Source: Verrucomicrobiales bacterium (GTDB taxonomy: Bacteria > Verrucomicrobiota > Verrucomicrobiia > Verrucomicrobiales > SLCJ01). From it: DNA of 64,000 bases. Where the stretch lies: NCBI GenBank assembly GCA_024636835.1, contig JAGXGH010000090.1, forward strand, positions 1-64,000, written 5' to 3'. The notes under the pieces are model-generated. The model was not told the origin of the DNA. It saw nothing but the letters and a program-made list of their open reading frames with translations, and made no database searches. Each line of letters begins with the position of its first letter. Position 1 is the stretch's first letter. Below, one piece after another: positions 1 to 64,000 of the stretch. The position numbers and the translations under genes were made by a program.

Positions 1-1449
1 CACAGTCATCCCATAGGGCATGACGTGCAAGATCAAGCCTGAGTATACAAGAGGGTTAAACGGTGAGATCAGTTGGATGTCAGAATTGAAAAGTGCTCAT
101 TTGCGACGGTTTTACCCACATGCTGTCCCATAGGATTAAGGGCATAATCCTGGCAGATATGCGGTTTGGGGCTGAATGCACATCCGCCATTTGCCACCTG
201 CTGTCCCATAGAATCGCAGGGTGTCTGCCAAGCCGAAGCGATCCCAGACCACGGCTCGGATCATGGTGAATATGCGAGCAAAGCTATGCGGCCAATCCGA
301 GCACCATGCCTGGAAGCGCAGCAGCAGATACATCAAAAGTGCCGACCAGAGCTGCCATCGGATGGCTTGCTTGGAGTGACCCAAGAAATCGCACACCTGT
401 AAGGTCTGCTTGATCTGTTTGAAGAATACCTCGATGGCCCATCGGCTTTGATAAAGACCACAAATGCTTGAAGCTGCCCATTCCATGTTGTTGGTGATGA
501 AAACCATCTCGATCTTCTTGCCGTCGACTTCGACCCGCGCGACGATCCGGCGCATACGCTGTGGGTAATCCGCCTTTGAACTCTTGGTTTTGAGCGTGAC
601 CTCGTCGTCGCGCAGAACATTGCCGGAGACTTTGCGTTTCTTGCAGACATGGTAGCGCATGTTGTCCTTGGCACGAGTCACCCAGAAAACGCCGCGTTCG
701 CTCAGCGAGAACAGGTGCTTGAAGTGCACGTAGGCTTTGTCAAATACAGCGATCTCTCCGGCCACCAGCCTCGCGCTCAGCGCGATCATGCGACTGCTGT
801 CGTGGTGAGAGCCTTCTTCGATCACCGCGAAGGAGGGAAGAAAGCTTTGCAGGTTCAGGCAGAGGTGGAGCTTCGCGGCGGCTTTACGCCGACGGTGCTT
901 GGCCCAGTCCATGCAGTTGGCGACCAAAGCGATGGTCGAAGAATCGATGCTGTAAACGGTCTTCTTGAAACGACGCGGTAATCCCCTGTAGCGCCCCGAA
1001 GGGCCAAACCCCGGAAACTGGTTTTGCAGATGATCGAGCATCTGCCAAAACAAGGCCTCCATCATGTCGGCGTTGCGAGTTTTGTTTGCGTGCGAGAGTC
1101 CGTTGCGGCTCGGCGGGGTCGCTCCACGCACAGCAAAGAGCTTCGCGCTGTGGTGGCGCAAGGCGTCGCACAAATCGTTGAGCCCAATGCAATGGGTGAG
1201 TTGGCAATACAGCAGGCTGACCACATGGCTCCACGGTGAGAATGTCCGACTCTTTTTATCGACCCCATACTTTGTGGCAAGTTTGCCCACCATCCCGACG
1301 GGGATGCACTTGCAAAGTTGGTTAAAAACGACAGAATGGTGCTTGGTTGGCTTTGGTTGGTTTTTTTTCATTACGACTTCCTTGGTCGGAAGTCGGCCAA
1401 AGCCAACCATTTTTTTACCTCAGCAGCCCATGCCTATGGGATGACTGTG
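1..1449 (-). mobile_element. IS4-family insertion sequence, apparently complete
   Basis: Positions 1-17 (CACAGTCATCCCATAGG) are a perfect inverted repeat of 1433-1449, and the single transposase gene fills the space between them, so this is a whole IS of about 1.45 kb. The left end coincides with the window edge, so one or more outer bases and the target duplication on that side cannot be seen. The motif CTGTCCCATAG, related to the inner part of the terminal repeat, recurs at 123-133 and 201-211 as subterminal repeats. The right end lies inside a sulfotransferase reading frame that it truncates. IS4 elements move by a DDE transposase; an intact gene and intact ends suggest a recent insertion. 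Confidence 0.9.
136..1371 (-). CDS. IS4-family DDE transposase
   Basis: The 411-residue protein carries the IS4 catalytic triad: Asp143 in YSIDSST, Asp211 in VFDKAY and Glu314 in the YREK signature (Tyr-2-Arg-3-Glu-6-Lys in YQSRWAIEVFFKQIK). The N-terminal part resembles the DUF4372 region of this family. I chose the ATG at 1371 rather than the GTG or other upstream starts in the same frame (up to 1410) because AAGGA lies seven bases before it. No frameshift or internal stop is visible, so the enzyme should be active. It acts on the terminal repeats at 1-17 and 1433-1449. Confidence 0.93.
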   Translation of the reverse strand: MKKNQPKPTKHHSVVFNQLCKCIPVGMVGKLATKYGVDKKSRTFSPWSHVVSLLYCQLTHCIGLNDLCDALRHHSAKLFAVRGATPPSRNGLSHANKTRNADMMEALFWQMLDHLQNQFPGFGPSGRYRGLPRRFKKTVYSIDSSTIALVANCMDWAKHRRRKAAAKLHLCLNLQSFLPSFAVIEEGSHHDSSRMIALSARLVAGEIAVFDKAYVHFKHLFSLSERGVFWVTRAKDNMRYHVCKKRKVSGNVLRDDEVTLKTKSSKADYPQRMRRIVARVEVDGKKIEMVFITNNMEWAASSICGLYQSRWAIEVFFKQIKQTLQVCDFLGHSKQAIRWQLWSALLMYLLLRFQAWCSDWPHSFARIFTMIRAVVWDRFGLADTLRFYGTAGGKWRMCIQPQTAYLPGLCP

Positions 1450-1775
1450 ATTTCATTTTTAAACAATTGCTTGTACCATGTGTCAGAATAGTCATGGAAA
1501 AAGTAATGCGCCCACCAGCGGGCAAGACTGAAATTCCTCGCCCTCAGACAATCAACGATCGTCTTAATGGCATTCCGCACGTATCCACGCGCCGACAACC
1601 TCTTTAGCAATTTCGTTTCCGAAAGATTATTTGACGAAGAATACGATGGCGAACGATCAAAATAATGAAGCTCTTTAATAGGGGGCATGGAAAATTCAGG
1701 GTGCTCACATAACCTTGAGAACAACCAAGTGGTTCCTGCCTTTTGGGCGCCGATACATAGAAATTCCGGTTTCAT
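1450..1775 (-). pseudogene. Sulfotransferase, N-terminal remnant cut by the IS
   Basis: About 109 residues remain of a PAPS-dependent sulfotransferase: the first residues contain the 5'-phosphosulfate-binding loop GAQKAGTTWL and the family-typical KELHYFD segment. These enzymes move sulfate from PAPS to carbohydrate hydroxyls or amines, and full members have 250-320 residues. The frame runs straight into the IS right end and stops five codons inside it, so the second half of the fold, including the 3'-phosphate-binding Arg/Ser motif, is missing. The rest of the gene is expected to the left of the window. The AT-rich coding sequence matches the neighbouring sulfotransferase rather than the core genes downstream. 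Confidence 0.85.
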
Positions 1776-1930
1776 TTTTTAATAAAAATCAGTACTGTCA
1801 TACATCTCGTCGCTCAGACTTTACAGACTTTACGGTGCAAATGACATGGTTTAGACAGGAACGACTCTACTCATTTTTTTTGCCGCTGCGTTGTGCGGTT
1901 CAAACCTTTACCAATCTAATTTGAAGGCAA

Positions 1931-2764
1931 TTACACCGAAGTATCTTCGCCTGTCAATTGTCCGTGATATTGGGTCTCACGTAACAGCTCTTCTACTTCA
2001 CTGTAGTTCTCGATTTCCTCACAATAAGGACGCATAGAGAGCTTGAGGGTTTTAGGCTGAAGAGAAAGCTCAGAATGGCTAATTCCTAGAAAATTGGAAA
2101 TCGTCTCGAATGATAGAGAGGAAATCGCTGACCCGGGCTTACCGACGAAGAGTTCTTCGTAGCTTATCGTGATATGTGGGATTTTAAAACTACGCAACCA
2201 CTGATCGACGAGCTGCTCTCGTCGATCCAAAGCCTGTAATGACCATAGTAGTATATCTGGATCAATCTGGAGCGTTGTCTGCGACACTTCAACGGCCGCA
2301 GATTCCACAGCACGATACTGTTTGGTTTTTTGAGCCCGAATCGTTGAGATCGCGACGGCTACTTTGTTTCTTCTCATCATATGAATCACAGGCATTTTGC
2401 GATCCTTGAAGATTTTAAGCATGTGCGGTGCCTCATCAACATCCTTCCAATGACCTTCAGCTTGATGAAGCGAATTGTATTTCACATCAATGAGCGCACC
2501 TGCCTGCCGCTCCTCGGTATAGGCACATATCTGGTCGAAGTAGGATTCAACCATGCTTTGTCTGTAATTTAGCAATACCGTTTCCGGGGTTTGCTTTGTC
2601 TTTTCGATTAAGAATCGATTAAAACTTGGAAGATTTATCTCTTCTGTGAGGTTGTTTGTATGATCATTAAAAACTTCAGGTAAGGCGATGAACTTTGGGT
2701 GGGAATCCAGAATGCTACGCAGCATATTGGTTCCGTTACGTTGATTGGCAAGTAGGACAAACAT
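1931..2764 (-). CDS. Sulfotransferase family protein
   Basis: This 277-residue protein starts with a P-loop-like PAPS site (LANQRNGTNMLRSILDSHP, where GTNM replaces the more usual GT/S-[ST]-[LW]) and has a second motif HMMRRNKVAVAIS around residue 128, matching the 3'-phosphate-binding arginine/serine site of Stf0-like or Sulfotransferase_3 enzymes. The likely substrate is a cell-surface or secreted glycan, but nothing in the sequence fixes it. It lies in the same orientation as the broken sulfotransferase, 156 bases upstream of it, so the two probably belonged to one surface-glycan cluster. The coding sequence is more AT-rich than the genes from 2908 on, which suggests transfer. Confidence 0.75.
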   Translation of the reverse strand: MFVLLANQRNGTNMLRSILDSHPKFIALPEVFNDHTNNLTEEINLPSFNRFLIEKTKQTPETVLLNYRQSMVESYFDQICAYTEERQAGALIDVKYNSLHQAEGHWKDVDEAPHMLKIFKDRKMPVIHMMRRNKVAVAISTIRAQKTKQYRAVESAAVEVSQTTLQIDPDILLWSLQALDRREQLVDQWLRSFKIPHITISYEELFVGKPGSAISSLSFETISNFLGISHSELSLQPKTLKLSMRPYCEEIENYSEVEELLRETQYHGQLTGEDTSV

Positions 2765-2907
2765 AGCAGTGAGTAAGCGTAATGATGGGTTCTATGACGG
2801 TTGTTGTCGAATTCAAAAGCAGAATCGAATCATCTGAAAGCTTTGCATAAAGGGCTTCACCCGCACTTGAAGCAGCGCTCGATTCGAGTTAGCGTCCCGC
2901 CCACACC

Positions 2908-4263
2908 ATGCCGAAAGTCTATATCAAAACATACGGTTGCCAGATGAACGAGCGCGACTCCGAACAGGTCGGGCAAATGTTCATGGATCGCGGCTATTCA
3001 CTCACCAAAGAGGAGGAGGAAGCTGATGTGATCTTGATCAACACCTGCTCAGTGCGCGATCAGGCGGAACAAAAGGCAATCGGCAAGATGGGGCTCATGG
3101 GGCGTTATCGCCGCGAAAATCCGGATCTCGTTTACGGCTTCATGGGGTGCATGGCACAAAGTCGGGGCAGCGAACTTTTCGGTGATTTGAAGCATCTCGA
3201 TCTCGTCGTCGGCACACAGAAATACCACCGCGTCGTCGACCATGTGGAAAAGATCGTTCGCGATCGCGAGGAAAAGGAAATGGACGACCTGCGTCTCTCC
3301 ATCACCGACGTGGACGAGGAAGCCGACTCGCAAAACACTATTCGAGACCACCTCGTGAAGGATGGCCAGGCGACCGCATTCGTGTCGATCATGCAGGGGT
3401 GCAACATGCGTTGCTCGTTCTGCATCGTGCCCGACACCCGTGGCAAAGAACGCGGGCGACCGATAAGTGACATCGTCGAGGAAGTGAAACGTCTTCGCGA
3501 CAAAGGTGTCCGTGAGGTGACCTTGCTCGGACAAATCGTCAACCTCTACGGGCGCACGGAGTTCGATAAAATCGATGGTAAAAGCCCGTTCGTGCAGCTC
3601 CTCGAAGCGGTGCACGAAGTAGAAGGCATCGAACGCATTCGCTTCACCTCCCCCCACCCCATCGGCTACCGCGATGATCTCGTCGCCGCATTCACTTACC
3701 TGCCGAAACTTGCCAGCCACATTCACTTCCCGATGCAGAGCGGTAGTGACCGCATTCTCAAACGGATGCGCCGCCCGTATAAAAACAAAAAGTTCGTCGA
3801 GATCTGTGAGAAAATGAAAGCCGCACGTCCAGAACTCGCCATCACCACAGACATCATCGTCGGATTTCCCGGCGAAACCGATGAGGACTACCAGCTGACC
3901 AAGGAAACCGTCGCACGACTCGAGTTCGACAATGCCTTTGTCTTCCGCTACTCAAAGCGCCGCAACACCCCGGCCGCCGAAATGGACGAGCAACTTCCGG
4001 AGCGGGTGAAGGAAGAACGCAACCAGGACCTGCTCAGCTTAGTCAATGAGCTCGCTCAACAAAAATTGCGCGCCACCGTCGGCTCCGATCAAGAAGTGCT
4101 CTGCGAAGGTCTCAGCCGCTACAACGCCAACCGCCTGACTGGGCGGACGTCGCAAAACAAAATCGTCGTTTTCGACGGCGATCAAGCAAAGCTTAGCGGC
4201 AAACTGTTCAAGGTTCATATCGACGAAACTCATGGATTCACCCTTTACGGCAGCGTGATCTAG
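2908..4263 (+). CDS. miaB: tRNA-2-methylthio-N6-dimethylallyladenosine synthase
   Basis: MiaB is a radical-SAM methylthiotransferase that adds a methylthio group to i6A37 in tRNAs reading UNN codons. The 451-residue protein has the UPF0004 domain with Cys11, Cys47 and Cys81 for the auxiliary iron-sulfur cluster, the radical-SAM motif CNMRCSFC (Cys165, Cys169, Cys172), and a C-terminal TRAM region from about residue 385. Length is normal for the family. The segment usually written LLGQNVNSY reads LLGQIVNLY here, so the first Asn is replaced by Ile. It is followed after 42 bases by a membrane protein gene on the same strand, possibly co-transcribed. Confidence 0.95.
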   Translation: MPKVYIKTYGCQMNERDSEQVGQMFMDRGYSLTKEEEEADVILINTCSVRDQAEQKAIGKMGLMGRYRRENPDLVYGFMGCMAQSRGSELFGDLKHLDLVVGTQKYHRVVDHVEKIVRDREEKEMDDLRLSITDVDEEADSQNTIRDHLVKDGQATAFVSIMQGCNMRCSFCIVPDTRGKERGRPISDIVEEVKRLRDKGVREVTLLGQIVNLYGRTEFDKIDGKSPFVQLLEAVHEVEGIERIRFTSPHPIGYRDDLVAAFTYLPKLASHIHFPMQSGSDRILKRMRRPYKNKKFVEICEKMKAARPELAITTDIIVGFPGETDEDYQLTKETVARLEFDNAFVFRYSKRRNTPAAEMDEQLPERVKEERNQDLLSLVNELAQQKLRATVGSDQEVLCEGLSRYNANRLTGRTSQNKIVVFDGDQAKLSGKLFKVHIDETHGFTLYGSVI

Positions 4264-4305
4264 CCGAAGATATCAACGCCACGGCAAGCCACTGACACTT
4301 TTTCT

Positions 4306-4905
4306 ATGATTTACGAATCTCTCTATAGTTCCCCGACAGGCTTGAAAACCGTCGGATTCGCGGTCACCGCCTACTTGTTGATCGCTCATACTATCGGACT
4401 CGCCAAACCCGATGCCGTAAAAGCAGGGCTCAAAGCCTTGCCACGCCACCAAATGACTGGTCGTATTCTCATCGGCCTCGTCGCCGTCTGGTGTTACGGA
4501 CTCTTTCAAGGACTCAATCTTGGAATCATGGAGATCCCGCAAATGTCGATGGGGGAGTTTTACAACATCCGCGGAATCCTCACGTGGGCTGTGGTCATCG
4601 GAGCCGTGCTCGTTGCCATCTACGCCGATGAATTTCTCAGCGTTAGAGCTCTCGGCTGCCTCATGTTGCTCGCTGCCTGTGTCATCCTCGACGCCGCCTT
4701 CTTGAAAGAACCCACCAGTCGCCTACTCGTCGTCATCTTCGCCTACGCAATGATCTTCAAAGGCCTGTTCTTTGTAGGTATGCCCTATCTCTTCCGCGAC
4801 GGCGTAAACTGGGTCACAGCCAGTAACAAACGCTGGCGTCCCGCCATGATGGCCGGCCTCGCCTACGGCGTCGTCGTCCTCATCGCGACCCTCACGACCT
4901 ACTGA
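4306..4905 (+). CDS. Multi-pass membrane protein of unknown function
   Basis: The 199 residues contain about five or six hydrophobic stretches (around residues 14-32, 52-70, 93-110, 115-132, 137-155 and 180-197), so this is an integral inner-membrane protein. I do not recognise a family motif. It starts 42 bases after miaB on the same strand and ends in a convergent spacer facing the moeB-like gene. The single obvious ATG at 4306 follows the miaB stop closely enough for an operon. It could be a lineage-specific protein; no catalytic residues stand out. Confidence 0.75.
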   Translation: MIYESLYSSPTGLKTVGFAVTAYLLIAHTIGLAKPDAVKAGLKALPRHQMTGRILIGLVAVWCYGLFQGLNLGIMEIPQMSMGEFYNIRGILTWAVVIGAVLVAIYADEFLSVRALGCLMLLAACVILDAAFLKEPTSRLLVVIFAYAMIFKGLFFVGMPYLFRDGVNWVTASNKRWRPAMMAGLAYGVVVLIATLTTY

Positions 4906-4910
4906 TCTCT

Positions 4911-4949
4911 GTAACTACGCTTGCGAAAGCGTGGCGGGGGTGATGCAAC
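4911..4949. repeat. Hairpin repeat, GTGGC-GGGG-GATG family, copy 1
   Basis: The sequence GTAACTACGCTTGCGAAAGCGTGGC followed by GGGGGTGATGC folds into a hairpin (ACGCTT pairs with AAGCGT). Its flanks match those of hairpins at 6391-6430 and 55060-55100, while the stem bases differ. It lies directly after the stop of the membrane protein gene in a convergent spacer (4906-5123) that otherwise shows no gene. Confidence 0.5.
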
Positions 4950-5123
4950 AACAGAGCAGTAACCGAACGGGGAAAGAGTGAGTGCAAAATCCAGGACTCG
5001 AGCTTCCTTAAGACAGGGGAGGAGCGGTGCATTGGATTGCGCAGCACCTCCCTCCGAACATTGCATGCGGATTTGCCTCCGGCTATCTCCGCTGCGCTCC
5101 GGTTCCCGCACACGGCTCTTCAG

Positions 5124-6296
5124 TCAGTACCTCTCCATCGGTAGCATGGCGGCTTTCCACGCATCCATGCCGCCGACCACGTTGATGAGTTCGAGCACGC
5201 CCGCGTCGCGGAGAGCTTTGCTCGCCCTCAAACTCCGCCCACCCGCTTTGCAGATCACATAAACCTTTTCGTGATCGCAACACTGACCCACCCAAGCTTC
5301 CATCCCCTCACTCAGCGGAGCGAAAACGCTTCCCATAATATGCCCGGCCGCATACTCGTTCGCCTCACGCACATCGAGAACGACTGAACCTTTCGGCACT
5401 CCGTCGACGACCATTTCCGCCAGCTTAACGACCGTCGTGTTTCGCACCGCCAAATCGGCAAACTCCGGAACCCCTAAGTCCTCCTCAGGCACGCCACAGA
5501 ATCCTTCGTAATCGATCAATGCCGTTTGCGTTGGGTTTTCACCACACAACGCACACTCCGGGTCACGGCGCAGTGAGACCGTCTTAAACGAACTACGAAG
5601 CGCATCGTAGTGAATCAATTTCCCCAGCGGCGGCTCACCCAATCCGGCAATCAGTTTGATCGCTTCCATCGCTTGCATCGACCCAATCACACCAGGCAAA
5701 GCACCGATCACCCCCGCCTCAGCGCACGACGGCACAGCATCGGGAGCAGGCGGTTCAGGAAACATACAGCGATAGCACGGCCCACCAAGATGAGGCGCAA
5801 AAACACTCACCTGCCCCTCGAAGAGTAAGATCGACCCGTAAACATTCGGCTTCTTCAAAAGCACCGCCGTGTCATTGCTCAAATACCGCGTCGGAAAATT
5901 ATCCGTGCCGTCGAGGATCACATCGTAGTCCTTCGCAATCTCCAATGCATTGGCCGCACTAAACCGCACCTCGTGACAAACCACGTTCACATCGGGATTC
6001 AAATCCTTCAATTTCGCCGCCGCAGACTCCAGCTTAGAGCTTCCAATGGTGGACTCCCCGTGAGTCACCTGACGCTGTAAATTCGAGCGCTCCACCACGT
6101 CCGCATCCACCAATCCGATCTTCCCCACGCCCGCTGCCGCCAGATAGAGCGCAGCAGGCGAACCCAACCCGCCAGTCCCGATACACAGCACCGAGCCATT
6201 CTTCAATTTCGCCTGCCCAGCATCACCCATCCCTGGCAAAGTAAAATGCCGTGCATAGCGCTCTCGTTCGATGTTGGTAAGATCCTCAGCAGACAT
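5124..6296 (-). CDS. moeB: ThiF/MoeB-type adenylyltransferase fused to a rhodanese domain
   Basis: E1-like enzymes of this type adenylate the C-terminal glycine of MoaD/ThiS-like sulfur carriers, and the rhodanese domain can then supply sulfur, as in MOCS3/Uba4. The 390-residue protein has the nucleotide loop GTGGLGS (about residues 40-46), two zinc-binding pairs (CYRC at about 174 and CALC at about 248) and a C-terminal rhodanese domain with the active loop CKAGGRS (Cys near 349). I prefer the ATG at 6296 over the in-frame TTG at 6317. No moaD, thiS or other cofactor genes lie nearby, so whether it serves molybdopterin, thiamine, cysteine or thiolated tRNA synthesis is open. Confidence 0.88.
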   Translation of the reverse strand: MSAEDLTNIERERYARHFTLPGMGDAGQAKLKNGSVLCIGTGGLGSPAALYLAAAGVGKIGLVDADVVERSNLQRQVTHGESTIGSSKLESAAAKLKDLNPDVNVVCHEVRFSAANALEIAKDYDVILDGTDNFPTRYLSNDTAVLLKKPNVYGSILLFEGQVSVFAPHLGGPCYRCMFPEPPAPDAVPSCAEAGVIGALPGVIGSMQAMEAIKLIAGLGEPPLGKLIHYDALRSSFKTVSLRRDPECALCGENPTQTALIDYEGFCGVPEEDLGVPEFADLAVRNTTVVKLAEMVVDGVPKGSVVLDVREANEYAAGHIMGSVFAPLSEGMEAWVGQCCDHEKVYVICKAGGRSLRASKALRDAGVLELINVVGGMDAWKAAMLPMERY

Positions 6297-6390
6297 GCCG
6301 CCACTATCGTGTTTCAATCCACTGATTCAAGTTCAATGGCAAGCTTCAAAACTCTATACGAACGCATGATACCCACGCCACGTCTGTCAC

Positions 6391-6430
6391 AAACGTAGCT
6401 ACTTTCGGGAGAAAGTGGCAGGGCGATGTG
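6391..6430. repeat. Hairpin repeat, GTGGC-GGG-GATG family, copy 2
   Basis: AACGTAGCTACTTTC, a short loop, then GAAAGTGGCAGGGCGATG. The stem is GCTACTTTC against GAAAGTGGC with one T-G pair. The copy at 55060-55100 has the same flanks, but the last stem pair is changed from C-G to T-A so that pairing is kept. The spacer 6318-6577 around it holds no convincing gene. Confidence 0.6.
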
Positions 6431-6577
6431 TCAGCTGGAGAATACTCCGCGCACCCAAAGCCAGAACAGGAAAGCACGTATGAAACCCACAACACGAAGA
6501 AAAATTGCTCACTACAAAGCAGCTCTTTATTCTCACCTTATGAAATCGGAGTTGGTTACGACACTAAAACAGCCCTC

Positions 6578-6883
6578 CTACTTCCCGTTTTGAGAGACCA
6601 TCACGCAAAAACCTAGTAAGGCAGTGACGAAGAACCCTCCGACTATCCAGAGAATGGCAAGCGCGACCTTCGCGACTTCAGAACGGACACCGAACTTTTC
6701 CCCGCACGCTCCACATTCATAACTCACCGGACTCGATGCCTTATGGAGCAGCGCAAACGGCAATCCAATAAACTGAACCAGTCCCAAGGGGTAAAGCGCG
6801 TTCATTTTCCCGCGGCATACAAGGCTGCTTGAGTTCCCGCATTTTGGGCAGTGGATGGATTTTTTAGGATCTGTTGCTTGCAT
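6578..6883 (-). CDS. Small zinc-ribbon membrane protein
   Basis: The 101-residue protein has two CxxC pairs (CPKC near residue 12 and CGAC near residue 57) that would form a split zinc ribbon, and a C-terminal hydrophobic helix (about residues 72-95); a weaker hydrophobic stretch lies between the pairs. It is probably a membrane-anchored zinc-ribbon protein of unknown role. It has its own start at 6883 and is transcribed away from the DnaJ gene, with a 102-bp dispersed repeat in the divergent spacer. No family name can be given from the sequence. Confidence 0.65.
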   Translation of the reverse strand: MQATDPKKSIHCPKCGNSSSLVCRGKMNALYPLGLVQFIGLPFALLHKASSPVSYECGACGEKFGVRSEVAKVALAILWIVGGFFVTALLGFCVMVSQNGK

Positions 6884-6910
6884 GTATTCCTGCCAAATCT
6901 TACGCCCCTA

Positions 6911-7012
6911 ATACCGGTTTGGAATAAAATATGACTATTCGCCGCGCACAAATGGCTCACGATCAGCAAACTTCGCGTTCGCTCGCGTCAGACCAATACC
7001 AAGATTTGGTAT
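6911..7012 (+). repeat. Dispersed 102-bp element, copy A
   Basis: Starts ATACCGGTTTGG and ends AATACCAAGATTTGGTAT, whose last 17 bases form a 7-bp palindrome with a 3-base loop. Between them runs the shared core TATGACTATTCGCCGCGC, then a GGCTCACGATCA-like block, then a variable GC-rich part and CGTCAGA. Three more copies lie at 55219-55321, 61629-61727 and 63352-63455. The ends ATACC/GGTAT are inverted. This copy fills the divergent spacer upstream of the DnaJ gene, so it may carry or disturb promoters. Confidence 0.85.
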
Positions 7013-7089
7013 AAAATCTTTCGAAAAGGAAAACTTGAGACTGACAAAAGCCAGATCGTATTACCTATTGATAACGACAGCTATTTCCC

Positions 7090-8043
7090 ATGAATTTCCG
7101 CGACTACTATGAGGTGCTCGGCGTGTCCAAAGACGCGAGCGCAGATGAAATCCGTAAAGCGTTCCGCAAACTGGCGCGCAAATACCACCCCGACGTGGCT
7201 GAGGACAAGGTCGAGGGTGAGAAGAAATTCAAGGAGCTCAACGAAGCCTATGAGGTGCTTAGCGATGCAGAAAAACGAGCGAAATATGATCGTCTCGGAT
7301 CACAGTGGGACTCGCCTGGGTTCGACCCACGCTCCGCGGCAGGTGCGGGTGGGTTCGGTGGTATGGGCGGAGGTGGAGCGGAATACAATTTCTCGGGCAC
7401 CGGGTTCTCTGATTTCTTCGAACAGTTCTTCGGTGGCGGTGGGATGCACCACGGAGGTGGTGGAATGGGTGGCTACACCCGAGCTCAAGCCGGACCACGC
7501 AAAGGACAGGACATTGAGACCGACATCATGGTGACCTTGGAAGAAGCCTACCACGGCGGGCAACGCAGCCTTCGCCTTCAGTCGCGTGACAGCGGTGAGG
7601 CAAAAACCGTCACCGTAAAGATTCCAAAAGGCGTCGAAGCAGGACAAGCCTTACGTGTTCGCGGATACGGCGGACCGGGTGCCAACGGCGGCCCCGCAGG
7701 CGACCTGTTCCTCAACGTCCGCTACGAACGCCACCCGCTATTCCGAGTCGAGAATGGACACCTCATCTGCCCACTCGAGGTCGCCCCGTGGGAAGCGATC
7801 TTCGGCACCAAGGCGACCATTAAAACGCTCAGAGGCAAAGTCCGCCTAACGGTTCCGCCCAACACAGAATCCGGCGAAGAACTCATCGCTCGCGGCATGG
7901 GCATGCCCAAGGGCAGCGCCTTCGGAGACCTGCGTGCCACCGTGCGGATCGCCGTACCGGAAAACCCTAGCGGAGCTGAACTCGAGCTATGGGAAAAACT
8001 ACGTGACGAAAGCACCTTCCGTCCCCGCATCCACGATCTGTAA
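7090..8043 (+). CDS. cbpA: DnaJ-family co-chaperone of the CbpA type
   Basis: This J-domain protein should stimulate DnaK ATPase activity and help deliver clients. The 317 residues show a J-domain (residues 4-70) with the HPD tripeptide in KYHPDVA, a Gly/Phe-rich linker (about 75-140) and two C-terminal substrate-binding beta-domains (about 150-310). There are no CxxCxGxG zinc repeats, so it is class B (CbpA-like) rather than DnaJ proper. No grpE or dnaK lies beside it. The ATG at 7090 begins the J-domain at the usual distance. Confidence 0.93.
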
Positions 8044-8130
8044 GTCCGCTTCGAAAAGAGGCACCACTAGAACTTCCGAACGCTCGAATCCACAGATCAC
8101 ATCACTCGCCACGTTGTCCCCAACGTAGCT

Positions 8131-8197
8131 ACTCCAGACTCCAGACTCCAGACTCCAGACTCCTGCCTCCTGCCTCCGGCCCCCTGATTCCTGATTC
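8131..8197. repeat. Low-complexity tandem repeat (ACTCCAG)n in a leader
   Basis: Four and a half perfect copies of the 7-mer ACTCCAG (8131-8163) are followed by TGCCTCC twice and CTGATTC twice, ending 12 bases before the ATG at 8210. Just before it (8111-8130) sits CCCCAACGTAGCTACT, identical to the left flank of the hairpin repeat at 55060, so this may be a truncated copy. No Shine-Dalgarno sequence is visible between the repeat and the start. Confidence 0.8.
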
Positions 8198-8209
8198 TTC
8201 CTACTTCAG

Positions 8210-9055
8210 ATGACCACTCTCCCCTACCACAGCGACGGCATCTACCGCGGTCTCGAAGCAGCACTCTACGATCTTTTCTGGGAGAATGCCGATGATGATT
8301 CTGAGATGACCGCGGCCACAGTGGATTTCTTGATCGAAGCAGCACGCATCGCCAGTGGTAACGATTCACCACGCATCCTCGAAGCCGGATGTGGGTCGGG
8401 CCGCATCTTGGTGCCACTTCTTGAGAAAGGCGCAGACGCCGTCGGCATCGACGAGTCGGCACCGATGATCCAAAAGGCGATTGCCAGCGTTGGAGCAGAA
8501 CGCGCCATCAAATCATCAATCACCACCACACCATTCGACGCCAGATCATTCGACGCCGTTGTTGCCCCTGGTTTCACTCTCATGTTGGTTCCCGATCGCG
8601 TTTTCGATGCATTCATCGTCGAAGCATCAAGGCTCCTCGCCCCCTCAGGAATAATCATTTTCGATTGGTTCATCCCCTGGGACGAGATCGCCGACGACTC
8701 ACTGACTGCCGACGAAGACGACTGGTCGCCATGGCAGGAAAGTAAAGCCATCGAGCTACCCAACGGAACGCTATTCGAACTACCAACAGCCCACTCAGCG
8801 ACCTACGAACAGCGCAGTAGAATCGACCGTCTCCGACAGATCGTCATTCGCAACCAACGGTTCACTGTGAAAGACAAGAGCGGTAAGCCCCTCGCCACCG
8901 AGGAGTCCATCCAAAACCAACGCTGGTTCTTCCCTGCGGAGCTCACCGCGCGACTTGCTCCACACGGCCTCGTCATCCGCGACCTCGTCGGCGACTATGA
9001 AGACAATCCCGCCGGCGATTGGAACACCGTGCTCACCGCCGTGATTGGGCGGTAA
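8210..9055 (+). CDS. Class I SAM-dependent methyltransferase
   Basis: The 281-residue protein has a standard Rossmann-type methyltransferase core: motif I ILEAGCGSGRIL near residue 64, the acidic strand-2 residue in AVGIDES, and a post-I region SFDAVVAPGFTLML. The substrate is not evident. The C-terminal third (after about residue 180) looks like the cap found in small-molecule methyltransferases. The start at 8210 follows a pyrimidine-rich tandem repeat leader instead of a clear ribosome-binding site. It converges on the PPK2 gene, with only 14 bases between stops. Confidence 0.85.
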   Translation: MTTLPYHSDGIYRGLEAALYDLFWENADDDSEMTAATVDFLIEAARIASGNDSPRILEAGCGSGRILVPLLEKGADAVGIDESAPMIQKAIASVGAERAIKSSITTTPFDARSFDAVVAPGFTLMLVPDRVFDAFIVEASRLLAPSGIIIFDWFIPWDEIADDSLTADEDDWSPWQESKAIELPNGTLFELPTAHSATYEQRSRIDRLRQIVIRNQRFTVKDKSGKPLATEESIQNQRWFFPAELTARLAPHGLVIRDLVGDYEDNPAGDWNTVLTAVIGR

Positions 9056-9069
9056 GCAAATCAAAACGA

Positions 9070-9879
9070 TCAGTCACCGATCACGATCGACAGAGGATCG
9101 AAATCGACCTTGGGGTATTCAGATTCCATCCCTTCCAACTCATCACCGATGAGTTGTGCAATCGCCAGGTTACGATACCACTTACGATCCGCGGGGATGA
9201 CGTGCCACGGAGCATGATCCGTCGACGTCTCGGTGAGCACTTCCTCGTAGGCCTTTTGAAACTCACCCCAACGCGCCCTGTCATCGAGATCGTCCGGATT
9301 GAACTTCCAGTGCTTGTGTGGAGTATCGAGGCGCTTCTGAAGTCGCTGCTTCTGCTCATCCTTCGAGATGTGGAGGAAGATCTTTACAATCCGCGTGCCC
9401 TCGTCGACCAACATCCGCTCAAACTCATTGATGTGGCGGAAACGCTTCTTCCACACTTTTTCCGGCGCAAGTTTCTTCACGTTCACCGCAATGATGTCCT
9501 CGTAGTGGCTGCGGTTGAATACGACGATGTTTCCGCTCGCAGGCACCTTTTGATGAATCCTCCACAGATAATCGTGCGCAAGTTCTTCCTCATTCGGTTT
9601 CTTGAATGAGACCACACGAATCCCCGCTGGATCTACGTGGGAAAACACATGACGAACCGTGCCGTCCTTGCCGCCCGTATCCATGGCTTGAATCACCACC
9701 AACAGCTTTCCCTTACCCGAGGCGTAGAGCTTGTATTGTTCCTCTTTCATCCTCTCGCGCAGGGCGTACAATGCATTCAAATGTGTCTCTTTAGACTCCT
9801 TAGGAAAGAGAGCGACATCGGAGGTAGATCGGGCGGAGAGGTCGACTTTCGACCCAGGTTTGACCAAATATTCTTTCAT
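9070..9879 (-). CDS. ppk2: Polyphosphate kinase 2 family protein
   Basis: PPK2 enzymes transfer phosphate between polyphosphate and nucleotides, usually making ADP/ATP or GTP from polyphosphate. The 269 residues contain the family Walker A AMDTGGKDG (65-73) and Walker B-like FNRSHYED (121-128), plus conserved RRLQKR-like lid residues. Length and spacing fit the single-domain group (TIGR03709-like), often seen for class III enzymes. No ppx or ppk1 gene is near, and the gene stands alone with its own start at 9879. Confidence 0.92.
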   Translation of the reverse strand: MKEYLVKPGSKVDLSARSTSDVALFPKESKETHLNALYALRERMKEEQYKLYASGKGKLLVVIQAMDTGGKDGTVRHVFSHVDPAGIRVVSFKKPNEEELAHDYLWRIHQKVPASGNIVVFNRSHYEDIIAVNVKKLAPEKVWKKRFRHINEFERMLVDEGTRIVKIFLHISKDEQKQRLQKRLDTPHKHWKFNPDDLDDRARWGEFQKAYEEVLTETSTDHAPWHVIPADRKWYRNLAIAQLIGDELEGMESEYPKVDFDPLSIVIGD

Positions 9880-10015
9880 GTGCGTAAAATTGGACGGCTA
9901 CTATCCTAGGTTTCGCTTGAGTGTCGCAACCGTGTATGGAGATAACTACCCTTCCTGAAAAAAGCCCCCAGCGCCACTCGTTGCAATCATAAAATCCACG
10001 CTTACGCTCAAATCC

Positions 10016-10852
10016 ATGAACTCTACCCAGATGAAGTCTAAAATTACTAAGTTAGCAGTGACCTCGCTCCTCATCGTCACGGGCTCCACTTTCGCCCAAA
10101 ATAAGACACCGGTTATACAGACATCTTCGCAAAAACCTGATCTCAGCCCGGAAGAGGTTACTGAGGAGTCAAGCTTCGGTCTAGGCTATGAAAACGCACG
10201 CAGTGCTATCGCTGAAATGCGACAAAGCGGCCTAGAATTAGATGGTATCGACATCGAAGCCTATCTCGCAGGCGTCAAGGACGGATTAGAAGGAAAACAG
10301 CCTGATGCTGCAAAGGTCAACCGCATCAAACAAGCCTATAGTATGCTCGGTGAGCGTTTGGTAACAGAGCAGGCAGCAAAGGCCAGAAAGAACCTCGCTG
10401 AAGCAAGAGCATTCCTTGAGGCAAACAAGAGGAAAGAGGGCGTCATTACAACTGCTAGTGGACTTCAATACATCGTTCTTAAAAAGGGCGAAGGCAAAGT
10501 CTTCGAAGCACCAGCAGACCCGACCAAACAGGCAAATGTGCGCTTCATGGTCCACTACAAAGGCATGTTCACCGATGGTGAGGTATTCGAAAAAACTCCG
10601 AACTACGACGAGAGCGAAGGCCGACGCCCAGTGCCTTACAATCTAAGCACCGTCTCCGGCTTCCGTGAAGCCCTGATGATGATGCCGGTAGGCTCCAAGT
10701 GGAAGATCTTCTTAGCACCGGAGCTTGGCTATGGTGCAGACGGAAAACCTGGCCGAGTCCCAGCTAACTCGGTACTTATCTTCGAGCTTGAACTCGAAGA
10801 CATCAAGGAGATCCCAATGCCCGCACCAATCCCGGAAAACGCCGGCGAGTAA
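10016..10852 (+). CDS. Exported FKBP-type peptidyl-prolyl isomerase (Mip/FkpA-like)
   Basis: The protein (278 residues) has an N-terminal signal peptide (cleavage likely after TFA, near residue 27), a helical dimerisation region with the Mip/FkpA pattern (SFGLGYENA...LAGVKDGLEG, about residues 52-100) and a C-terminal FKBP domain (about 145-265) with VHYKGMFTDGEVFE and GYGADG. It should assist folding of periplasmic or outer-membrane proteins. An in-frame second ATG at 10031 would also give a complete signal peptide. It ends before a strong bidirectional terminator. Confidence 0.92.
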   Translation: MNSTQMKSKITKLAVTSLLIVTGSTFAQNKTPVIQTSSQKPDLSPEEVTEESSFGLGYENARSAIAEMRQSGLELDGIDIEAYLAGVKDGLEGKQPDAAKVNRIKQAYSMLGERLVTEQAAKARKNLAEARAFLEANKRKEGVITTASGLQYIVLKKGEGKVFEAPADPTKQANVRFMVHYKGMFTDGEVFEKTPNYDESEGRRPVPYNLSTVSGFREALMMMPVGSKWKIFLAPELGYGADGKPGRVPANSVLIFELELEDIKEIPMPAPIPENAGE

Positions 10853-10874
10853 CCTTATCCCCAATCTAAACCAC

Positions 10875-10913
10875 AAAAAGCGCGCACGGAGTGAATCCGT
10901 GCGCGCTTTTTTT
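10875..10913. terminator. Bidirectional rho-independent terminator
   Basis: A perfect 16-bp stem (AAAAAGCGCGCACGGA at 10875-10890 and its complement at 10896-10911) with loop GTGAA is flanked by A- and T-runs, so it can stop transcription on both strands. It lies exactly between the convergent FKBP gene and the exported-protein gene ending at 10925. Confidence 0.93.
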
Positions 10914-10924
10914 GTGCGATAAAA

Positions 10925-11707
10925 CTAATGGCCCAATCCGGCCTGCACACTAAAGGGAACGGTGATCGATTCCAAATCGGACCATGCGTCCATTTCGACG
11001 CGAAAGCTTTTGGGTTTTGAGGCTAGCCTGAAGCTGCGGGTTTCGGTCACGCTACCCAGCATGCTGAACCGACTGCTTCCACCGGACTCGCTCTCGATTT
11101 CGTTGCCCTCACCATCGTAGAACCGCACCGCTGAATATGATGGCCACGCCATCTTCGCTTCCAGGGTAATTTCCGATTTCATGTCGCCGTAGTCTGGCTT
11201 CCCAATCTCCGTAACTTCGGCCTTCAGTAGCTTTCCGAAAACGACCGTACTTCCTTTCGCGTAATCGACGGTCTCCGTTTTCACTACTTCGGACTCCGAC
11301 GCCACATCGACGACTAAACTCCCCTCGACCTCAAACCCGGTCGCTCCCTTTGTTGGAAGTTCCTTGCTCTCAATTTCAAAGCGCAGCGCCTTGCCGCTCA
11401 CCCCAACTTTGGCGAAGTGTCCTATCTCGCCCTTCATCGGTTTCCCAGCGTTATCGACGAATTTGGTCAACTTGCAACCATCACTGTCGAACTTCACAAT
11501 CTGCTTACCGATCGTCGTCGCCGCAAAACTGAGCGTCACCCCGTTGTCCAGGGCATTCATCGTTCCAAACCCATCAAACTCTTCCCGCATCGTGTCCCAC
11601 ACGATTTGAAACCCAACCGGCTTCACCTCGAATTCTTCAGCCGCCATCGCCGACTGACCAAGCCAACACCCAAGGGCACCAACAACTGCAAATCCTAGAT
11701 TTTTCAT
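10925..11707 (-). CDS. Exported protein of unknown function
   Basis: About 260 residues with a clear signal peptide (MKNLGFAVVGALGCWLGQSAMA) followed by a beta-rich mature part; I recognise no family. I chose the ATG at 11707, but GGAGGT ends directly before it, and a GTG at 11722 in frame is an alternative start whose ribosome site is less clear. It is the last gene of a three-gene set (13239-14033, 11764-13230, 10925-11707) and shares with the middle gene phrases suggesting binding-type domains (for example SESGGSSRF and similar acidic loops), though I cannot show homology. Confidence 0.7.
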   Translation of the reverse strand: MKNLGFAVVGALGCWLGQSAMAAEEFEVKPVGFQIVWDTMREEFDGFGTMNALDNGVTLSFAATTIGKQIVKFDSDGCKLTKFVDNAGKPMKGEIGHFAKVGVSGKALRFEIESKELPTKGATGFEVEGSLVVDVASESEVVKTETVDYAKGSTVVFGKLLKAEVTEIGKPDYGDMKSEITLEAKMAWPSYSAVRFYDGEGNEIESESGGSSRFSMLGSVTETRSFRLASKPKSFRVEMDAWSDLESITVPFSVQAGLGH

Positions 11708-11763
11708 ACCTCCATCTTTCACAAGTGAAGGAAATGCTCAAGCTCAATTGACTGACCCGCAGC

Positions 11764-13230
11764 TTACAACTTCAGCCATGCCTTAACTCGGTTCCATGCC
11801 CCTTCCACTACCGGCGTCTTCTTGATCACGCTGATGGTGTGGTCCTTCGGATCGATAACCACCTCTTTGCTAGGATTGGATTTTACGTAATCATGGAGAA
11901 ACTCGCGCACCGTCCTCTCTTTCGTGCCGGTTGGAGCAGGCAATCGCCCATGCATTTCACCGAACTGGAGAATGCTACCAATCACCCATGGCCTCGACAG
12001 TCCAAATCCCATCCTTCCACTACTTTTCTCCGACTCCATAGGCACAGGCATCGTCAAATCTAGTAAATCTGTAGGCTCGACATTTTCCGAACGCACACCG
12101 GGCAGACGGTCCAACTCAGCGATCAAGCGCGTGATATTCGAACGGCGGCTAATGACGACGCGATCAATCTCATCAGGGTTCGCGTAAAAACCAGACGAAA
12201 GGAAACCGCCGTCAGAATTTGCTCCACCGCTATTTCGGATGGCTTTCCCATCTGCATCAATCGCACCGAACTCAATGGAATCGGCAAATGCCGGCGGGTT
12301 GACGACGTAGCTAATCGAGCATGCTTCCAACGTGCTATCTCCTGTAATCAACCTCGCACTCACTTCTCCTCCATCGTCATGAGACGCGCCCCATGTGCTC
12401 GGCTTCCCTTTAAATATTCCGGCGATCTCCACCGAGACTTCACCATCATTAAACACTTCGCCCAACTTCAAAGGAGATTTTGAAACCGCAGGATCTCCAT
12501 GGGTCACGTCCATCACCACTTCGATAGCTGGATCATGGAGCACCCAAAGATCCGCTGAAAACCAACACACCGATCCTTTTGTCGTCCAAGTATGACTATT
12601 CGAAATTTCGCATCCCGTTTCCTTGTTGAAAACTGCGACCGGATCCCAATGAATGCCCTTCAGACCTTCCAGTTCGAATCGAACAAACAGCCGGTAGCTT
12701 CCCTGCTCAACTTCGCGTGCATGGAAACGCCCCTTCTCCTGCCCCACAAGTTCTGCTAACTCTGACCTTTCTACCACCTCCTCAAGCTCGCCATTGAAAA
12801 AGAGCATCGCCTGCGGCTGGCCTTCAACCACTATCTTCGAAGGATCCGTGGTGCCAACGAGCTTTACCTTGCCACGCACGCCACCCACCGAAAATTCGTC
12901 ACGAATATTGAAACGCACGATTTCCCTCTTGGGCTCGAACTCTTCCTTTGGATCTTGAATCTCGATGTTCAATCGCGCTTTTTTGGGATCTGAGTCGTCC
13001 AACTCCGAGTCTCCCATCACGTAATGATACTTGGCATCCCGAGGATCTCCTGCAGTCGGCTTGGGATCGGTCAGATGGAGGTAAGCCTCTTCGGCCCATG
13101 CACGACGCTCGTGCGGGGAAGCATGCCATTCAGCAGAGGCATTCTCCCATGTGATGATCACGGCCACCCCGACAAACAACAAGGCTGCCAATACGACGGC
13201 TGCCAGGTATTTTAAAATCTGCTTTGTCAT
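11764..13230 (-). CDS. Membrane-anchored periplasmic protein of unknown function
   Basis: The 488-residue protein starts with one hydrophobic anchor (KYLAAVVLAALLFVGVAVII) and the rest should be periplasmic. A central part (about residues 90-330) is beta-rich. The C-terminal 80 residues (MHGRLPAPTGTKERTVREFLHDYV...) look like a separate small domain. I do not recognise a family. The ATG at 13230 is preferred; a GTG at 13242 would overlap the upstream stop by four bases (GTGA), so translational coupling to the isomerase-like gene is likely either way. Confidence 0.7.
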   Translation of the reverse strand: MTKQILKYLAAVVLAALLFVGVAVIITWENASAEWHASPHERRAWAEEAYLHLTDPKPTAGDPRDAKYHYVMGDSELDDSDPKKARLNIEIQDPKEEFEPKREIVRFNIRDEFSVGGVRGKVKLVGTTDPSKIVVEGQPQAMLFFNGELEEVVERSELAELVGQEKGRFHAREVEQGSYRLFVRFELEGLKGIHWDPVAVFNKETGCEISNSHTWTTKGSVCWFSADLWVLHDPAIEVVMDVTHGDPAVSKSPLKLGEVFNDGEVSVEIAGIFKGKPSTWGASHDDGGEVSARLITGDSTLEACSISYVVNPPAFADSIEFGAIDADGKAIRNSGGANSDGGFLSSGFYANPDEIDRVVISRRSNITRLIAELDRLPGVRSENVEPTDLLDLTMPVPMESEKSSGRMGFGLSRPWVIGSILQFGEMHGRLPAPTGTKERTVREFLHDYVKSNPSKEVVIDPKDHTISVIKKTPVVEGAWNRVKAWLKL

Positions 13231-13238
13231 CACCAAAA

Positions 13239-14033
13239 TCACCCCACATCCCTCACCCGTTGCGCCGCGCGTTCGACGTCGCCATCTTTAGGTTCGCATT
13301 CCAAGCCTACAAATCCGCCGTAGCCGATCTCTTTCACAGTCTGGAGCACTGCCGCATAGTTCACCTCGCCGGTGCCGGGCTCGTGGCGGTCGGGCGAATC
13401 CGCTAACTGCACGTATCCGATCCATTCTTTCGAGCGACGTAAGTTGTCGATGAGGTTGCCTTCAAAACGCTGCATGTGAAAAAGATCGTAATTCAACTTC
13501 ACGTGCTTCGATCCGATAGCTTCGCAGACAGCGACACCTTCGGCACTGCCGTAAAAGCAATGCTCGGGATGATTGTAAGGGTTCATCGGCTCGATGATAA
13601 CCGTCTTACCGGCTCGCTCGAGGATGGGCACCGCGAGGCGAAGCTTTTCAATCGCAGCCGCGTGCATGTCCTCGCGACTGACTCCTTCCACATCGTCGCC
13701 AAGCACGACGGTGAACAGTTCACAGCCCGGAAACATGTCGGCAACTTCACAGGCGCGCTCAATGGCTTCGAGAAACTTCTCCGGACCTATCCTTGGATCG
13801 TTGAGTTCTTTACAAAACGGCCAGGCAGTAAACTGTGTAACCACCATTCCGTGCTCGCGCAAACGCGCCGCTCCGGCTTCGAGATCTTTCTCCTCAAGCA
13901 ACCAGAACTCGATCGCTGGAAACCCCTGGGCATGCGCCTGATCGACTCTCGATACGAAGTCGCCCTCATACCACATCTCAATGTTCACGGAGAAGCGGGT
14001 GGCTGGATACTTTTCAGAATTTGTATTCATCAT
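13239..14033 (-). CDS. Hydroxypyruvate isomerase-like TIM-barrel protein
   Basis: This 264-residue protein belongs to the xylose-isomerase-like TIM-barrel group and resembles Hyi: the N-terminal FSVNIEMWYEG, the metal ligands in VIIEPMNPYNHPEHCFY, the strand VKLNYDLFHMQRFEGNL and the C-terminal GFVGLECEP are typical. Hyi interconverts hydroxypyruvate and tartronate semialdehyde; relatives act on other keto sugars, so the exact substrate is uncertain. A GGAG sequence stands just before the ATG pair at 14033. It heads an operon with two exported proteins of unknown role. Confidence 0.85.
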   Translation of the reverse strand: MMNTNSEKYPATRFSVNIEMWYEGDFVSRVDQAHAQGFPAIEFWLLEEKDLEAGAARLREHGMVVTQFTAWPFCKELNDPRIGPEKFLEAIERACEVADMFPGCELFTVVLGDDVEGVSREDMHAAAIEKLRLAVPILERAGKTVIIEPMNPYNHPEHCFYGSAEGVAVCEAIGSKHVKLNYDLFHMQRFEGNLIDNLRRSKEWIGYVQLADSPDRHEPGTGEVNYAAVLQTVKEIGYGGFVGLECEPKDGDVERAAQRVRDVG

Positions 14034-14207
14034 GACTCCACCTATATGGCGCGTTCTCCAAGCGGTGCCAAGTCATTCGGCAGCTTTCCGTTCACTCCAC
14101 GTTTTCCTAGCCAGCCACGCAGTAAGAGCATAAAGACTCCGAAGAAATCATCGTTTCCGGCTAAACTGCAACGCATCAAGATTTGTGGTTCGACTCTCCA
14201 TTCTTTA

Positions 14208-14439
14208 ACCCAACGGGGTAATGGATCTTAGCCCAGGGTTGCGGCAATGGAATGGAGGCTACCCTGGGGAACCAGCGAATTCCTTTCCCAACCCCAATCG
14301 GGGTTGCGTAGACGCCGTAATCGCGCTCGCGCTTGGACACAACCCCGGTTGGGGTTGAATGATCATGACGGACTTGACCTAGGGTAGCCTCCGTTTTACT
14401 CTGGCAACCCTAGGCTGAAATACCCAACCCCGTTGGGGT
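14208..14439. repeat. Compound palindromic repeat (two inverted modules)
   Basis: Four short hairpins are arranged as an inverted pair. From the left: ACCCaacGGGGT (14208-14219), CCCAGGGTTGC/GGCTACCCTGGG (14232-14268), CAACCCCaatcGGGGTTG (14289-14306); then the reverse order: CAACCCCggttGGGGTTG (14340-14357), CCTAGGGTAGCC/GGCAACCCTAGG (14378-14414), ACCCCgttGGGGT (14427-14439). Stem bases differ between halves but remain paired (CCCAGGG/CCCTGGG versus CCTAGGG/CCCTAGG). The 726-base gap 14034-14759 holds this element and the ahcY terminator, but no convincing gene. Confidence 0.85.
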
Positions 14440-14686
14440 AGACCGTCGAATGCGTCTTCTGAGAAGATCCATTCGACAGCTCTAAACCTCACAGAATACC
14501 ACAGTGAAATTACAAAACGTAATGCGCGCCAGTATATCTCCAATCACCAGCGAATTCGAAGAACGGCGAGCATCCACCTATGATTCTAGGGAAAATCGCT
14601 GCTCCTACACCAGAGCCCCCCGAACCATAAACAGGCGAGAAATCTCTTGAACACAGGGTGATACAGAGATCGCTCAAGCCCTGAGC

Positions 14687-14722
14687 AAAAAAAACGCCCG
14701 ACCGGATCTCTCCAGTCGGGCG
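14687..14722 (-). terminator. Rho-independent terminator of ahcY
   Basis: On the minus strand, CGCCCGAC, a 12-base loop and GTCGGGCG are followed by eight T residues (14687-14694 read as A on the plus strand). It lies 38 bases past the ahcY stop and would end the metK-ahcY transcript. Confidence 0.9.
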
Positions 14723-14759
14723 CTTCAAATCTATCTTCTAGATTCTTACAATCTTCAGT

Positions 14760-16190
14760 CTAATAACGATAAGTCTCAGGCTTGAATGGACCAGTGGTTG
14801 CAACACCGATGTATGCCGCTTGTTCAGGCGTCAGTGTGGTGAGCTTACAACCGATCTTCTCCAAGTGAAGTCGTGCCACCTCTTCGTCGAGATGCTTGGG
14901 AAGCACACGAACTTCACCCGCCTTGTAATCTTCTTTGTTTTTCCACAGCTCGATTTGCGCGAGCGTTTGGTTGGTGAAGCTGTTGCTCATCACGAAGCTT
15001 GGGTGACCTGTGGCACATCCAAGGTTCACGAGACGACCTTCAGCCAACATGTAAATGCTGTTGCCAGCTGGAAAGGTGTATTTATCGACCTGTGGCTTAA
15101 TGTTGGTGCGGACAACACCAGCAGCCTTGTTAAGCGGGTCGATCTGAATCTCGTTATCGAAGTGTCCGATGTTACAGACGATCGCCTGGTCTTTCATCTT
15201 CTCCATGTGCTCGAGACGGATGATGTCGAAGTTACCGGTGGTGGTGACGTAGATATCGCCCCAGCCGAGTGTGTCTTCGATGGTCAACACGCGGAATCCT
15301 TCCATCGCCGCCTGCAATGCGCAGATCGGATCGACTTCGGTAACCACCACCTGTGCACCTTGGGCACGAAGCGCTTGCGCGCAGCCTTTACCCACGTCGC
15401 CATAACCGCAAACCACACCGACTTTACCGGAGATCATCACGTCAGTGGCACGCTTGATGCCGTCGACAAGTGACTCGCGGCAGCCGTAGAGGTTGTCGAA
15501 TTTCGACTTGGTGACGGAGTCGTTCACATTGATCGCAGGAACGAGCAGTGTGCCGGCTTTCGCCATTTCATAGAGACGGTGAACACCGGTCGTCGTCTCT
15601 TCGGAAACACCTTTCCAATCGGCGACGATCTTCGCAAAAATCCCCGGCTGCTGCTGACCAACCCGCTTCAGCAAGTTCTTGATCACCTGCTCTTCTTCGC
15701 TGCCGGACGGTGTGTTGATCCAGTCGGATCCGTTCTCCATCTCGTAGCCTTTGTGGATCAACAAAGTCGCATCACCACCGTCATCGACGATCAGCTCTGG
15801 CCCGAGACCCTGTGGGTTAACCAGTGCCTTCCATGTGCACCACCAGTATTCTTCAAGCGTCTCACCCTTCCAGGCGAACACCGGCACACCACTCTTCGCG
15901 ATCGCTGCGGCAGCGTGATCCTGGGTCGAGAAAATATTGCAAGAAACCCAGCGCACTTCAGCGCCAAGGTCGACGAGTGTTTCGATCAACACAGCAGTCT
16001 GAATGGTCATGTGCAGCGAGCCCATGATGCGCACGCCCTCGAGCGGCTTTTCAGGACCGTATTTCGCACGGGTCTGCATCAGGCCGGGCATCTCGTGCTC
16101 AGCAATTTCGATTTCCTTGCGACCGAAATCGGCAAGGCTAAGGTCGGCGACTTTGAAGTCGTCGGTGGTGGATAGAGTGTCAGTAGTCAT
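14760..16190 (-). CDS. ahcY: Adenosylhomocysteinase
   Basis: The enzyme hydrolyses S-adenosylhomocysteine to adenosine and homocysteine and so removes the inhibitor of methyltransferases. With the ATG at 16190 the protein has 476 residues, normal for the family; the upstream extension of the frame to 16421 overlaps the preceding gene in another frame and is not real. Visible signatures are the substrate region [16 protein letters not shown], the NAD-binding [13 protein letters not shown] and the C-terminal KPETYRY ending typical of NAD-anchoring Lys-Tyr. It forms a unit with the small gene at 16213 and metK, facing the ArsR-methyltransferase regulator. Confidence 0.96.
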
Positions 16191-16212
16191 AGAGATGTAA
16201 GTTATTAGATTT

Positions 16213-16620
16213 TCAGTTTTCAGAGTCGGTTTCGTTGCCGACTTGGTAGTGAGAGGGATCTTCGTTAATTCGGTTGGCGTCGACGGACTGGATGAGTCCT
16301 TGGAGCATCGCTGCGATTTCTTTAGTTTCGCCAATCCACTTGTCAGTGTTCGGAGAATCTGGAATGAGGGCTTTATAGATATAGAGTTGTGTTCGGAGTT
16401 CAGCGCAGGAGCCTTTGGCAATTCTCAGGAAGTGCTTGAAGTCGCCGGGACTGTCACGTTCCGCCCCTTCCGCAATATTTGAAGGAACAGAAATCGATGA
16501 TCGAGTCATCTGATCCTTCAGAGCGAAGTCCTTTGAGTCCCGTAATCTGCCGCATACATCGACAGCCAAACGGCACCCCCGCTTCCACACTTTAAGATCT
16601 TCAAACGTCCCTAAACTCAT
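16213..16620 (-). CDS. Four-helix-bundle protein (23S rRNA IVP / S23 family)
   Basis: The 135-residue protein has the hallmark start [17 protein letters not shown] and the motif [17 protein letters not shown]...[16 protein letters not shown] of the family originally found in 23S rRNA intervening sequences (TIGR02436-like). These proteins form homopentameric helical bundles and their role is unknown. It sits between metK and ahcY on the same strand, 22 bases before the ahcY start, an unusual place because family members often occur in mobile or rRNA contexts. It could be a late insertion into the SAM-cycle operon. Confidence 0.85.
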
Positions 16621-16659
16621 TGCATTTCAGCTGAAAACTGCACACTGAACTCTAGCAAA

Positions 16660-17862
16660 CTACAACCCCGCCACCGCAGCTTTCAACGCCTCAACCTTAT
16701 CCGTTGCTTCCCAAGGAAGATCGCAATCTTCTTTACCGAAGTGGCCGTAGTTGGTGGAGTCGGAGTAAATTGGGCGAAGCAAGTTGAGCGAGCTGACGAT
16801 GTCAGCCGGCTTGAACGAGAACACTTCCTTCACTGCCGCGAGGATTTTTTCGTCTTCGACGGTGCCTGTTCCGAAGGTGTCAATGTGGATGCTTACTGGA
16901 AGAGGGTAACCAATTGCGTAGGCGAACTGCAGTTCAACCAAGCTCGCAAGACCAGCAGCGACGACGTTCTTCGCCACATAGCGCCCCATGTAAGCAGCCG
17001 AGCGGTCGACCTTTGATGGATCTTTTCCAGAGAAAGCACCACCACCGTGACGGCCCCAACCACCGTAGGTATCAACGATGATCTTGCGACCGGTGAGACC
17101 AGAATCACCCTGAGGACCACCGATCACGAAGTTGCCGGTTGGGTTGATGAGATACTCGGTCTCGTCGGTCAGCATATCGCTTGGAATGACTTTCTTGATA
17201 ATCTCATTGATGCAAAATGCTTCAATTTCATCGTGAGATTTCCCCGCAGTGTGCTGGGTGGAGATCACCACGTTCACCACGCGGGTCGGCTTGTCGTCAA
17301 TGTATTCAACAGACACCTGAGTCTTGGCATCCGGGCGAAGCCAGTCAGCAGCACCGCTCTTACGGATACGCGTCAACTCACGACCAAGGCGGTGAGCATA
17401 CATGATCGGCGTCGGCATGAGCTCTGGCGTTTCGTCGCAAGCGTAACCGAACATGATGCCCTGATCGCCAGCACCTTGCTCCTGTGTTTTCTTCCCTTCA
17501 GCTGCTGCCGCGTCAACGCCCTGAGCGATGTCCGGGCTCTGGGTGGTCAGATAGTTGTTGATGAAAACCTTATCAGCGTGGAAAACATCATCGTCGTTGG
17601 TGTAACCAATGCCACGGATCGCATCGCGGATCACCTTGTCGATGTTGATCACCTCACCAATCGATTTTTGACCAATTGAAGGAATGGTAATCTCACCACC
17701 AACCACCACCATGTTCGACTTCACGAAGGTTTCGCAAGCCACACGGGACGTCGGGTCAATCGCCAAGCAGGCGTCGAGAATTGCATCGGAAATGGTGTCG
17801 CAAACCTTGTCAGGATGGCCTTCACCAACGGATTCAGAAGAGAAAATGAATGTTTTGGACAT
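16660..17862 (-). CDS. metK: S-adenosylmethionine synthetase
   Basis: MetK makes S-adenosylmethionine from methionine and ATP. The 400-residue protein shows the start [16 protein letters not shown], the loop [12 protein letters not shown], the P-loop-like [18 protein letters not shown] and the end region of the family. It is the first gene of the metK-(16213)-ahcY unit and is divergent from the ArsR-methyltransferase fusion gene, with only 65 bases between starts, which contain palindromes but no recognisable SAM riboswitch. Control by the divergent regulator is therefore likely. Confidence 0.97.
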
Positions 17863-17885
17863 AAGCTAAATTAGTTCGTATCGTT

Positions 17886-17910
17886 AAATCGTGATTTGTT
17901 GATGGATCAC
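17886..17910. promoter_or_regulatory. Candidate operator between metK and the sahR-like gene
   Basis: The 65-base divergent spacer holds two overlapping inverted repeats: AAATC-GT-GATTT (17886-17897) and GTGAT-N10-ATCAC (17891-17910). ArsR-family dimers bind such dyads, and SahR-type regulators control metK/ahcY genes in Proteobacteria. That this is the binding site is inferred from position and symmetry only. Confidence 0.4.
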
Positions 17911-17927
17911 CAATAGCCAGATTACGC

Positions 17928-18869
17928 ATGACGTCAATCCTCAAAATTCTCAAAGCCCTGGGCGACCCGACACGGGTTCGCATTCTCCTCTTGTTGGAAG
18001 CGCATTCGCTCACTGTCGCAGAGATGCAGGAAATACTCAGCATGGGGCAAAGTCGGATTTCCACCCAACTCGCTCAACTCAAACAAGCACGCCTCGTGGA
18101 TGACCGGCGTAGCGGAAAAAACAATTTCTACACCCTTCACAGCGACGCCGAATCCAACGCCACGATCCGCCAACTGCTCGACGCAGCACGTGATGAAATC
18201 GACGAATGGACGAAGGATGAAGCCGCGTTGCGCTTCGTCCTCGAGAAGCGCCGCGACAAAATTCGCGCGCACTTCGATGAACTCGCCGGTCGCTTCGGCA
18301 GAGATTTCGTCCCAGGGCGGTCATGGAAAAGTCTTTGCGAGGCGATGCTAAAACTTCTTCCACCCATGGTCATCGCCGACCTTGGGGCCGGAGAAGGCAC
18401 ACTCAGCCAGCTGCTCGCCCAACGCGCAGAGCACGTTTTCGCCATCGACAACTCAGAGAAGATGGTCGCTTATGGCAAGAAGATCGCAGAAGAGCATGGC
18501 CTCGTGAATTTGGAATACCGACTGGGCGATATCGAACAAATCCCTATCGACGATGCCAGCGTTGACCTCGCCGTATTTTCGCAAGCCCTGCACCATGCCG
18601 AGAAACCCGAACGAGCCATTCGCGAGGCATATCGTATCGTCCGTCCCGGCGGGCGCATCGTGATCCTCGATCTCGTGCAACACAACTTCGAGGAAGCCCG
18701 TGAACTCTACGCCGACACCTGGCTCGGCTTCCCCGAAGTGGAACTCCGCCAATGGCTGGAACAAGCCGGATTCACCTCCGTAGAATCCTCCATCGTCGAC
18801 CGCTCCGACGAACCACCGAACTTCCAGACCATGCTGGCTTTAGGTCAGAAATCTCAGTCGGGAAAATGA
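17928..18869 (+). CDS. ArsR-type HTH fused to a SAM methyltransferase domain (SahR-like)
   Basis: The first 65 or so of 313 residues form an ArsR winged helix (LGDPTRVRILLLLEAHSLTVAEM...SRISTQLAQLKQARLV), and residues from about 145 form a class I methyltransferase fold with motif I VIADLGAGEGTL and LDLAVFSQALHH-like post motifs (here VDLAVFSQALHHAEKPER). Such fusions commonly adjoin SAM-cycle genes; SahR responds to S-adenosylhomocysteine, which the methyltransferase-like domain could sense. Position opposite metK supports a role in SAM-cycle control. Its stop overlaps the start of the next gene by four bases (ATGA), indicating translational coupling. Confidence 0.85.
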   Translation: MTSILKILKALGDPTRVRILLLLEAHSLTVAEMQEILSMGQSRISTQLAQLKQARLVDDRRSGKNNFYTLHSDAESNATIRQLLDAARDEIDEWTKDEAALRFVLEKRRDKIRAHFDELAGRFGRDFVPGRSWKSLCEAMLKLLPPMVIADLGAGEGTLSQLLAQRAEHVFAIDNSEKMVAYGKKIAEEHGLVNLEYRLGDIEQIPIDDASVDLAVFSQALHHAEKPERAIREAYRIVRPGGRIVILDLVQHNFEEARELYADTWLGFPEVELRQWLEQAGFTSVESSIVDRSDEPPNFQTMLALGQKSQSGK

Positions 18870-20053
18870 GCCAATCCTGGAGCCAACTATTCAATCAACT
18901 CCAAGCGTTCCTGAGCTCGTCGCAATGGGAACGCGTGCTCGAGGTCGGCGGGAGGATGCTTACCATCGATCCCGATCAGGCGTGGCTGCACGTGGTCATG
19001 GGTGATGCTCATCGTAACGCTGGTAGTCTCGCCGATGCAGAGAAACACTACCGTCGCGCGATGGCGCTCGACCCTGATGACGCAGATCCACACGCCGGCA
19101 TGTCCCAAGTCGAGTTAAAGCGGAATCGTGCGGGGCTTGCCGACGATCACATTCATCGCGCATTAAAGATTGATCCAGACAACGACTTCCACTGGATCAT
19201 CAAAGCCATCCTCGCCATCCATCATGGCCATCACCAGGAAGCCGAATCTGCCGCGCTCAAGGCATTGGAGATCAACCCAGACAACCTGCACGCCAAGCGC
19301 TTCCTCATCGATGCACGCGCAGAGCTTCCCGGTTCTGACAAATTATCACCACAGCAACAACTCGACGCCTACGAAGACATTCTCGCCGAGGATCCAGAGA
19401 ACGATTCCGTGATTTCCGACATCGGTGTCATCTACTTTAATGAGTTCAAGGATTACCAAAAAGCCGAAGAGAAATTCCGCCAAGCCCTGCGCATTGATCC
19501 AAGTGATAAATCCTATCAGAAGCTGCTCGTCCAAAGTTTGCGGAAACGTGACCCCGTCCTCCGGCTTCTTTGGATTCCGTTCAAACCAGTAGAGTGGATG
19601 AGCAGCGTCCTCGATTGGACATGGAAGAAAAAGTGGCCACTGATCTTCATGATCTTTCTGTTCAAATACGTGGTCATCTCCCTGGTTCTCTCCGCGTTGA
19701 TTTTCTTCATCCTTTGCTGGCCTGTCTCCAAGGTTTACGAATACCTCACCATCGCAGACATCCACCGCAAAGCGGGTCAACTACGCATCTACTCCGGCCC
19801 GATGGCGAGGATTCATAAATCCCCATTCGCTCTACGCTTCGGCGCGTTTCTTGTTGTAGTCACCAGTTTCTGGACGGCCGTTGTTCTCGCCCTTCGACAC
19901 GAGGAACTCGGCCCCGTCATCGGTAAATATTTTGCGATTGTGCTCGGCGTCTGCGTCGTGCTCTTCTACATCCTATCCTGGGCACTCACTGCGCGTGACG
20001 CCTACCGAAAACGCGCCCACGCCCGTAGGTCTAAACGCCTCAAATCTTCGTAA
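18866..20053 (+). CDS. Membrane-bound TPR protein
   Basis: The 395-residue protein starts at the ATG at 18866, overlapping the regulator stop; the longer frame upstream is not needed. Residues 1-225 hold about five tetratricopeptide repeats (for example AEKHYRRAMALDPDDADPH, ADDHIHRALKIDPDNDFHW, AEEKFRQALRIDPSDKSY). Residues from about 245 contain a Lys/Trp-rich linker and three or so transmembrane segments (IFLFKYVVISLVLSALIFFI and two near the C-terminus), ending in a basic tail. The TPR part should face the cytoplasm and bind partners, perhaps the AAA ATPase encoded two bases downstream. Confidence 0.82.
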   Translation: MSQSWSQLFNQLQAFLSSSQWERVLEVGGRMLTIDPDQAWLHVVMGDAHRNAGSLADAEKHYRRAMALDPDDADPHAGMSQVELKRNRAGLADDHIHRALKIDPDNDFHWIIKAILAIHHGHHQEAESAALKALEINPDNLHAKRFLIDARAELPGSDKLSPQQQLDAYEDILAEDPENDSVISDIGVIYFNEFKDYQKAEEKFRQALRIDPSDKSYQKLLVQSLRKRDPVLRLLWIPFKPVEWMSSVLDWTWKKKWPLIFMIFLFKYVVISLVLSALIFFILCWPVSKVYEYLTIADIHRKAGQLRIYSGPMARIHKSPFALRFGAFLVVVTSFWTAVVLALRHEELGPVIGKYFAIVLGVCVVLFYILSWALTARDAYRKRAHARRSKRLKSS

Positions 20054-20055
20054 AC

Positions 20056-21453
20056 ATGAACGACAAAACCATCGACCTCCTGCTTACCACGCTCCTAGCA
20101 TCACCCGACAACTGGCAGGTGCGCACCCATGTCGCCAGTCTGATGGTCGCTGCGAACAGACCGTCAGATGCAGAGAGACTTATCGATGACGGCGGAGAAT
20201 TTCCTAACAACGAGGACGACCTTCTCGAACTTGGCAACGTGCTGACCTCGTTCAGCCCGAACCGCGCACTCGACGCTTACACCGGCGCCATCGCGATCAA
20301 CAAAGCTTGTGCCGCAGCTTACCTCGGCAAGGCCACCGCTTTTCACGCCATCGGCGATGTCGAGTCCGCGCGCAAAAACTACAGTGTCGCCACCGTCATC
20401 GATGAGTCACTGGAGGACCCAGCATTTGAAGCAGCTCTCAACTCCACAACCGGAACGCCACCCATACAGCCTCGTAAAATGATCCCGAATCTAAACACCA
20501 TCAGCGCTCATGGCGGCGACGACGATTTAGATATGGACGACGATGATGAAATCACACCTGATGAATTCATTGAAACCGATCGTCTCCTCGAAGAGGCCGG
20601 CACCGCGAACATCATCGACTTCAACGACATCGGCGGTATGGAGACGCTCAAGGAGCGGATTCGGATGAGTATCATCCATCCCTTTAAGAATGCCGAGCTC
20701 TTCGCAAAATTCAAAAAGCGCACAGGTGGCGGACTCTTGTTCTACGGCCCGCCAGGTTGCGGGAAAACCCTCATCTCGCGAGCCACGGCTGGTGAATGTG
20801 GCGCACACTTCATTAACATTTCCATCCACGACGTGCTCTCGAAATGGATTGGTGAGAGCGAGCAACGCATGCACCAAATTTTCGTCGAAGCTCGAAGAAA
20901 GGCACCCACGATTATCTTCATCGACGAGATCGACGCCCTCGGAATAAAACGCTCAGACGCCGGCCACACCGCATCATTGGTGAACACATTACTCACCGAG
21001 ATTGACGGTGCAGCGTCCAACAATGAAAACGTCCTCGTCATCGGCGCAACCAACACACCATGGCGAATCGACAGCGCATTTCGCCGGCCCGGCAGGTTTG
21101 ATCACGTGCTTTTCGTTCCGCCGCCGGATCAAGAAGCTCGCGAGTCCATCCTTGAGATTATCCTCAACGATATCCCACAAGAAAAACTCAACATTCAACA
21201 AATCGCCAAAGCTGCCGAAAAATTCTCCGGAGCCGACCTCCGCGCAGCTGTGGAACGGGCATCGGAAGCCGTGCTAAGCCGCATCATGAAATCAGGGAAA
21301 GACGCCGTCCTAACACAGAAAGATTTACTCAGCGCCATCAAGCAAACGCGCCCAACAACGCTCGAATGGATCGAGCAAGCCAGCAATTACGCAAGCTACG
21401 CCAATCAATCCGGCCTTTACGACGATCTCGCCGACTATATCCGTAGTAGTTGA
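20056..21453 (+). CDS. AAA+ ATPase with N-terminal TPR region
   Basis: In 465 residues: TPR-like helices (1-120), an acidic linker rich in Asp (155-175), and one classical AAA module with Walker A GPPGCGKT (231-238), pore-loop KWIGES (263-268), Walker B IIFIDEID (286-293), sensor ATNTP (331-335) and arginine finger AFRRPGRFD, followed by the helical lid. The closest families are Cdc48/FtsH/katanin-like unfoldases, but there is no protease domain and only one AAA ring. Two bases separate it from the membrane TPR gene, so the pair probably works as an adaptor-unfoldase unit. Confidence 0.85.
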   Translation: MNDKTIDLLLTTLLASPDNWQVRTHVASLMVAANRPSDAERLIDDGGEFPNNEDDLLELGNVLTSFSPNRALDAYTGAIAINKACAAAYLGKATAFHAIGDVESARKNYSVATVIDESLEDPAFEAALNSTTGTPPIQPRKMIPNLNTISAHGGDDDLDMDDDDEITPDEFIETDRLLEEAGTANIIDFNDIGGMETLKERIRMSIIHPFKNAELFAKFKKRTGGGLLFYGPPGCGKTLISRATAGECGAHFINISIHDVLSKWIGESEQRMHQIFVEARRKAPTIIFIDEIDALGIKRSDAGHTASLVNTLLTEIDGAASNNENVLVIGATNTPWRIDSAFRRPGRFDHVLFVPPPDQEARESILEIILNDIPQEKLNIQQIAKAAEKFSGADLRAAVERASEAVLSRIMKSGKDAVLTQKDLLSAIKQTRPTTLEWIEQASNYASYANQSGLYDDLADYIRSS

Positions 21454-21524
21454 TGAAATGACATATCACCTCCGATTGGTCGATACTCATGCACAACCTT
21501 TAACCCGAGAGCTTACCACCAATA

Positions 21525-21556
21525 CCCCCGTGGCAGCGGCTTCCAGCCGCGTAACC
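21525..21556. repeat. GTGGC hairpin repeat, single copy
   Basis: CCCCCGTGGCAGCGGCTTCCAGCCGCGTAACC: stem GCGGCT/AGCCGC. The layout (CGTGGC followed by a stem with TCC in the loop) is the same as in the four copies in the MoxR operon, with different stem bases. It lies in the convergent spacer after the AAA ATPase gene. Confidence 0.45.
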
Positions 21557-21587
21557 TTATCTCGGATAAAGAGGCAAGATGCCCCTT

Positions 21588-22538
21588 TTAGGTCCCAAGC
21601 ACCTCATCCACCTCATCCATCGGCAGGTGACTGCCGATCAAGATCATCACTGGCGGTGTGGTGGGAGTCACTTCGAGGGGAACAATCGTCGGAACGGTCT
21701 CGCCTTCGACACGTTGAAAAAGATGGGCGGCACCACCGACTTCAAAATAACAAATCCCCTTCACTCGCACCGCTTCTGCGGGAATGCGCGAAACAACCCG
21801 CTCCAACCAGTCGCGTTCGACCACTGCGGGTAGAGCACGCTCCGCACTAGCAAAGTGATGGTGGACGTGATGATGGCCAGCACACTCTTCGTCGTGACCG
21901 TGATGCTCACCGCACTGATGATGCGGCAATTCAAATGGTGCTTCACCGCCAGCCACTCGCTCGGCGATCGCCTTGGGGCTCAGCGCGATCATCCGTGGGT
22001 TCACCACTTTCAATGACGACTCCACTTTTTCACGCCGCTTGTCGCTGATCGCATCCATCCGCGTGACCCAGGCATACGCTGCCATTTTTACTTGAGCGGC
22101 TTCGAGTTTGTTGTGCCATAGCCGTTTCTGCCAGCGCGACGCATCGATCACCGCCACCTGCACGGGTGGTGAAAACTTCTTCGCTCTCGCGTCCATCGCC
22201 AGCATCTCGACTAACTCCTCGGCATCGGTCGTGCCATTCGCCTCGACAAGAACCACTCTATTCTCTTCCGCCTCGATCTGCGCAAGCGAGTCGAGCAATT
22301 CGTCGCGCGACTCACAACACACGCAGCTCCCGTGAATCGGTTGAACTAGCTTCGTCAACGTCGCTAAACGCGCCGAATCCACCGCAGCGTTCTGGTAGTC
22401 ATTGAGGATGACATGCGGCTTACGCTCTAGTGCATCAAACTCGGGAATGACTCGCTCAAGGAAGGTCGTCTTACCAGCGCCGAGAAACCCAACAAGGAGA
22501 ACTAATGGTGGGCGAAAGTTGGAGGATTCAGAATTCAT
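21588..22538 (-). CDS. CobW/COG0523-type G3E GTPase (metal chaperone)
   Basis: The 316-residue protein has a Walker A GFLGAGKT (17-24), the metal-binding CxCC motif in GSCVCC (about residues 71-76), a TRMD base-recognition motif in place of NKxD, a His-rich insert (about residues 208-228, HHQCGEHHGHDEECAGHHHVHHH split over the segment) and a CobW C-terminal domain. Relatives deliver zinc, cobalt or iron to target proteins using GTP. The His-rich loop suggests zinc handling. No Zur box or target gene is evident nearby, so the metal is inferred. Confidence 0.88.
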   Translation of the reverse strand: MNSESSNFRPPLVLLVGFLGAGKTTFLERVIPEFDALERKPHVILNDYQNAAVDSARLATLTKLVQPIHGSCVCCESRDELLDSLAQIEAEENRVVLVEANGTTDAEELVEMLAMDARAKKFSPPVQVAVIDASRWQKRLWHNKLEAAQVKMAAYAWVTRMDAISDKRREKVESSLKVVNPRMIALSPKAIAERVAGGEAPFELPHHQCGEHHGHDEECAGHHHVHHHFASAERALPAVVERDWLERVVSRIPAEAVRVKGICYFEVGGAAHLFQRVEGETVPTIVPLEVTPTTPPVMILIGSHLPMDEVDEVLGT

Positions 22539-22915
22539 GACGCAAACATTCTACGCTGATCATAGCGTCATCAACTCAACGATTCGCACATCAAATGAAA
22601 AGCCAAATCGCACCAAATCGACCTCATGGCCTGACCCAAATAAGGCACTGAGCAGGCGCAAGTAGCAATATGGAGAGCCCCAACGGTGCGGCACATACCA
22701 ACCCAAGGCAGCACCCTGGGTGCTTCAGACAAGCAAATACAGGCCATGCCAACACCGCCCGTCACATCAAAAAGCCCACCCGCAGGTCGCCCAAAAAACT
22801 CCCTACCGCTCCGCTTTCACCCATCTGAAAACTGATCACTGAAAACTAGCAAACATTCCAGCCCAGCGACCTACTTAACCACCATCCATCCCCGCCAAGG
22901 CATTAAGCAACAATC
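22539..22915. other. Gene-free spacer with degenerate repeats
   Basis: No convincing gene in 377 bases. It contains GAGCCCCAACGGTGCGGC and GCACCCTGGGTGC (22680-22725), resembling decayed parts of the palindromic module at 14208-14439, and CTGAAAACTG followed by a CACTGAA...CTAGCAAAC segment (22825-22854) that also occurs in slightly altered form at 16631-16660. Confidence 0.5.
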
Positions 22916-23296
22916 TTAGTCCCGTTCCACATTACGGCGAACTTTCGCAATTGCACGCAACCAATCCTCGCGAGTCAGCTCCCTCCCACCTCTTTGGCGA
23001 GCCGAACGACCTTCGAACGAATGCCAGCTATCCACCAAGTCTTCGAACAGGGTCGACAGATAAATTCCTTCAGCCGACCACATGAAATGCGGCGCTCCGC
23101 GGTCAAATCTTACCGCCTGCTCGACGCTTGCTAAAACCTTCGCCACCCACGCGGACTGAAAGAACAAACCCGCACTTGAAGCCGCCGAGTAGAACTCGTC
23201 GAGAATCTGATAAACCATCTCCACCGCAGGTGTGGACGGATCTTCCGACGAGCGCATCTCGTGGAGCAGATCGATTCGAAGCAACGGGCGGATCAT
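22916..23296 (-). CDS. Small protein of unknown function
   Basis: 126 residues, mostly helical, with the run MVYQILDEFYSAASSAGLFFQSAWVAKVL and a Trp/Asp-containing C-terminal half. I recognise no family. The ATG at 23296 gives a complete frame with codon use like its neighbours, and no better frame overlaps it. It is 137 bases downstream of a DUF971-type gene on the same strand and may share its transcript. Confidence 0.55.
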   Translation of the reverse strand: MIRPLLRIDLLHEMRSSEDPSTPAVEMVYQILDEFYSAASSAGLFFQSAWVAKVLASVEQAVRFDRGAPHFMWSAEGIYLSTLFEDLVDSWHSFEGRSARQRGGRELTREDWLRAIAKVRRNVERD

Positions 23297-23433
23297 GGAT
23301 TCGTCTAAAGCAGAAAGATTCTTCGGAAGCGATGTCGCGGGTCGTGATTCACGCTGCGACTCGTCAGTATTCTATAGCACAAGATCGGGGGATTTCAAAT
23401 TTCAGGATGCGCGGCACCCCGCATGGAATCTGC

Positions 23434-23742
23434 CTACTCGGCGATCTGCTTAAGATACTGAAAGGTATAAAGCCCCGTGCGATGTCCGTCACTGAACGCA
23501 AACGCCACCGCATAACCGCCGACAATCTGCCACGAAATCACGGTCACATTGGAGTAATCCTGCGGGCCGCTCACCCCACCGATACGCTTACCTAGAAGAT
23601 CGGTCTCTCCCGTGTTCTCCGCCGAGGGCGACAACTCGCGCAAACGCGACATCGCATAGAAATTCTCAGACTCATCGGACCAACGGATCGCCACCTCCTG
23701 GCCGATCACTTGAATATCTTCTGGAAAGATTGCACGCGACAT
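23434..23742 (-). CDS. DUF971 / GBBH-like N-terminal domain protein
   Basis: With the ATG at 23742 this is a 102-residue protein matching the small domain (PF06155 type) found at the N-terminus of gamma-butyrobetaine hydroxylase and in stand-alone bacterial proteins: EVAIRWSDE-N-FYAMSRLRELSPSAEN, then VGGYAVAFAFSDGHRTGLYTFQYLKQI. Stand-alone members sit near Mrp/ApbC or iron-sulfur genes in other bacteria; here no such gene is adjacent. The fold probably binds zinc in some relatives, but the ligands are not obvious here. Confidence 0.8.
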   Translation of the reverse strand: MSRAIFPEDIQVIGQEVAIRWSDESENFYAMSRLRELSPSAENTGETDLLGKRIGGVSGPQDYSNVTVISWQIVGGYAVAFAFSDGHRTGLYTFQYLKQIAE

Positions 23743-23992
23743 GGCGCTAACCTTATCCAAGACCCAGTCGTTGCAACCCTAATGCGATTTTGTAATCCAC
23801 TTCTGCATGCAAGTTGTTATAGTCACCTAGTAGCTAACGAAGAATTCATCGGTAATGCACTCTACCTCCCGCTTTCGCCAGCAATTTCACTTACATTTCA
23901 TCAGCTCTTCATCAACCCTTCACAATGCAGATGCAAAGTCACACCAGTAACATTGACATCACGGCTCTAAAACGCTGATCTAACATCAATCT

Positions 23993-25387
23993 ATGTCCAG
24001 TAAACCCAATCCTAATGCGAGCGACACATTCCGCTCAAAATCCTACACCGGAGATGGTGAGGGATGGATGGGTAGGGCAATATCGCTCCGACGTAAGATC
24101 AATTTCGCGTGGTGGCTGCAATCCGCCATCCCCTGGTGGCTCAGTCTGGTGCTGCTTGGAGCGGTGAGTATCCTGCTCGTGCGCACGAAGTTCACCGAAA
24201 TCCCACTCGAAGCCATCGCTTACGGAACTCTTGCCCTTACCGTTGTCGCAGCGGTGATCGCTTACTTCCGCAGCCGTAAACATTTCATCTCTCTAGAATC
24301 CTCACTGGCACGCATCGACGCCACCCATAAATTGTACAACGCCCTCACCACCGCACATGCCGGCATCGGGGCATGGCCAGCGCCAAGTCGCGACCACTCA
24401 ACAACCGTCGAATGGCGCGGCGGACGCCTTGCCTGCATCCTCCTCGCACCGCTTGCTATCTTTCTACTCGCTGCTTGGCTGCCGATCGAAACCCCGACCG
24501 TTGACCCACAGGCCTCCCACCGCCCGGCAATCTGGGATCAGATTCAGTCCACCTTGATGGAAAAGGCCGTGCAGGAACTCGCCGACCCCGAACGCATCGA
24601 GGCCATGCAGCGCGAGATGGAAAAACTCGCCGACCGCGCTCCAGGCGATTGGTTCGACCACCAATCTCTGCAAACCAGCGATCAACTCAGTGAACTGCTC
24701 TCCGCAGGATTGGAGAACATGGAACAAAACCTCTCACTCGCCGCCAACCTCGCACCACGACTTGCCGATCAAATGGGCGACAACCCACCACTCGACGACC
24801 AAACGCGAGAGGAACTCGCGCGACAAATGGAGCAAGCCCTACAACAGCTCCAAAACCAGCCAATGGGGCTCAACGAGGAGGCACGCAAAAAGCTCATGGA
24901 AGCCGCGCCCGAGATGCTCAAAAACCTCGACCCCCAGCAGGCGAAGGAAATGGCGGATCAGCTCAAGCAATGGGCAGAGCAAGCCGGTGAAGCTCGCCGC
25001 GAAATGGGCGAAGGAGGGAAGCCCGGTGACAAACCCTTGTGGGAACAACTCCTCGACGGCGACAAGGCCAACGGATTAGGTGACGGCGAAGGCGAGCAAC
25101 CTGGCAACGGCGGCATCCAACGCGGACGAGGCGACGCCCCGCTGACTCTAAAACCCGACGAAAGCAATGTCGACCCTACGCGCCAGGAAGGCCTGCAAGG
25201 CGACGGTAATCAGCTCCAACCCGGCGAGAAAATCGGCGAAACCCTCGACAACCGCGAGGTAGAACGCACCCAAATAGGACCACGTGCCGGCGGCTCCGCT
25301 GAACAAGAAGGCGAAGGCGGCGACCGCGTCTGGCGTCAGCAACTCACTCCCTCAGAACAAAGCCTGTTAGAAAACTATTTTGATTAG
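23993..25387 (+). CDS. Coiled-coil membrane protein, first gene of the MoxR/VWA operon
   Basis: 464 residues. Three hydrophobic segments (about residues 48-64, 76-94 and 145-163) anchor the N-terminal third; then comes a long Gln/Glu/Met-rich helical region (about 185-340, with repeats such as ALQQLQNQPMGLNEEARKKL) and an unstructured Gly/Asp/Gln-rich tail. Similar proteins with a DUF4175-like look precede moxR genes in other bacteria, but I cannot assign a family firmly. It may organise the complex at the membrane. A 310-base spacer with a hairpin repeat separates it from moxR. Confidence 0.72.
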   Translation: MSSKPNPNASDTFRSKSYTGDGEGWMGRAISLRRKINFAWWLQSAIPWWLSLVLLGAVSILLVRTKFTEIPLEAIAYGTLALTVVAAVIAYFRSRKHFISLESSLARIDATHKLYNALTTAHAGIGAWPAPSRDHSTTVEWRGGRLACILLAPLAIFLLAAWLPIETPTVDPQASHRPAIWDQIQSTLMEKAVQELADPERIEAMQREMEKLADRAPGDWFDHQSLQTSDQLSELLSAGLENMEQNLSLAANLAPRLADQMGDNPPLDDQTREELARQMEQALQQLQNQPMGLNEEARKKLMEAAPEMLKNLDPQQAKEMADQLKQWAEQAGEARREMGEGGKPGDKPLWEQLLDGDKANGLGDGEGEQPGNGGIQRGRGDAPLTLKPDESNVDPTRQEGLQGDGNQLQPGEKIGETLDNREVERTQIGPRAGGSAEQEGEGGDRVWRQQLTPSEQSLLENYFD

Positions 25388-25425
25388 ATCGCTTCTCTGA
25401 TATTTCCAAACCGCAGCAGCCCAAG

Positions 25426-25490
25426 AAACCAATCAACAAGCAAGAGGGGCGCAAGCCCACCGTGGCGGTGGCATCCTGCCACCAAGCCAC
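25426..25490. repeat. Operon spacer hairpin repeat, copy 1
   Basis: AAACCAATCAACAAGCAAGA and AGCCCACCGTGGCGGTGGCA are parts of a 65-bp segment nearly identical to 29448-29511. The core at 25458-25489 is a hairpin with GGTGGCA/TGCCACC stem. The rest of the 310-base spacer 25388-25697 holds a CACGGAATACACTGAATACA-type tandem near 25539 and an (ATTCCCC)n leader at 25671-25693 just before the moxR start; I see no gene. Confidence 0.85.
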
Positions 25491-25697
25491 CCCCCATTCT
25501 CCATCTACCCATACCAACAAAGCTCGAATTATCCACGGAATACACTGAATACACGGAAGGAAAGAAAATCTACTGCTTGTATAGTTGTCAGAGACTTCCA
25601 GATGTTAGCACGTTACCGACACCAAGGGGAAAAAATCCATCATCCAGTAAATCCTGTCTAACCCCCCCACATTCCCCATTCCCCATTCTTCCCACCA

Positions 25698-26711
25698 ATG
25701 ACACATCCCTCAGAATCCGAGCTCACCGCCGCGACCGCGCAACTTAACAAACTCCGCACCTCGTTGCATAGCGTACTGTTTGGCCAGGAAAAGCTCATCG
25801 ACCTCGTGCTCACCTGCGTGCTTTCGCGAGGTCACGTTCTGCTCGAAGGCCTGCCCGGCCTCGGCAAAACCGAACTCGTCAAAGGTCTCGCCAAAGCGCT
25901 CTCGCTCGACACCCGCCGTGTTCAGTTCACTCCCGACCTCCTGCCCGGAGACATCACCGGCAATCCCGTGCTTCAGGAAAAGGACGGAACCCGTGAGTTC
26001 GTTTTTCAGAAGGGACCAATCTTCTGCAACCTACTACTCGCCGATGAGATCAACCGCGCGTCACCAAAAACCCAATCCGCACTTCTCGAGGCCATGCAAG
26101 AGCGCCGCGTCACCGTCGTCGGCATCACCCGCGAACTCCCTGACCCATTCTTCGTGCTCGCCACCCAAAACCCCATCGAACTCGAAGGCACCTACCCGCT
26201 ACCCGAGGCACAGCTCGACCGCTTTCTCTTCAAACTCGACGTCCATCGCCCAAACGTCACCACTTTGGAAAAAATCGTTAACGACCGTGAACTCGGTATT
26301 GAACCCACCGTCGAAGCCGCACTGACTCCCGACGACCTGCGCGAACTCATCGCCCTGGCTCGTCGCATCTACCTGCCACCCGTCGTCACTTCCTACATCG
26401 CCCGTCTCGTCGACGCCACCCACGCCGGACGATCCGAAGCCGCAAAGTCATTGCGCATCGGAGCCAGCCCGCGTGCTGCCATCGGACTCGCCGCCGCCGC
26501 CAAGTCGCGCGCCGTTCTCGCCGGTCGCGTGAACGCCAGTTACGAGGACGTCCGCGACGTTGCCATTCCCGTGCTCGCTCACCGCGTGTTGCTCGACTAC
26601 GACGCCCGCCTCGCCGGAAAAACCACCACACACGTCATCACTGATCTCCTTCAAGAAGTCACTGCCAATGCCGACGCCACGCCGGCACCTCTCACCGAGG
26701 CCGCTCAATAA
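25698..26711 (+). CDS. moxR: MoxR-family AAA+ ATPase
   Basis: The 337-residue protein has Walker A EGLPGLGKTEL (near 52-60), Walker B LLLADEINRASPKTQSALLEAMQE, sensor ATQNPIELEGTYPLPEAQLDRF and the C-terminal lid. MoxR ATPases act as chaperones that assemble or activate partner complexes, generally with VWA-domain proteins encoded beside them, and both are present here (30997-36797). It resembles the broad MRP subgroup. The ATG follows a C/T-rich leader without a clear Shine-Dalgarno site. Confidence 0.95.
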   Translation: MTHPSESELTAATAQLNKLRTSLHSVLFGQEKLIDLVLTCVLSRGHVLLEGLPGLGKTELVKGLAKALSLDTRRVQFTPDLLPGDITGNPVLQEKDGTREFVFQKGPIFCNLLLADEINRASPKTQSALLEAMQERRVTVVGITRELPDPFFVLATQNPIELEGTYPLPEAQLDRFLFKLDVHRPNVTTLEKIVNDRELGIEPTVEAALTPDDLRELIALARRIYLPPVVTSYIARLVDATHAGRSEAAKSLRIGASPRAAIGLAAAAKSRAVLAGRVNASYEDVRDVAIPVLAHRVLLDYDARLAGKTTTHVITDLLQEVTANADATPAPLTEAAQ

Positions 26712-26730
26712 GTTTCGCCTTCATCTTTCT

Positions 26731-28404
26731 ATGAACTCTCGTTCTCTCATCACATTCCTTGCTCTCGTTTCAGGGGCTATCGCCGGGCCGGTCTCCACGT
26801 CCATGTCCAACGACGGAAAAACCAACTACGAGCTGAAATCCATCTTCGACCCACCACCAAGCCATGGGTGCGATGCTCTGGCAGTTCGCTCAAGCGGTGC
26901 AGGCTCTGACGAAGCAATGGAATTCAATGCGGTTTCTGACTTCACCACGTATTGGTATAACCGAAAAGAGGTGCAGCTCAACACCAACACTAGCTTGGGA
27001 AATACATCCAGCTGGCAAACCGTCGTCATCCCTAAAGCCAGCCCATTAACCGATAACAGCAGCAGTCACTACAGAGGGGGCGCCTCAGGAAGCATCAGTG
27101 TAACGGCGAACCATCGCGGCGGGCTCATCTACCTCGGCTATCCTGCATCCATGAGTTCGAGTTCGAGCAACCCATCACTCGAACGCGCCATCAGCTTAAA
27201 TGCGCGAGCACTCGATAAAGACAAGAACTACGATGAGTATAGTCTGTTTGTAGCGACGGAAATCCCAGCTGACTGGCGAGCCTTCACTGGGTTTAATTCC
27301 GTCACGATCACCGGCAAGGAATGGGCAAGCCTTCCACTGAATAAACAGCAATCACTCAAGCAATACGTCCACCTCGGCGGTACACTTCGAGTGGTCCAAG
27401 CCGACGAAAGTGTTGCCATCTCTCTTGACGTCAAAGAATCCAAATCTCGTCACGAAGGCATGGGGCGCATCCTCTTGGTGGATGAGCCAAAAACACCCCG
27501 CAGCCAAGACGGAGATATCGTAAAGCGCTTGCTCACCGCACCACAGTTCAGTTCATCCATCCCGGACAACAAGCAACCCGGACCACTCACCGTCCTCGGT
27601 GTGCTCGCACTCGGCATCCTCATTGGACCGGTGAACCTATTCGTCTTCACCCGAAAAAAGCGTCATAAACTTTTCTTCACCATCCCGCTGATAGCAACGG
27701 CCGCGAGTCTCGTTTTTGTCATCGTTATTCTGATGGAGGACGGTATCGGAGGCAACGGCAAACGCATTGCCTTCGTCACGCTCTCTCCGGAAACCGCCAG
27801 CTCCACGGTGTTTCAACAACAGGCCAGCCGATGCGGCGCATTGCTTGGCACCTCATTCAGCTTCAGCGAACCAACGCTCGTCATGCCGATTTCCTCGCTC
27901 GAGTTAGATCGCGAGAACGGCGGCTCAGTCAGCCTATCCCAAACCGGAACCGAATTCTCTGGCGGGTGGTTTAAGTCACGCCAAAAGCAGGTGCAAACTG
28001 TCAGCTCCGTCATCCCATCACGAGCGAGGATCGACGTTGGCAAGCAAGCAGGCACAGAAGAATCACCGAAGCGCAGCTTCACCAACACGACCAACACCGC
28101 GATCCAGCAATTCGCCTTCGTTGATAAAAAAAACAACTACTACGCAAGTAGTAAAACGCTCAATCCTGGCGACAGTGTAACCATCACAGCAAAGACCGGC
28201 GGCAACACCGCCGGTCTCGACTACGTCTCCGAATCTGCAAACTCACTCGACTCACGCACCCGCAACGAACTCACCAAACTCCTCCGCGCAGGCGGGCAGA
28301 TCATCGCCTTTGCCGATGACGCCCCGGAACTCTGCATCGACACCCTCGACTCCATCGAATGGGACAGCTCACCTGCTGTGCTCATCCAAGCCGTGATCGA
28401 CTAG
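26731..28404 (+). CDS. Exported membrane protein of the MoxR operon
   Basis: The ATG at 26731 gives 557 residues with a signal peptide (MNSRSLITFLALVSGAIA). A beta-rich exported part (to about residue 280) is followed by two transmembrane helices (PLTVLGVLALGILIGPVNLFVF and a second near residues 310-330) and another extracytoplasmic-looking part. The sequence NLFVFTRKKRHKLFFTIPL between helices is positively charged and marks the cytoplasmic loop. No known domain is recognised, but position between moxR and an ABC transporter suggests a structural partner. The longer frame starting at 26560 overlaps moxR and is rejected. Confidence 0.75.
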   Translation: MNSRSLITFLALVSGAIAGPVSTSMSNDGKTNYELKSIFDPPPSHGCDALAVRSSGAGSDEAMEFNAVSDFTTYWYNRKEVQLNTNTSLGNTSSWQTVVIPKASPLTDNSSSHYRGGASGSISVTANHRGGLIYLGYPASMSSSSSNPSLERAISLNARALDKDKNYDEYSLFVATEIPADWRAFTGFNSVTITGKEWASLPLNKQQSLKQYVHLGGTLRVVQADESVAISLDVKESKSRHEGMGRILLVDEPKTPRSQDGDIVKRLLTAPQFSSSIPDNKQPGPLTVLGVLALGILIGPVNLFVFTRKKRHKLFFTIPLIATAASLVFVIVILMEDGIGGNGKRIAFVTLSPETASSTVFQQQASRCGALLGTSFSFSEPTLVMPISSLELDRENGGSVSLSQTGTEFSGGWFKSRQKQVQTVSSVIPSRARIDVGKQAGTEESPKRSFTNTTNTAIQQFAFVDKKNNYYASSKTLNPGDSVTITAKTGGNTAGLDYVSESANSLDSRTRNELTKLLRAGGQIIAFADDAPELCIDTLDSIEWDSSPAVLIQAVID

Positions 28405-28461
28405 CCCTAATCACAATCGCTTGGGGCTCGGCCCTTTACGCAACTCCCCCTCTTTTTTATC

Positions 28462-29448
28462 ATGTCCATTGCCATCGCCGCAGAAAACCTTGTCCGCACA
28501 TTCGGCCCCGTGCGCGCCGTCGACAACGTCAGCTTCGAAATCCCCTCGGGTAGTGTCGTTGGGTTCATCGGAGCCAACGGAGCCGGGAAAACCACCACCA
28601 TGCGTGTGCTCGCCACACTCGACCAACCCGACAGCGGACGCGCGTTCATCAACGGCCACGAGACCCGCGTCTACCCCGACAAAATCCGCGACGTCCTCGG
28701 GTGGATGCCCGACAGCTACGGCGCCTACGCCGGGATGACCGTTATCGAATATCTCGACTTCTTCGCACGGGCGCTTGGGTTCACCAAAGCCGACCGTGTC
28801 GCACGCGTCGCCGATGTGATGGAGTTCACCGGACTCACATCGCTCGCAGAACGCTACATGAACAAACTCTCGAAGGGACAAGGCCAGCGCCTCTGCCTCG
28901 GTCGCGCGCTCATCCACGATCCTTCGGTAATGATTCTCGACGAACCTGCTGCCGGACTTGATCCACAGGCACGGGTTGAGCTCAAACGGCTGATCCGCAT
29001 TCTCTCAGAAGAAGGAAAGACCATCTTTATCAGCTCACACATCCTCGCCGAACTCGGGGAAATGTGCGACTCAATGTTGTTCATCAACAACGGATCCATC
29101 ATCCATCACGGGTCTGCGGAATCGCTACTCCACGGATCCGGTGCAGCGATCACTTACCGCGTGCAGATTATCGGCGAAACCACGCAGCTCAGCCAATGGT
29201 GTGATGTCACTCCAGGCGTTTCACTACTCGAAGAAATCAAAGGCGGCGTCCGTCTTGGACTCGAATCCGAATCACCGGACGACATCGCCCTGGCGCTGCA
29301 ACGGATGATTGGATCAGGGCTGAAAGTGACCGAATTCCACCGCGAAGCTCGCAAGCTCGAAGACGCGTTCATCGATATGTTGCAGTCGCAAAATCTGCCA
29401 CCGGACATGCCGATCCCACCAATTCCGACCCCCGCCGCACAGCCCTAA
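28462..29448 (+). CDS. ABC transporter ATP-binding protein
   Basis: 328 residues with a normal ABC domain: Walker A GANGAGKTTTMRVLA (about residues 37-45), Q-loop around WMPDSYGAY, signature LSKGQGQRLCLGRAL (LSKGQ, in place of LSGGQ), Walker B VMILDEPAAGLDP and the switch histidine in FISSHIL. The C-terminal extension (about 225-328) is typical of the CcmA/NatA-like subgroup. It pairs with the permease gene at 29539. Substrate unknown; similar pairs in gliding and MoxR operons suggest export or envelope remodelling. Confidence 0.92.
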   Translation: MSIAIAAENLVRTFGPVRAVDNVSFEIPSGSVVGFIGANGAGKTTTMRVLATLDQPDSGRAFINGHETRVYPDKIRDVLGWMPDSYGAYAGMTVIEYLDFFARALGFTKADRVARVADVMEFTGLTSLAERYMNKLSKGQGQRLCLGRALIHDPSVMILDEPAAGLDPQARVELKRLIRILSEEGKTIFISSHILAELGEMCDSMLFINNGSIIHHGSAESLLHGSGAAITYRVQIIGETTQLSQWCDVTPGVSLLEEIKGGVRLGLESESPDDIALALQRMIGSGLKVTEFHREARKLEDAFIDMLQSQNLPPDMPIPPIPTPAAQP

Positions 29449-29511
29449 AACCAATCAACCAGCAAAAAGGGCGAAAGCCCACCGTGGCGGTGGCATCCTG
29501 CCGCCAAGCCA
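29448..29511. repeat. Operon spacer hairpin repeat, copy 2
   Basis: Begins at the last base of the ABC ATPase stop codon and matches copy 1 over 64 bases. Core 29480-29511 has stem GGTGGCA/TGCCGCC with one G-T pair. Confidence 0.85.
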
Positions 29512-29538
29512 TCCTACAGCCACTAGCCACCATTCTCC

Positions 29539-30987
29539 ATGACTACCCCCTCACCCGCCAACGATCTCCGCGATTTTCCGGATTGGCTTAGTCCCGCCCT
29601 CGTCAAAGACTTGAGACGCGGATTAAAGCTCAAAGGATTCTCGTTCACCTTCCTTGCGCTCATCATCGCCCTCACCTTCCTGCTTGCCGCCACCATTCTT
29701 TCCGGTAGCGGATCGGCCACCGTGATGGGGTTTGTCTGGATCCCTGTGGCGCTTGCCCTTCTCGTCGTGCAGCCTACACGTGGGCTCAGCGCCATCCCCG
29801 AAGAACGCAGCTTGCAAACCTTGCCACTGATCCAGCTCACCCGACTCAATGCCTTCCGTATTCTCTTTGGAAAATGGTCCGCACTCGCGTTCCAAACCGC
29901 GCTGCTCACCATCGCATTGGTTCCCTACATGGTTCTCGGTCACTTCCTCGGTGGTTTTGAGTTCACCCAGAACGTGCTCATCCTTCTGCTGTTGACCGGT
30001 TTCAGCCTCATCCTCACCGCCGTCACTGTCGCGCTTTCGGTGATCAAAATCGCCATCGTCAGGACATTAATGGGGCTCGCGGTGGTTGGGCCATTCCTTC
30101 TCACATTACTGAGCGGTGGCATTTCCTCCATTTTCCGCGGCGGAGGGTTCGGTATGTTTGACGCGAGCGCACTTGCCGGCGTCCTCTTGGTGACAATCAT
30201 CCTCGGCACATTCATGGTGTTCTACCTGATCTCGTCCGGCGCATCGCAAATTGCCATCGCAGGTGCGGAAAACCACTCCACCCGACGACGACTGATCGCA
30301 CTCGGTGTCATCATCTTGGGCGGTGTGCTCTGCGTATTTGCAGACAATCTGGAATCCGCATTCGGTATCGCAGATCTCGAACCCTTCATCTTCATCCCCT
30401 ACATCCTCATCATCACCGCCGTCGTCATCGATTGCGTCATCGATCCCGCTGGTTCCTCACTTCGTATCGCCAAGCAGTTTAAAGGAAAACGGCTGGCCTC
30501 GGCCTTTCTCTCGCCCGGCTGGCCTTCCGGTTGGTTCTTCGCGATCGTCGCGCTCCTCATCTTCTGGATTTGCAGTGGTCTGTTATTTGGTGAACTCACT
30601 GGTGCAGGTGCCGATGAATTTATCGCCGCCGCACTCGCAGGATCGGCACTCGTTTTCGTCCCCGGAGCGATCGCCCTGCTGCTGCCCAAAGGGCGCGAGG
30701 CACCGCTCAACTCCTTCTTCCTCGCACAACTAATCTGCGTGGTCGCAGCGATCCTCGTTGCCATCGTCGGCGGCATCAGCGATCTCGAAGGCATGTTCGC
30801 CCTGATACCACACTCCAATATCTTCCTCGCCATGGATAACGGCGAGGAGGAAATCTCGATCTTCTGTAGCGTCCTCCATCTCCTAGCCGCATTCATCATC
30901 GCACTAACTTGCGGTGCAGTCTACCGCAGCCGACTCCGCGCACAAATCGCCGAGGTCGTGGAGATTGAAAGAAACACACCCGCTTAG
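29539..30987 (+). CDS. ABC-2-type transporter permease
   Basis: 482 residues with about ten to twelve hydrophobic helices and the ABC-2 motif region VQPTRGLSAIPEERSLQTLPLIQLTRLNAFRILFGKW (about residues 77-113), where permeases of this group contact the ATPase. It follows the ATP-binding gene by 90 bases and overlaps nothing. It should form the membrane part of an exporter or envelope-remodelling ABC system acting with the VWA proteins encoded downstream. Substrate unknown. Confidence 0.88.
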   Translation: MTTPSPANDLRDFPDWLSPALVKDLRRGLKLKGFSFTFLALIIALTFLLAATILSGSGSATVMGFVWIPVALALLVVQPTRGLSAIPEERSLQTLPLIQLTRLNAFRILFGKWSALAFQTALLTIALVPYMVLGHFLGGFEFTQNVLILLLLTGFSLILTAVTVALSVIKIAIVRTLMGLAVVGPFLLTLLSGGISSIFRGGGFGMFDASALAGVLLVTIILGTFMVFYLISSGASQIAIAGAENHSTRRRLIALGVIILGGVLCVFADNLESAFGIADLEPFIFIPYILIITAVVIDCVIDPAGSSLRIAKQFKGKRLASAFLSPGWPSGWFFAIVALLIFWICSGLLFGELTGAGADEFIAAALAGSALVFVPGAIALLLPKGREAPLNSFFLAQLICVVAAILVAIVGGISDLEGMFALIPHSNIFLAMDNGEEEISIFCSVLHLLAAFIIALTCGAVYRSRLRAQIAEVVEIERNTPA

Positions 30988-30996
30988 ACACCCCGG

Positions 30997-31887
30997 ATGG
31001 CAGCCCGCAACATCGACCTCGACGCCATCGCGCAACGCTCCACCCTCGCGGGCATTGCAGCGGCGCGGCGTTTTCGTCTACCCTTCGCCCGCCACATCCG
31101 ACGCGGACCCGCGGGTGATCTCGCCGGACGCGATGGCGGTGGCGCCTTGGAATTCCAAGACCAGCGCGACTACCACGCCGGCGATGACCCACGCCACCTC
31201 AACTGGGCGGCGTATGCGCGATCCGGTCAGTTGACGATGAAAGTCTTCCAACAAGAAATCCGCCCACTGCTCGATCTCGTCATCGACACCTCGGCATCGA
31301 TGACACTCACCGCCGAAAAGGCAACACGCACCATGGAGTGCATTCGCTTCGCCCTCGCCTCCGCGGAGGAAGCCGGTGCCGTCGTCCGTGCCACACTTGC
31401 CGATGGCCATCACATCCGCGAGGTCGACCGCACAGAACTCGCCCACCCAGCATGGATGCCCTTCAAACCGCTCAAAGCCGCTCAGCCAGAGCCACCGGAC
31501 CTGGCCCGCGTGCAATGGCGACCCAACTCCCTGCGACTCTTCGTTTCTGACCTGCTCTTCCCCGGCACGCCCGACGCATGCACTCGCCCGCTCTCACGCG
31601 GTGCCAGCCAAGCGCTCATCTTCTGCCCGTTCGACCGCTCGGAATCCGATCCCGAATGGTCCGGCGCGTGCGAGTTCGAAGATATCGAAAGTGCCAACCG
31701 CGTCGTCAAACGCGCCGACTCGTCATTCATCCGCCAATACACCGAGGCGTACGCCAATCACTTCCGCATGTGGAACGAGATCGCCGCCGGTGCACGCACC
31801 ACCCTCGCCCGCATCGACACCTTTGTGCCCTTCCAGGAAACGCTCAACCAACTCACCAAACGCGACGTTCTCGTGACTAGTAACTGA
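30997..31887 (+). CDS. DUF58 domain protein (VWA-like)
   Basis: The 296-residue protein carries the DUF58 signature GALEFQDQRDYHAGDDPRHLNWAAYARSGQL and a degenerate VWA metal site LVIDTSASMT (about residue 90). DUF58 proteins nearly always accompany MoxR ATPases and are thought to be their partners or clients. Only nine bases separate it from the permease stop. No membrane segment is visible, so it is cytoplasmic. Confidence 0.92.
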   Translation: MAARNIDLDAIAQRSTLAGIAAARRFRLPFARHIRRGPAGDLAGRDGGGALEFQDQRDYHAGDDPRHLNWAAYARSGQLTMKVFQQEIRPLLDLVIDTSASMTLTAEKATRTMECIRFALASAEEAGAVVRATLADGHHIREVDRTELAHPAWMPFKPLKAAQPEPPDLARVQWRPNSLRLFVSDLLFPGTPDACTRPLSRGASQALIFCPFDRSESDPEWSGACEFEDIESANRVVKRADSSFIRQYTEAYANHFRMWNEIAAGARTTLARIDTFVPFQETLNQLTKRDVLVTSN

Positions 31888-31961
31888 AGCCGTGGCATGA
31901 ACGTCTCGGTCATATTTGAATCCGCCGCCGAAGGCGCCTACTCCACCTAAAACCTAACACC

Positions 31962-33806
31962 TTGCATTTCGGACCACTCATCATCGCGAACCCACTCGGC
32001 CTTTGGGCCCTGCTCGGGGTGCCTGCTTTGGTGTTGATCCACTTCCTTCAGCGCAAAGTTCGCCACATTCCGGTATCGACGGGATTCCTTCTCGACCACA
32101 TCAACTTCCAAAGCCCACAGGGTTCGCGCTTCGAGCGGTTTCGCTCGTCGATCCCATTTTGGCTGCAACTTCTCATCGTGCTCTTGCTCGCTGCGATTCT
32201 CGCTCAAATCGGCTGGACCACTTCCACCCCGCTGCGCCGCGTTGCCATCGTCCTCGACGGATCGGCATCAATGCAAGTTTCGCGCGACCGAGCCGCATCA
32301 CAGCTCACCGATTCGCTCAGCCCTCTCGCCGCCGACAACCGCCTCGACATCACACTGTCCACTTCCGACGCCTCACGAACAATGCTCTACCGCGGCGACT
32401 CCGTGGCAGCCGCCAGTCAGGCGCTTGGCGAATGGGTTCCCACCGCCTCCAGCCACGACCCGGCAGACGCCTTGCGCACCGCCCGCGCACTGATCGGCCA
32501 AGAGGGCGTTTTGCTCTTTCTCACTGACCAACAACCCGCACACACGCTCCCCTATAGCGCGAACTACATCGCGGCAGGATTAGTCATTGAGAACGTCGGC
32601 ATCACCTCCGTACGCGTCATTTCCACCACAGCGAAAGGCAATCGCTTCGAGGCGATGGTACACAATTTCGGTAACAACTCGACCAAGCGCATGTGGACCG
32701 TTGAGTTCCCGGAACTCAACACAGCGACCACACCGCGCGAACTCGTCCTCGAAACAAACGCGACGATGCGGATCGAAGGCGCGCTACCACCAAATGCCAC
32801 ACGAGCCGTGATCCGCATCGACAACGATGAGTTCGCGATGGATGACGCCGCCCCGCTCGTCATCCCGCAGCCCAAGAGGCTCACCATTGCCACGACAAAA
32901 TCCGTCGATCCAGAGGCGATGAAGTTCTGGCAACGTCTTGCTGGTTCACTCAAAGGCACCGAGTGGTCCAACGAAGAGCCCGACCTCATCATCGGCACCA
33001 GCATTCCCGTCGGCGAAGTAACCAGCCACTATCTCATTCACCTCCCACCGGCCGCCAAGGACACCAAGTTCCGCACGGATGCGATCACCAGCTCCGCGCA
33101 TCCAGCGCTCGAGGGCCTCAACTGGCAAGCTCTTGCCCCGCGCGAGCGCGATAGGTTCACCCCACCGGACAACGCGACTTTCCTCCTCTGGCAAGGAGAC
33201 GTGCCCATCGCTTGGATCAACCGAAACGGGAAATTTCAACAGCTGGCGCTCAACTTTCACCCCTTCTCATCATCCGGAGCTACTGATCCATCGCTGATCG
33301 TGCTTTGTGCGCGTTTCGTAGAAAACATCCGCTCACAACTACCGCGCAGCGAAACTCTCATCACCGAAACCAACGCCCCACTGTCGGTCGCGCTACCGCC
33401 GGTAGAATCCACCACAGATGAATCACCGCCACCGCTCTACAAATGGCAACTTACCGCACCATCCGGCGCCACCAGCGAGGTGTGGATTGAAAAAATGGAA
33501 ATCGCCCAACTGTCCGCACCACCGATTGCCGGATGGTTTCGACTCTCCACGGAAACCGGCGAATCTCTTATCGATGGATCAACGCTCTTCGCCGACACCC
33601 GCGAGATGAACTTCCGCGATGCGGGAACCATCACCGATTTTGATGCCACGGCTGTCGAAGATCTTCCCGCAGGCATCGATAATTCCACCGGTGGTAACAT
33701 CCCGTGGATTCTTACCGCCCTCGCTCTTCTAGTAGCCACATGGTATTTCGGCCGTGAAAAAGCTTCACGACAAGAAAACTCCCAACCGGAATTCCTCCGC
33801 CCATAA
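31962..33806 (+). CDS. BatA-like membrane protein with VWA domain
   Basis: 614 residues. An N-terminal BatA-type segment (LGLWALLGVPALVLIHFLQRKVRHIPVSTGFLL) and a second helix (about 58-76) precede a VWA domain with DGSASMQVS (about residue 99); a long beta-rich part follows and one C-terminal helix (about 583-600) ends the protein. The start is a TTG at 31962, preceded by a CACCTAAAACCTAACACC leader. VWA domains bind ligands through a Mg site; the DxSxS motif is intact here. It probably acts with MoxR and DUF58 at the membrane. Confidence 0.85.
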   Translation: MHFGPLIIANPLGLWALLGVPALVLIHFLQRKVRHIPVSTGFLLDHINFQSPQGSRFERFRSSIPFWLQLLIVLLLAAILAQIGWTTSTPLRRVAIVLDGSASMQVSRDRAASQLTDSLSPLAADNRLDITLSTSDASRTMLYRGDSVAAASQALGEWVPTASSHDPADALRTARALIGQEGVLLFLTDQQPAHTLPYSANYIAAGLVIENVGITSVRVISTTAKGNRFEAMVHNFGNNSTKRMWTVEFPELNTATTPRELVLETNATMRIEGALPPNATRAVIRIDNDEFAMDDAAPLVIPQPKRLTIATTKSVDPEAMKFWQRLAGSLKGTEWSNEEPDLIIGTSIPVGEVTSHYLIHLPPAAKDTKFRTDAITSSAHPALEGLNWQALAPRERDRFTPPDNATFLLWQGDVPIAWINRNGKFQQLALNFHPFSSSGATDPSLIVLCARFVENIRSQLPRSETLITETNAPLSVALPPVESTTDESPPPLYKWQLTAPSGATSEVWIEKMEIAQLSAPPIAGWFRLSTETGESLIDGSTLFADTREMNFRDAGTITDFDATAVEDLPAGIDNSTGGNIPWILTALALLVATWYFGREKASRQENSQPEFLRP

Positions 33807-33838
33807 GCCCTAAAGTCAGTAATCAATCAACTTCTCCC

Positions 33839-34063
33839 CACCGTGGCGGGGGCATCCTGCCCCCAAGCCAATCCTCACTCGCGGAGCGGGTGCCTTCAGG
33901 CTCCCGCTGTGTGACAGAGACAGCTCTTCATCTTTCAAACAAAAAACCATCTCCGAGAATATAGTTCAAACGCTTAACCACCATTACCACCACCCTGCGG
34001 AGGCCTAGAGACCTCCGCTCCAAACTCTCCCCACCGTGGCGGGGGCATCCTGCCCCCAAGCCA
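33839..34063. repeat. Operon spacer hairpin repeats, copies 3 and 4
   Basis: Two copies of CACCGTGGCGGGGGCATCCT with TGCCCCC completing the stem (33839-33870 and 34032-34063). Relative to copies 1 and 2 a T-A stem pair has become G-C. Between them lie two other hairpins: GAGCGGGTGCC/GGCTCCCGCT (33896-33921) and GCGGAGG/CCTCCGC (33998-34018). The spacer 33807-34082 has no gene. Confidence 0.85.
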
Positions 34064-34082
34064 ATCCCCACCCCTCACCATC

Positions 34083-36797
34083 TTGACCTTCGTTTCACCA
34101 GTTTGGTTCCTCCTCATCCCCGCGCTCGCGCTCGTCGGGTGGTGGCAACCCGCACTCGGCATCCTGCGCCCACTACGCGCCGTTTGCATAGTCATCTTAG
34201 TGCTCGCCTTGGCAAACCCAGTGACCAAGTTCGGCAACCCGGCGATGGACCTTTGGCTACTCTCCGACCTTTCGTCATCCACCGGCGGTGCCATCGAAGC
34301 ATCGATGGCAGAGCGCACGAAGTTGCTGGAGAAACACAAGAAGTCGATCGGCGACGAACTGCGAGAAATCCACTTCGCTGCCGAGTCGGTAGAAATCGGC
34401 CCGGAAACCGGCGACGCCAAACTCGCCGACGACGACCGCGCGCTGACCCGCACCGCATTGGCCATACGCACCGCCCTCGCCCGCACTAGCGAAGACGAAA
34501 ACAGCTCGCCACGCCCGAGCCGACTTTTGCTCGTTACAGACGGTTTCAGCACAGAACCACTCGCAGGACTCGCCCCCTCGCTGATTGCAGCAAAAGTGCC
34601 CGTGGATTTCATCGTCGTGCCACCGCCAACGGCAACCGACATCCGCGTTGAGCGTGTGATCACACCATCGCGCGTCCAACCTGGCGAACCATTTCTCGTC
34701 GAGACCGAAATCCACGGCAACCTCGACGAAGAAGTGCCGGTGACGCTCTATCGCGACGGCATCGAAGTCGCCACCACCAAAGCAGCACTGCGCAACGGTT
34801 CGGCAAAACTTCAGTTCACCGATCGCCTCGCCGATGGACGCGCGCACTTGTATGAAGCCATCGTTTCTCCCAATCCGGAACGCGACGCTTACGCTGGAAA
34901 CAACTCGGGGCAATCCTACGTCGAAGTGGACGGAGGCAACCGCATTCTTGTCCTCACGAAATACACGCCAGACCCCACCGCCACAGCACTCCGCCGCATC
35001 GGATTGGAAGTCGACGAGCGCAACACATTCGACGATCTCGATGCCCAGGAACTGACCGGCGTACGTGTCGTGATCATCAATAACGTCCCAGCCTGGGAAA
35101 TCCCATCGCCCTTCCTCAGCGCACTCGAGTTCTTCGTCGAGTCACAAGGCGGTGGCTTAATGATGGCAGGCGGACGACAAAGTTTCGCATCCGGCGGCTA
35201 CTCCTCATCGTCCATTGACGAACTCTTGCCGGTATCAATGGAGCTCCGCACCGAGCACCGCAAACTCGCCGTCGCCATGGCGATTGCGATGGACCGATCA
35301 GGCAGCATGAGCGCGGCGGTAGCGGGTGGAACAAAAATGGATCTTGCCAACAGCGGCGCAGCGAATGCTTTGAAGAACCTCGGCGGACTCGACGCGATGA
35401 CTGTGTTCGCGGTAGACTCAACAGCGCACAAAGTGGTGCCACTTCAACCGGCACTACAGAACCGTGCGCGAATCGAGAAAGCGATCCGCAAAATCCAATC
35501 ACAGGGTGGCGGCATTTTCGTTTACGAAGCACTCGACGCGGCATGGAAAGAACTTCGCGGCGCACCCCAAGCACAAAAACATATCATTCTGTTTTCCGAT
35601 GCCGCCGACTCAGAAGAGCCCGGCGACTATAAAAAGCTCATTACGAAAATCCGTTCCGTTGGTGGAACCGTGAGTGTCATCGCCTTGGGCAGTAAAAAAG
35701 ATCCTGATGCAGCCCTTCTCGAAGACATCGCAAAACGCGGAGACGGGCGGATCTTCTACGTCGATAACGCCGTCGACCTGCCGAACGTCTTCAGCCAGGA
35801 AACCATCGCCGTGGCACGTTCCGCATTCGTGCGCGAGCGCGTGCCCACCCGTGCCACCGGGTCGTGGCGCGAGATCGCGCCATCCACACCGGAATGGCTC
35901 GACCACGTCGATGGCTACAACTTAAGCTACCTCCGGCCATGGGCGCGTCAGGCACTTGCGTCCGCTGATGAATATAACGCACCACTCATAGCGTTCGGCC
36001 CACGCGGCACCGGAAGAACCGCTGCGGTATCGATGCCACTCGGCGCAGAGTTTTCTGATGCCACGCTGCAGTGGCCAGATTACGAGAACTTCCTGCAAAC
36101 GCTGTCGCGCTGGTTGATTGGTTCCGGTGTGCCGCGCGGGATTGCCTTACGCCCTCGTGTGGACGGCTCGGTGTTGACCGTTGATCTGCTCTACGACGAT
36201 GCCCTATGGAGTCAAAAGTTTGCACTCACACCACCTGAGTTGGTGCTTTCGCTGGGAGCCGACCAACCCGTCCAACGCGCGGTCACATGGGAGCGCATCG
36301 AACCCGGAAAGTTCACCGCAAAAATCGAACTCGCCCAAGGCGAACTGGTGCGAGGATCCGTGACACTCGGCAGCGACAGTTTACCTTTTGGGCCACTGGT
36401 CGCCAGCACCGGAGCGGAGTGGAGATTCGACCCCACCCGTATCGACGAGTTGCGTCAACTGTCGATCGCCACTGGCGGCGCGGAGCGTTTAGACCTTTCG
36501 GAAGCGTGGCAGCGTCCCTACGAAAACCCAGCGCGCCCACTGCAAGCGATGCTCATTGTGTTCGCTCTCGTGCTGATTCTCCTCGATGCCTTGCTCACTC
36601 GAATCGGCGGCAACCAACTCTCCAAAGGACGTGGCGAGAAGCGCACATCAAGAAGAAAACCCGCAAAAGGTTCATCGACAGCGAGCGCACAAGCCCCCGC
36701 CTCCAAGCCCAAGAAAGACAAGGACTCCAACGATGACGAACCACCACAAGGCTCGCGCCAAGCCTCGCGCTTCGCCCGTGCGAAACGCGGCAGGTAG
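34083..36797 (+). CDS. Large VWA-domain membrane protein
   Basis: 904 residues from a TTG start at 34083, with a hydrophobic N-terminal pair of helices (about 7-23 and 33-46). Two VWA-like regions are visible: a degenerate one near LWLLSDLSSST (residue 60) and a full one with AMDRSGSMSAA near residue 403. A glutamine-amidotransferase-like segment (GGRQSFASGGY) lies between. A C-terminal helix (about 838-855) is followed by a Lys/Ser/Ala-rich tail to the end. It is the last and largest gene of the MoxR operon and may be the surface-exposed or periplasmic effector. Confidence 0.85.
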   Translation: MTFVSPVWFLLIPALALVGWWQPALGILRPLRAVCIVILVLALANPVTKFGNPAMDLWLLSDLSSSTGGAIEASMAERTKLLEKHKKSIGDELREIHFAAESVEIGPETGDAKLADDDRALTRTALAIRTALARTSEDENSSPRPSRLLLVTDGFSTEPLAGLAPSLIAAKVPVDFIVVPPPTATDIRVERVITPSRVQPGEPFLVETEIHGNLDEEVPVTLYRDGIEVATTKAALRNGSAKLQFTDRLADGRAHLYEAIVSPNPERDAYAGNNSGQSYVEVDGGNRILVLTKYTPDPTATALRRIGLEVDERNTFDDLDAQELTGVRVVIINNVPAWEIPSPFLSALEFFVESQGGGLMMAGGRQSFASGGYSSSSIDELLPVSMELRTEHRKLAVAMAIAMDRSGSMSAAVAGGTKMDLANSGAANALKNLGGLDAMTVFAVDSTAHKVVPLQPALQNRARIEKAIRKIQSQGGGIFVYEALDAAWKELRGAPQAQKHIILFSDAADSEEPGDYKKLITKIRSVGGTVSVIALGSKKDPDAALLEDIAKRGDGRIFYVDNAVDLPNVFSQETIAVARSAFVRERVPTRATGSWREIAPSTPEWLDHVDGYNLSYLRPWARQALASADEYNAPLIAFGPRGTGRTAAVSMPLGAEFSDATLQWPDYENFLQTLSRWLIGSGVPRGIALRPRVDGSVLTVDLLYDDALWSQKFALTPPELVLSLGADQPVQRAVTWERIEPGKFTAKIELAQGELVRGSVTLGSDSLPFGPLVASTGAEWRFDPTRIDELRQLSIATGGAERLDLSEAWQRPYENPARPLQAMLIVFALVLILLDALLTRIGGNQLSKGRGEKRTSRRKPAKGSSTASAQAPASKPKKDKDSNDDEPPQGSRQASRFARAKRGR

Positions 36798-36807
36798 TCC
36801 AAAAGGA

Positions 36808-38589
36808 CTATTTCTTTCCATAGAGCGGGCCGTAATTCGCGCAGGCGCGGAAGTCGGCTCCCTCTAGGTCGGCGGTGCCAAAGGAGGTCCAGGCGCTGGG
36901 GCGGAAGATGCGCTCATCGCTAACGTTGTGCATGTAAACGGGAATGCGCAGCATCGCAGCGAGAGTAATGTAAAGATGGCCGATGTGACCATGGCTCATG
37001 ACACAGTGGTTGGCACCCCAACGGTTCATCACTTCGTAGGCGCTGGTGAATGCACCTTCGCCCGTAAGAATGGGAGCGAACCAGGTGGTCGGCCAGGTTG
37101 GGTTGGTGCGCTGATCGAGCGCGTCGTGGACATCATCCGGCAGATCGATGGTGTGCCCCTCGGCGATCTGCAAGACCGGGCCAAGGCCATCGACGAGGTT
37201 AAGGCGAATCATCGTGGCAGACATTCCGCCGCGGGTGCGGAAACGGGTGCTGAGGCCACCACCAGGAAAATACTCGGTGATGGATGGGTGCCAGGTGGTA
37301 GCTTCGAGGCATTTATCGACTTCCTCGTCGCTGATGTCCCAGAAAGGCTTCATCGCAGGGACGCCGTCGATTTCCTGCTCGCCTGTGCCATCGAGCGCCG
37401 CCGGACCGGAATTGATGAGATGGAGGATACCATCGCCGACGAGCGGATGGCTGAAGGGTTTTTCACTGGTCGCTTCGATCGCTTCCGTGCTCCAGTAAGT
37501 GCGGAGGTCGGCGAAAATTTGAGCACTATGGGTGAGTAGGTTGCCGAAGAGCATGCCCGCGCCATTGAGCGCATCGTTCTCCGTGGCGACGATGTGTGGC
37601 GCGCGTTTTCCATTCCAATCGAACGAAGAGTTGAGGATGGCTTCGAGGAAATCTCCGTTGGGAAAATGGTCTGTCCACTGGCGCTGGCCTTGGAAGCCGG
37701 CGGCGATCGCGTTGTGTCCCTGCGCCTGTTCGCCGAGCCCCATTTCGGCAAGTCGCGGATTGCCGACCATCAGGTCGCGGGCGATAAGTGCCATCTTCAC
37801 ACTATCCTCCCATTCGGTATCGATCTGCTCTCGGCTGCGGGTGGTTTCCGGTGTGTTGTAATCCTTACCCTCCGGGCAGTTTTCTTTCACCCAGGCGAGC
37901 GCCTTTTGGTATTCGGCCTGGTCATACCATTCCTTGCGCATGCGGCCGGCAATTTCCGTCATATCGATCGCCTCGACACGCATACCGAGCCATTTTTCCC
38001 ACATCGCAGGATCGACCACAGAACCGGCAATCCCCATCGAGGTGCCGCCCATGGAAAGGTAGGATTTTCCGCGCATCAGTGCGACGGACATCCCGCAGAG
38101 TGCGAAATTGAGTAGCTTGGTACGAACGTCATCGGGGATGGAGGTGTCGGTGGCAGGCTGAACGTCCTTTCCGTAAATCCCGAAAGCTGGAAGCCCCTTC
38201 TGCGTGTGACCGGCAAGCACCGCCGCAAGATACGCCGCACCCGGACGTTCGGTGCCGTTGAATCCCCAGATCGCTTTTGGCAAATGAGGGTCCATGTCCA
38301 TGGTCTCCGACCCGTAGCACCAGCAAGGAGTCACCGTCAGCGAGACGCCGACGTTCTCGCGCTTGAACTTGTCCGCGCAAGCCGCAGCCTCCGCGACACC
38401 GCCGATACAGGTGTCGGCGATCACGCATTGCACGGGTGACCCATCGGGATAGCGAAGCTCGCTGCAAATCAAGTCGGCCACCGCTTGCGCTTGCGACATG
38501 GTGCGCTCTTCGAGCGATTCACGAACACCGCCAAGGCGGCCATCGATGGTGGGGCGGATACCAAATTTCGGAAAGTTCTGGGGGTTCAT
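36808..38589 (-). CDS. fucI: L-fucose isomerase
   Basis: FucI converts L-fucose (and D-arabinose) to the ketose, the first step of fucose catabolism. With the ATG at 38589 it has 593 residues, close to the 591 of E. coli FucI. Recognisable segments are [19 protein letters not shown] at the N-terminus, [17 protein letters not shown]-like [31 protein letters not shown] with the metal-binding Glu and Asp, and the C-terminal [14 protein letters not shown]. No fucK or fucA gene is in the window. A divergent AraC-type gene, now frameshifted, is the likely regulator. Confidence 0.95.
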
Positions 38590-38712
38590 AAGAAGAATAG
38601 TGCAGAATTTTTCCCGTCCTGTCACCCCATAACTAGACATATTTGTCCGAAAATTTGAAAAATATTGAGGAAGCTAAGATTAAATTCAAAAACCCATGGA
38701 TTTTTTTGCTTT

Positions 38713-38722
38713 AAGTGCACTT
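38713..38722. promoter_or_regulatory. Palindrome in the fucI-araC divergent spacer
   Basis: AAGTGCACTT is a perfect 10-bp palindrome 15 bases upstream of the araC start, in an AT-rich 148-base divergent spacer (38590-38737). It could be an operator for the adjacent regulator; this rests on position only. Confidence 0.25.
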
Positions 38723-38737
38723 CAAAATGAGACATAG

Positions 38738-39636
38738 ATGTTCATCGTGGCGATGGAAACCGACTCACTCACCGACCCCTCGACCTTCCTCTCACGGCAG
38801 GTCGAGGCATCGCAGGTGTTTTTCTTCGATGATTCGGAGGCCAGCGATTTCGATGTGAGGTGCGGAGGCTTCGAGCGCTGCCAACCCAACTACCGCATCG
38901 ACCGTCCGGGCTTTCCGTGGTTTCTCCTCGAATTCGTCCACGGCGGGCGCGGGACACTTATATTAGACGGTAACGAAAGCCCGCTGAAACCCGGGATGTT
39001 TTTTCTTTATGGCCCGGGCATCGAACATCACATCGCAGCGATTCGGACAAACCGCTGCTCAAATATTTCGTCGGCTTCTCGGGATCAGGCGCCAGCCTAT
39101 TCCTCAGCGAGTACGGGCTCTATCCGGGAATGATTTCGCAGTGCCGGAAATCCGAGCCGATCCGGCGCACCTTCGATACCTTGATCGAACGCGGTTCGCG
39201 AAACTCCCCTTACTCGCGCCCGCTCTGCAAGGCTCTGATTCAGCAACTCCTACTCATATGCCGCGAGGACGCGGTGGATGCGGGCAGCACCGATACCCGT
39301 GCCTACGCCACTTTTCAACGGGTCAGAGACTATATAACCTCGCGATATCTCGAGCTGGGGTCGCTCGAAGCGGTGGCCACCGCCTGTGAGATCGACGCGC
39401 CCTACCTGTGCCGGCTGTTCGCACGCTTTCACGACGAAAGCCCCTACCAGTATCTCGTGCGTCTGCGGATGCAACATGCGGCAACCTTGCTGCTGGAAGG
39501 AGGCATGTCCGTCAAAGAAACCGGACGCGCCTGCGGATTTCCCGATCCCTTCCACTTTTCGCGGGTTTTCAAGTCCATCCACCGCATCCCTCCCTCACGC
39601 TTTCGCGAAGCAATGCTGACCAAAACCCCACGTTAG
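38738..39636 (+). pseudogene. AraC-family regulator, frameshifted (or sequencing error)
   Basis: Two overlapping frames together give one AraC-type protein of about 299 residues. The first (38738 to about 39034) is the cupin sensing domain, with FPWFLLEFVHGGRGTLILDG and FFLYGPGIEHHI. The second continues with RSDSDKPLLKYFVGFSGSGA in the frame used by 39130-39636 and holds the helix-turn-helix pair (AVATACEIDAPYLCRLFARFHDESPYQYL and VKETGRACGFPDPFHFSRVFK). The switch happens at 39034, where one base is missing (ATC-CGC expected, ATCGC found). Divergent from fucI, it should have sensed fucose or a fucose derivative. Confidence 0.88.
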
Positions 39637-39840
39637 ATCCATCATATATCTCGAAGAACTCATTCATCCTCCTTACCACTTCTGCTGCTAAGATCAAGGA
39701 TCAGCCGCACAACGGGGACGTTCTGCGGTCATCGCCCATTTCTGGTATCCATCTTGCCAGAGAAGATAGAACATCATCTCCAACCATTAGATCAAGCACC
39801 TCCAATTTTATAGTCATATCGCTTCTATTTGGTTACCCAT

Positions 39841-39872
39841 AAAAAAGCGAGGACCCATAGCTGGATCCTCGC
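39841..39872 (-). terminator. Rho-independent terminator of the PEP-CTERM gene at 39904
   Basis: On the minus strand GCGAGGATCC...GGTCCTCGC is followed by six T residues. It lies 32 bases past the stop at 39904. The preceding spacer from 39637 to 39840 shows no gene. Confidence 0.9.
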
Positions 39873-39903
39873 TTCGTAAATAAAATACTGATATAAAATT
39901 GTA

Positions 39904-40647
39904 TTAACAGCGCCGGCGGCGCATGAGAGCAAGCATACCGCCGAACACGCCTAGCAGAGCGCTCGAAGGCTCGGGGATGGCTGAAGTCTCGTAAGTATAA
40001 GTGATTTCAGCTTGGAATTGACCAGAAGGAGTATTACCTTGGAAGTATCCGTCGTTACCGGAGAAGGTTGCACCTGCCGTGTAAGTCGATTTAATTGTGA
40101 ACTCTAGATCTGCGGTGCCAATATAAGTGGGATTAAACCCAGAACCGTTCACGCCACCTGAGTTGCCGGTGAGAACGCCGGGCGACCAGTTTGCGTAGTC
40201 AGTATTGCCGGTGTTAGTGAATCCGAAAGCGTCACCACTAGTTGCTTCGAGGTTGAAGAGTTGACCCTCACTAATCTGCAGAAGAAACGGATTGACTACG
40301 TCGTTGTCAGGCACTGTTAGCGAGTTGACAACACTAGTAACTAATCCGGTTCCGTCTTGAGGCTGATTAGAGTCATTATCTAGCTGTACGTTAGCACCCG
40401 AAATGAACGTTGAGATAGATATTTCCACCGAAGTAAGAGTTGCTCCGGGCGATGGGGATGTCCCTCCAAGGTAAGTCGTCTCTAGTGTCATGTCCGATAA
40501 AGGATCGAACTGCGGGAGAAATATAGTCACATTCTGAGCACTGGGCATATTAACAAGGCCTCTAAAGGTAATAGAAGCAGCGTTCGCAGATGCCGAAAGC
40601 AATATTGCTGCGCCGACAGAAGATAGTAATACTTGACTTGGTTTCAT
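39904..40647 (-). CDS. Secreted PEP-CTERM protein with choice-of-anchor-E-like domain
   Basis: With the ATG at 40647 the protein has 247 residues: signal peptide (MKPSQVLLSSVGAAILLSASANA), a beta-sandwich resembling the choice-of-anchor E domain (ITFRGLVNMPSAQNVTIFLPQFDP...SVEISISTFISG) and the sorting signal IPEPSSALLGVFGGMLALMRRRRC. Exosortase-type systems recognise PEP-CTERM tails and process them at the membrane; the protein would end up in the surface matrix. No exosortase gene is in the window. The 28 residues upstream in the frame are not part of a signal peptide and are rejected. Confidence 0.88.
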   Translation of the reverse strand: MKPSQVLLSSVGAAILLSASANAASITFRGLVNMPSAQNVTIFLPQFDPLSDMTLETTYLGGTSPSPGATLTSVEISISTFISGANVQLDNDSNQPQDGTGLVTSVVNSLTVPDNDVVNPFLLQISEGQLFNLEATSGDAFGFTNTGNTDYANWSPGVLTGNSGGVNGSGFNPTYIGTADLEFTIKSTYTAGATFSGNDGYFQGNTPSGQFQAEITYTYETSAIPEPSSALLGVFGGMLALMRRRRC

Positions 40648-40738
40648 GACGATAGAAATTTGTAGGTCTTGTTTATCTTGTTTAGTGAGGGTGCAGTAAT
40701 GCCGATGAAGGTGACGATAGTGCAACTTCAAAGCTATT

Positions 40739-40812
40739 CTTAGAAATATTGCAAGAGCTTAGAAATATTGCAAGAGAAAAAAAGCGATTATTTGAAAAAA
40801 AGCGATTATTTG
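40739..40812. repeat. Two adjoining tandem duplications upstream of a PEP-CTERM gene
   Basis: CTTAGAAATATTGCAAGAG is duplicated exactly (40739-40757, 40758-40776), and directly after it AAAAAAAGCGATTATTTG is duplicated exactly (40777-40794, 40795-40812). They lie 92-165 bases upstream of the start at 40647. The remainder of the 550-base spacer 40648-41197 is AT-rich with poly-T near 40970 and has no gene. Confidence 0.95.
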
Positions 40813-41197
40813 ACTAACTGCTAGGGATTTGCTCTTTTCGGGGTGTCCCTGCGGAGGTTGATGTAGAGATCGGGGGCGGGGTAAAGAGGGGGTAAATTTA
40901 GCGCAGAGTGATGAGTGAACCTAGTTCTTACAATTAAAAGGATTGTTGTTCACAGTGTGTTGGCGTGTTTTTTTTGCGTTTGAACACCAACAGGTTACAC
41001 AAATTTTAAGCAATGGCGCTTCTTTTTGGTGAGAAATGCGGGCTAGAGCTAATCTCCCCAAACCGCTTTCAACCCGAGCATATCATTGAGTGTCGCTGAC
41101 CAATATCGATTTCATTAGACGCGGCACGCCAGACTCACCTCATTGAAGCATCTCGCGAAAAACTGCTTACACGATCAGATCAAACCAAGGGTTGGCC

Positions 41198-44100
41198 TTA
41201 ATTCCTCGCCATGGCAGCACCGGCTAAGACAAACAGCCCCGACATCACTAGCAAGGTCATCAGCAAGTCCGTGTTGTAGTCCTTCTCCCGGCTCATTCCT
41301 AAATCCTTCTGCTCTTCAACCATTGGTTCATCGCTGAGCTCTCCGCGAGCCATGGCAAGGCGCGTGATGGATTCAGGCGGTGCCTTTGCCATCAGCGTAT
41401 CAACCGTCCATGGGCCAACATTGCCTTCTGCACGAACTTTCTCGACGACCGCTGGGTCAACAGACGAAGAATCACCGCCCCATTTTGTCCTGACGAATTG
41501 TATCACCGCAGCGATCTCCTCATCAGAAAGCGCCGCGTTCGGCGGCATGGCACTGTTATATTCCTTACCAGCGACGGTGATAGGACCCATCAAACCATTG
41601 AGCTGCATCCGCGCAAGACTGGCGACATCCAACTTCAGCCACTCTGATCCCTCAAGCGGTGGGAAAGCGATATTCCCTTTCCCATCGGGTTGGTGGCAAG
41701 TGGCACATAAGTTGTTGTAGATGCTTTCACCCAGTTGAGTGACGTCCTTGGGAGCCGATTCCGGATCAAAGTCTTCCGCTTTGCTCACGTCCAGTTGAGC
41801 AGCATCGCCCTCATCCTTCATCGTCGTCAAAAACTCCGTCACATCGCGAAGCTCTCTTTTTGTGAGCATCTCCGTCATATTTGGCATCGCACTGACTGGT
41901 TCGGACGGAGTGAATTCCTCATCCCTGGACACTTTGAGTAGCCGGTCACCATTGGAGATAAAATAGGCGTCGTCGGTTTCTTTCTCCAGCACACCGCTCA
42001 AGAACGCACCGTTCGGGAACATCAAGGACATCGACCCGAAGCCGTCCGCGACGTCCGCACCCGGATCAATCATTGCACGGACCAAATACTCGCGATCCTT
42101 AGCCAGACCGATTCCACCAAGGTTCGGGCCGACATCGCCGCCGACGTCGTGACCATGCCCCGCCACATGGCAACGCATACACTGCGCGGCACCATGCGAT
42201 TGAAACAGCGCCCAACCATTCTCCACATCACCACCATATTCGGCTACATGCCATTCACCCAGCGGCAAAAACTCCGCCCGCTCGTGATACTTGACCAACG
42301 CCGCTTTCACCTCCTCCGCATCACTAGCTTCGGCAAGCTCCAAAATCTCGATGGCACATTCGTCATCCCCATCAGGTGTTGCCAGTTTGTTGAGCGAAGA
42401 GAGCAATGCCTCCTTCACCTTTGGATCATCTATTCCACCCAAAATCGCCCAAACCCGCTGACGAACCAAGGTTGGCACCGAGGAATCGTTCACCACATCG
42501 ACCAAGCGCGGAACCGAGGCTTCTGGTGCGGTGGAAGACAAGCCCTCCAGCGCCGCCACACGGACCACATCGGTGCCATCCTTGCTGAGAACCTCGAGCT
42601 GCGGAACCACGCTCGCGCCACCAGCCTCGACCAGTGACCGCACGGCAGTCGCTCGCACTTGCGGATCGAGTCCTGTGTTCGTCGCCAACTGATTAAAACG
42701 GTCAACCGTGAGACCTTGGATCTTCAGACCATACTGACTGACTAACTGTAAGGCTGGTGCCAAGGTCGGGCCATCTTGCTGGAGCACAGGAAGTAATGCT
42801 TCAGCGAGGGGATCTCGGATTTCATCGAACGAACGCTCCGCAAGTGGCGCATAACGCCCAGTCGATTGATCAACAGGGAACGGCTTCTCCCACATGCTCA
42901 GCAGACGCAGGGCCTCCGCGCGCTCGTCATCGTGCAGGTTTTCTGCCGCGCTGAGTTTCGCAAGGCGCACTGCGTTTTCCACACCACCAACACGGAATGC
43001 TGCATGCACGAGGCGGCGCACCATCATTCGACTCATTCCCATGGTATCCGGAGCGGTCAGTAATTGATCGACCAATGGCATCAACGCAGGTTGCAACTCA
43101 ATCATCTGTTGGTCATGAATGGCACGGATCGCTTCGTCACGAACCTTTGGAAGCTTGTCGTCAAGAAAGCGCGGCAATTCCGCGCTGCGATGATGTCGTA
43201 GTGCGATCACCGCCGCCAAGCGCAACTCTGGATCAGGACTATCGCTCAACATTGCAATGTCAGCTTCTTTGCCACAATGAATCATTACCTGCACCCCAGC
43301 GTGACGTAGGTAAAGGTCGTTCGCGTTATTCTCCAACAACATCGCCATCGCCGGCTCAACTGCCGAGACATCACCAAGTCTCGCCAAGGACAAGGCGGCA
43401 AAGAATCGCACTCTAGGCGAGCCGTCCTTGAGCAAGGGAATCAATTTCGAGGCAGCGGGCGTCACCGCTTCGCCATAGGCACGGGCGGCCTGCGCCCTCA
43501 CTTCGAGTTCATTGTCTTCCAACAATTTCGCAATCTGCTCGGTTGCGGTAACACTGGCTCCACGCCGAGCCGCCACCCACAAACCCCAGGTTGCATGAAG
43601 CCGAGTCCTGAGTTCCTTACCCTCAGCCGATTCATCGATCAGTGCGGCTACACCGCTTTCACCAAGATCAGCGAGGGCAATGTGCGCCCTAGTCCGCACG
43701 CGCAAGTCAGGGTGACTCAATAGCTTCACCAAACGATCTTGATCGAGCGAGCGGATATCCTTAGCGAACAACTCTGCAACATCCACAGTGTGCTCGTTTG
43801 GCTCGTCACTCACCACGCGATACACCCTGCCCTCGTCATGCGATGCCCATCCGCCACCGAAATCGGTCACATAGACATAACCGTCATAGCCGAACATCAC
43901 ATCAGTTGGGGTTACACCACGGTTGAAAACACCGGGGTTTTCAAACTTCATCCCGGCGCCGTCAACGGCGACGGAAAACGAGCTAATTTCGGATTTTTCC
44001 ACCCCGCCCCGATAGTCACAGACGAGAAACTGTCCGGCAAAACCAGCGTCTAATCCCGTTCCAGGATGATACGCCAATCCCGACGGCCCCGACGTGTGGT

Positions 44101-45121
44101 TGGCAACCGGTGGCAGCATAAATGCTGGCTGTTCGCCGTTGCGTGTCTCCCACATTCTTTCATCCATCCAGCGGTTCATTGGCCGCTTCTCCAGCCCGAT
44201 TTCCTTATGGAAACTGTGCATCAACTGATGGTCGATCCGCCAACCTGATTCGCCACCATCGACGATATACACCACGCGAGCCTTGTCTCCCTGGTCTGAG
44301 TTATTGTCCACCGTAATCGGGTTACCCAAATCATCGAAAGCGATCTCTTTAGGGTTCCTCAATCCGCTATGAATCACCTCAAAATCCGAACCATCCGGGT
44401 CGAAACGAAAAACGGCACCTTCATGAGGATAGGCATATTCCTTCCCCTCCTTGGTTTTTAAATTCATCCCGCGATCACCCATCGTGCCGTAAACCCGACC
44501 ATCAGGACCGAGAGCGAAACCATTCATATCATGTCCCGACAGCGATATGTGCACACCGAAGCCATCTTGAAGTGACGTGCGCTCATCACTCTTCCCATCG
44601 CCATCCTTGTCCTCCATTAGCCACAAATGCGGGATACAGGCGACGTAGACTTTTCCGTCAATCACTTCAATCCCTGCAATCGTGCCATCGAGAACGTCAT
44701 TGAAACCATCCGCCCAAATGTTGGACTCCCTTGCCACACCATCAGCACCGGGCACCATACGACGAATCTTTTCGCTATACGCGGTATAGCTTTCCATCGG
44801 GTGACGCTCCGACCACTTCTCATACATCGCGACGCGATCCGCCGTGGTTCGCAAGGCAGAGTCATCCAACAACCAATACCTCCGTCGGCGGTTGTCATCG
44901 ATTCCTCGATCATTCCCGAAACGGTGAGTCTCTGTGACCAACAATTCGCCCTGCTCACTCATCGCAATCGCCGTCGGGCTTGCTGATGGACCGACAATTT
45001 GCAGCTCGGTGCCGACAGGAATTTGCACCACACCATCAACCTTTGCCGGGTGAAGCTGCGGTTCATCGGCCAATGCAACACATGACCCGAGGACAAAGAG
45101 AAAAAGAGATCGAGAAATCAT
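41198..45121 (-). CDS. PVC-type dihaem c-type cytochrome with propeller and HEAT repeats
   Basis: 1307 residues from the ATG at 45121, with signal peptide (SRSLFLFVLGSCVALA). Residues of about 30-440 form a sorbosone-dehydrogenase-like beta-propeller (SGLRNPKEIAFDDLGNPITVDNNSDQGDKARV-type blades), about 450-960 are HEAT-like helical repeats, and there are two haem sites, CMRCH (981-985) and CATCH (1139-1143), then a C-terminal membrane helix (about 1286-1304). This architecture is characteristic of Planctomycetes and Verrucomicrobia; the function is presumed oxidation of a sugar or alcohol with electron transfer to the membrane. The partner dehydrogenase is unknown. Confidence 0.93.
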   Translation of the reverse strand: MISRSLFLFVLGSCVALADEPQLHPAKVDGVVQIPVGTELQIVGPSASPTAIAMSEQGELLVTETHRFGNDRGIDDNRRRRYWLLDDSALRTTADRVAMYEKWSERHPMESYTAYSEKIRRMVPGADGVARESNIWADGFNDVLDGTIAGIEVIDGKVYVACIPHLWLMEDKDGDGKSDERTSLQDGFGVHISLSGHDMNGFALGPDGRVYGTMGDRGMNLKTKEGKEYAYPHEGAVFRFDPDGSDFEVIHSGLRNPKEIAFDDLGNPITVDNNSDQGDKARVVYIVDGGESGWRIDHQLMHSFHKEIGLEKRPMNRWMDERMWETRNGEQPAFMLPPVANHTSGPSGLAYHPGTGLDAGFAGQFLVCDYRGGVEKSEISSFSVAVDGAGMKFENPGVFNRGVTPTDVMFGYDGYVYVTDFGGGWASHDEGRVYRVVSDEPNEHTVDVAELFAKDIRSLDQDRLVKLLSHPDLRVRTRAHIALADLGESGVAALIDESAEGKELRTRLHATWGLWVAARRGASVTATEQIAKLLEDNELEVRAQAARAYGEAVTPAASKLIPLLKDGSPRVRFFAALSLARLGDVSAVEPAMAMLLENNANDLYLRHAGVQVMIHCGKEADIAMLSDSPDPELRLAAVIALRHHRSAELPRFLDDKLPKVRDEAIRAIHDQQMIELQPALMPLVDQLLTAPDTMGMSRMMVRRLVHAAFRVGGVENAVRLAKLSAAENLHDDERAEALRLLSMWEKPFPVDQSTGRYAPLAERSFDEIRDPLAEALLPVLQQDGPTLAPALQLVSQYGLKIQGLTVDRFNQLATNTGLDPQVRATAVRSLVEAGGASVVPQLEVLSKDGTDVVRVAALEGLSSTAPEASVPRLVDVVNDSSVPTLVRQRVWAILGGIDDPKVKEALLSSLNKLATPDGDDECAIEILELAEASDAEEVKAALVKYHERAEFLPLGEWHVAEYGGDVENGWALFQSHGAAQCMRCHVAGHGHDVGGDVGPNLGGIGLAKDREYLVRAMIDPGADVADGFGSMSLMFPNGAFLSGVLEKETDDAYFISNGDRLLKVSRDEEFTPSEPVSAMPNMTEMLTKRELRDVTEFLTTMKDEGDAAQLDVSKAEDFDPESAPKDVTQLGESIYNNLCATCHQPDGKGNIAFPPLEGSEWLKLDVASLARMQLNGLMGPITVAGKEYNSAMPPNAALSDEEIAAVIQFVRTKWGGDSSSVDPAVVEKVRAEGNVGPWTVDTLMAKAPPESITRLAMARGELSDEPMVEEQKDLGMSREKDYNTDLLMTLLVMSGLFVLAGAAMARN

Positions 45122-45226
45122 AGCTTGAAGAGAGTGACACCATTCTGATTCCAAACCAGCGATGATGAAAATCGAAAGGGATACGCCTTAACTAGCCCTC
45201 AAAACTCGATAAACTCAAAAAAAACC

Positions 45227-45241
45227 GATCAAATATTGATC
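45227..45241. promoter_or_regulatory. Palindrome upstream of the large cytochrome gene
   Basis: GATCAAATATTGATC is a perfect inverted repeat (6-bp arms, 3-base centre) 106 bases upstream of the cytochrome start, in the 187-base spacer after the small exported-protein gene. It may be an operator. Confidence 0.3.
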
Positions 45242-45308
45242 ATTCAGCGCAGCGCAGCTTATTGGCGGTAAATGCTGCGGCCATTTTCAACGGCGCATCG
45301 CTCGCTAA

Positions 45309-45665
45309 TCACTCGCCACCGCTTAAAGTTTTTTCCACCCAAACCCTGCGTGGGTTATTTTTTTTGCTTCCATTACCGGCACCCATGAGCTCATGTCGCC
45401 CATCTCGCTTCAATAGAAACTTTGCCTCTTCTTGGTCAAACTGAACAATCACTTTCCCCACCCCCAAAACCGGAAATCCACTTCCTTCGAGTGAACCGTC
45501 CTCCATCAACTCGATCTTATCCGCAGCCATCGCTCTTAGCTTTCCATCGATTTGCACTACCACCGTCATCCCCACACCGTCCACCTGTTTAATCGGCTGA
45601 ATAATTTTCAACTCGCCAGACATCGCCGTACAAGCTAAAAAAATCCATAGAAACATTGCCCTCAT
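45309..45665 (-). CDS. Small exported protein of unknown function
   Basis: 118 residues with a signal peptide (MRAMFLWIFLACTAMSG), then a short beta-rich domain containing VVVQIDGKLRAMAADKIELMEDGSLEGSG and VIVQFDQEEAKFLLKRDGRHEL. I do not recognise a family. It is 188 bases upstream of the cytochrome gene in the same orientation and could be part of its transcript. The start at 45665 is an ATG, with a second in-frame ATG three codons later. Confidence 0.65.
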   Translation of the reverse strand: MRAMFLWIFLACTAMSGELKIIQPIKQVDGVGMTVVVQIDGKLRAMAADKIELMEDGSLEGSGFPVLGVGKVIVQFDQEEAKFLLKRDGRHELMGAGNGSKKNNPRRVWVEKTLSGGE

Positions 45666-45859
45666 AGTTCACGTTAATTTATAGCCAGTTCGAACGGCTC
45701 TGTTATAGAGTTATTCGAGCTATATGAGAACCATAAACAACGCTCACATGGGCGAGGCACCTGCGCTCCTTGAGAGAAAGGCGCCGCTGGCACTCTTGAA
45801 CAATGCTAATGACCTCCAATTCAAACACCTAAAACCTAAAACATAACACCTAAATTACC

Positions 45860-46909
45860 ATGCGTCCTGTCACACTCTTCACTGGCCAATGGGCCGACAT
45901 TCCCATCGCTGAACTCTTGCCAAAAGTTGCCGAAATGGGTTACGACGGCGTAGAACTCGCCTGTTGGGGCGATCATTTCGACGTCACCAAAGCCCTCGAA
46001 GACGAGAGCTACATCCCCGCTCTTTGGGATCTTCTCAAAAAACACGAACTCGGATGCTATGCGATCTCGAGTCACCTCGTCGGGCAAGCCATCTGCGACA
46101 ACATCGATGAGCGTCACGGGGCTATCCTCTCGCCAGAAATTTATGGCGACGGCACGACAGAAGGCGTCAACCAGCGCGCTGCAGACGAACTCGCACGCAC
46201 GGCGATCGCCTGCCGCAAGTTTGTCGATGCTGGAGCTGAATACATGAAAAACTTCCCAGCTGGCACCGGCAAGGCCGTGGTCAATGGGTTCACTGGTTCA
46301 TCGATCTGGCACGCGCTCTACGCCTTCCCACCAACCAACCAAGAGTTCTACGAGGCTGGGTTCAAAAAATTCGCCGGGCTGTTCGGCCCCATCCTCGAGA
46401 CCTACGAAGAACACGACGTCTACTTTGGACTCGAAGTCCACCCGACCGAGATTGCATTCGACATCGCTTCCGCCCACCGCGCGCTGGAAGCCGTGAACAA
46501 CCACCCACGCTTCGGGTTCAACTACGATCCCAGCCACCTCGGCTATCAAGGCGTCGACTACGTCCGCTTCATCCGCGAATTCGGAAGCCAAATCCATCAC
46601 GCCCACGTCAAAGACGCATGGTGGGGACACGGCGACGGCACGGTCGGTGTGTTTGGTGGCCATACTGATTTTGGTGATGCACGCCGCTACTGGGACTTCC
46701 GTTCACCAGGTCGCGGTGACGTGGATTTCGAAGAAGTCATCGTCGCCCTCAACGACATCGGCTACGCAGGCCCGCTCAGCGTCGAGTGGGAGGACGGCCG
46801 CATGGATCGTTTCCACGGCGCTACCGAAGCCTGCCAATTTGTCCGCGGACTGGACTTCCCCCGCTCGGACGTCGCCTTCGACGCTGCATTCGATAAATCG
46901 GAGCAGTAG
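45860..46909 (+). CDS. Sugar phosphate isomerase/epimerase family protein (TIM barrel)
   Basis: 349 residues of the AP-endonuclease-2-type TIM barrel: [32 protein letters not shown] at the start, the metal ligands in [13 protein letters not shown] and [25 protein letters not shown] and the C-terminal GPLSVEWED. Relatives are inositol or keto-sugar epimerases and isomerases; the substrate is unknown. It follows a CACCTAAAACCTAAAACAT leader instead of a Shine-Dalgarno sequence. A Gfo/Idh oxidoreductase gene about 2 kb downstream, a frequent partner of this family, supports a joint role in sugar or inositol catabolism. Confidence 0.88.
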
Positions 46910-47023
46910 GCCGCGAAGCGGCAGTATAGAGTAGAAAGTATAGAGTATAGAGGGTTTCAGCAGACATCCTCACCCTACTTTCTACTCGCACGCTACGCTT
47001 TGGGCGACGAGCTAGCATCAGAT

Positions 47024-47191
47024 ATGGACATCTCGCGACAGTTCGATTCCCCTGGTGTCCGGCCAGCTTGGCTATCGCCGACAGCGAGTTTGCTCACCGT
47101 GGCGATTGGTCTCGTCGTCATCGGCATGGTGTTGCTCGATGCCGGCAACAGCCTACTCGGCCCGGGATACACCAGCGACGATTGGTTCTAA
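47024..47191 (+). CDS. Possible small single-pass membrane protein
   Basis: A 55-residue frame from the ATG at 47024 (a TTG at 47000 would add eight residues) encodes one hydrophobic helix, SLLTVAIGLVVIGMVLLDAG, followed by a short acidic C-terminus GPGYTSDDWF. Its composition is like a membrane peptide and no other gene overlaps it. I have no homologue in mind. The upstream region 46921-46990 is a TATAGAG-rich tandem. Confidence 0.4.
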   Translation: MDISRQFDSPGVRPAWLSPTASLLTVAIGLVVIGMVLLDAGNSLLGPGYTSDDWF

Positions 47192-47280
47192 AATCGGATG
47201 CCGTAGAAAACTGCGGAGGTTCGAAACGTGAAGAGACACCTCTGCGCGGCGAAGGTCATACCACGGACTCCACAGCGAAA

Positions 47281-48054
47281 TCAGCGGCGGCGGCGCAGCA
47301 TCAGCAGCACAGCAAAAACCCCTAAAAGCGCTGTGGAGGGCTCGGGAATGGTTGTCATTTCAAAACCTGAGGTGGAGACAGAGTCGTTGACGAAATATCG
47401 GTTGAGGCCTAAACCGTCGGTGGCATTCCCCACGTCCAGATTAAAGCGAAATGAGGCCTCAACCTGGTCGGGAATATGATCACCCCCGTAGAACCCTTGG
47501 AGCGTTGCCAACGCGGCACCTGAATTGATGGTATATGTGACGTCCAGATTGGGAATGACGTCGAAGCTTGCGTTACTTGTCGGATTGATCAGCTGGCTTC
47601 CTACCAGATCGTGACTGGTGTCGTCATTGCCACGGAAAAAGAGACTATCATCACCGGGCGTGGTCGGATCGGCGGTATTGAGTAGATACACATCAAGCTC
47701 CGGATCGTTCCCTCCATGATCGCGCATGGCGGTGATTTGAAAGAAGACGGTATAGGACTCGATCGTCTCTCCGATGCTCAAAGTCGGTAGGGTGTAACGA
47801 TAGATGAGATCTTGCCCAGTACGATTACCCGTGGATCCGGTGCCACCGACAAGGCTCGTGCTCACTCCGCTGGTAGCGGCCGCATCCTCATAGTACCCGA
47901 TGGTCGGAGCACCTGCACCACCGCTGCGCTGACCGACAATAGCGTCGAGTGAAGAACGAGTTGCCGCATAGGAAGCGGCATGGCTTTGCACCGTCGCAGC
48001 CAATGTAATGACAACTGCGAGACTGAGAACTGGTAGAGAACGAGTGTGCTTCAT
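47281..48054 (-). CDS. Secreted PEP-CTERM protein
   Basis: 257 residues: signal peptide (MKHTRSLPVLSLAVVITLAATVQSHA split at the usual place), a beta-rich extracellular part containing RYTLPTLSIGETIESYTVFFQITAMRD and VTYTINSGAALATLQGFYGG, and the tail IPEPSTALLGVFAVLLMLRRRR, a short PEP-CTERM signal with an Arg-rich end. It should be exported and processed by an exosortase-like system. No domain with known activity is seen. It resembles the protein at 39904 only in architecture. Confidence 0.85.
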   Translation of the reverse strand: MKHTRSLPVLSLAVVITLAATVQSHAASYAATRSSLDAIVGQRSGGAGAPTIGYYEDAAATSGVSTSLVGGTGSTGNRTGQDLIYRYTLPTLSIGETIESYTVFFQITAMRDHGGNDPELDVYLLNTADPTTPGDDSLFFRGNDDTSHDLVGSQLINPTSNASFDVIPNLDVTYTINSGAALATLQGFYGGDHIPDQVEASFRFNLDVGNATDGLGLNRYFVNDSVSTSGFEMTTIPEPSTALLGVFAVLLMLRRRR

Positions 48055-48434
48055 GTGGAGGGGATTTAGCGTTTGATGGAAAATTTCTAGTTACTATATT
48101 ATACCAATCCTGATAGCGCACCACAAAGATAATGATCTCTTTTTGACTCATTGTGCCATATTAGGTAAACAAGACACCGTAAATAAACACCTCAATCCAA
48201 TCGGTGACCAATCCGGTGACAGAACTTTTGCGCAAGGGCATGCTGGAGGAGCGGGAAGATACCCGCCAACAACTCAGCAATGCGCACTTCGTCTATTGCT
48301 GCACCATCGGCCAGTCGCCAGAGAAACCTTAAAACGGTGCCCCCTTTCACAGCTCCTTTGATGATCGACATCCGGCCGGATCTTCGCACTTCCTCTTTAC
48401 TTTTCCCTTCTGCTTTCTACATCTTAGTTTTCTA
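48055..48434. other. 380-base spacer, possible gene remnant
   Basis: No clear gene. On the plus strand, a 42-codon frame from a GTG at 48204 to TAA at 48330-48332 reads in part LLRKGMLEEREDTRQQLSNA and might be the tail of a decayed gene; support is weak. The stretch 48388-48434 is pyrimidine-rich and runs into the GTG start of the HNH gene. Confidence 0.3.
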
Positions 48435-48980
48435 GTGAAGCTTCCCAAGATCCTTACCCGCGACGCACGATCCGCTCTTGCGGTAGAGCTCGCCGAAATT
48501 CCATCGGGAATCGGCGCAAGGCTGAAGGGAGCCACCAAGCTGGACCTTCACCAACATCGCGAGCTCAAGCTTATTCTCGGCAACAAAGAGTTCTGGAGCT
48601 ACACTGAGCAACGTCCCGGAAAATGGGCGGGGCGTTGGTTCTTCAAGAACTGCGAGTTCGAAACCTCCGATCTCGATCATCCGGATGATGAGATTTCACT
48701 CCTGATCCGCGAATCCTTCGACCGAGAGCGCAAGGCGATGGAACGCCTTCGCACCAAGTTCGAGGGCATTGATGAACCCGAACGCAAACGGGATCCCATT
48801 CCAGAAAAAGTCCGCATCTTCGTGTGGCAGCGGGACGGTGGAAAATGTGTCACCTGTGGCTCCCGCGAGAACCTCGAGTTTGACCACATCATCCCATTTT
48901 CGAAAGGCGGCAGCGCGACAGAGCGTAACATTCAACTCCTGTGTCGCACTTGCAATGCGTCGAAGGGCGCGCAGATTTAA
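48435..48980 (+). CDS. HNH endonuclease domain protein
   Basis: 181 residues from a GTG at 48435. The C-terminal half is an HNH nuclease fold: [41 protein letters not shown], with two CxxC pairs for structural zinc and the His-Asn-His-type catalytic core. The N-terminal 100 residues are of unknown type. Such proteins can be solitary nicking enzymes, restriction components or homing-like endonucleases; there is no methyltransferase or phage gene next to it. It lies between a PEP-CTERM gene and a metabolic oxidoreductase. Confidence 0.85.
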
Positions 48981-49036
48981 TCATCGGCGAAAAATTTCTC
49001 GCCATAAACCAAGCACACCCCAATACTAAATACCCT

Positions 49037-50221
49037 ATGTCTCCTACACCTCTAAAAGTTGCCATGATCGGCGGCGGCGGCGGCGCATTCATCGCCAACC
49101 CGCACCAGAAAGCCATTCACTTTGATGGCACTCGTAAAGTTCACTCCGTCGCTCTTCATCCGGATCCGGAAATCGCCATGAACGAGGCCAATAACTGGAA
49201 ATACCCTGTGAAAGGCTACGCCAGTTACGATGAACTCTTCGAAGAACAAGCATCCCTACCAGAAGAAGAACGCGTCGATTACGTGCTTATCGTGACACCA
49301 AATTTCGTGCATTTCGACCCCGCAATGAAGGCGCTGGAGCTTGGCCTCCCCGTCATGTGTGAAAAACCTCTCACCGTGAACCTCGAGGAAGCCGACCTTC
49401 TCGTCGCCAAAGCCCGCGAAAAAAACGTTCCCTTCTCAGTCGCTCACACTTACCTCGGCCACTGGTCGAGTTGGTTCAGTCGGTTCATTGTTCAAAGTGG
49501 GCTGATCGGCGAAGTGCGATGGGTCGATTCCTACTACATCCAAGGATGGCTCGCCGACAAGCTTGAGGACTCCGGTCAGATGCAGGCATCATGGCGCACC
49601 GACCCGAAAAAAGCGGGTGGCAGCGGGTGCGGTGGTGACATCGGAACCCATGCTCTGATGCAGCTACGCTTCGTTACCGGACTCGACGTCGAACGCGTGT
49701 CCGCACGTCTCGACAAGTTCGTTCCAGGACGTCCAATCGACGACCACTTCACCACCTACGGTGAACTCACCAACGGCGGTAAATGTCTTGTTCGTGCCTC
49801 TCAGGTTTGCATCGGTCATAAGAACGATCTCGGCATCATGATCGCTGGCACCAAAGGCGCACTGAAGTGGAGTCAGGAAGATCCGGAGAAAGTGACCATC
49901 CTTCTTGCAGACCAACCCGACCGTGTCTACTGGCGCGGAGCGGTTTCCGCCAACGATGGATTCCTCGGCGACGTGCCGCAGGATCTTCTCGATGAACCCA
50001 CGATCCCGAGCGGTCATACCGAAGGGTTCCACGACGCCTACGCCCGACTTCACCGCGAATTCGAAAAAACCGTTCGCGCGTTTAAAGCCGGTGAGGACTG
50101 GAGCTGCGACGGCAGCAAATACGCCAATATCGATGACGGCCGCATGGGCCTCGCATTCATCGATGCCTGCATCAAATCCGATGCGGCCGACGGTGGATGG
50201 GAAGTGGTCACCAAAGGTTAA
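49037..50221 (+). CDS. Gfo/Idh/MocA family oxidoreductase
   Basis: 394 residues with the ATG at 49037 (the longer frame upstream overlaps the HNH stop). The NAD-binding start LKVAMIGGGGGAFIAN, the motif MCEKPLTVNLEEADLL with the catalytic Lys of EKP, and GGDIGTHAL are typical. These enzymes oxidise or reduce sugars, inositols or glycosides with NAD(P). The sugar phosphate isomerase at 45860 is a plausible partner. A terminator follows directly. Confidence 0.92.
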   Translation: MSPTPLKVAMIGGGGGAFIANPHQKAIHFDGTRKVHSVALHPDPEIAMNEANNWKYPVKGYASYDELFEEQASLPEEERVDYVLIVTPNFVHFDPAMKALELGLPVMCEKPLTVNLEEADLLVAKAREKNVPFSVAHTYLGHWSSWFSRFIVQSGLIGEVRWVDSYYIQGWLADKLEDSGQMQASWRTDPKKAGGSGCGGDIGTHALMQLRFVTGLDVERVSARLDKFVPGRPIDDHFTTYGELTNGGKCLVRASQVCIGHKNDLGIMIAGTKGALKWSQEDPEKVTILLADQPDRVYWRGAVSANDGFLGDVPQDLLDEPTIPSGHTEGFHDAYARLHREFEKTVRAFKAGEDWSCDGSKYANIDDGRMGLAFIDACIKSDAADGGWEVVTKG

Positions 50222-50246
50222 TCTTCCAAACACAAAGTTAGATTCG

Positions 50247-50280
50247 AACAGCCCGGAAGCACACGCTTTCGGGCTGTTTT
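50247..50280 (+). terminator. Rho-independent terminator of the Gfo/Idh gene
   Basis: AACAGCCCGGAAGC, loop ACAC, GCTTTCGGGCTGTT and a T-run, with one mismatch in a 14-bp stem. It begins 26 bases after the stop. Confidence 0.9.
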
Positions 50281-50502
50281 GCGTTCCACAGGGAGGGATG
50301 CGTTGAACGCGTCCGTGACTTTTTGCGATCGTGTATAACCCCGATAAATCGGACCACGCGATAGTGGTGGTGGTCTTCGGGTCGGGAATGGTGGGTGGCG
50401 ATGAAAGCAAGTTACGGACGATGAGAAAATCGTCCCTCCCGGGAGGATAGCTCCATCATGTAGGACACGCTTACCCAACCCGACAAAAGTGTCGGTTCTC
50501 CA

Positions 50503-50608
50503 CTGTAGCGGCGCTTTGCAAGCGCCGGAGAGCGGTTCACGCGGCATGGCTTCCACCTCGCACCCTAGATCCGCATGGCTCCTCGGCGTTTGCAAAACGC
50601 TGCTACAG
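50503..50608. repeat. Inverted pair of CTGTAGC hairpins
   Basis: CTGTAGCGGCGCTTTGCAAG with GCGCC (50503-50526) and, in the opposite direction, CTGTAGCAGCGTTTTGCAAA with CGCCG (50608-50584) share flanks and loop, while a stem pair changes from C-G to T-A. The two face each other about 60 bases apart. Other palindromes (CCGACAAAAGTGTCGG at 50480) lie nearby. The spacer 50222-50732 otherwise has no gene. Confidence 0.75.
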
Positions 50609-50732
50609 AAAACTGCTTTGCTTTTTTCAGCGTTCTTGCCCTTCCAGCCCTTCTGGTGAATTTCACCCACTCCTCTGCTTCAAAAAACAATTTAAGATTG
50701 GCTCCAAAGCTCGCGTAACGCATATTAAACCC

Positions 50733-51629
50733 ATGCGCTACTTCTCCATTTTTCTCGCCCTAATCTCTTCGCTGAATGCATTTGCCAATCCTCCAAAGGG
50801 TGCCGAAAAGCAAATCCTCGACGCACTTCCTGAAAAGGCTCCGAGCGAGCCAAAAACCAAACGGACTCTACTTGTGTTCTCCAAGACAAATGGTTTCCGC
50901 CACGCATCCATTCCCACCGGACATCTTGCCTTAAAGCTCATGGGCGAGAAGACCGGCGCCTTTAAGGTCGTTGCGTCAGAGGATGTCGCGATGTTTGACG
51001 AGGAGAATCTAGCGAAGTTCGACGCGGTCTGTTTCCTCAGCACGACGGGTGAGGTATTCTCCCCGAAAGGTAAAAAGCCAAGCGACGAGGAAAAGAAAAT
51101 CGCCGAACAGCGCCAGCAAAATCTTTTCAACTTCATCAAGGGAGGCAAGGGCTTCATTGGCATCCACTCCGCAACGGACACCTGCTACCAATGCACAGAA
51201 TACGGCAGTATGATCAATGGCTACTTCGACGGTCATCCTTGGGGCGCAGGAACCGACGTCTCCATTAAGGTCGAGCCTGGACAAGAAGAACACCCGGTGG
51301 TCGCCGCGCTCGAAGGTAAAAACCTTGAGTTCAAAGAGGAGATCTACCAACTCAAAGCGCCTTACTCATCCGACCGTGCACATATGCTGCTTCGACTCGA
51401 TCCCGAAAAGTCAAACATGAACGTGAAGGGCATCAAGCGCACCGACAGCGATTTTGGAGTCGCATGGATCCGCCCCTACGGCGAGGGCCGTGTATTCTAC
51501 TGCTCACTCGGACATAACAATCACATCTTTTGGAACAACAAAGTGCTCGCTCATTACCTGGCTGGCATTCAATGGGCGCTCGGCGACCTAGACGTTCCTG
51601 TCGTCATTCCCGAAGACGAAGGCAAATAG
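50733..51629 (+). CDS. Exported ThuA-like domain protein
   Basis: 298 residues with a signal peptide (MRYFSIFLALISSLNAFA). The body is a ThuA / class I glutamine-amidotransferase-like fold: TLLVFSKTNGFRHASIP, GFIGIHSATDTCYQ, GAWIRPYGEGRVFYCSLGHNNHIFW-like end. Planctomycetes and Verrucomicrobia encode many such proteins, some as domains of large c-type cytochromes; the reaction is unproven (ThuA itself acts in 3-keto-trehalose use). It heads a tight set with a Gre-like gene seven bases later and a GH110-like gene. Confidence 0.88.
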   Translation: MRYFSIFLALISSLNAFANPPKGAEKQILDALPEKAPSEPKTKRTLLVFSKTNGFRHASIPTGHLALKLMGEKTGAFKVVASEDVAMFDEENLAKFDAVCFLSTTGEVFSPKGKKPSDEEKKIAEQRQQNLFNFIKGGKGFIGIHSATDTCYQCTEYGSMINGYFDGHPWGAGTDVSIKVEPGQEEHPVVAALEGKNLEFKEEIYQLKAPYSSDRAHMLLRLDPEKSNMNVKGIKRTDSDFGVAWIRPYGEGRVFYCSLGHNNHIFWNNKVLAHYLAGIQWALGDLDVPVVIPEDEGK

Positions 51630-51636
51630 CCATCCA

Positions 51637-52110
51637 TTGACTGCTACCACCGTGCCTGAAAAAAAAGGACTACTGATCGAGGTCATCAACAATCTCGAGC
51701 GATCCCTCGCAGCGCTCAACAACGCCGCAAAGGAAGCCAAGGAATACGCCACCGACAAGGACAGCAAAGCCGAGTCGAAATATGATACACGCGGGCTCGA
51801 GGCGTCCTACCTCGCCGGTGCACAGGCGGAAAAAGCCGAGTCCCTCGGTGAGGCCATCGACCTGTTGCGTAATTTCAAACTTCCCGACCTCCCAACCGAA
51901 GCCATTTTAGGCACCGTGGTCATCATCACTGGCGACGATGGTGAAGACGAAGCATTTTTCATCCTTCCGGCTGGAGGAGGCATTGAACTCGAGTGGCAAG
52001 ATCAAGCCATTACCGTAATCTCCCACAAATCGCCGCGTGCCCAATCGCTGATCGGACTATCCCCCGGCAAGAGGTTGGATGACGGCGGATTCATTTCGGA
52101 AATTTTATAA
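51637..52110 (+). CDS. GreA/GreB-like C-terminal domain protein
   Basis: 157 residues from a TTG at 51637, only seven bases after the ThuA stop. Residues of about 85-150 match the FKBP-like C-terminal domain of Gre factors (AILGTVVIITGDDGEDEAFFILPAGG...VISHKSPRAQSLIGLSPGKRL), and the first 75 residues form a predicted helix pair. The conserved acidic tip that GreA uses in the secondary channel of RNA polymerase is not clearly present (DKDSKAESKYDTRG occupies that place). It may be a transcription-affecting protein, but its role beside a glycosidase is unclear. Confidence 0.72.
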   Translation: MTATTVPEKKGLLIEVINNLERSLAALNNAAKEAKEYATDKDSKAESKYDTRGLEASYLAGAQAEKAESLGEAIDLLRNFKLPDLPTEAILGTVVIITGDDGEDEAFFILPAGGGIELEWQDQAITVISHKSPRAQSLIGLSPGKRLDDGGFISEIL

Positions 52111-52111
52111 C

Positions 52112-53953
52112 ATGAAACTCCACCTCCTATCACTAGTTGCGGTTGCTGCAATTACCCAAGTCAGCGCACTAGAAATCTCCGTCGCGGATTTAGGATTGCT
52201 ACCGTCGCCGGAACAAAACGCGACTCCTGTCTTTCAGCGAGCCATCGATAAACTCGTCGAAGCCGGCGGTGGCACACTCACCGTCCCGAAAGGCACCTAT
52301 CACTTCCAAGTCGATGGCGCTCGAGTCGTCACGGACGGCCTTTATGTTTCCAACAACCAGGACGACTTCCCGAAGTGGGTGGCGATGACTCTCGACGGCG
52401 CAAAGAACATCACCATTGAAGGCAACGGATCAGAGTTTCTCTTCCACCACCGGATGACCGCATTCCATCTGGAGAACGCTGAAAACATCACCTTTAACAA
52501 TTTCTCCATCGACTACACTCAGCCGATTCACACCGACAGCACCCTTATCGCCAGGGACAGCGACTCATTCATCTTACAGTTCGTTCCCGGCGTGAAATAT
52601 CAGATCGACGAGCAAGGCAAGTTCAGCTTTGTGATCGACGGTGAGCTAGTCGACGTCTGGGGGAGCTATGTGTTCGAAGGCAAGACAGGACGATCAAAAT
52701 ATCAAATCGCCGAGAGGGGAAGCTTTCCCAAACTAAGCAAATGCAAAGCCGTGGAAGTCACTCCCGGCACGGTGAAGTTCGAAGGACATCCACATAAAGA
52801 CATTCAGATCGGAGACCGGATCACTCAACGCCACAACAACCGCAATCACGTCACGTTTTTCATTCATCAATCCAAGGACACGACACTGGAAAAGATCACC
52901 ATCCACCATGCTTGTGCGATGGGAGTGCTCGGGCAGCGCAGCGAGAACATCACTATCGATAATTTCCGAATGGCTCCGAAGGACGGGACTGAATACATCT
53001 CGACCGCGATGGCGGATGCCACTCATTTCTCCGGCTGCAAAGGCTTGATCAAAGTCACCAACAGCTACTTCCAAGGTATGTTGGACGACGCCATCAACGT
53101 CCACGGCACATCGCTCCGCGTCGTCGAAATCCCCGACCGCCGCACCATCGTTGCCAAGTTCATGCACGCACAGTCCAAGGGATTCCCAATCGCATCACCC
53201 GGCGATGAAATCCGTCTCATCGAGAACCGCACTCTGCTACCACTCGACGCCAAGTTTCATCGCGTCGCAAAAGCGGAAGCTCTCGACGTTGAGCACGTCC
53301 GCATCACCTTCGATGCCGACCTTCCCGATGACCTGAAAGTGAATCACGCGATTGAAAACGTGACATGGACGCCTGAAGTTCTCTTCGCCGACAACACCGT
53401 CTGCAACAACCGCGCACGTGGCGCACTCTTCAACACGCCGCGCAAATGCATCGTCGAAAACAATTACATCCGCACCGCCGGCAGTGGAATTCTCATCGCA
53501 GGAGATGCCAACGGATGGTTTGAATCGGGTGCAGTCGGTGAGTTCGGACCGACGATCATTCGCAACAACACCTTCGACAACTGTCTCACCAACATGTTCC
53601 AATTCTGTCGCGCCTTGATTAGTATCGATCCGGAGATCCCAGAACCTTCCAAAACACAAGCCTACCACCGCGACATCCACATAGAGAACAACCACTTCAA
53701 AGTGTTCGACGCGCCCTTGGTTTTCGCGAGGTCGGTCGACGGCCTCACCATCACTGGCAACACATTCGAGCACACCGAGAACTTCAAACCTTGGCATCCC
53801 AATAAGAGTGCATTCTTTTTCGAAGCATGCTGGAACATCAGCATCAAGGACAATAAGATCATCGGCGATTTGCTTTCGACAGACATCGAGCTCAAGAACA
53901 CCGCACTTGAAGAGGTGACCATTGGAGACAAGTCCGAGTTCACTTGTAGGTGA
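52112..53953 (+). CDS. Secreted beta-helix glycosidase, GH110-like (alpha-1,3-galactosidase)
   Basis: 613 residues with a signal peptide (MKLHLLSLVAVAAITQVSA). The whole mature part is a right-handed parallel beta-helix: DGLYVSNNQDDFPKW, NITIEGNGSEFLF, NFSIDYTQP, then repeated NITIxxF and NNxF turns. The motif FQGMLDDAINVHGT (Asp325, Asp326) corresponds to the paired catalytic aspartates known in GH110 enzymes, which cleave terminal alpha-1,3-linked galactose with inversion. The ATG at 52112 follows the Gre-like stop by one base. Family assignment is from motif recall; other beta-helix hydrolases remain possible. Confidence 0.8.
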   Translation: MKLHLLSLVAVAAITQVSALEISVADLGLLPSPEQNATPVFQRAIDKLVEAGGGTLTVPKGTYHFQVDGARVVTDGLYVSNNQDDFPKWVAMTLDGAKNITIEGNGSEFLFHHRMTAFHLENAENITFNNFSIDYTQPIHTDSTLIARDSDSFILQFVPGVKYQIDEQGKFSFVIDGELVDVWGSYVFEGKTGRSKYQIAERGSFPKLSKCKAVEVTPGTVKFEGHPHKDIQIGDRITQRHNNRNHVTFFIHQSKDTTLEKITIHHACAMGVLGQRSENITIDNFRMAPKDGTEYISTAMADATHFSGCKGLIKVTNSYFQGMLDDAINVHGTSLRVVEIPDRRTIVAKFMHAQSKGFPIASPGDEIRLIENRTLLPLDAKFHRVAKAEALDVEHVRITFDADLPDDLKVNHAIENVTWTPEVLFADNTVCNNRARGALFNTPRKCIVENNYIRTAGSGILIAGDANGWFESGAVGEFGPTIIRNNTFDNCLTNMFQFCRALISIDPEIPEPSKTQAYHRDIHIENNHFKVFDAPLVFARSVDGLTITGNTFEHTENFKPWHPNKSAFFFEACWNISIKDNKIIGDLLSTDIELKNTALEEVTIGDKSEFTCR

Positions 53954-54045
53954 GACGTGTCGGCTCACACCTCCACCCCGGCACAGCCGCACTTCACTTT
54001 CATCGCAGGTCAAATGCTTTGACTCGTAATTGACCTTATTTGCCG

Positions 54046-54954
54046 CTATCTCGTCAGTGATTTCACGCGCTTGGAATACCAACTCGCGAGAGATTCATCG
54101 CCGTTCTTCAACCACCATCCGCTAGCTTCCGAGTAGCGTTTTACCGGATCGAAACCGGTCGCGTAGTGCAATTTTCGCAAACACACCGGACAAAGCGTCT
54201 GCGGAACCTTGTCCGCCTCTCCCAAGTGATTTACCCCATTCATCAAACAACGAAAGTGGATGCAATGCGCCATGCCAAAAGCATGACCAGTCTCGTGTGC
54301 GACCACTTTTACCGCCCTCTCCAGTGCCAACTGGGGATCGTCGGCCCCATACCTTGCCAAGCTGAACACACCCACCCGGTTCTTCAATCGAGCCATACCA
54401 AACACGAAGTTCCATTCCTCCGACGGATAGAGGTCGGTCATCGTCACGGCCATCACAATATAAGCGTCTGCCGGAACTAGATGCTCCAACTCGTTCAACA
54501 ACTCCGTGCAATTCATCTGTAGTTTGTCCGTCCCACGGTTCACACGCGTGGTCACCAAAAGCTGCGACTCATCCATGCTATGAAGCATCTCAACCCTCAT
54601 TGGCTGGTAAAATGCTTCGAGATATTTCCGCACACTCTCCAACTGCACACCATCCTTCGGAAAGCTGCCAATCGGCTGCAAGTAGATCGTCCCGCGACCG
54701 TTGTCGCCAGGCTTGTTTGGACGCGATTGCACATACTGCGCGAAGGTCTGCCCAGGTTCCTTATTCGTCGACAACCAATCTCCTGCCAAGGGCTTTTCCA
54801 TCGGTCTGAAACTCCCGCCGTCCGAAAGCAAGCGCTGCAAAACCGGCGGTAAGGCCTGCAACGGGCCGACCGCATCCCGTCGTTTGTCACTGTTCGGCGG
54901 CTCAAACGCCAACACAGACGAAACGCCAAATAACAGAATCAAAACCAATCTCAT
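54046..54954 (-). CDS. Secreted archaemetzincin-like zinc protease
   Basis: 302 residues with a signal peptide (MRLVLILLFGVSSVLA). The zinc-site motif HETGHAFGMAHC (220-231) is followed by Cys236, Cys255 and Cys258 in CPVCLRKL, the four-cysteine arrangement that distinguishes archaemetzincins and binds a second zinc. Most archaemetzincins are cytoplasmic; an exported form is unusual. Around the start (54952-54954) a 20-bp palindrome lies six bases upstream and may regulate it. The natural substrate is unknown. Confidence 0.88.
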   Translation of the reverse strand: MRLVLILLFGVSSVLAFEPPNSDKRRDAVGPLQALPPVLQRLLSDGGSFRPMEKPLAGDWLSTNKEPGQTFAQYVQSRPNKPGDNGRGTIYLQPIGSFPKDGVQLESVRKYLEAFYQPMRVEMLHSMDESQLLVTTRVNRGTDKLQMNCTELLNELEHLVPADAYIVMAVTMTDLYPSEEWNFVFGMARLKNRVGVFSLARYGADDPQLALERAVKVVAHETGHAFGMAHCIHFRCLMNGVNHLGEADKVPQTLCPVCLRKLHYATGFDPVKRYSEASGWWLKNGDESLASWYSKRVKSLTR

Positions 54955-54960
54955 AGACCC

Positions 54961-54980
54961 GTAACAACGAACGTTGTTAC
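54961..54980. promoter_or_regulatory. 20-bp palindrome at the archaemetzincin start
   Basis: GTAACAACGAACGTTGTTAC has perfect 9-bp arms around AA and stands where the ribosome-binding site of the gene at 54954 would be. It is flanked by two copies of TAGACCCGT. It may be a repressor site or an mRNA hairpin that blocks initiation. Confidence 0.5.
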
Positions 54981-55059
54981 CGACATCTTAGACCCGTCGG
55001 GGAATCGACACTTCTGAAGGTTTGGCACGGTCATCCGATATGCCATCCACCTTGACCCC

Positions 55060-55100
55060 AACGTAGCTACTTTTGTAAAAAAAGTGGCAGGGTGATGCGG
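55060..55100. repeat. Hairpin repeat, GTGGC-GGG-GATG family, copy 3
   Basis: AACGTAGCTACTTTTGTAAA then AAAAGTGGCAGGGTGATGCG. Stem GCTACTTTT/AAAAGTGGC; compare the copy at 6391, where the innermost pair is C-G. The spacer 54955-55320 consists of this hairpin, the 20-bp palindrome and the dispersed 103-bp element, without a gene. Confidence 0.6.
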
Positions 55101-55218
55101 ATCTACGAAAAGGCTCAAAGAGAAGCGCTTCATCGAACCAACTCACTGAGGCCGTCAGTCTGTCCTGAGTATTAACCACTCTGAATGGAGTGTCCATCTT
55201 CCGGTTCGAGGTAATGTC

Positions 55219-55321
55219 ATACCGGTTGCGAACAAAAATATGACTATTCGCCGCGCATAAGCAGCTCATGATCAACCAACAAAACGCCCTATCGCATCAG
55301 ATCAATACCAAGATTTGGTAT
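55219..55321 (+). repeat. Dispersed 103-bp element, copy B
   Basis: Starts ATACCGGTTGCG, contains TATGACTATTCGCCGCGC and CAGCTCATGATCA, and ends AATACCAAGATTTGGTAT. Its final T is also the first base of the stop codon (read on the minus strand as the last base of TGA) of the 932-residue protein gene. It is in the same orientation as copy A and opposite to copies C and D. Confidence 0.9.
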
Positions 55322-58119
55322 CACTTCAACTTCTCAGCCGTCCAATAACATGGATGCTGATGCAGCCAACGTAACGCTTGCCTGGTCTTTTCATCATCGA
55401 TGCTGTCGATCCATTCCTCCATCGCATCGGGATCGACCACTGCCCATTTTCGCAAACACCCAAATGTCCGGTCACCGAGGCTATCATCCGAGTTTGTATC
55501 CGACTCGCCACCAGCCCACCCCTTCAACACTTCAGAGGGATCATCACCGTGTTCGCGCAGCAATGATTCGGCACCGATCCGCGCGGCCAGGCCAACATCG
55601 TAGCTCTCCAACTCTTCCAGAAAATCACTCACATGATCCCTGTAGAACGTTTTCTCTCTTCCACGCTTCAACACATATTCTCCGAGCGCGACCGCAGTCG
55701 CTTTCCTTCCATAACCGCTAATAGATCCTTCTAGCAATTCTCCAAACTGCCAATCCAGATTTTTCTGATCGTCTCCGTAGCGAGTGAGAATAAACTCGAC
55801 AGTTTCCGCCGATTCCGGAAACCGTCCAAGTATCACCTCGATCAGATCTAAGGGAGCCTCCTCTTTTTTCTCCAGTTTATCGGCCAGCATATCAAACAAG
55901 TTTTCAGCGGATAATTCAAAGAGCTTGTCGACTTCCATAAGGAAGTCAGGGTCCTGGGATTTCCATATTTCGTCGATTCTAGAATCCTTCCCGCCTGGAC
56001 GTTCCAGCCTACGAGGCCAAATCGAATATTTGGGCATCTTTGGCATCTCAGGCTCCTCGTATTCCCGATACGGATCGATTTGAAAATTCCACCATAGGTT
56101 GTAGCACCAGACAGAGAATGCTTCACCGAACGACCTCAATTTCACTGGGACGGACGGATCATCCCCTCTTTCTAGAAACGTTCTGAGGCGGTAGACCCAA
56201 TCGCCCCAAAAGTATGAGCGAATCCCGTCGTCTAGAACCTTTGGCGAGAACATTGGTTCCTCATTCCAGCCATTGATGTAAATACTATCGACCGAACGTG
56301 GAGCCTCGGCATAAGCAAACTTCAATGCGGCAAACAAATCACGTTCTGCCCATAGCTGCATAACATTCTGCCACACATCCACCGTCTGGAGACCACAGTG
56401 TTCCGCATAATATACCAACAGCGGACCGAAGTGACTCACTTCGACCAGTTTCATCATCTCATAAAACTTCCTTCGCCGTTCATCACGTTCCGGCTCGGAT
56501 AAAAACCAATCAATCCACAACTTCTCCTTCACCAAACTATCCGGCAAAGTCGCGATCCATTCCGCTTCCGACTTCAACCGCTCTGAACCCATCGCGTTGT
56601 AATCCATCCTACCTTGTGGGTGCTTAGCCATCCACTGCAAGGCGGCGGAAACCTCAGCATCATCAAAGGCCTTTGCCCATGCTTCCATCTTCTCCGGTTC
56701 CGTGGCCGCCCATTTCCGCAGACATCCGAATGTCCTACCATCCATGGACTCCGTCTGTGGGTCTGCTTGCCCGCTCCATACCTCGATCAGCTGTTCTTTT
56801 GATCGAAACTTAGCACGATGAGCCAACAACCAATCGACACCGAAACGCGCCGCCTCACCGCAATCGATGTCGCCGTAGAACTCCATCACCACAAGCATAC
56901 CCTCGGAGTGAAGTTGCCCTGCTCTCCCGAATTCTAAAATAAGACTCCGTCCAATGTTCACATGACTAGGGGTTTCACAGTATCCCATTAGATTTCGAAA
57001 TGCTTCGCTAAGCTCGTAGTCATTATCGAGTTCAATCACAAATTTCAGTGCGGCTTCGGGATTCTGCTCAAACCAATAACGCACTAAATCCAAGTCATAT
57101 CGCTCCAAACCTCGACGACGGCTCCACTCATCAAAGACAGCAGACCTCAAGCGCTTATCAAGGCAACCAAACCCGACTAAAAGTTCGTCCGTTCCAGAAC
57201 CGTCATCGTTTAGCAATTCGTCGACTTGCTTACCCTTGAGCCAATCAAAAAACGCTTTCGGCGCACACCTTGCCCAAGTTTCGGCATCGCAGTAATCTTC
57301 AGACACCGCCTTCGCCACTTCGTTCGGATGATCACGCACCCGCTCTCGTAGAGCAAGTCGCATCACCGCCCAATGATGTCCGCTGGACTCCTCGGTGAAG
57401 AGTGTCGAGAACAGCGCTTCGTCACGCGATTTAACTTTCTCCAGTAACGACCAATCCATCACCGGCTCGTCGGCGATGGCATCTTCCTTCGGCAGCAACC
57501 AAGCTTTGATTGCCGCATTCGGAGCGTCGCTCCCCGTCATTTCCTTGAACTCCTCGGGCGTCATAGACATCCACCAGCGAGTGAAGTAGATCTTCGCCCA
57601 TTCGAATCGCTCATCGCTCGATAGTCCCGCCTTATTTAGCCCAGCCAAAAAGGCATCCAAGTCTCGGTGTTCCACCCAAAATGGCATCGTCGCCAGAGCC
57701 TCGCGATCCGATGGACCTATCATTGGCTCATTCCAGCTATTAAAAAAATGTCGTGAACACGCAGTCTTGAAATATGGCCAAATGAACTTCCATGCCATCT
57801 CCGGATCACGCTCAGCGAAAATCTCTAGAATATCGCGGAAGTAGTATTGAACCGTCATTTGCCGATCATCCAATTCACCAAGCAGATTGAACGCAGTCTC
57901 AAACTTCTCGATAGGAATCGCCGTGAAATAGCCACGGACTAGCTCTTTTCGGAGTTGGTCTTCCGGCTCATTCAAGATCGCCGTTACAACCACCTTCGGA
58001 TCGTCCGAAAGCAGATCCTCCAATGACGGTGTATACCACCATGAACCGGGGCTACGATCAGGCTCGGCGGCGCTCGAAAGCGCCACACAGGTTAGTAGAA
58101 CAAATAAACAACGGATCAT
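55321..58119 (-). CDS. Large exported helical protein with an internal duplication
   Basis: 932 residues with a signal peptide (MIRCLFVLLTCVALSSA) and a Trp-, Asp- and Glu-rich helical body that I cannot place in a family. Two halves are related: GRTFGCLRKWAATEPEKMEAW (461) and DRTFGCLRKWAVVDPDAMEEW (883), FNSWNEPM (126) and INGWNEEPM (615), FAERDPEMAWKF (101) and WAERDLFAALKF (590). The repeated blocks suggest a helical-repeat solenoid made by duplication. It is followed 30 bases upstream by the DUF2330 gene on the same strand, so they are probably co-transcribed. Confidence 0.78.
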   Translation of the reverse strand: MIRCLFVLLTCVALSSAAEPDRSPGSWWYTPSLEDLLSDDPKVVVTAILNEPEDQLRKELVRGYFTAIPIEKFETAFNLLGELDDRQMTVQYYFRDILEIFAERDPEMAWKFIWPYFKTACSRHFFNSWNEPMIGPSDREALATMPFWVEHRDLDAFLAGLNKAGLSSDERFEWAKIYFTRWWMSMTPEEFKEMTGSDAPNAAIKAWLLPKEDAIADEPVMDWSLLEKVKSRDEALFSTLFTEESSGHHWAVMRLALRERVRDHPNEVAKAVSEDYCDAETWARCAPKAFFDWLKGKQVDELLNDDGSGTDELLVGFGCLDKRLRSAVFDEWSRRRGLERYDLDLVRYWFEQNPEAALKFVIELDNDYELSEAFRNLMGYCETPSHVNIGRSLILEFGRAGQLHSEGMLVVMEFYGDIDCGEAARFGVDWLLAHRAKFRSKEQLIEVWSGQADPQTESMDGRTFGCLRKWAATEPEKMEAWAKAFDDAEVSAALQWMAKHPQGRMDYNAMGSERLKSEAEWIATLPDSLVKEKLWIDWFLSEPERDERRRKFYEMMKLVEVSHFGPLLVYYAEHCGLQTVDVWQNVMQLWAERDLFAALKFAYAEAPRSVDSIYINGWNEEPMFSPKVLDDGIRSYFWGDWVYRLRTFLERGDDPSVPVKLRSFGEAFSVWCYNLWWNFQIDPYREYEEPEMPKMPKYSIWPRRLERPGGKDSRIDEIWKSQDPDFLMEVDKLFELSAENLFDMLADKLEKKEEAPLDLIEVILGRFPESAETVEFILTRYGDDQKNLDWQFGELLEGSISGYGRKATAVALGEYVLKRGREKTFYRDHVSDFLEELESYDVGLAARIGAESLLREHGDDPSEVLKGWAGGESDTNSDDSLGDRTFGCLRKWAVVDPDAMEEWIDSIDDEKTRQALRWLHQHPCYWTAEKLK

Positions 58120-58149
58120 CAGATTTATCGAACGATTGAAACGATACGT

Positions 58150-59139
58150 TTATTCACTCTCCATGATGAAAAACACATCGCTCTTCCAGTCCTTGATTTT
58201 CGTTCGTTGATTGAGGGCTGGAGAACGCAGGACACTGAGGTGCCAGTCCTTCACTCCGCTGACCGATTTTTCCTGGCTGTTATTCAGAACTGATTTGAGC
58301 GATTTTGGCATGTTGGATTTTTCGACCAAGACGTTATCTTGAAACCCTCGACGTTGAAATTTTCCATCAATCTCTTCAGGTCTATCCGCACCGACGTTGT
58401 GATAGATGCCGACATTCTTTTCGAGGTCGATCTTCTGTTTAGTGAGAAGCCAAACGTTCAATGCAAACTCTCCCTGCCGAGATGAAAACTTCAGCGGGTA
58501 GTAAGGTGCTGGCGTGGCAAATGACACCTGAAGAGGTTTCAGCATCCCGCTGCCGCCAACCGACTTCCCGCCAGCAGGTGGCGTGACTTTGACACAAAGA
58601 AACGTGAATCCATTCTCGACAAAATACCGCATGTGGTCTGCATCTTCTTGAGGGAACCCGTTGGCTTCGAGCCATTTGTTGAGTCCGTTCAATGCATCCA
58701 TCCCCTTTGCTCGAACAGGTTGGATATCGTATGGCCCGACCTCCACTCGCTCGCCGAGTTCGATGCCCTCGGGTATAACATTTGCGCTTAATGAATCTAC
58801 CCCGCGACTCTCTTTCGTTGGCGGCGGAACGACTCGAGGGTTCCCCCAAGCAAACACATCCTCGAACAACCTTTCATCCGCCAGCGCGTAATGGTCGGGT
58901 TCGTTGGGCACGGTGATGATCCATGCAAAATACGGCGGAAGATCACCACCCGACTTTTCGGCTTCGACGTGGTAGTTGATACGCAACACCAACTCCTCCC
59001 GCCCGTCGGCATGGATAACCACCGCCTCTTGCGCGCTCTGCCCTATCGTCCCTTTATATTGCGCAGGTAACATGCAGCAAGCCACGGCGAAAGCTGCGAA
59101 CAAGGATAAGCCACTCAACGCACCAATTACTGTCTTCAT
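58150..59139 (-). CDS. DUF2330 domain exported protein
   Basis: 329 residues from the ATG at 59139 with a signal peptide (MKTVIGALSGLSLFAAFAVA). The next residues CCMLPAQYKGTIGQSAQEAVV and EELVLRINYHVE...FAWIITVPNEPDHYALADERLFED match DUF2330, a family of exported, beta-rich proteins of unknown function in which this Cys pair and QSAQEA motif are conserved. It is followed after 30 bases by the 932-residue exported protein and probably forms a surface pair with it. Confidence 0.9.
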   Translation of the reverse strand: MKTVIGALSGLSLFAAFAVACCMLPAQYKGTIGQSAQEAVVIHADGREELVLRINYHVEAEKSGGDLPPYFAWIITVPNEPDHYALADERLFEDVFAWGNPRVVPPPTKESRGVDSLSANVIPEGIELGERVEVGPYDIQPVRAKGMDALNGLNKWLEANGFPQEDADHMRYFVENGFTFLCVKVTPPAGGKSVGGSGMLKPLQVSFATPAPYYPLKFSSRQGEFALNVWLLTKQKIDLEKNVGIYHNVGADRPEEIDGKFQRRGFQDNVLVEKSNMPKSLKSVLNNSQEKSVSGVKDWHLSVLRSPALNQRTKIKDWKSDVFFIMESE

Positions 59140-59271
59140 ACTTGGCATGCTATTTTAAACACGCCGTAAACAAAAGCTCAATAATGTCCGAGGCGGTTCG
59201 ATTGACATCACCCGACGGATAGAGGATCAGTTTCGTCATCGGTGATAAATTGTTGCCGCAGATCTTCCGAC

Positions 59272-59940
59272 ATGACTCCTCTCGCGTCTGGCGACGCCGC
59301 CTCCAACGGTGAGCCTATTCCCGTCGACCTTACTGAATCCATCATAGACCAGCTCGCTGAAAATGGCTGGTGTATGATTGATGACGCACTGCCACGTCCA
59401 GCTCTCGATGCGCTATTACTGGAATGCGAATCGCTCTGGCAAGACGGCGAGTTCGAGCGCGCCGGGGTGGGGCGAGGTGACGATCTGAAAATCCGCGAAG
59501 CCATACGCACCGATCGCGTGCTGTGGCTAGATCCGAAGGCCACTCCTGAGGCAACTTCTGTGTATCACCGCTATCTCGAGAACCTGCAAAATTCTCTGAA
59601 CCGAGCACTCTACCTGGGCTTGGATTTCTGGGAAGGGCATTTTGCGATCTACCCCGAGGGCGCCTTCTACAAAGTCCACATCGACCAACACAAAGGCACT
59701 GCGGCCCGGCAGATCACGACCATCCTCTACCTCAACGACGGTTGGCAGGACGCGCATGGCGGACATCTCCGTCTCTACCTCGACGAATCGCGCGAGCAGT
59801 ATGTCGATATCGCTCCTGAGATGGGGCGCCTAGTCGTGTTCCTCGCCGGAAAATTCTGGCACGAAGTGCTCCCCGCAAATCGCGAGCGCAAGAGCATCAC
59901 AGGATGGTTCCGTCGCGGCGAGACACCAATCCCTCTTTAG
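59272..59940 (+). CDS. 2-oxoglutarate/Fe(II)-dependent oxygenase (prolyl-hydroxylase-like)
   Basis: 222 residues with the ATG at 59272 (a GTG at 59242 is an alternative). The iron ligands are HxD in YKVHIDQHKG and the distal His in FWHEVLPA, and the 2-oxoglutarate-binding Arg follows in RKSITGWFR, all in the order of P4Hc-type oxygenases. The substrate is unknown; stand-alone bacterial members hydroxylate proline or other side chains of proteins. It is divergent from the DUF2330 gene and followed by a membrane protein gene 40 bases later. Confidence 0.88.
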   Translation: MTPLASGDAASNGEPIPVDLTESIIDQLAENGWCMIDDALPRPALDALLLECESLWQDGEFERAGVGRGDDLKIREAIRTDRVLWLDPKATPEATSVYHRYLENLQNSLNRALYLGLDFWEGHFAIYPEGAFYKVHIDQHKGTAARQITTILYLNDGWQDAHGGHLRLYLDESREQYVDIAPEMGRLVVFLAGKFWHEVLPANRERKSITGWFRRGETPIPL

Positions 59941-59980
59941 TGATTGTCAGTTTGTAAGCTGTCCTACAAGATCTTCAGCT

Positions 59981-60565
59981 ATGCGATTCCCTCTGATTCT
60001 TCTAGGCCTATACCTCGCCGTTTTCGGAATCTGCGCGATCGAGCCCTATGAACGCAGCGTGTGGTTGGCAGAGAACGCACCAATCTGGATTATCGTTGGA
60101 CTCATCATTTGGGCGTCACGTTATCATCGCTTCTCAAACCTCGCCTACGCACTGATGTTTATCTTACCGGTGCTTCATACCATTGGTGGGCATTATACCT
60201 TTGAACGAGTGCCCTTCGATTGGTTCACTAACGCTTTTGGGTTTGAGCGAAACCACTACGATCGCATCGCTCATTTCACGGTGGGATTTTTCGCCTATCC
60301 GATGGCCGAGATTGCGGCCGCAAAACAGCTCATCAAACCACGTTGGCTACTGCTCACGCTAGCAGTCACGGTCATTCTTGCGATCGCCGGAGCCTATGAG
60401 ATTTTCGAGTGGCTCTTTGCAATCCTCGTCAACCCTGAGGCTGGGCATGCGTTTCTCGGTTCGCAGGGCGATGTTTGGGATGCGCAGAAGGACATGCTAG
60501 CCGACACGCTCGGTGCGATCTTCGCGATCATTCTCTTTGCATTCTTCAGCAAACGGAAACCTTAA
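59981..60565 (+). CDS. yjdF: YjdF-like (DUF2238) membrane protein
   Basis: 194 residues with five or six transmembrane helices and the conserved segments LHTIGGHYTFERVPFDWF and ERNHYDRIAHFTVGFF, which define the DUF2238/YjdF group; GSQGDVWDAQKDMLADTLGA near the C-terminus is also typical. Function unknown. It lies between the oxygenase and the alcohol dehydrogenase on the same strand and may share a transcript with either. Confidence 0.88.
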   Translation: MRFPLILLGLYLAVFGICAIEPYERSVWLAENAPIWIIVGLIIWASRYHRFSNLAYALMFILPVLHTIGGHYTFERVPFDWFTNAFGFERNHYDRIAHFTVGFFAYPMAEIAAAKQLIKPRWLLLTLAVTVILAIAGAYEIFEWLFAILVNPEAGHAFLGSQGDVWDAQKDMLADTLGAIFAIILFAFFSKRKP

Positions 60566-60584
60566 CGACATCGAGGATCGTTAA
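60562..60584. promoter_or_regulatory. Inverted repeat before the alcohol dehydrogenase gene
   Basis: TTAACGA-N9-TCGTTAA is a perfect 7-bp dyad that begins at the end of the yjdF-like gene and ends eight bases before the ATG at 60593. It could be an operator or a weak attenuator. Confidence 0.3.
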
Positions 60585-60592
60585 CGGTGTAT

Positions 60593-61600
60593 ATGAATCT
60601 CCACACATTTGCTGCCACCAGCATTGGCGCAAACCTTGAGCCTAAATCCATCGAAGTCGAACCAAACGGAACTACTGACATTGTCATCAAAGTCACTCAT
60701 TGCGGGATTTGTCACAGCGACCTGCACATGATCGATAACGACTGGGGGATGTCGAACTACCCATTGGTTCCAGGTCACGAAGTCGTCGGCGAAGTGGTTG
60801 AGCTCGGATCACAGATCAAACACCTCAAGAAAGGACAACGCGTCGGAGTCGGCTGGCAGCGCTCGGCATGTCTCCAGTGCGATGACTGTCTGAATGGCAA
60901 CGAAAACCTCTGCGATGAGAACCAATCAACGATTGGCAACGGCTACGGTGGGTTTGCGGATCATCTGATCATTGATGGACGCTTCGCTTTCGCTCTGCCG
61001 GACGGTGTCGAATCAAAACACGCCGGGCCTTTGATGTGTGGAGGTATTACGGTTTACTCCGCTCTCCGTCACGCGGGAATGACCAGTGGGCAACGTATCG
61101 GCGTGATTGGTATCGGTGGTCTAGGCCATATGGCGGTGAAGTTTGCCAGCCAGCTCGGAAATGAAGTCGTCGCGTTCACAACCAGCGCCGACAAGTTCGA
61201 CGAAGCCGCCAGCTATGGCGCGAGTGAAGCCGTCAACGTGAAGGAGGAGAATGCCTTCGAGAAGCTACAGCGCAAGCCCCTCGATATCATTATCAGCACC
61301 GTTCCAGCGTCGATTGATGCGAACGCTTACGTCAATTTGCTGGCATCCGACGGGACATTGACCTTCGTCGGCGTTCCAGAAAAACCCTTGGAAATCGAAC
61401 TCTTCCCGCTGCTCATGAAGCGCCGTCGAATCATGGCAAGCCCGATCGGAGGTCGGGGAATCATGCGCGACATGCTAAAAGTCTGTGACACCCACGGAGT
61501 GCGACCAGTCATCGAGGAGTTCGCTATGAAGGACGTCAATACGGCCATGAAGAAGGTGCGCGATGGATCAGTGCGCTACCGGGCTGTATTGAAGAATTAA
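60593..61600 (+). CDS. Zinc-dependent alcohol/aldehyde dehydrogenase (YahK/CAD type)
   Basis: 335 residues from the ATG at 60593 (a GTG at 60587 is less likely). The zinc-binding GHE motif PLVPGHEVVGEV, catalytic Cys/His in HCGICHSDLH, structural-zinc Cys cluster CLQCDDCLNGNENLC and the nucleotide motif GIGGLGHMAVKFA mark the medium-chain NADP(H)-dependent aldehyde reductases of the CAD/YahK group. It reduces a range of aldehydes. The gene is upstream of a terminator and convergent with the ene-reductase, and both could handle reactive carbonyls. Confidence 0.93.
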   Translation: MNLHTFAATSIGANLEPKSIEVEPNGTTDIVIKVTHCGICHSDLHMIDNDWGMSNYPLVPGHEVVGEVVELGSQIKHLKKGQRVGVGWQRSACLQCDDCLNGNENLCDENQSTIGNGYGGFADHLIIDGRFAFALPDGVESKHAGPLMCGGITVYSALRHAGMTSGQRIGVIGIGGLGHMAVKFASQLGNEVVAFTTSADKFDEAASYGASEAVNVKEENAFEKLQRKPLDIIISTVPASIDANAYVNLLASDGTLTFVGVPEKPLEIELFPLLMKRRRIMASPIGGRGIMRDMLKVCDTHGVRPVIEEFAMKDVNTAMKKVRDGSVRYRAVLKN

Positions 61601-61628
61601 CCGTCTCCCCAAGACACTACCGCTACTG

Positions 61629-61727
61629 ACACCAAATCTTGGTATTGATGTGACGCGCGCGGTCTCCGATTCGCTTGATCGAGAGCTGCTTGTGCACGGC
61701 GAGTAGTTATATTTTTTTAAGCGGTAT
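61629..61727 (-). repeat. Dispersed element, copy C
   Basis: Reverse orientation of copies A and B: on the plus strand it begins ACACCAAATCTTGGTATTGA and ends GCGGTAT; 99 bases. The core reads GAGCTGCTTGTGCACGGCGA then GTAGTTATATTTTTTT. It lies just past the alcohol dehydrogenase stop, before its terminator. Confidence 0.85.
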
Positions 61728-61768
61728 GACTGAAAGGACGCATTGGACGTCAAATAAACTCCACATAG

Positions 61769-61804
61769 AATGTGAGTCATCAGACTTCTGATGACTCACA
61801 TTTT
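61769..61804 (+). terminator. Rho-independent terminator of the alcohol dehydrogenase gene
   Basis: A perfect 16-bp stem AATGTGAGTCATCAGA with its complement (61787-61802), loop CT and a T-run, in the convergent spacer before the ene-reductase stop. Confidence 0.88.
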
Positions 61805-61809
61805 CACCC

Positions 61810-62871
61810 TCAATCGTTTAGAGTCGGATAATCAACGTATCCCTTTGGCCCTTCACCATAGAAGGTGTCCGAATCAGGTTCGTTCAACTCTGCATCCGCG
61901 GCAAAACGCGCTGGAAGGTCTGGGTTCGCGATGAACTGCTGCCCCCACGCAGCAGCGGCGGCTTCGCCTTTTCCAATTAATTCTTCGGCTTCAGCGACAG
62001 TCAGCTGCTGGTTAATGATGATGTTTGGGCCAAATATCTCGCGCATCTTTGGCGCTAGACGCGGCTCAGCAGTACCCTCACGCAGGAAGAGAAACGCGAT
62101 GCCGCGTTTCTTTGCCTGCTCAGCAACGTAGCTAAAGGTCGCTTCCAGGTTTGAATCGCCCATGTCGTGAGCGTCGCCACGCGGTGCGAGATGCAGACCA
62201 ACACGATCCGCACCCCAAACATCTACCGCAGCGTCCACCGCTTCGAACATGAGTCGTGCGCGGTTTTCAATGGCTCCGCCGTATTCGTCGGTGCGATGAT
62301 TCGTCGAGTCCTGCAGAAACTGATCCAATAGATAGCCATTCGCACCATGGAGCTCAACGCCGTCAAACCCGGCACGCTTTGCGTTCTCAGCACCACGACG
62401 ATAGTCGGCAACGATTCCTGGAATTTCATCCATTCGGAGCTCACGAGGTGTCACGAACGACTTCATCGGCCTGATCAAGCTGACGTGACCATCAGCTGCG
62501 ATAGGGCTTGGAGCCACCGGGAGCTCGCCATCGAGATAGATCGGGTCGGAAATGCGCCCGACGTGCCAAAGTTGGAGGATAATCTGCCCACCAGCGGCAT
62601 GAACCGCATCGGTGATCAACTTCCACCCTTCGACCTGCTCTTCCGACCAGATCCCCGGAGTACCCGGATAGCCTACCCCTTGGGGTGAGATTGAAGTCGC
62701 TTCTGTGAGGATCAATCCAGCAGAGGCACGTTGTGTGTAATACTCGGCCATCATCGCATTGGGAATCCGCTCGTCGCCTGCTCTGCAACGGGTGAGCGGT
62801 GCCATGATGATTCGATTCGGGAGATCCCATGCGCCGAGACGCACAGGTTTGAGAAGTTGTTCTGCTTTCAT
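61810..62871 (-). CDS. Old-yellow-enzyme-type ene-reductase (NemA-like)
   Basis: 353 residues of the FMN-dependent OYE fold: LLKPVRLGAWDLPNRIIMAPLTR, the active-site LHGANGYLLDQFLQDSTNHRTDEYGG and the phosphate-binding GWGQQF-like end (here AWGQQFIANPDLP). OYE enzymes reduce activated alkenes, quinones, nitro compounds and other electrophiles with NAD(P)H. The catalytic Tyr and substrate-binding His-Asn pair of OYEs appear replaced or shifted (HGAN present). It is divergent from an ArsR-type regulator that probably controls it. Confidence 0.92.
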   Translation of the reverse strand: MKAEQLLKPVRLGAWDLPNRIIMAPLTRCRAGDERIPNAMMAEYYTQRASAGLILTEATSISPQGVGYPGTPGIWSEEQVEGWKLITDAVHAAGGQIILQLWHVGRISDPIYLDGELPVAPSPIAADGHVSLIRPMKSFVTPRELRMDEIPGIVADYRRGAENAKRAGFDGVELHGANGYLLDQFLQDSTNHRTDEYGGAIENRARLMFEAVDAAVDVWGADRVGLHLAPRGDAHDMGDSNLEATFSYVAEQAKKRGIAFLFLREGTAEPRLAPKMREIFGPNIIINQQLTVAEAEELIGKGEAAAAAWGQQFIANPDLPARFAADAELNEPDSDTFYGEGPKGYVDYPTLND

Positions 62872-62942
62872 AATGTTGATCCGTTATTTTGCGCTAAGCC
62901 CTCTGTAAATCGTCACTGGACGATTGTTGTGGCAGGTGGTAT

Positions 62943-62962
62943 AGTTTGATTAACATCAAACT
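62943..62962. promoter_or_regulatory. Candidate operator between the ene-reductase and arsR-type genes
   Basis: AGTTTGATTAACATCAAACT is a 20-bp perfect dyad (8-bp arms, 4-base centre) in the divergent spacer. A second TTTGATGAAAATCGAAC stretch (62993-63010) close to the arsR start repeats the half-site in imperfect form. Confidence 0.6.
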
Positions 62963-63020
62963 AAGGACGAATCTTGCACTACGCAAGCCATCGTTTGATG
63001 AAAATCGAACAATAGGATTC

Positions 63021-63329
63021 ATGGCACCGAAGCGATACGAGCATCCCGAACTGGCAGACGTCCCGCTGGCAAAAGCTTTGGCGGCACTCTCTGATCCGTG
63101 TCGGGTGGCCATTGTTCGGCGCTTGCTCGATGCCGAACGCGAACTGGCCTGCCACGAATTTGAGCTTACGCAAAGCAAAGGAACCGTCTCCCATCACTTC
63201 CGAACACTGCGCGAAGGCGGATTTATCCTCACCAAAGTCTCGGGCACCGAATGCCTTAACCGACTTCGTTTGGAAGAGTTCAACGCAAGGTTCCCCGGGC
63301 TTTTGGATTTAGTTATCGCTGAAAAGTAA
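63021..63329 (+). CDS. ArsR-family transcriptional regulator
   Basis: 102 residues from the ATG at 63021; the upstream frame to 62946 runs through the operator and is rejected. A winged helix (LAALSDPCRVAIVRRLLDAERELACHEFELTQSKGTVSHHFRTLREGGFILTK) is complete. Cysteines at DPCR, ACHE and ECLN could act as thiol sensors; the canonical CVC metal site is absent, so an electrophile or redox sensor fits better than arsenic. It is divergent from the ene-reductase gene across a clear dyad and probably represses it. Confidence 0.85.
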   Translation: MAPKRYEHPELADVPLAKALAALSDPCRVAIVRRLLDAERELACHEFELTQSKGTVSHHFRTLREGGFILTKVSGTECLNRLRLEEFNARFPGLLDLVIAEK

Positions 63330-63351
63330 AACTCTGCGCTCTGTCCCTCTT

Positions 63352-63455
63352 ATGCCAAATCTTGGTATTGATCTGACGCAAGTCGGCGTCGTGTTGGTTA
63401 ACACGTGAGCCGCTGGTGCGCGGTGAATAGTCATTTTTTTATTCGGAATCGGTAT
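63352..63455 (-). repeat. Dispersed element, copy D
   Basis: Plus-strand start ATGCCAAATCTTGGTATTGA and end TCGGTAT; 104 bases. Read on the minus strand it contains AATGACTATTCACCGCGCAC, matching the core of copies A and B. It follows the arsR-type gene. It has one substitution in the palindrome arm (ATGCC in place of ATACC). Confidence 0.85.
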
Positions 63456-63536
63456 CCCCTGCACCCCGTCTAAATCAGCATCAAATTTAATCCTCGACAA
63501 GTATGGAGTGAAAGGGTTTTTGAGTATATCTAGCCA

Positions 63537-64000
63537 ATGAATTATCCACTCAAATTTTCTTTCAAGATCCTCGCTTTTGCACCCCAGATCTCTGTCACCG
63601 ATGCAAACGGTCAGGAAATCTGCTACGTCCGTCAAAAGCTCTTTAAATTTAAAGAACACGTCGATGTCTACAGGACCAAGAAGCGTGAACTTCTCTTAGC
63701 CTCCATCAAAGCCGATCGTGTCATCGACTGGTCAGCTCGTTATACATTTCATGATGCGGAAGGCAATGCTGTTGGTGCAATCGGACGTCAAGGCGCTAAG
63801 TCACTCTGGCGCGCGCACTACGACGTCTACAATAGCGCTGGTGAACTTACCTTCACGATAGAGGAAGCCAACCCGGTGGCAAAGGTAGCCGACTCTATTT
63901 TGGGTAGCCTGCCCATCATCGGCATCTTGTCCACTATGATGTTCCACCCCAGCTATGTGGTAAAACGAGCTGACGGAACAGACGTCTTGAAACTCACCAA
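63537..64000 (+). CDS. LURP-one-like / tubby C-terminal-fold protein, cut by the window edge
   Basis: The frame is open from the ATG at 63537 to the last base, 154 complete codons, and continues beyond the window. The start MNYPLKFSFKILAFAPQISVTDANGQEICYVRQKLFKFKEHV and later WRAHYDVYNSAGELTFTIEE match the LURP-one-related beta-barrel family (tubby-like fold), and a hydrophobic turn ILGSLPIIGILSTMMFHPSY follows. Bacterial members have no known function; the plant proteins bind phospholipids. The preceding spacer (63456-63536) has no repeat. Confidence 0.8.
   Translation, partial: MNYPLKFSFKILAFAPQISVTDANGQEICYVRQKLFKFKEHVDVYRTKKRELLLASIKADRVIDWSARYTFHDAEGNAVGAIGRQGAKSLWRAHYDVYNSAGELTFTIEEANPVAKVADSILGSLPIIGILSTMMFHPSYVVKRADGTDVLKLT

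Follow-up and report, generated by a model that had tools for sequence, protein, structure and literature searches.

The dispersed repeat of about 100 bp described here is very probably a non-autonomous, MITE-like DNA transposable element that duplicates a TNA target site and is over-represented at the stop codons of genes, probably through a preference for gene ends to which survival after insertion adds. It forms a high-copy sequence family that is kept out of coding sequence, and genes that carry it at their stop codons were found to end at nearly the same residue as orthologues in relatives without the element. The window, that is the whole stretch of 64,000 nucleotides analysed, contains four copies that align as one family, as a preliminary description had proposed, two of them on each strand; counts as high as those observed in the window for the core motif and for the palindromic end were reached by none of 100 shuffles. 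Three copies lie after gene ends, as also stated there, the exception being copy 1, which is located between divergent genes, upstream of dnaJ; copy 2 is a case of insertion at a stop codon (Table 1), and the gene concerned has no Pfam match. The exact boundary of the ends, given earlier as ATACC...GGTAT, has to be moved, since the true tips are TACC...GGTA. With the tips set in this way, TNA is found on both flanks and a 3-bp duplication appears. The earlier statement that there was no target-site duplication was thus mistaken: the duplication was hidden by the longer definition because its outer A and T are part of the TNA target. It is perfect in copies 1-3 (TAA/TAA, TCA/TCA and TGA/TGA) and has been lost only in copy 4.

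Table 1. Copies of the element in the window, their flanking duplications and the gene adjoined by copy 2.
Feature	Position	Strand	Remarks
Copy 1	6912..7011	+	100 bp, TACC...GGTA; nhmmer 97 bits
Copy 1, left target-site duplication (TAA)	6909..6911		
Copy 1, right target-site duplication (TAA)	7012..7014		
Copy 2	55220..55320	+	101 bp; right end adjoins stop codon
Copy 2, left target-site duplication (TCA)	55217..55219		
Copy 2, right target-site duplication (TCA)	55321..55323	-	TGA stop of gene 55321-58119 (-)
Gene having the copy 2 target site as its stop codon	55321..58119	-	932 aa from first start codon
Copy 3	61630..61726	-	97 bp, diverged
Copy 3, target-site duplication (TGA)	61627..61629		
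Copy 3, target-site duplication (TGA)	61727..61729		
Copy 4	63353..63454	-	102 bp; flanks TTA vs TCC, duplication lost

The family is not limited to the window but is spread over the whole genome (5.54 Mb, 146 contigs), where the right end, CAGATCAATACCAAGATTTGGTAT, has 89 + 79 matches with at most 3 mismatches, about 168 in total; read backwards as a control, the same sequence has no match genome-wide. The nearest named relatives of a protein encoded in the window belong to the Verrucomicrobiota. The right end was found in none of 56 relatives, of which one is a member of the same genus, and in none of 387 other genomes sampled from the phylum, and the exact 21-mer has no match in viral and genome collections, which may leave out records close to the genome itself. 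Profile searches were made in a sample of 1.87 Mb, consisting of 100 stretches around known copies plus the window; these stretches were picked because they carry copies, a choice that bears on absolute densities but leaves untouched the contrast between stop and non-stop TNA sites within the stretches. The searches gave 164 matches, 116 of which are full length, while 11 cover the inner part only and mostly represent a separate hairpin repeat. The copies have a mean identity of 85% to the consensus and are mostly 97-139 bp long, the short form of about 101 bp having the consensus TACCGGTTTCGAATAAAAACATGACTATTCGCCGCGCACAAGTAGCTCACGATCAACCAACTCCACGCCCGCTCGCGTCAGATCAATACCAAGATTTGGTA. At both ends the tip TACC is followed by 17 bases and then by TGAC, which occurs at this exact spacing (positions 22-25 from the tip) in 64/116 left ends and 95/116 right ends; the perfect inverted repeat TACC/GGTA is just 4 bp long, and the ends differ apart from the equally spaced TGAC. 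A possible short ORF (ATG ACT ATT CGC CGC ... GTA TNA) has an in-frame stop in 18 of 85 copies and was therefore treated as not coding.

The duplication seen in the window is general. Of the 59 copies whose tips are intact, 43 have the same N in the left and the right TNA, compared with a mean of 16.7 and a maximum of 28 in 2000 shuffling trials. Such a 3-bp TNA duplication points to a non-autonomous MITE-like element mobilized by a transposase that makes 3-bp staggered cuts at TNA. The MITE-like reading offered from the four copies is supported by the non-coding character of the element, its about 168 copies, its two orientations, its dispersal, its short (4-bp) inverted ends and its target-site duplication; like other MITEs, it is shorter than 600 bp, has no transposase ORF and exists in many copies. 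Any TNA reads as TAA or TGA on one strand.

Gene ends were taken from the predictions of a simple home-made gene caller. None of the 116 full copies is situated inside a gene, and the 114 with genes on both sides are distributed between convergent (39), tandem (64) and divergent (11) neighbours. In 38 of these 114 the element directly follows a stop codon and the adjoining TNA is that stop codon (20 TAA, 18 TGA), both copies of the duplication being still identical in 25 of the 38. Stop codons contribute 1077 TNA sites against 20,541 non-coding ones, or 5.0% of those available, so that about 6 such insertions are expected; the binomial probability of 38/114 is ~2e-21, and still ~1e-11 with the expectation doubled for missed genes. 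The density of copies per available TNA is 0.0415 at stop codons, 0.018 at +1 to +5 and 0.005-0.011 at +6 to +149, with the lowest value at +6 to +20.

In principle these gene ends could have been made by the insertions themselves, longer genes having been truncated at the element, and a few copies do overlap predicted gene ends by more than 10 bp. We consider this explanation extremely unlikely. A duplicated stop codon is necessarily older than the insertion, and the carboxy ends encoded by the adjoining genes are natural ones, for instance ...GGLGLPGM and ...LLDQING, in proteins which, from our own reading of the sequences, we take to be YbaB-like and NuoB-like, respectively. The ends of 12 genes with stop-codon sites were searched in the two nearest relatives, the last three comparisons standing outside the count. 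Seven orthologues in the same-genus genome have their own stop 0-4 residues past the alignment, and these alignments reach the carboxy end of the protein in the element-bearing genome or come to within 5 residues of it; downstream of the seven orthologue stops the sequence is unrelated and the element absent. Two orthologues in a same-family genome follow the same pattern. Orthologues thus end at nearly the same residue without the element, which indicates that pre-existing stop codons were hit and the proteins left intact, and contradicts truncation for the same-genus genes tested.

A more serious rival, which concerns the targeting part alone and not the transposable-element part, is survivorship only: the element would insert at random into TNA, insertions into coding sequence, promoters, leaders and terminators would be purged, and silent stop sites would remain. 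We rate this account only a little below an even chance. It agrees with the lack of full copies within genes, with the avoidance of divergent regions (11/114) and with the density minimum lying at the expected terminator position, preceded by intermediate values at +1 to +5. However, the excess is larger in promoter-free convergent regions (Fisher odds ratio at stops 10.4, p = 2e-10) than in tandem regions (7.0, p = 7e-9), and the fraction of copies at stop codons does not rise with age (9/29, 13/29 and 6/29 from young to old copies). Stops are also over-used inside the same regions: when each copy was held to its own intergenic region, 35 were at stops versus 19.6 expected, and 0 of 20,000 simulations reached 35. 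This last test is conservative, because stop-site copies can occupy very short regions; its result would allow for an effect of no more than 1.8-fold, and survivorship therefore is still a serious contributor. The peak between convergent genes and the lack of growth with copy age favour targeting over survivorship but do not prove it, and these two patterns together with the within-region test favour a real gene-end preference, with survival adding to it. We thus think, inferring the cause from the pattern of insertions, that the transposition machinery prefers gene ends and that post-insertion survival increases the excess. Local sequence context was rejected as the cause of the stop preference, a position weight matrix built from non-stop insertions predicting just a 1.15-fold effect. 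That the machinery actively homes to gene stop codons (TAA/TGA), sparing the proteins, by means of a cue that the local DNA sequence does not supply is a tentative proposal which we would not call probable; such a cue could be, for instance, a coupling to transcription or translation termination.

Placement directly after stop codons, and after gene ends for three of the four copies in the window, is also what would be expected of a functional RNA element, namely a 3'-UTR terminator or regulator that selection has spread to gene ends. Effects on transcript ends had been suggested at the outset; they are possible by position, with which they are compatible, but the fold of the short form gives them no backing, shuffled sequences folding as well as the consensus on both strands (z -0.03 and 0.57). 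Across copies, the right-end hairpin has 3 compensatory changes against 86 broken pairs, so that sequence and not fold has been kept, as expected of a transposase-binding end. Stop-codon copies have their right end toward the gene in 25 cases and their left end in 13, which is not a significant preference (p = 0.07), and a comparison of the window with Rfam gave no match; the copies there are not part of any known ncRNA or CDS. An RNA element selected at gene ends is thus very unlikely.

The transposable element that we favour would move as follows. A transposase supplied in trans, whose existence and binding to the TGAC motif we infer, would bind both ends (TACC, 17 bases, TGAC) and insert the element by a 3-bp staggered cut at TNA, and repair of the gaps would duplicate the TNA. 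If the TNA were the stop codon of a gene, both copies of the stop would survive with the protein unchanged, and the 3' untranslated region would now begin with the element.

Bacterial MITEs commonly occupy intergenic and 3'-UTR positions (PMC10969869; PMC5896051), and the element resembles them in being short, non-coding, high-copy and mostly intergenic, with a direct duplication and, as far as its 4-bp tips go, inverted ends (PMC10969869). QMITE2 of Coxiella is mainly located in 3' untranslated regions, but its duplications are 7-11 nt long and variable in sequence (PMC5896051), whereas the element has a fixed TNA duplication that is often the stop codon, and its partner IS was not found in the genome. 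The nearest precedent is that of the GTAG-tagged REPs, which are reported to supply a TAG stop codon often to flanking ORFs and which, like the element, are high in copy number and near gene 3' ends (PMC3733652). These REPs, however, are hairpins of 20-40 bp tied to RAYTs, and it is their own tag that provides the stop (PMC3733652), whereas here it is the host's target triplet, duplicated, and TAA or TGA but never TAG. The small mobile repeats of Haloquadratum are similar in their length (~110 bp), inverted ends, lack of a matching transposon and strong targeting, but they have no target duplication and their targets are other mobile elements, not stop codons (PMC3119063). A literature search, in which subscription journals were thinly covered, retrieved no account of transposable elements that preferentially have a stop codon as the target which they duplicate. 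If the targeting is real, this would be a transposon that spares genes by way of the one codon that can be duplicated harmlessly, and a natural lead for placing sequence immediately downstream of genes that stay intact. Under survivorship, too, some 40 precise stop-duplicating insertions in one genome offer a clean system for telling target choice apart from selection, which is usually left undecided for intergenic repeats, and annotators gain an exact definition of the element ends.

The driving transposase had been placed outside the window, and profiles of five families were searched genome-wide in the assembly, which is 93% complete; transposase genes were found, but none with matching ends. 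Y1_Tnp has 24 loci (L031-L054, on G000:C116, C92, C126, C80, C110, C64, C18 and other contigs), several of which encode full-length RAYT-like proteins of ~320-370 aa; DDE_Tnp_1 and rve have 3 loci each, the one DDE_Tnp_1 locus that was scanned carrying a DUF4372 domain, and the IS5-type profiles DDE_Tnp_4 and DDE_Tnp_1_2 have 0 matches genome-wide. The IS1031 group of the IS5 family also makes a 3-bp TNA target-site duplication, but its ends start with GAG and those of the element with TACC, and neither IS5-type profile found a transposase in the genome. No DDE_Tnp_1 or rve locus is flanked by TNA-TACC...GGTA-TNA, and a DDE partner was rejected. Element-like end pairs 0.5-6 kb apart in the 1.87 Mb proved to be chance sites or two separate copies only, and no partial copies with a common inner sequence, such as might be left over from a parent element, were found there. 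The partner could have disappeared from the genome, be encoded in the fraction that the assembly lacks, or match in the outermost bases only. A separate transposon occupies positions 1-1451 of the window, with inverted ends CACAGTCATCCCATAGG...CCTATGGGATGACTGTG and a 424-aa transposase inside (DDE_Tnp_1 + DUF4372); about 106 bp resembling its left end are also present within a truncated copy of the element that stands beside a Y1 transposase gene at L040.

The abundance of Y1_Tnp loci, the palindromic right end and the relationship between the hairpin of a long form and a free-standing repeat of the same genome would suit a REP/REPIN-type element that depends for its movement on a RAYT (Y1 tyrosine transposase), a reading which for the whole element is very unlikely and is refuted by the clear 3-bp duplication. 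IS200-type enzymes are not known to make a target-site duplication, nor are the IS200/IS605-derived palindrome elements (PATEs) known to have one; its presence here argues against IS200/RAYT-type movement and sets the element apart from the PATEs. Elements of the IS605 type have no target duplication (PMC3119063). None of the 24 Y1_Tnp loci is bracketed by element ends, and a RAYT partner was rejected; partial or full copies near a few of them (L033, L036, L040) look incidental. The REP-like label of the preliminary description is therefore unsupported for the whole, because of the duplication and because the element is not a simple hairpin: a REP or REPIN is a palindrome of 20-40 bp with a GTAG/CGTC tag, whereas this is an asymmetric unit of 101 bp with the tips TACC/GGTA and neither tag. 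A REP-like hairpin is confined to the long form, and the RAYT reading may hold for that inner hairpin alone.

This long form, of about 137 bp, contains the additional hairpin TCGCGTGCCGCGCAGCGGTTCTACGCGA, a free-standing relative of which, TCGCGTGCGGCGCAGCCGTTTTACGCGA, is dispersed in the same genome. The two differ by paired stem changes and have identical folds, which suggests that a REP was captured by the element. In several copies (L148 C9:23427-23564, L202, L221, L230) the middle of the long form carries a second, altered right-end motif, GATCAATACGAAGATTGGGTATCC, as if, judging from the sequence, the form were the product of fusion or nested insertion of two elements. The free-standing 28-bp hairpin is found, among other places, at L175:2532-2567, L165:8032-8065, L223:3336-3587 and L169:4319-4354, and is often flanked by CTCCATTCTCC; at L223 it is contained in a tandem duplication of ~209 bp.
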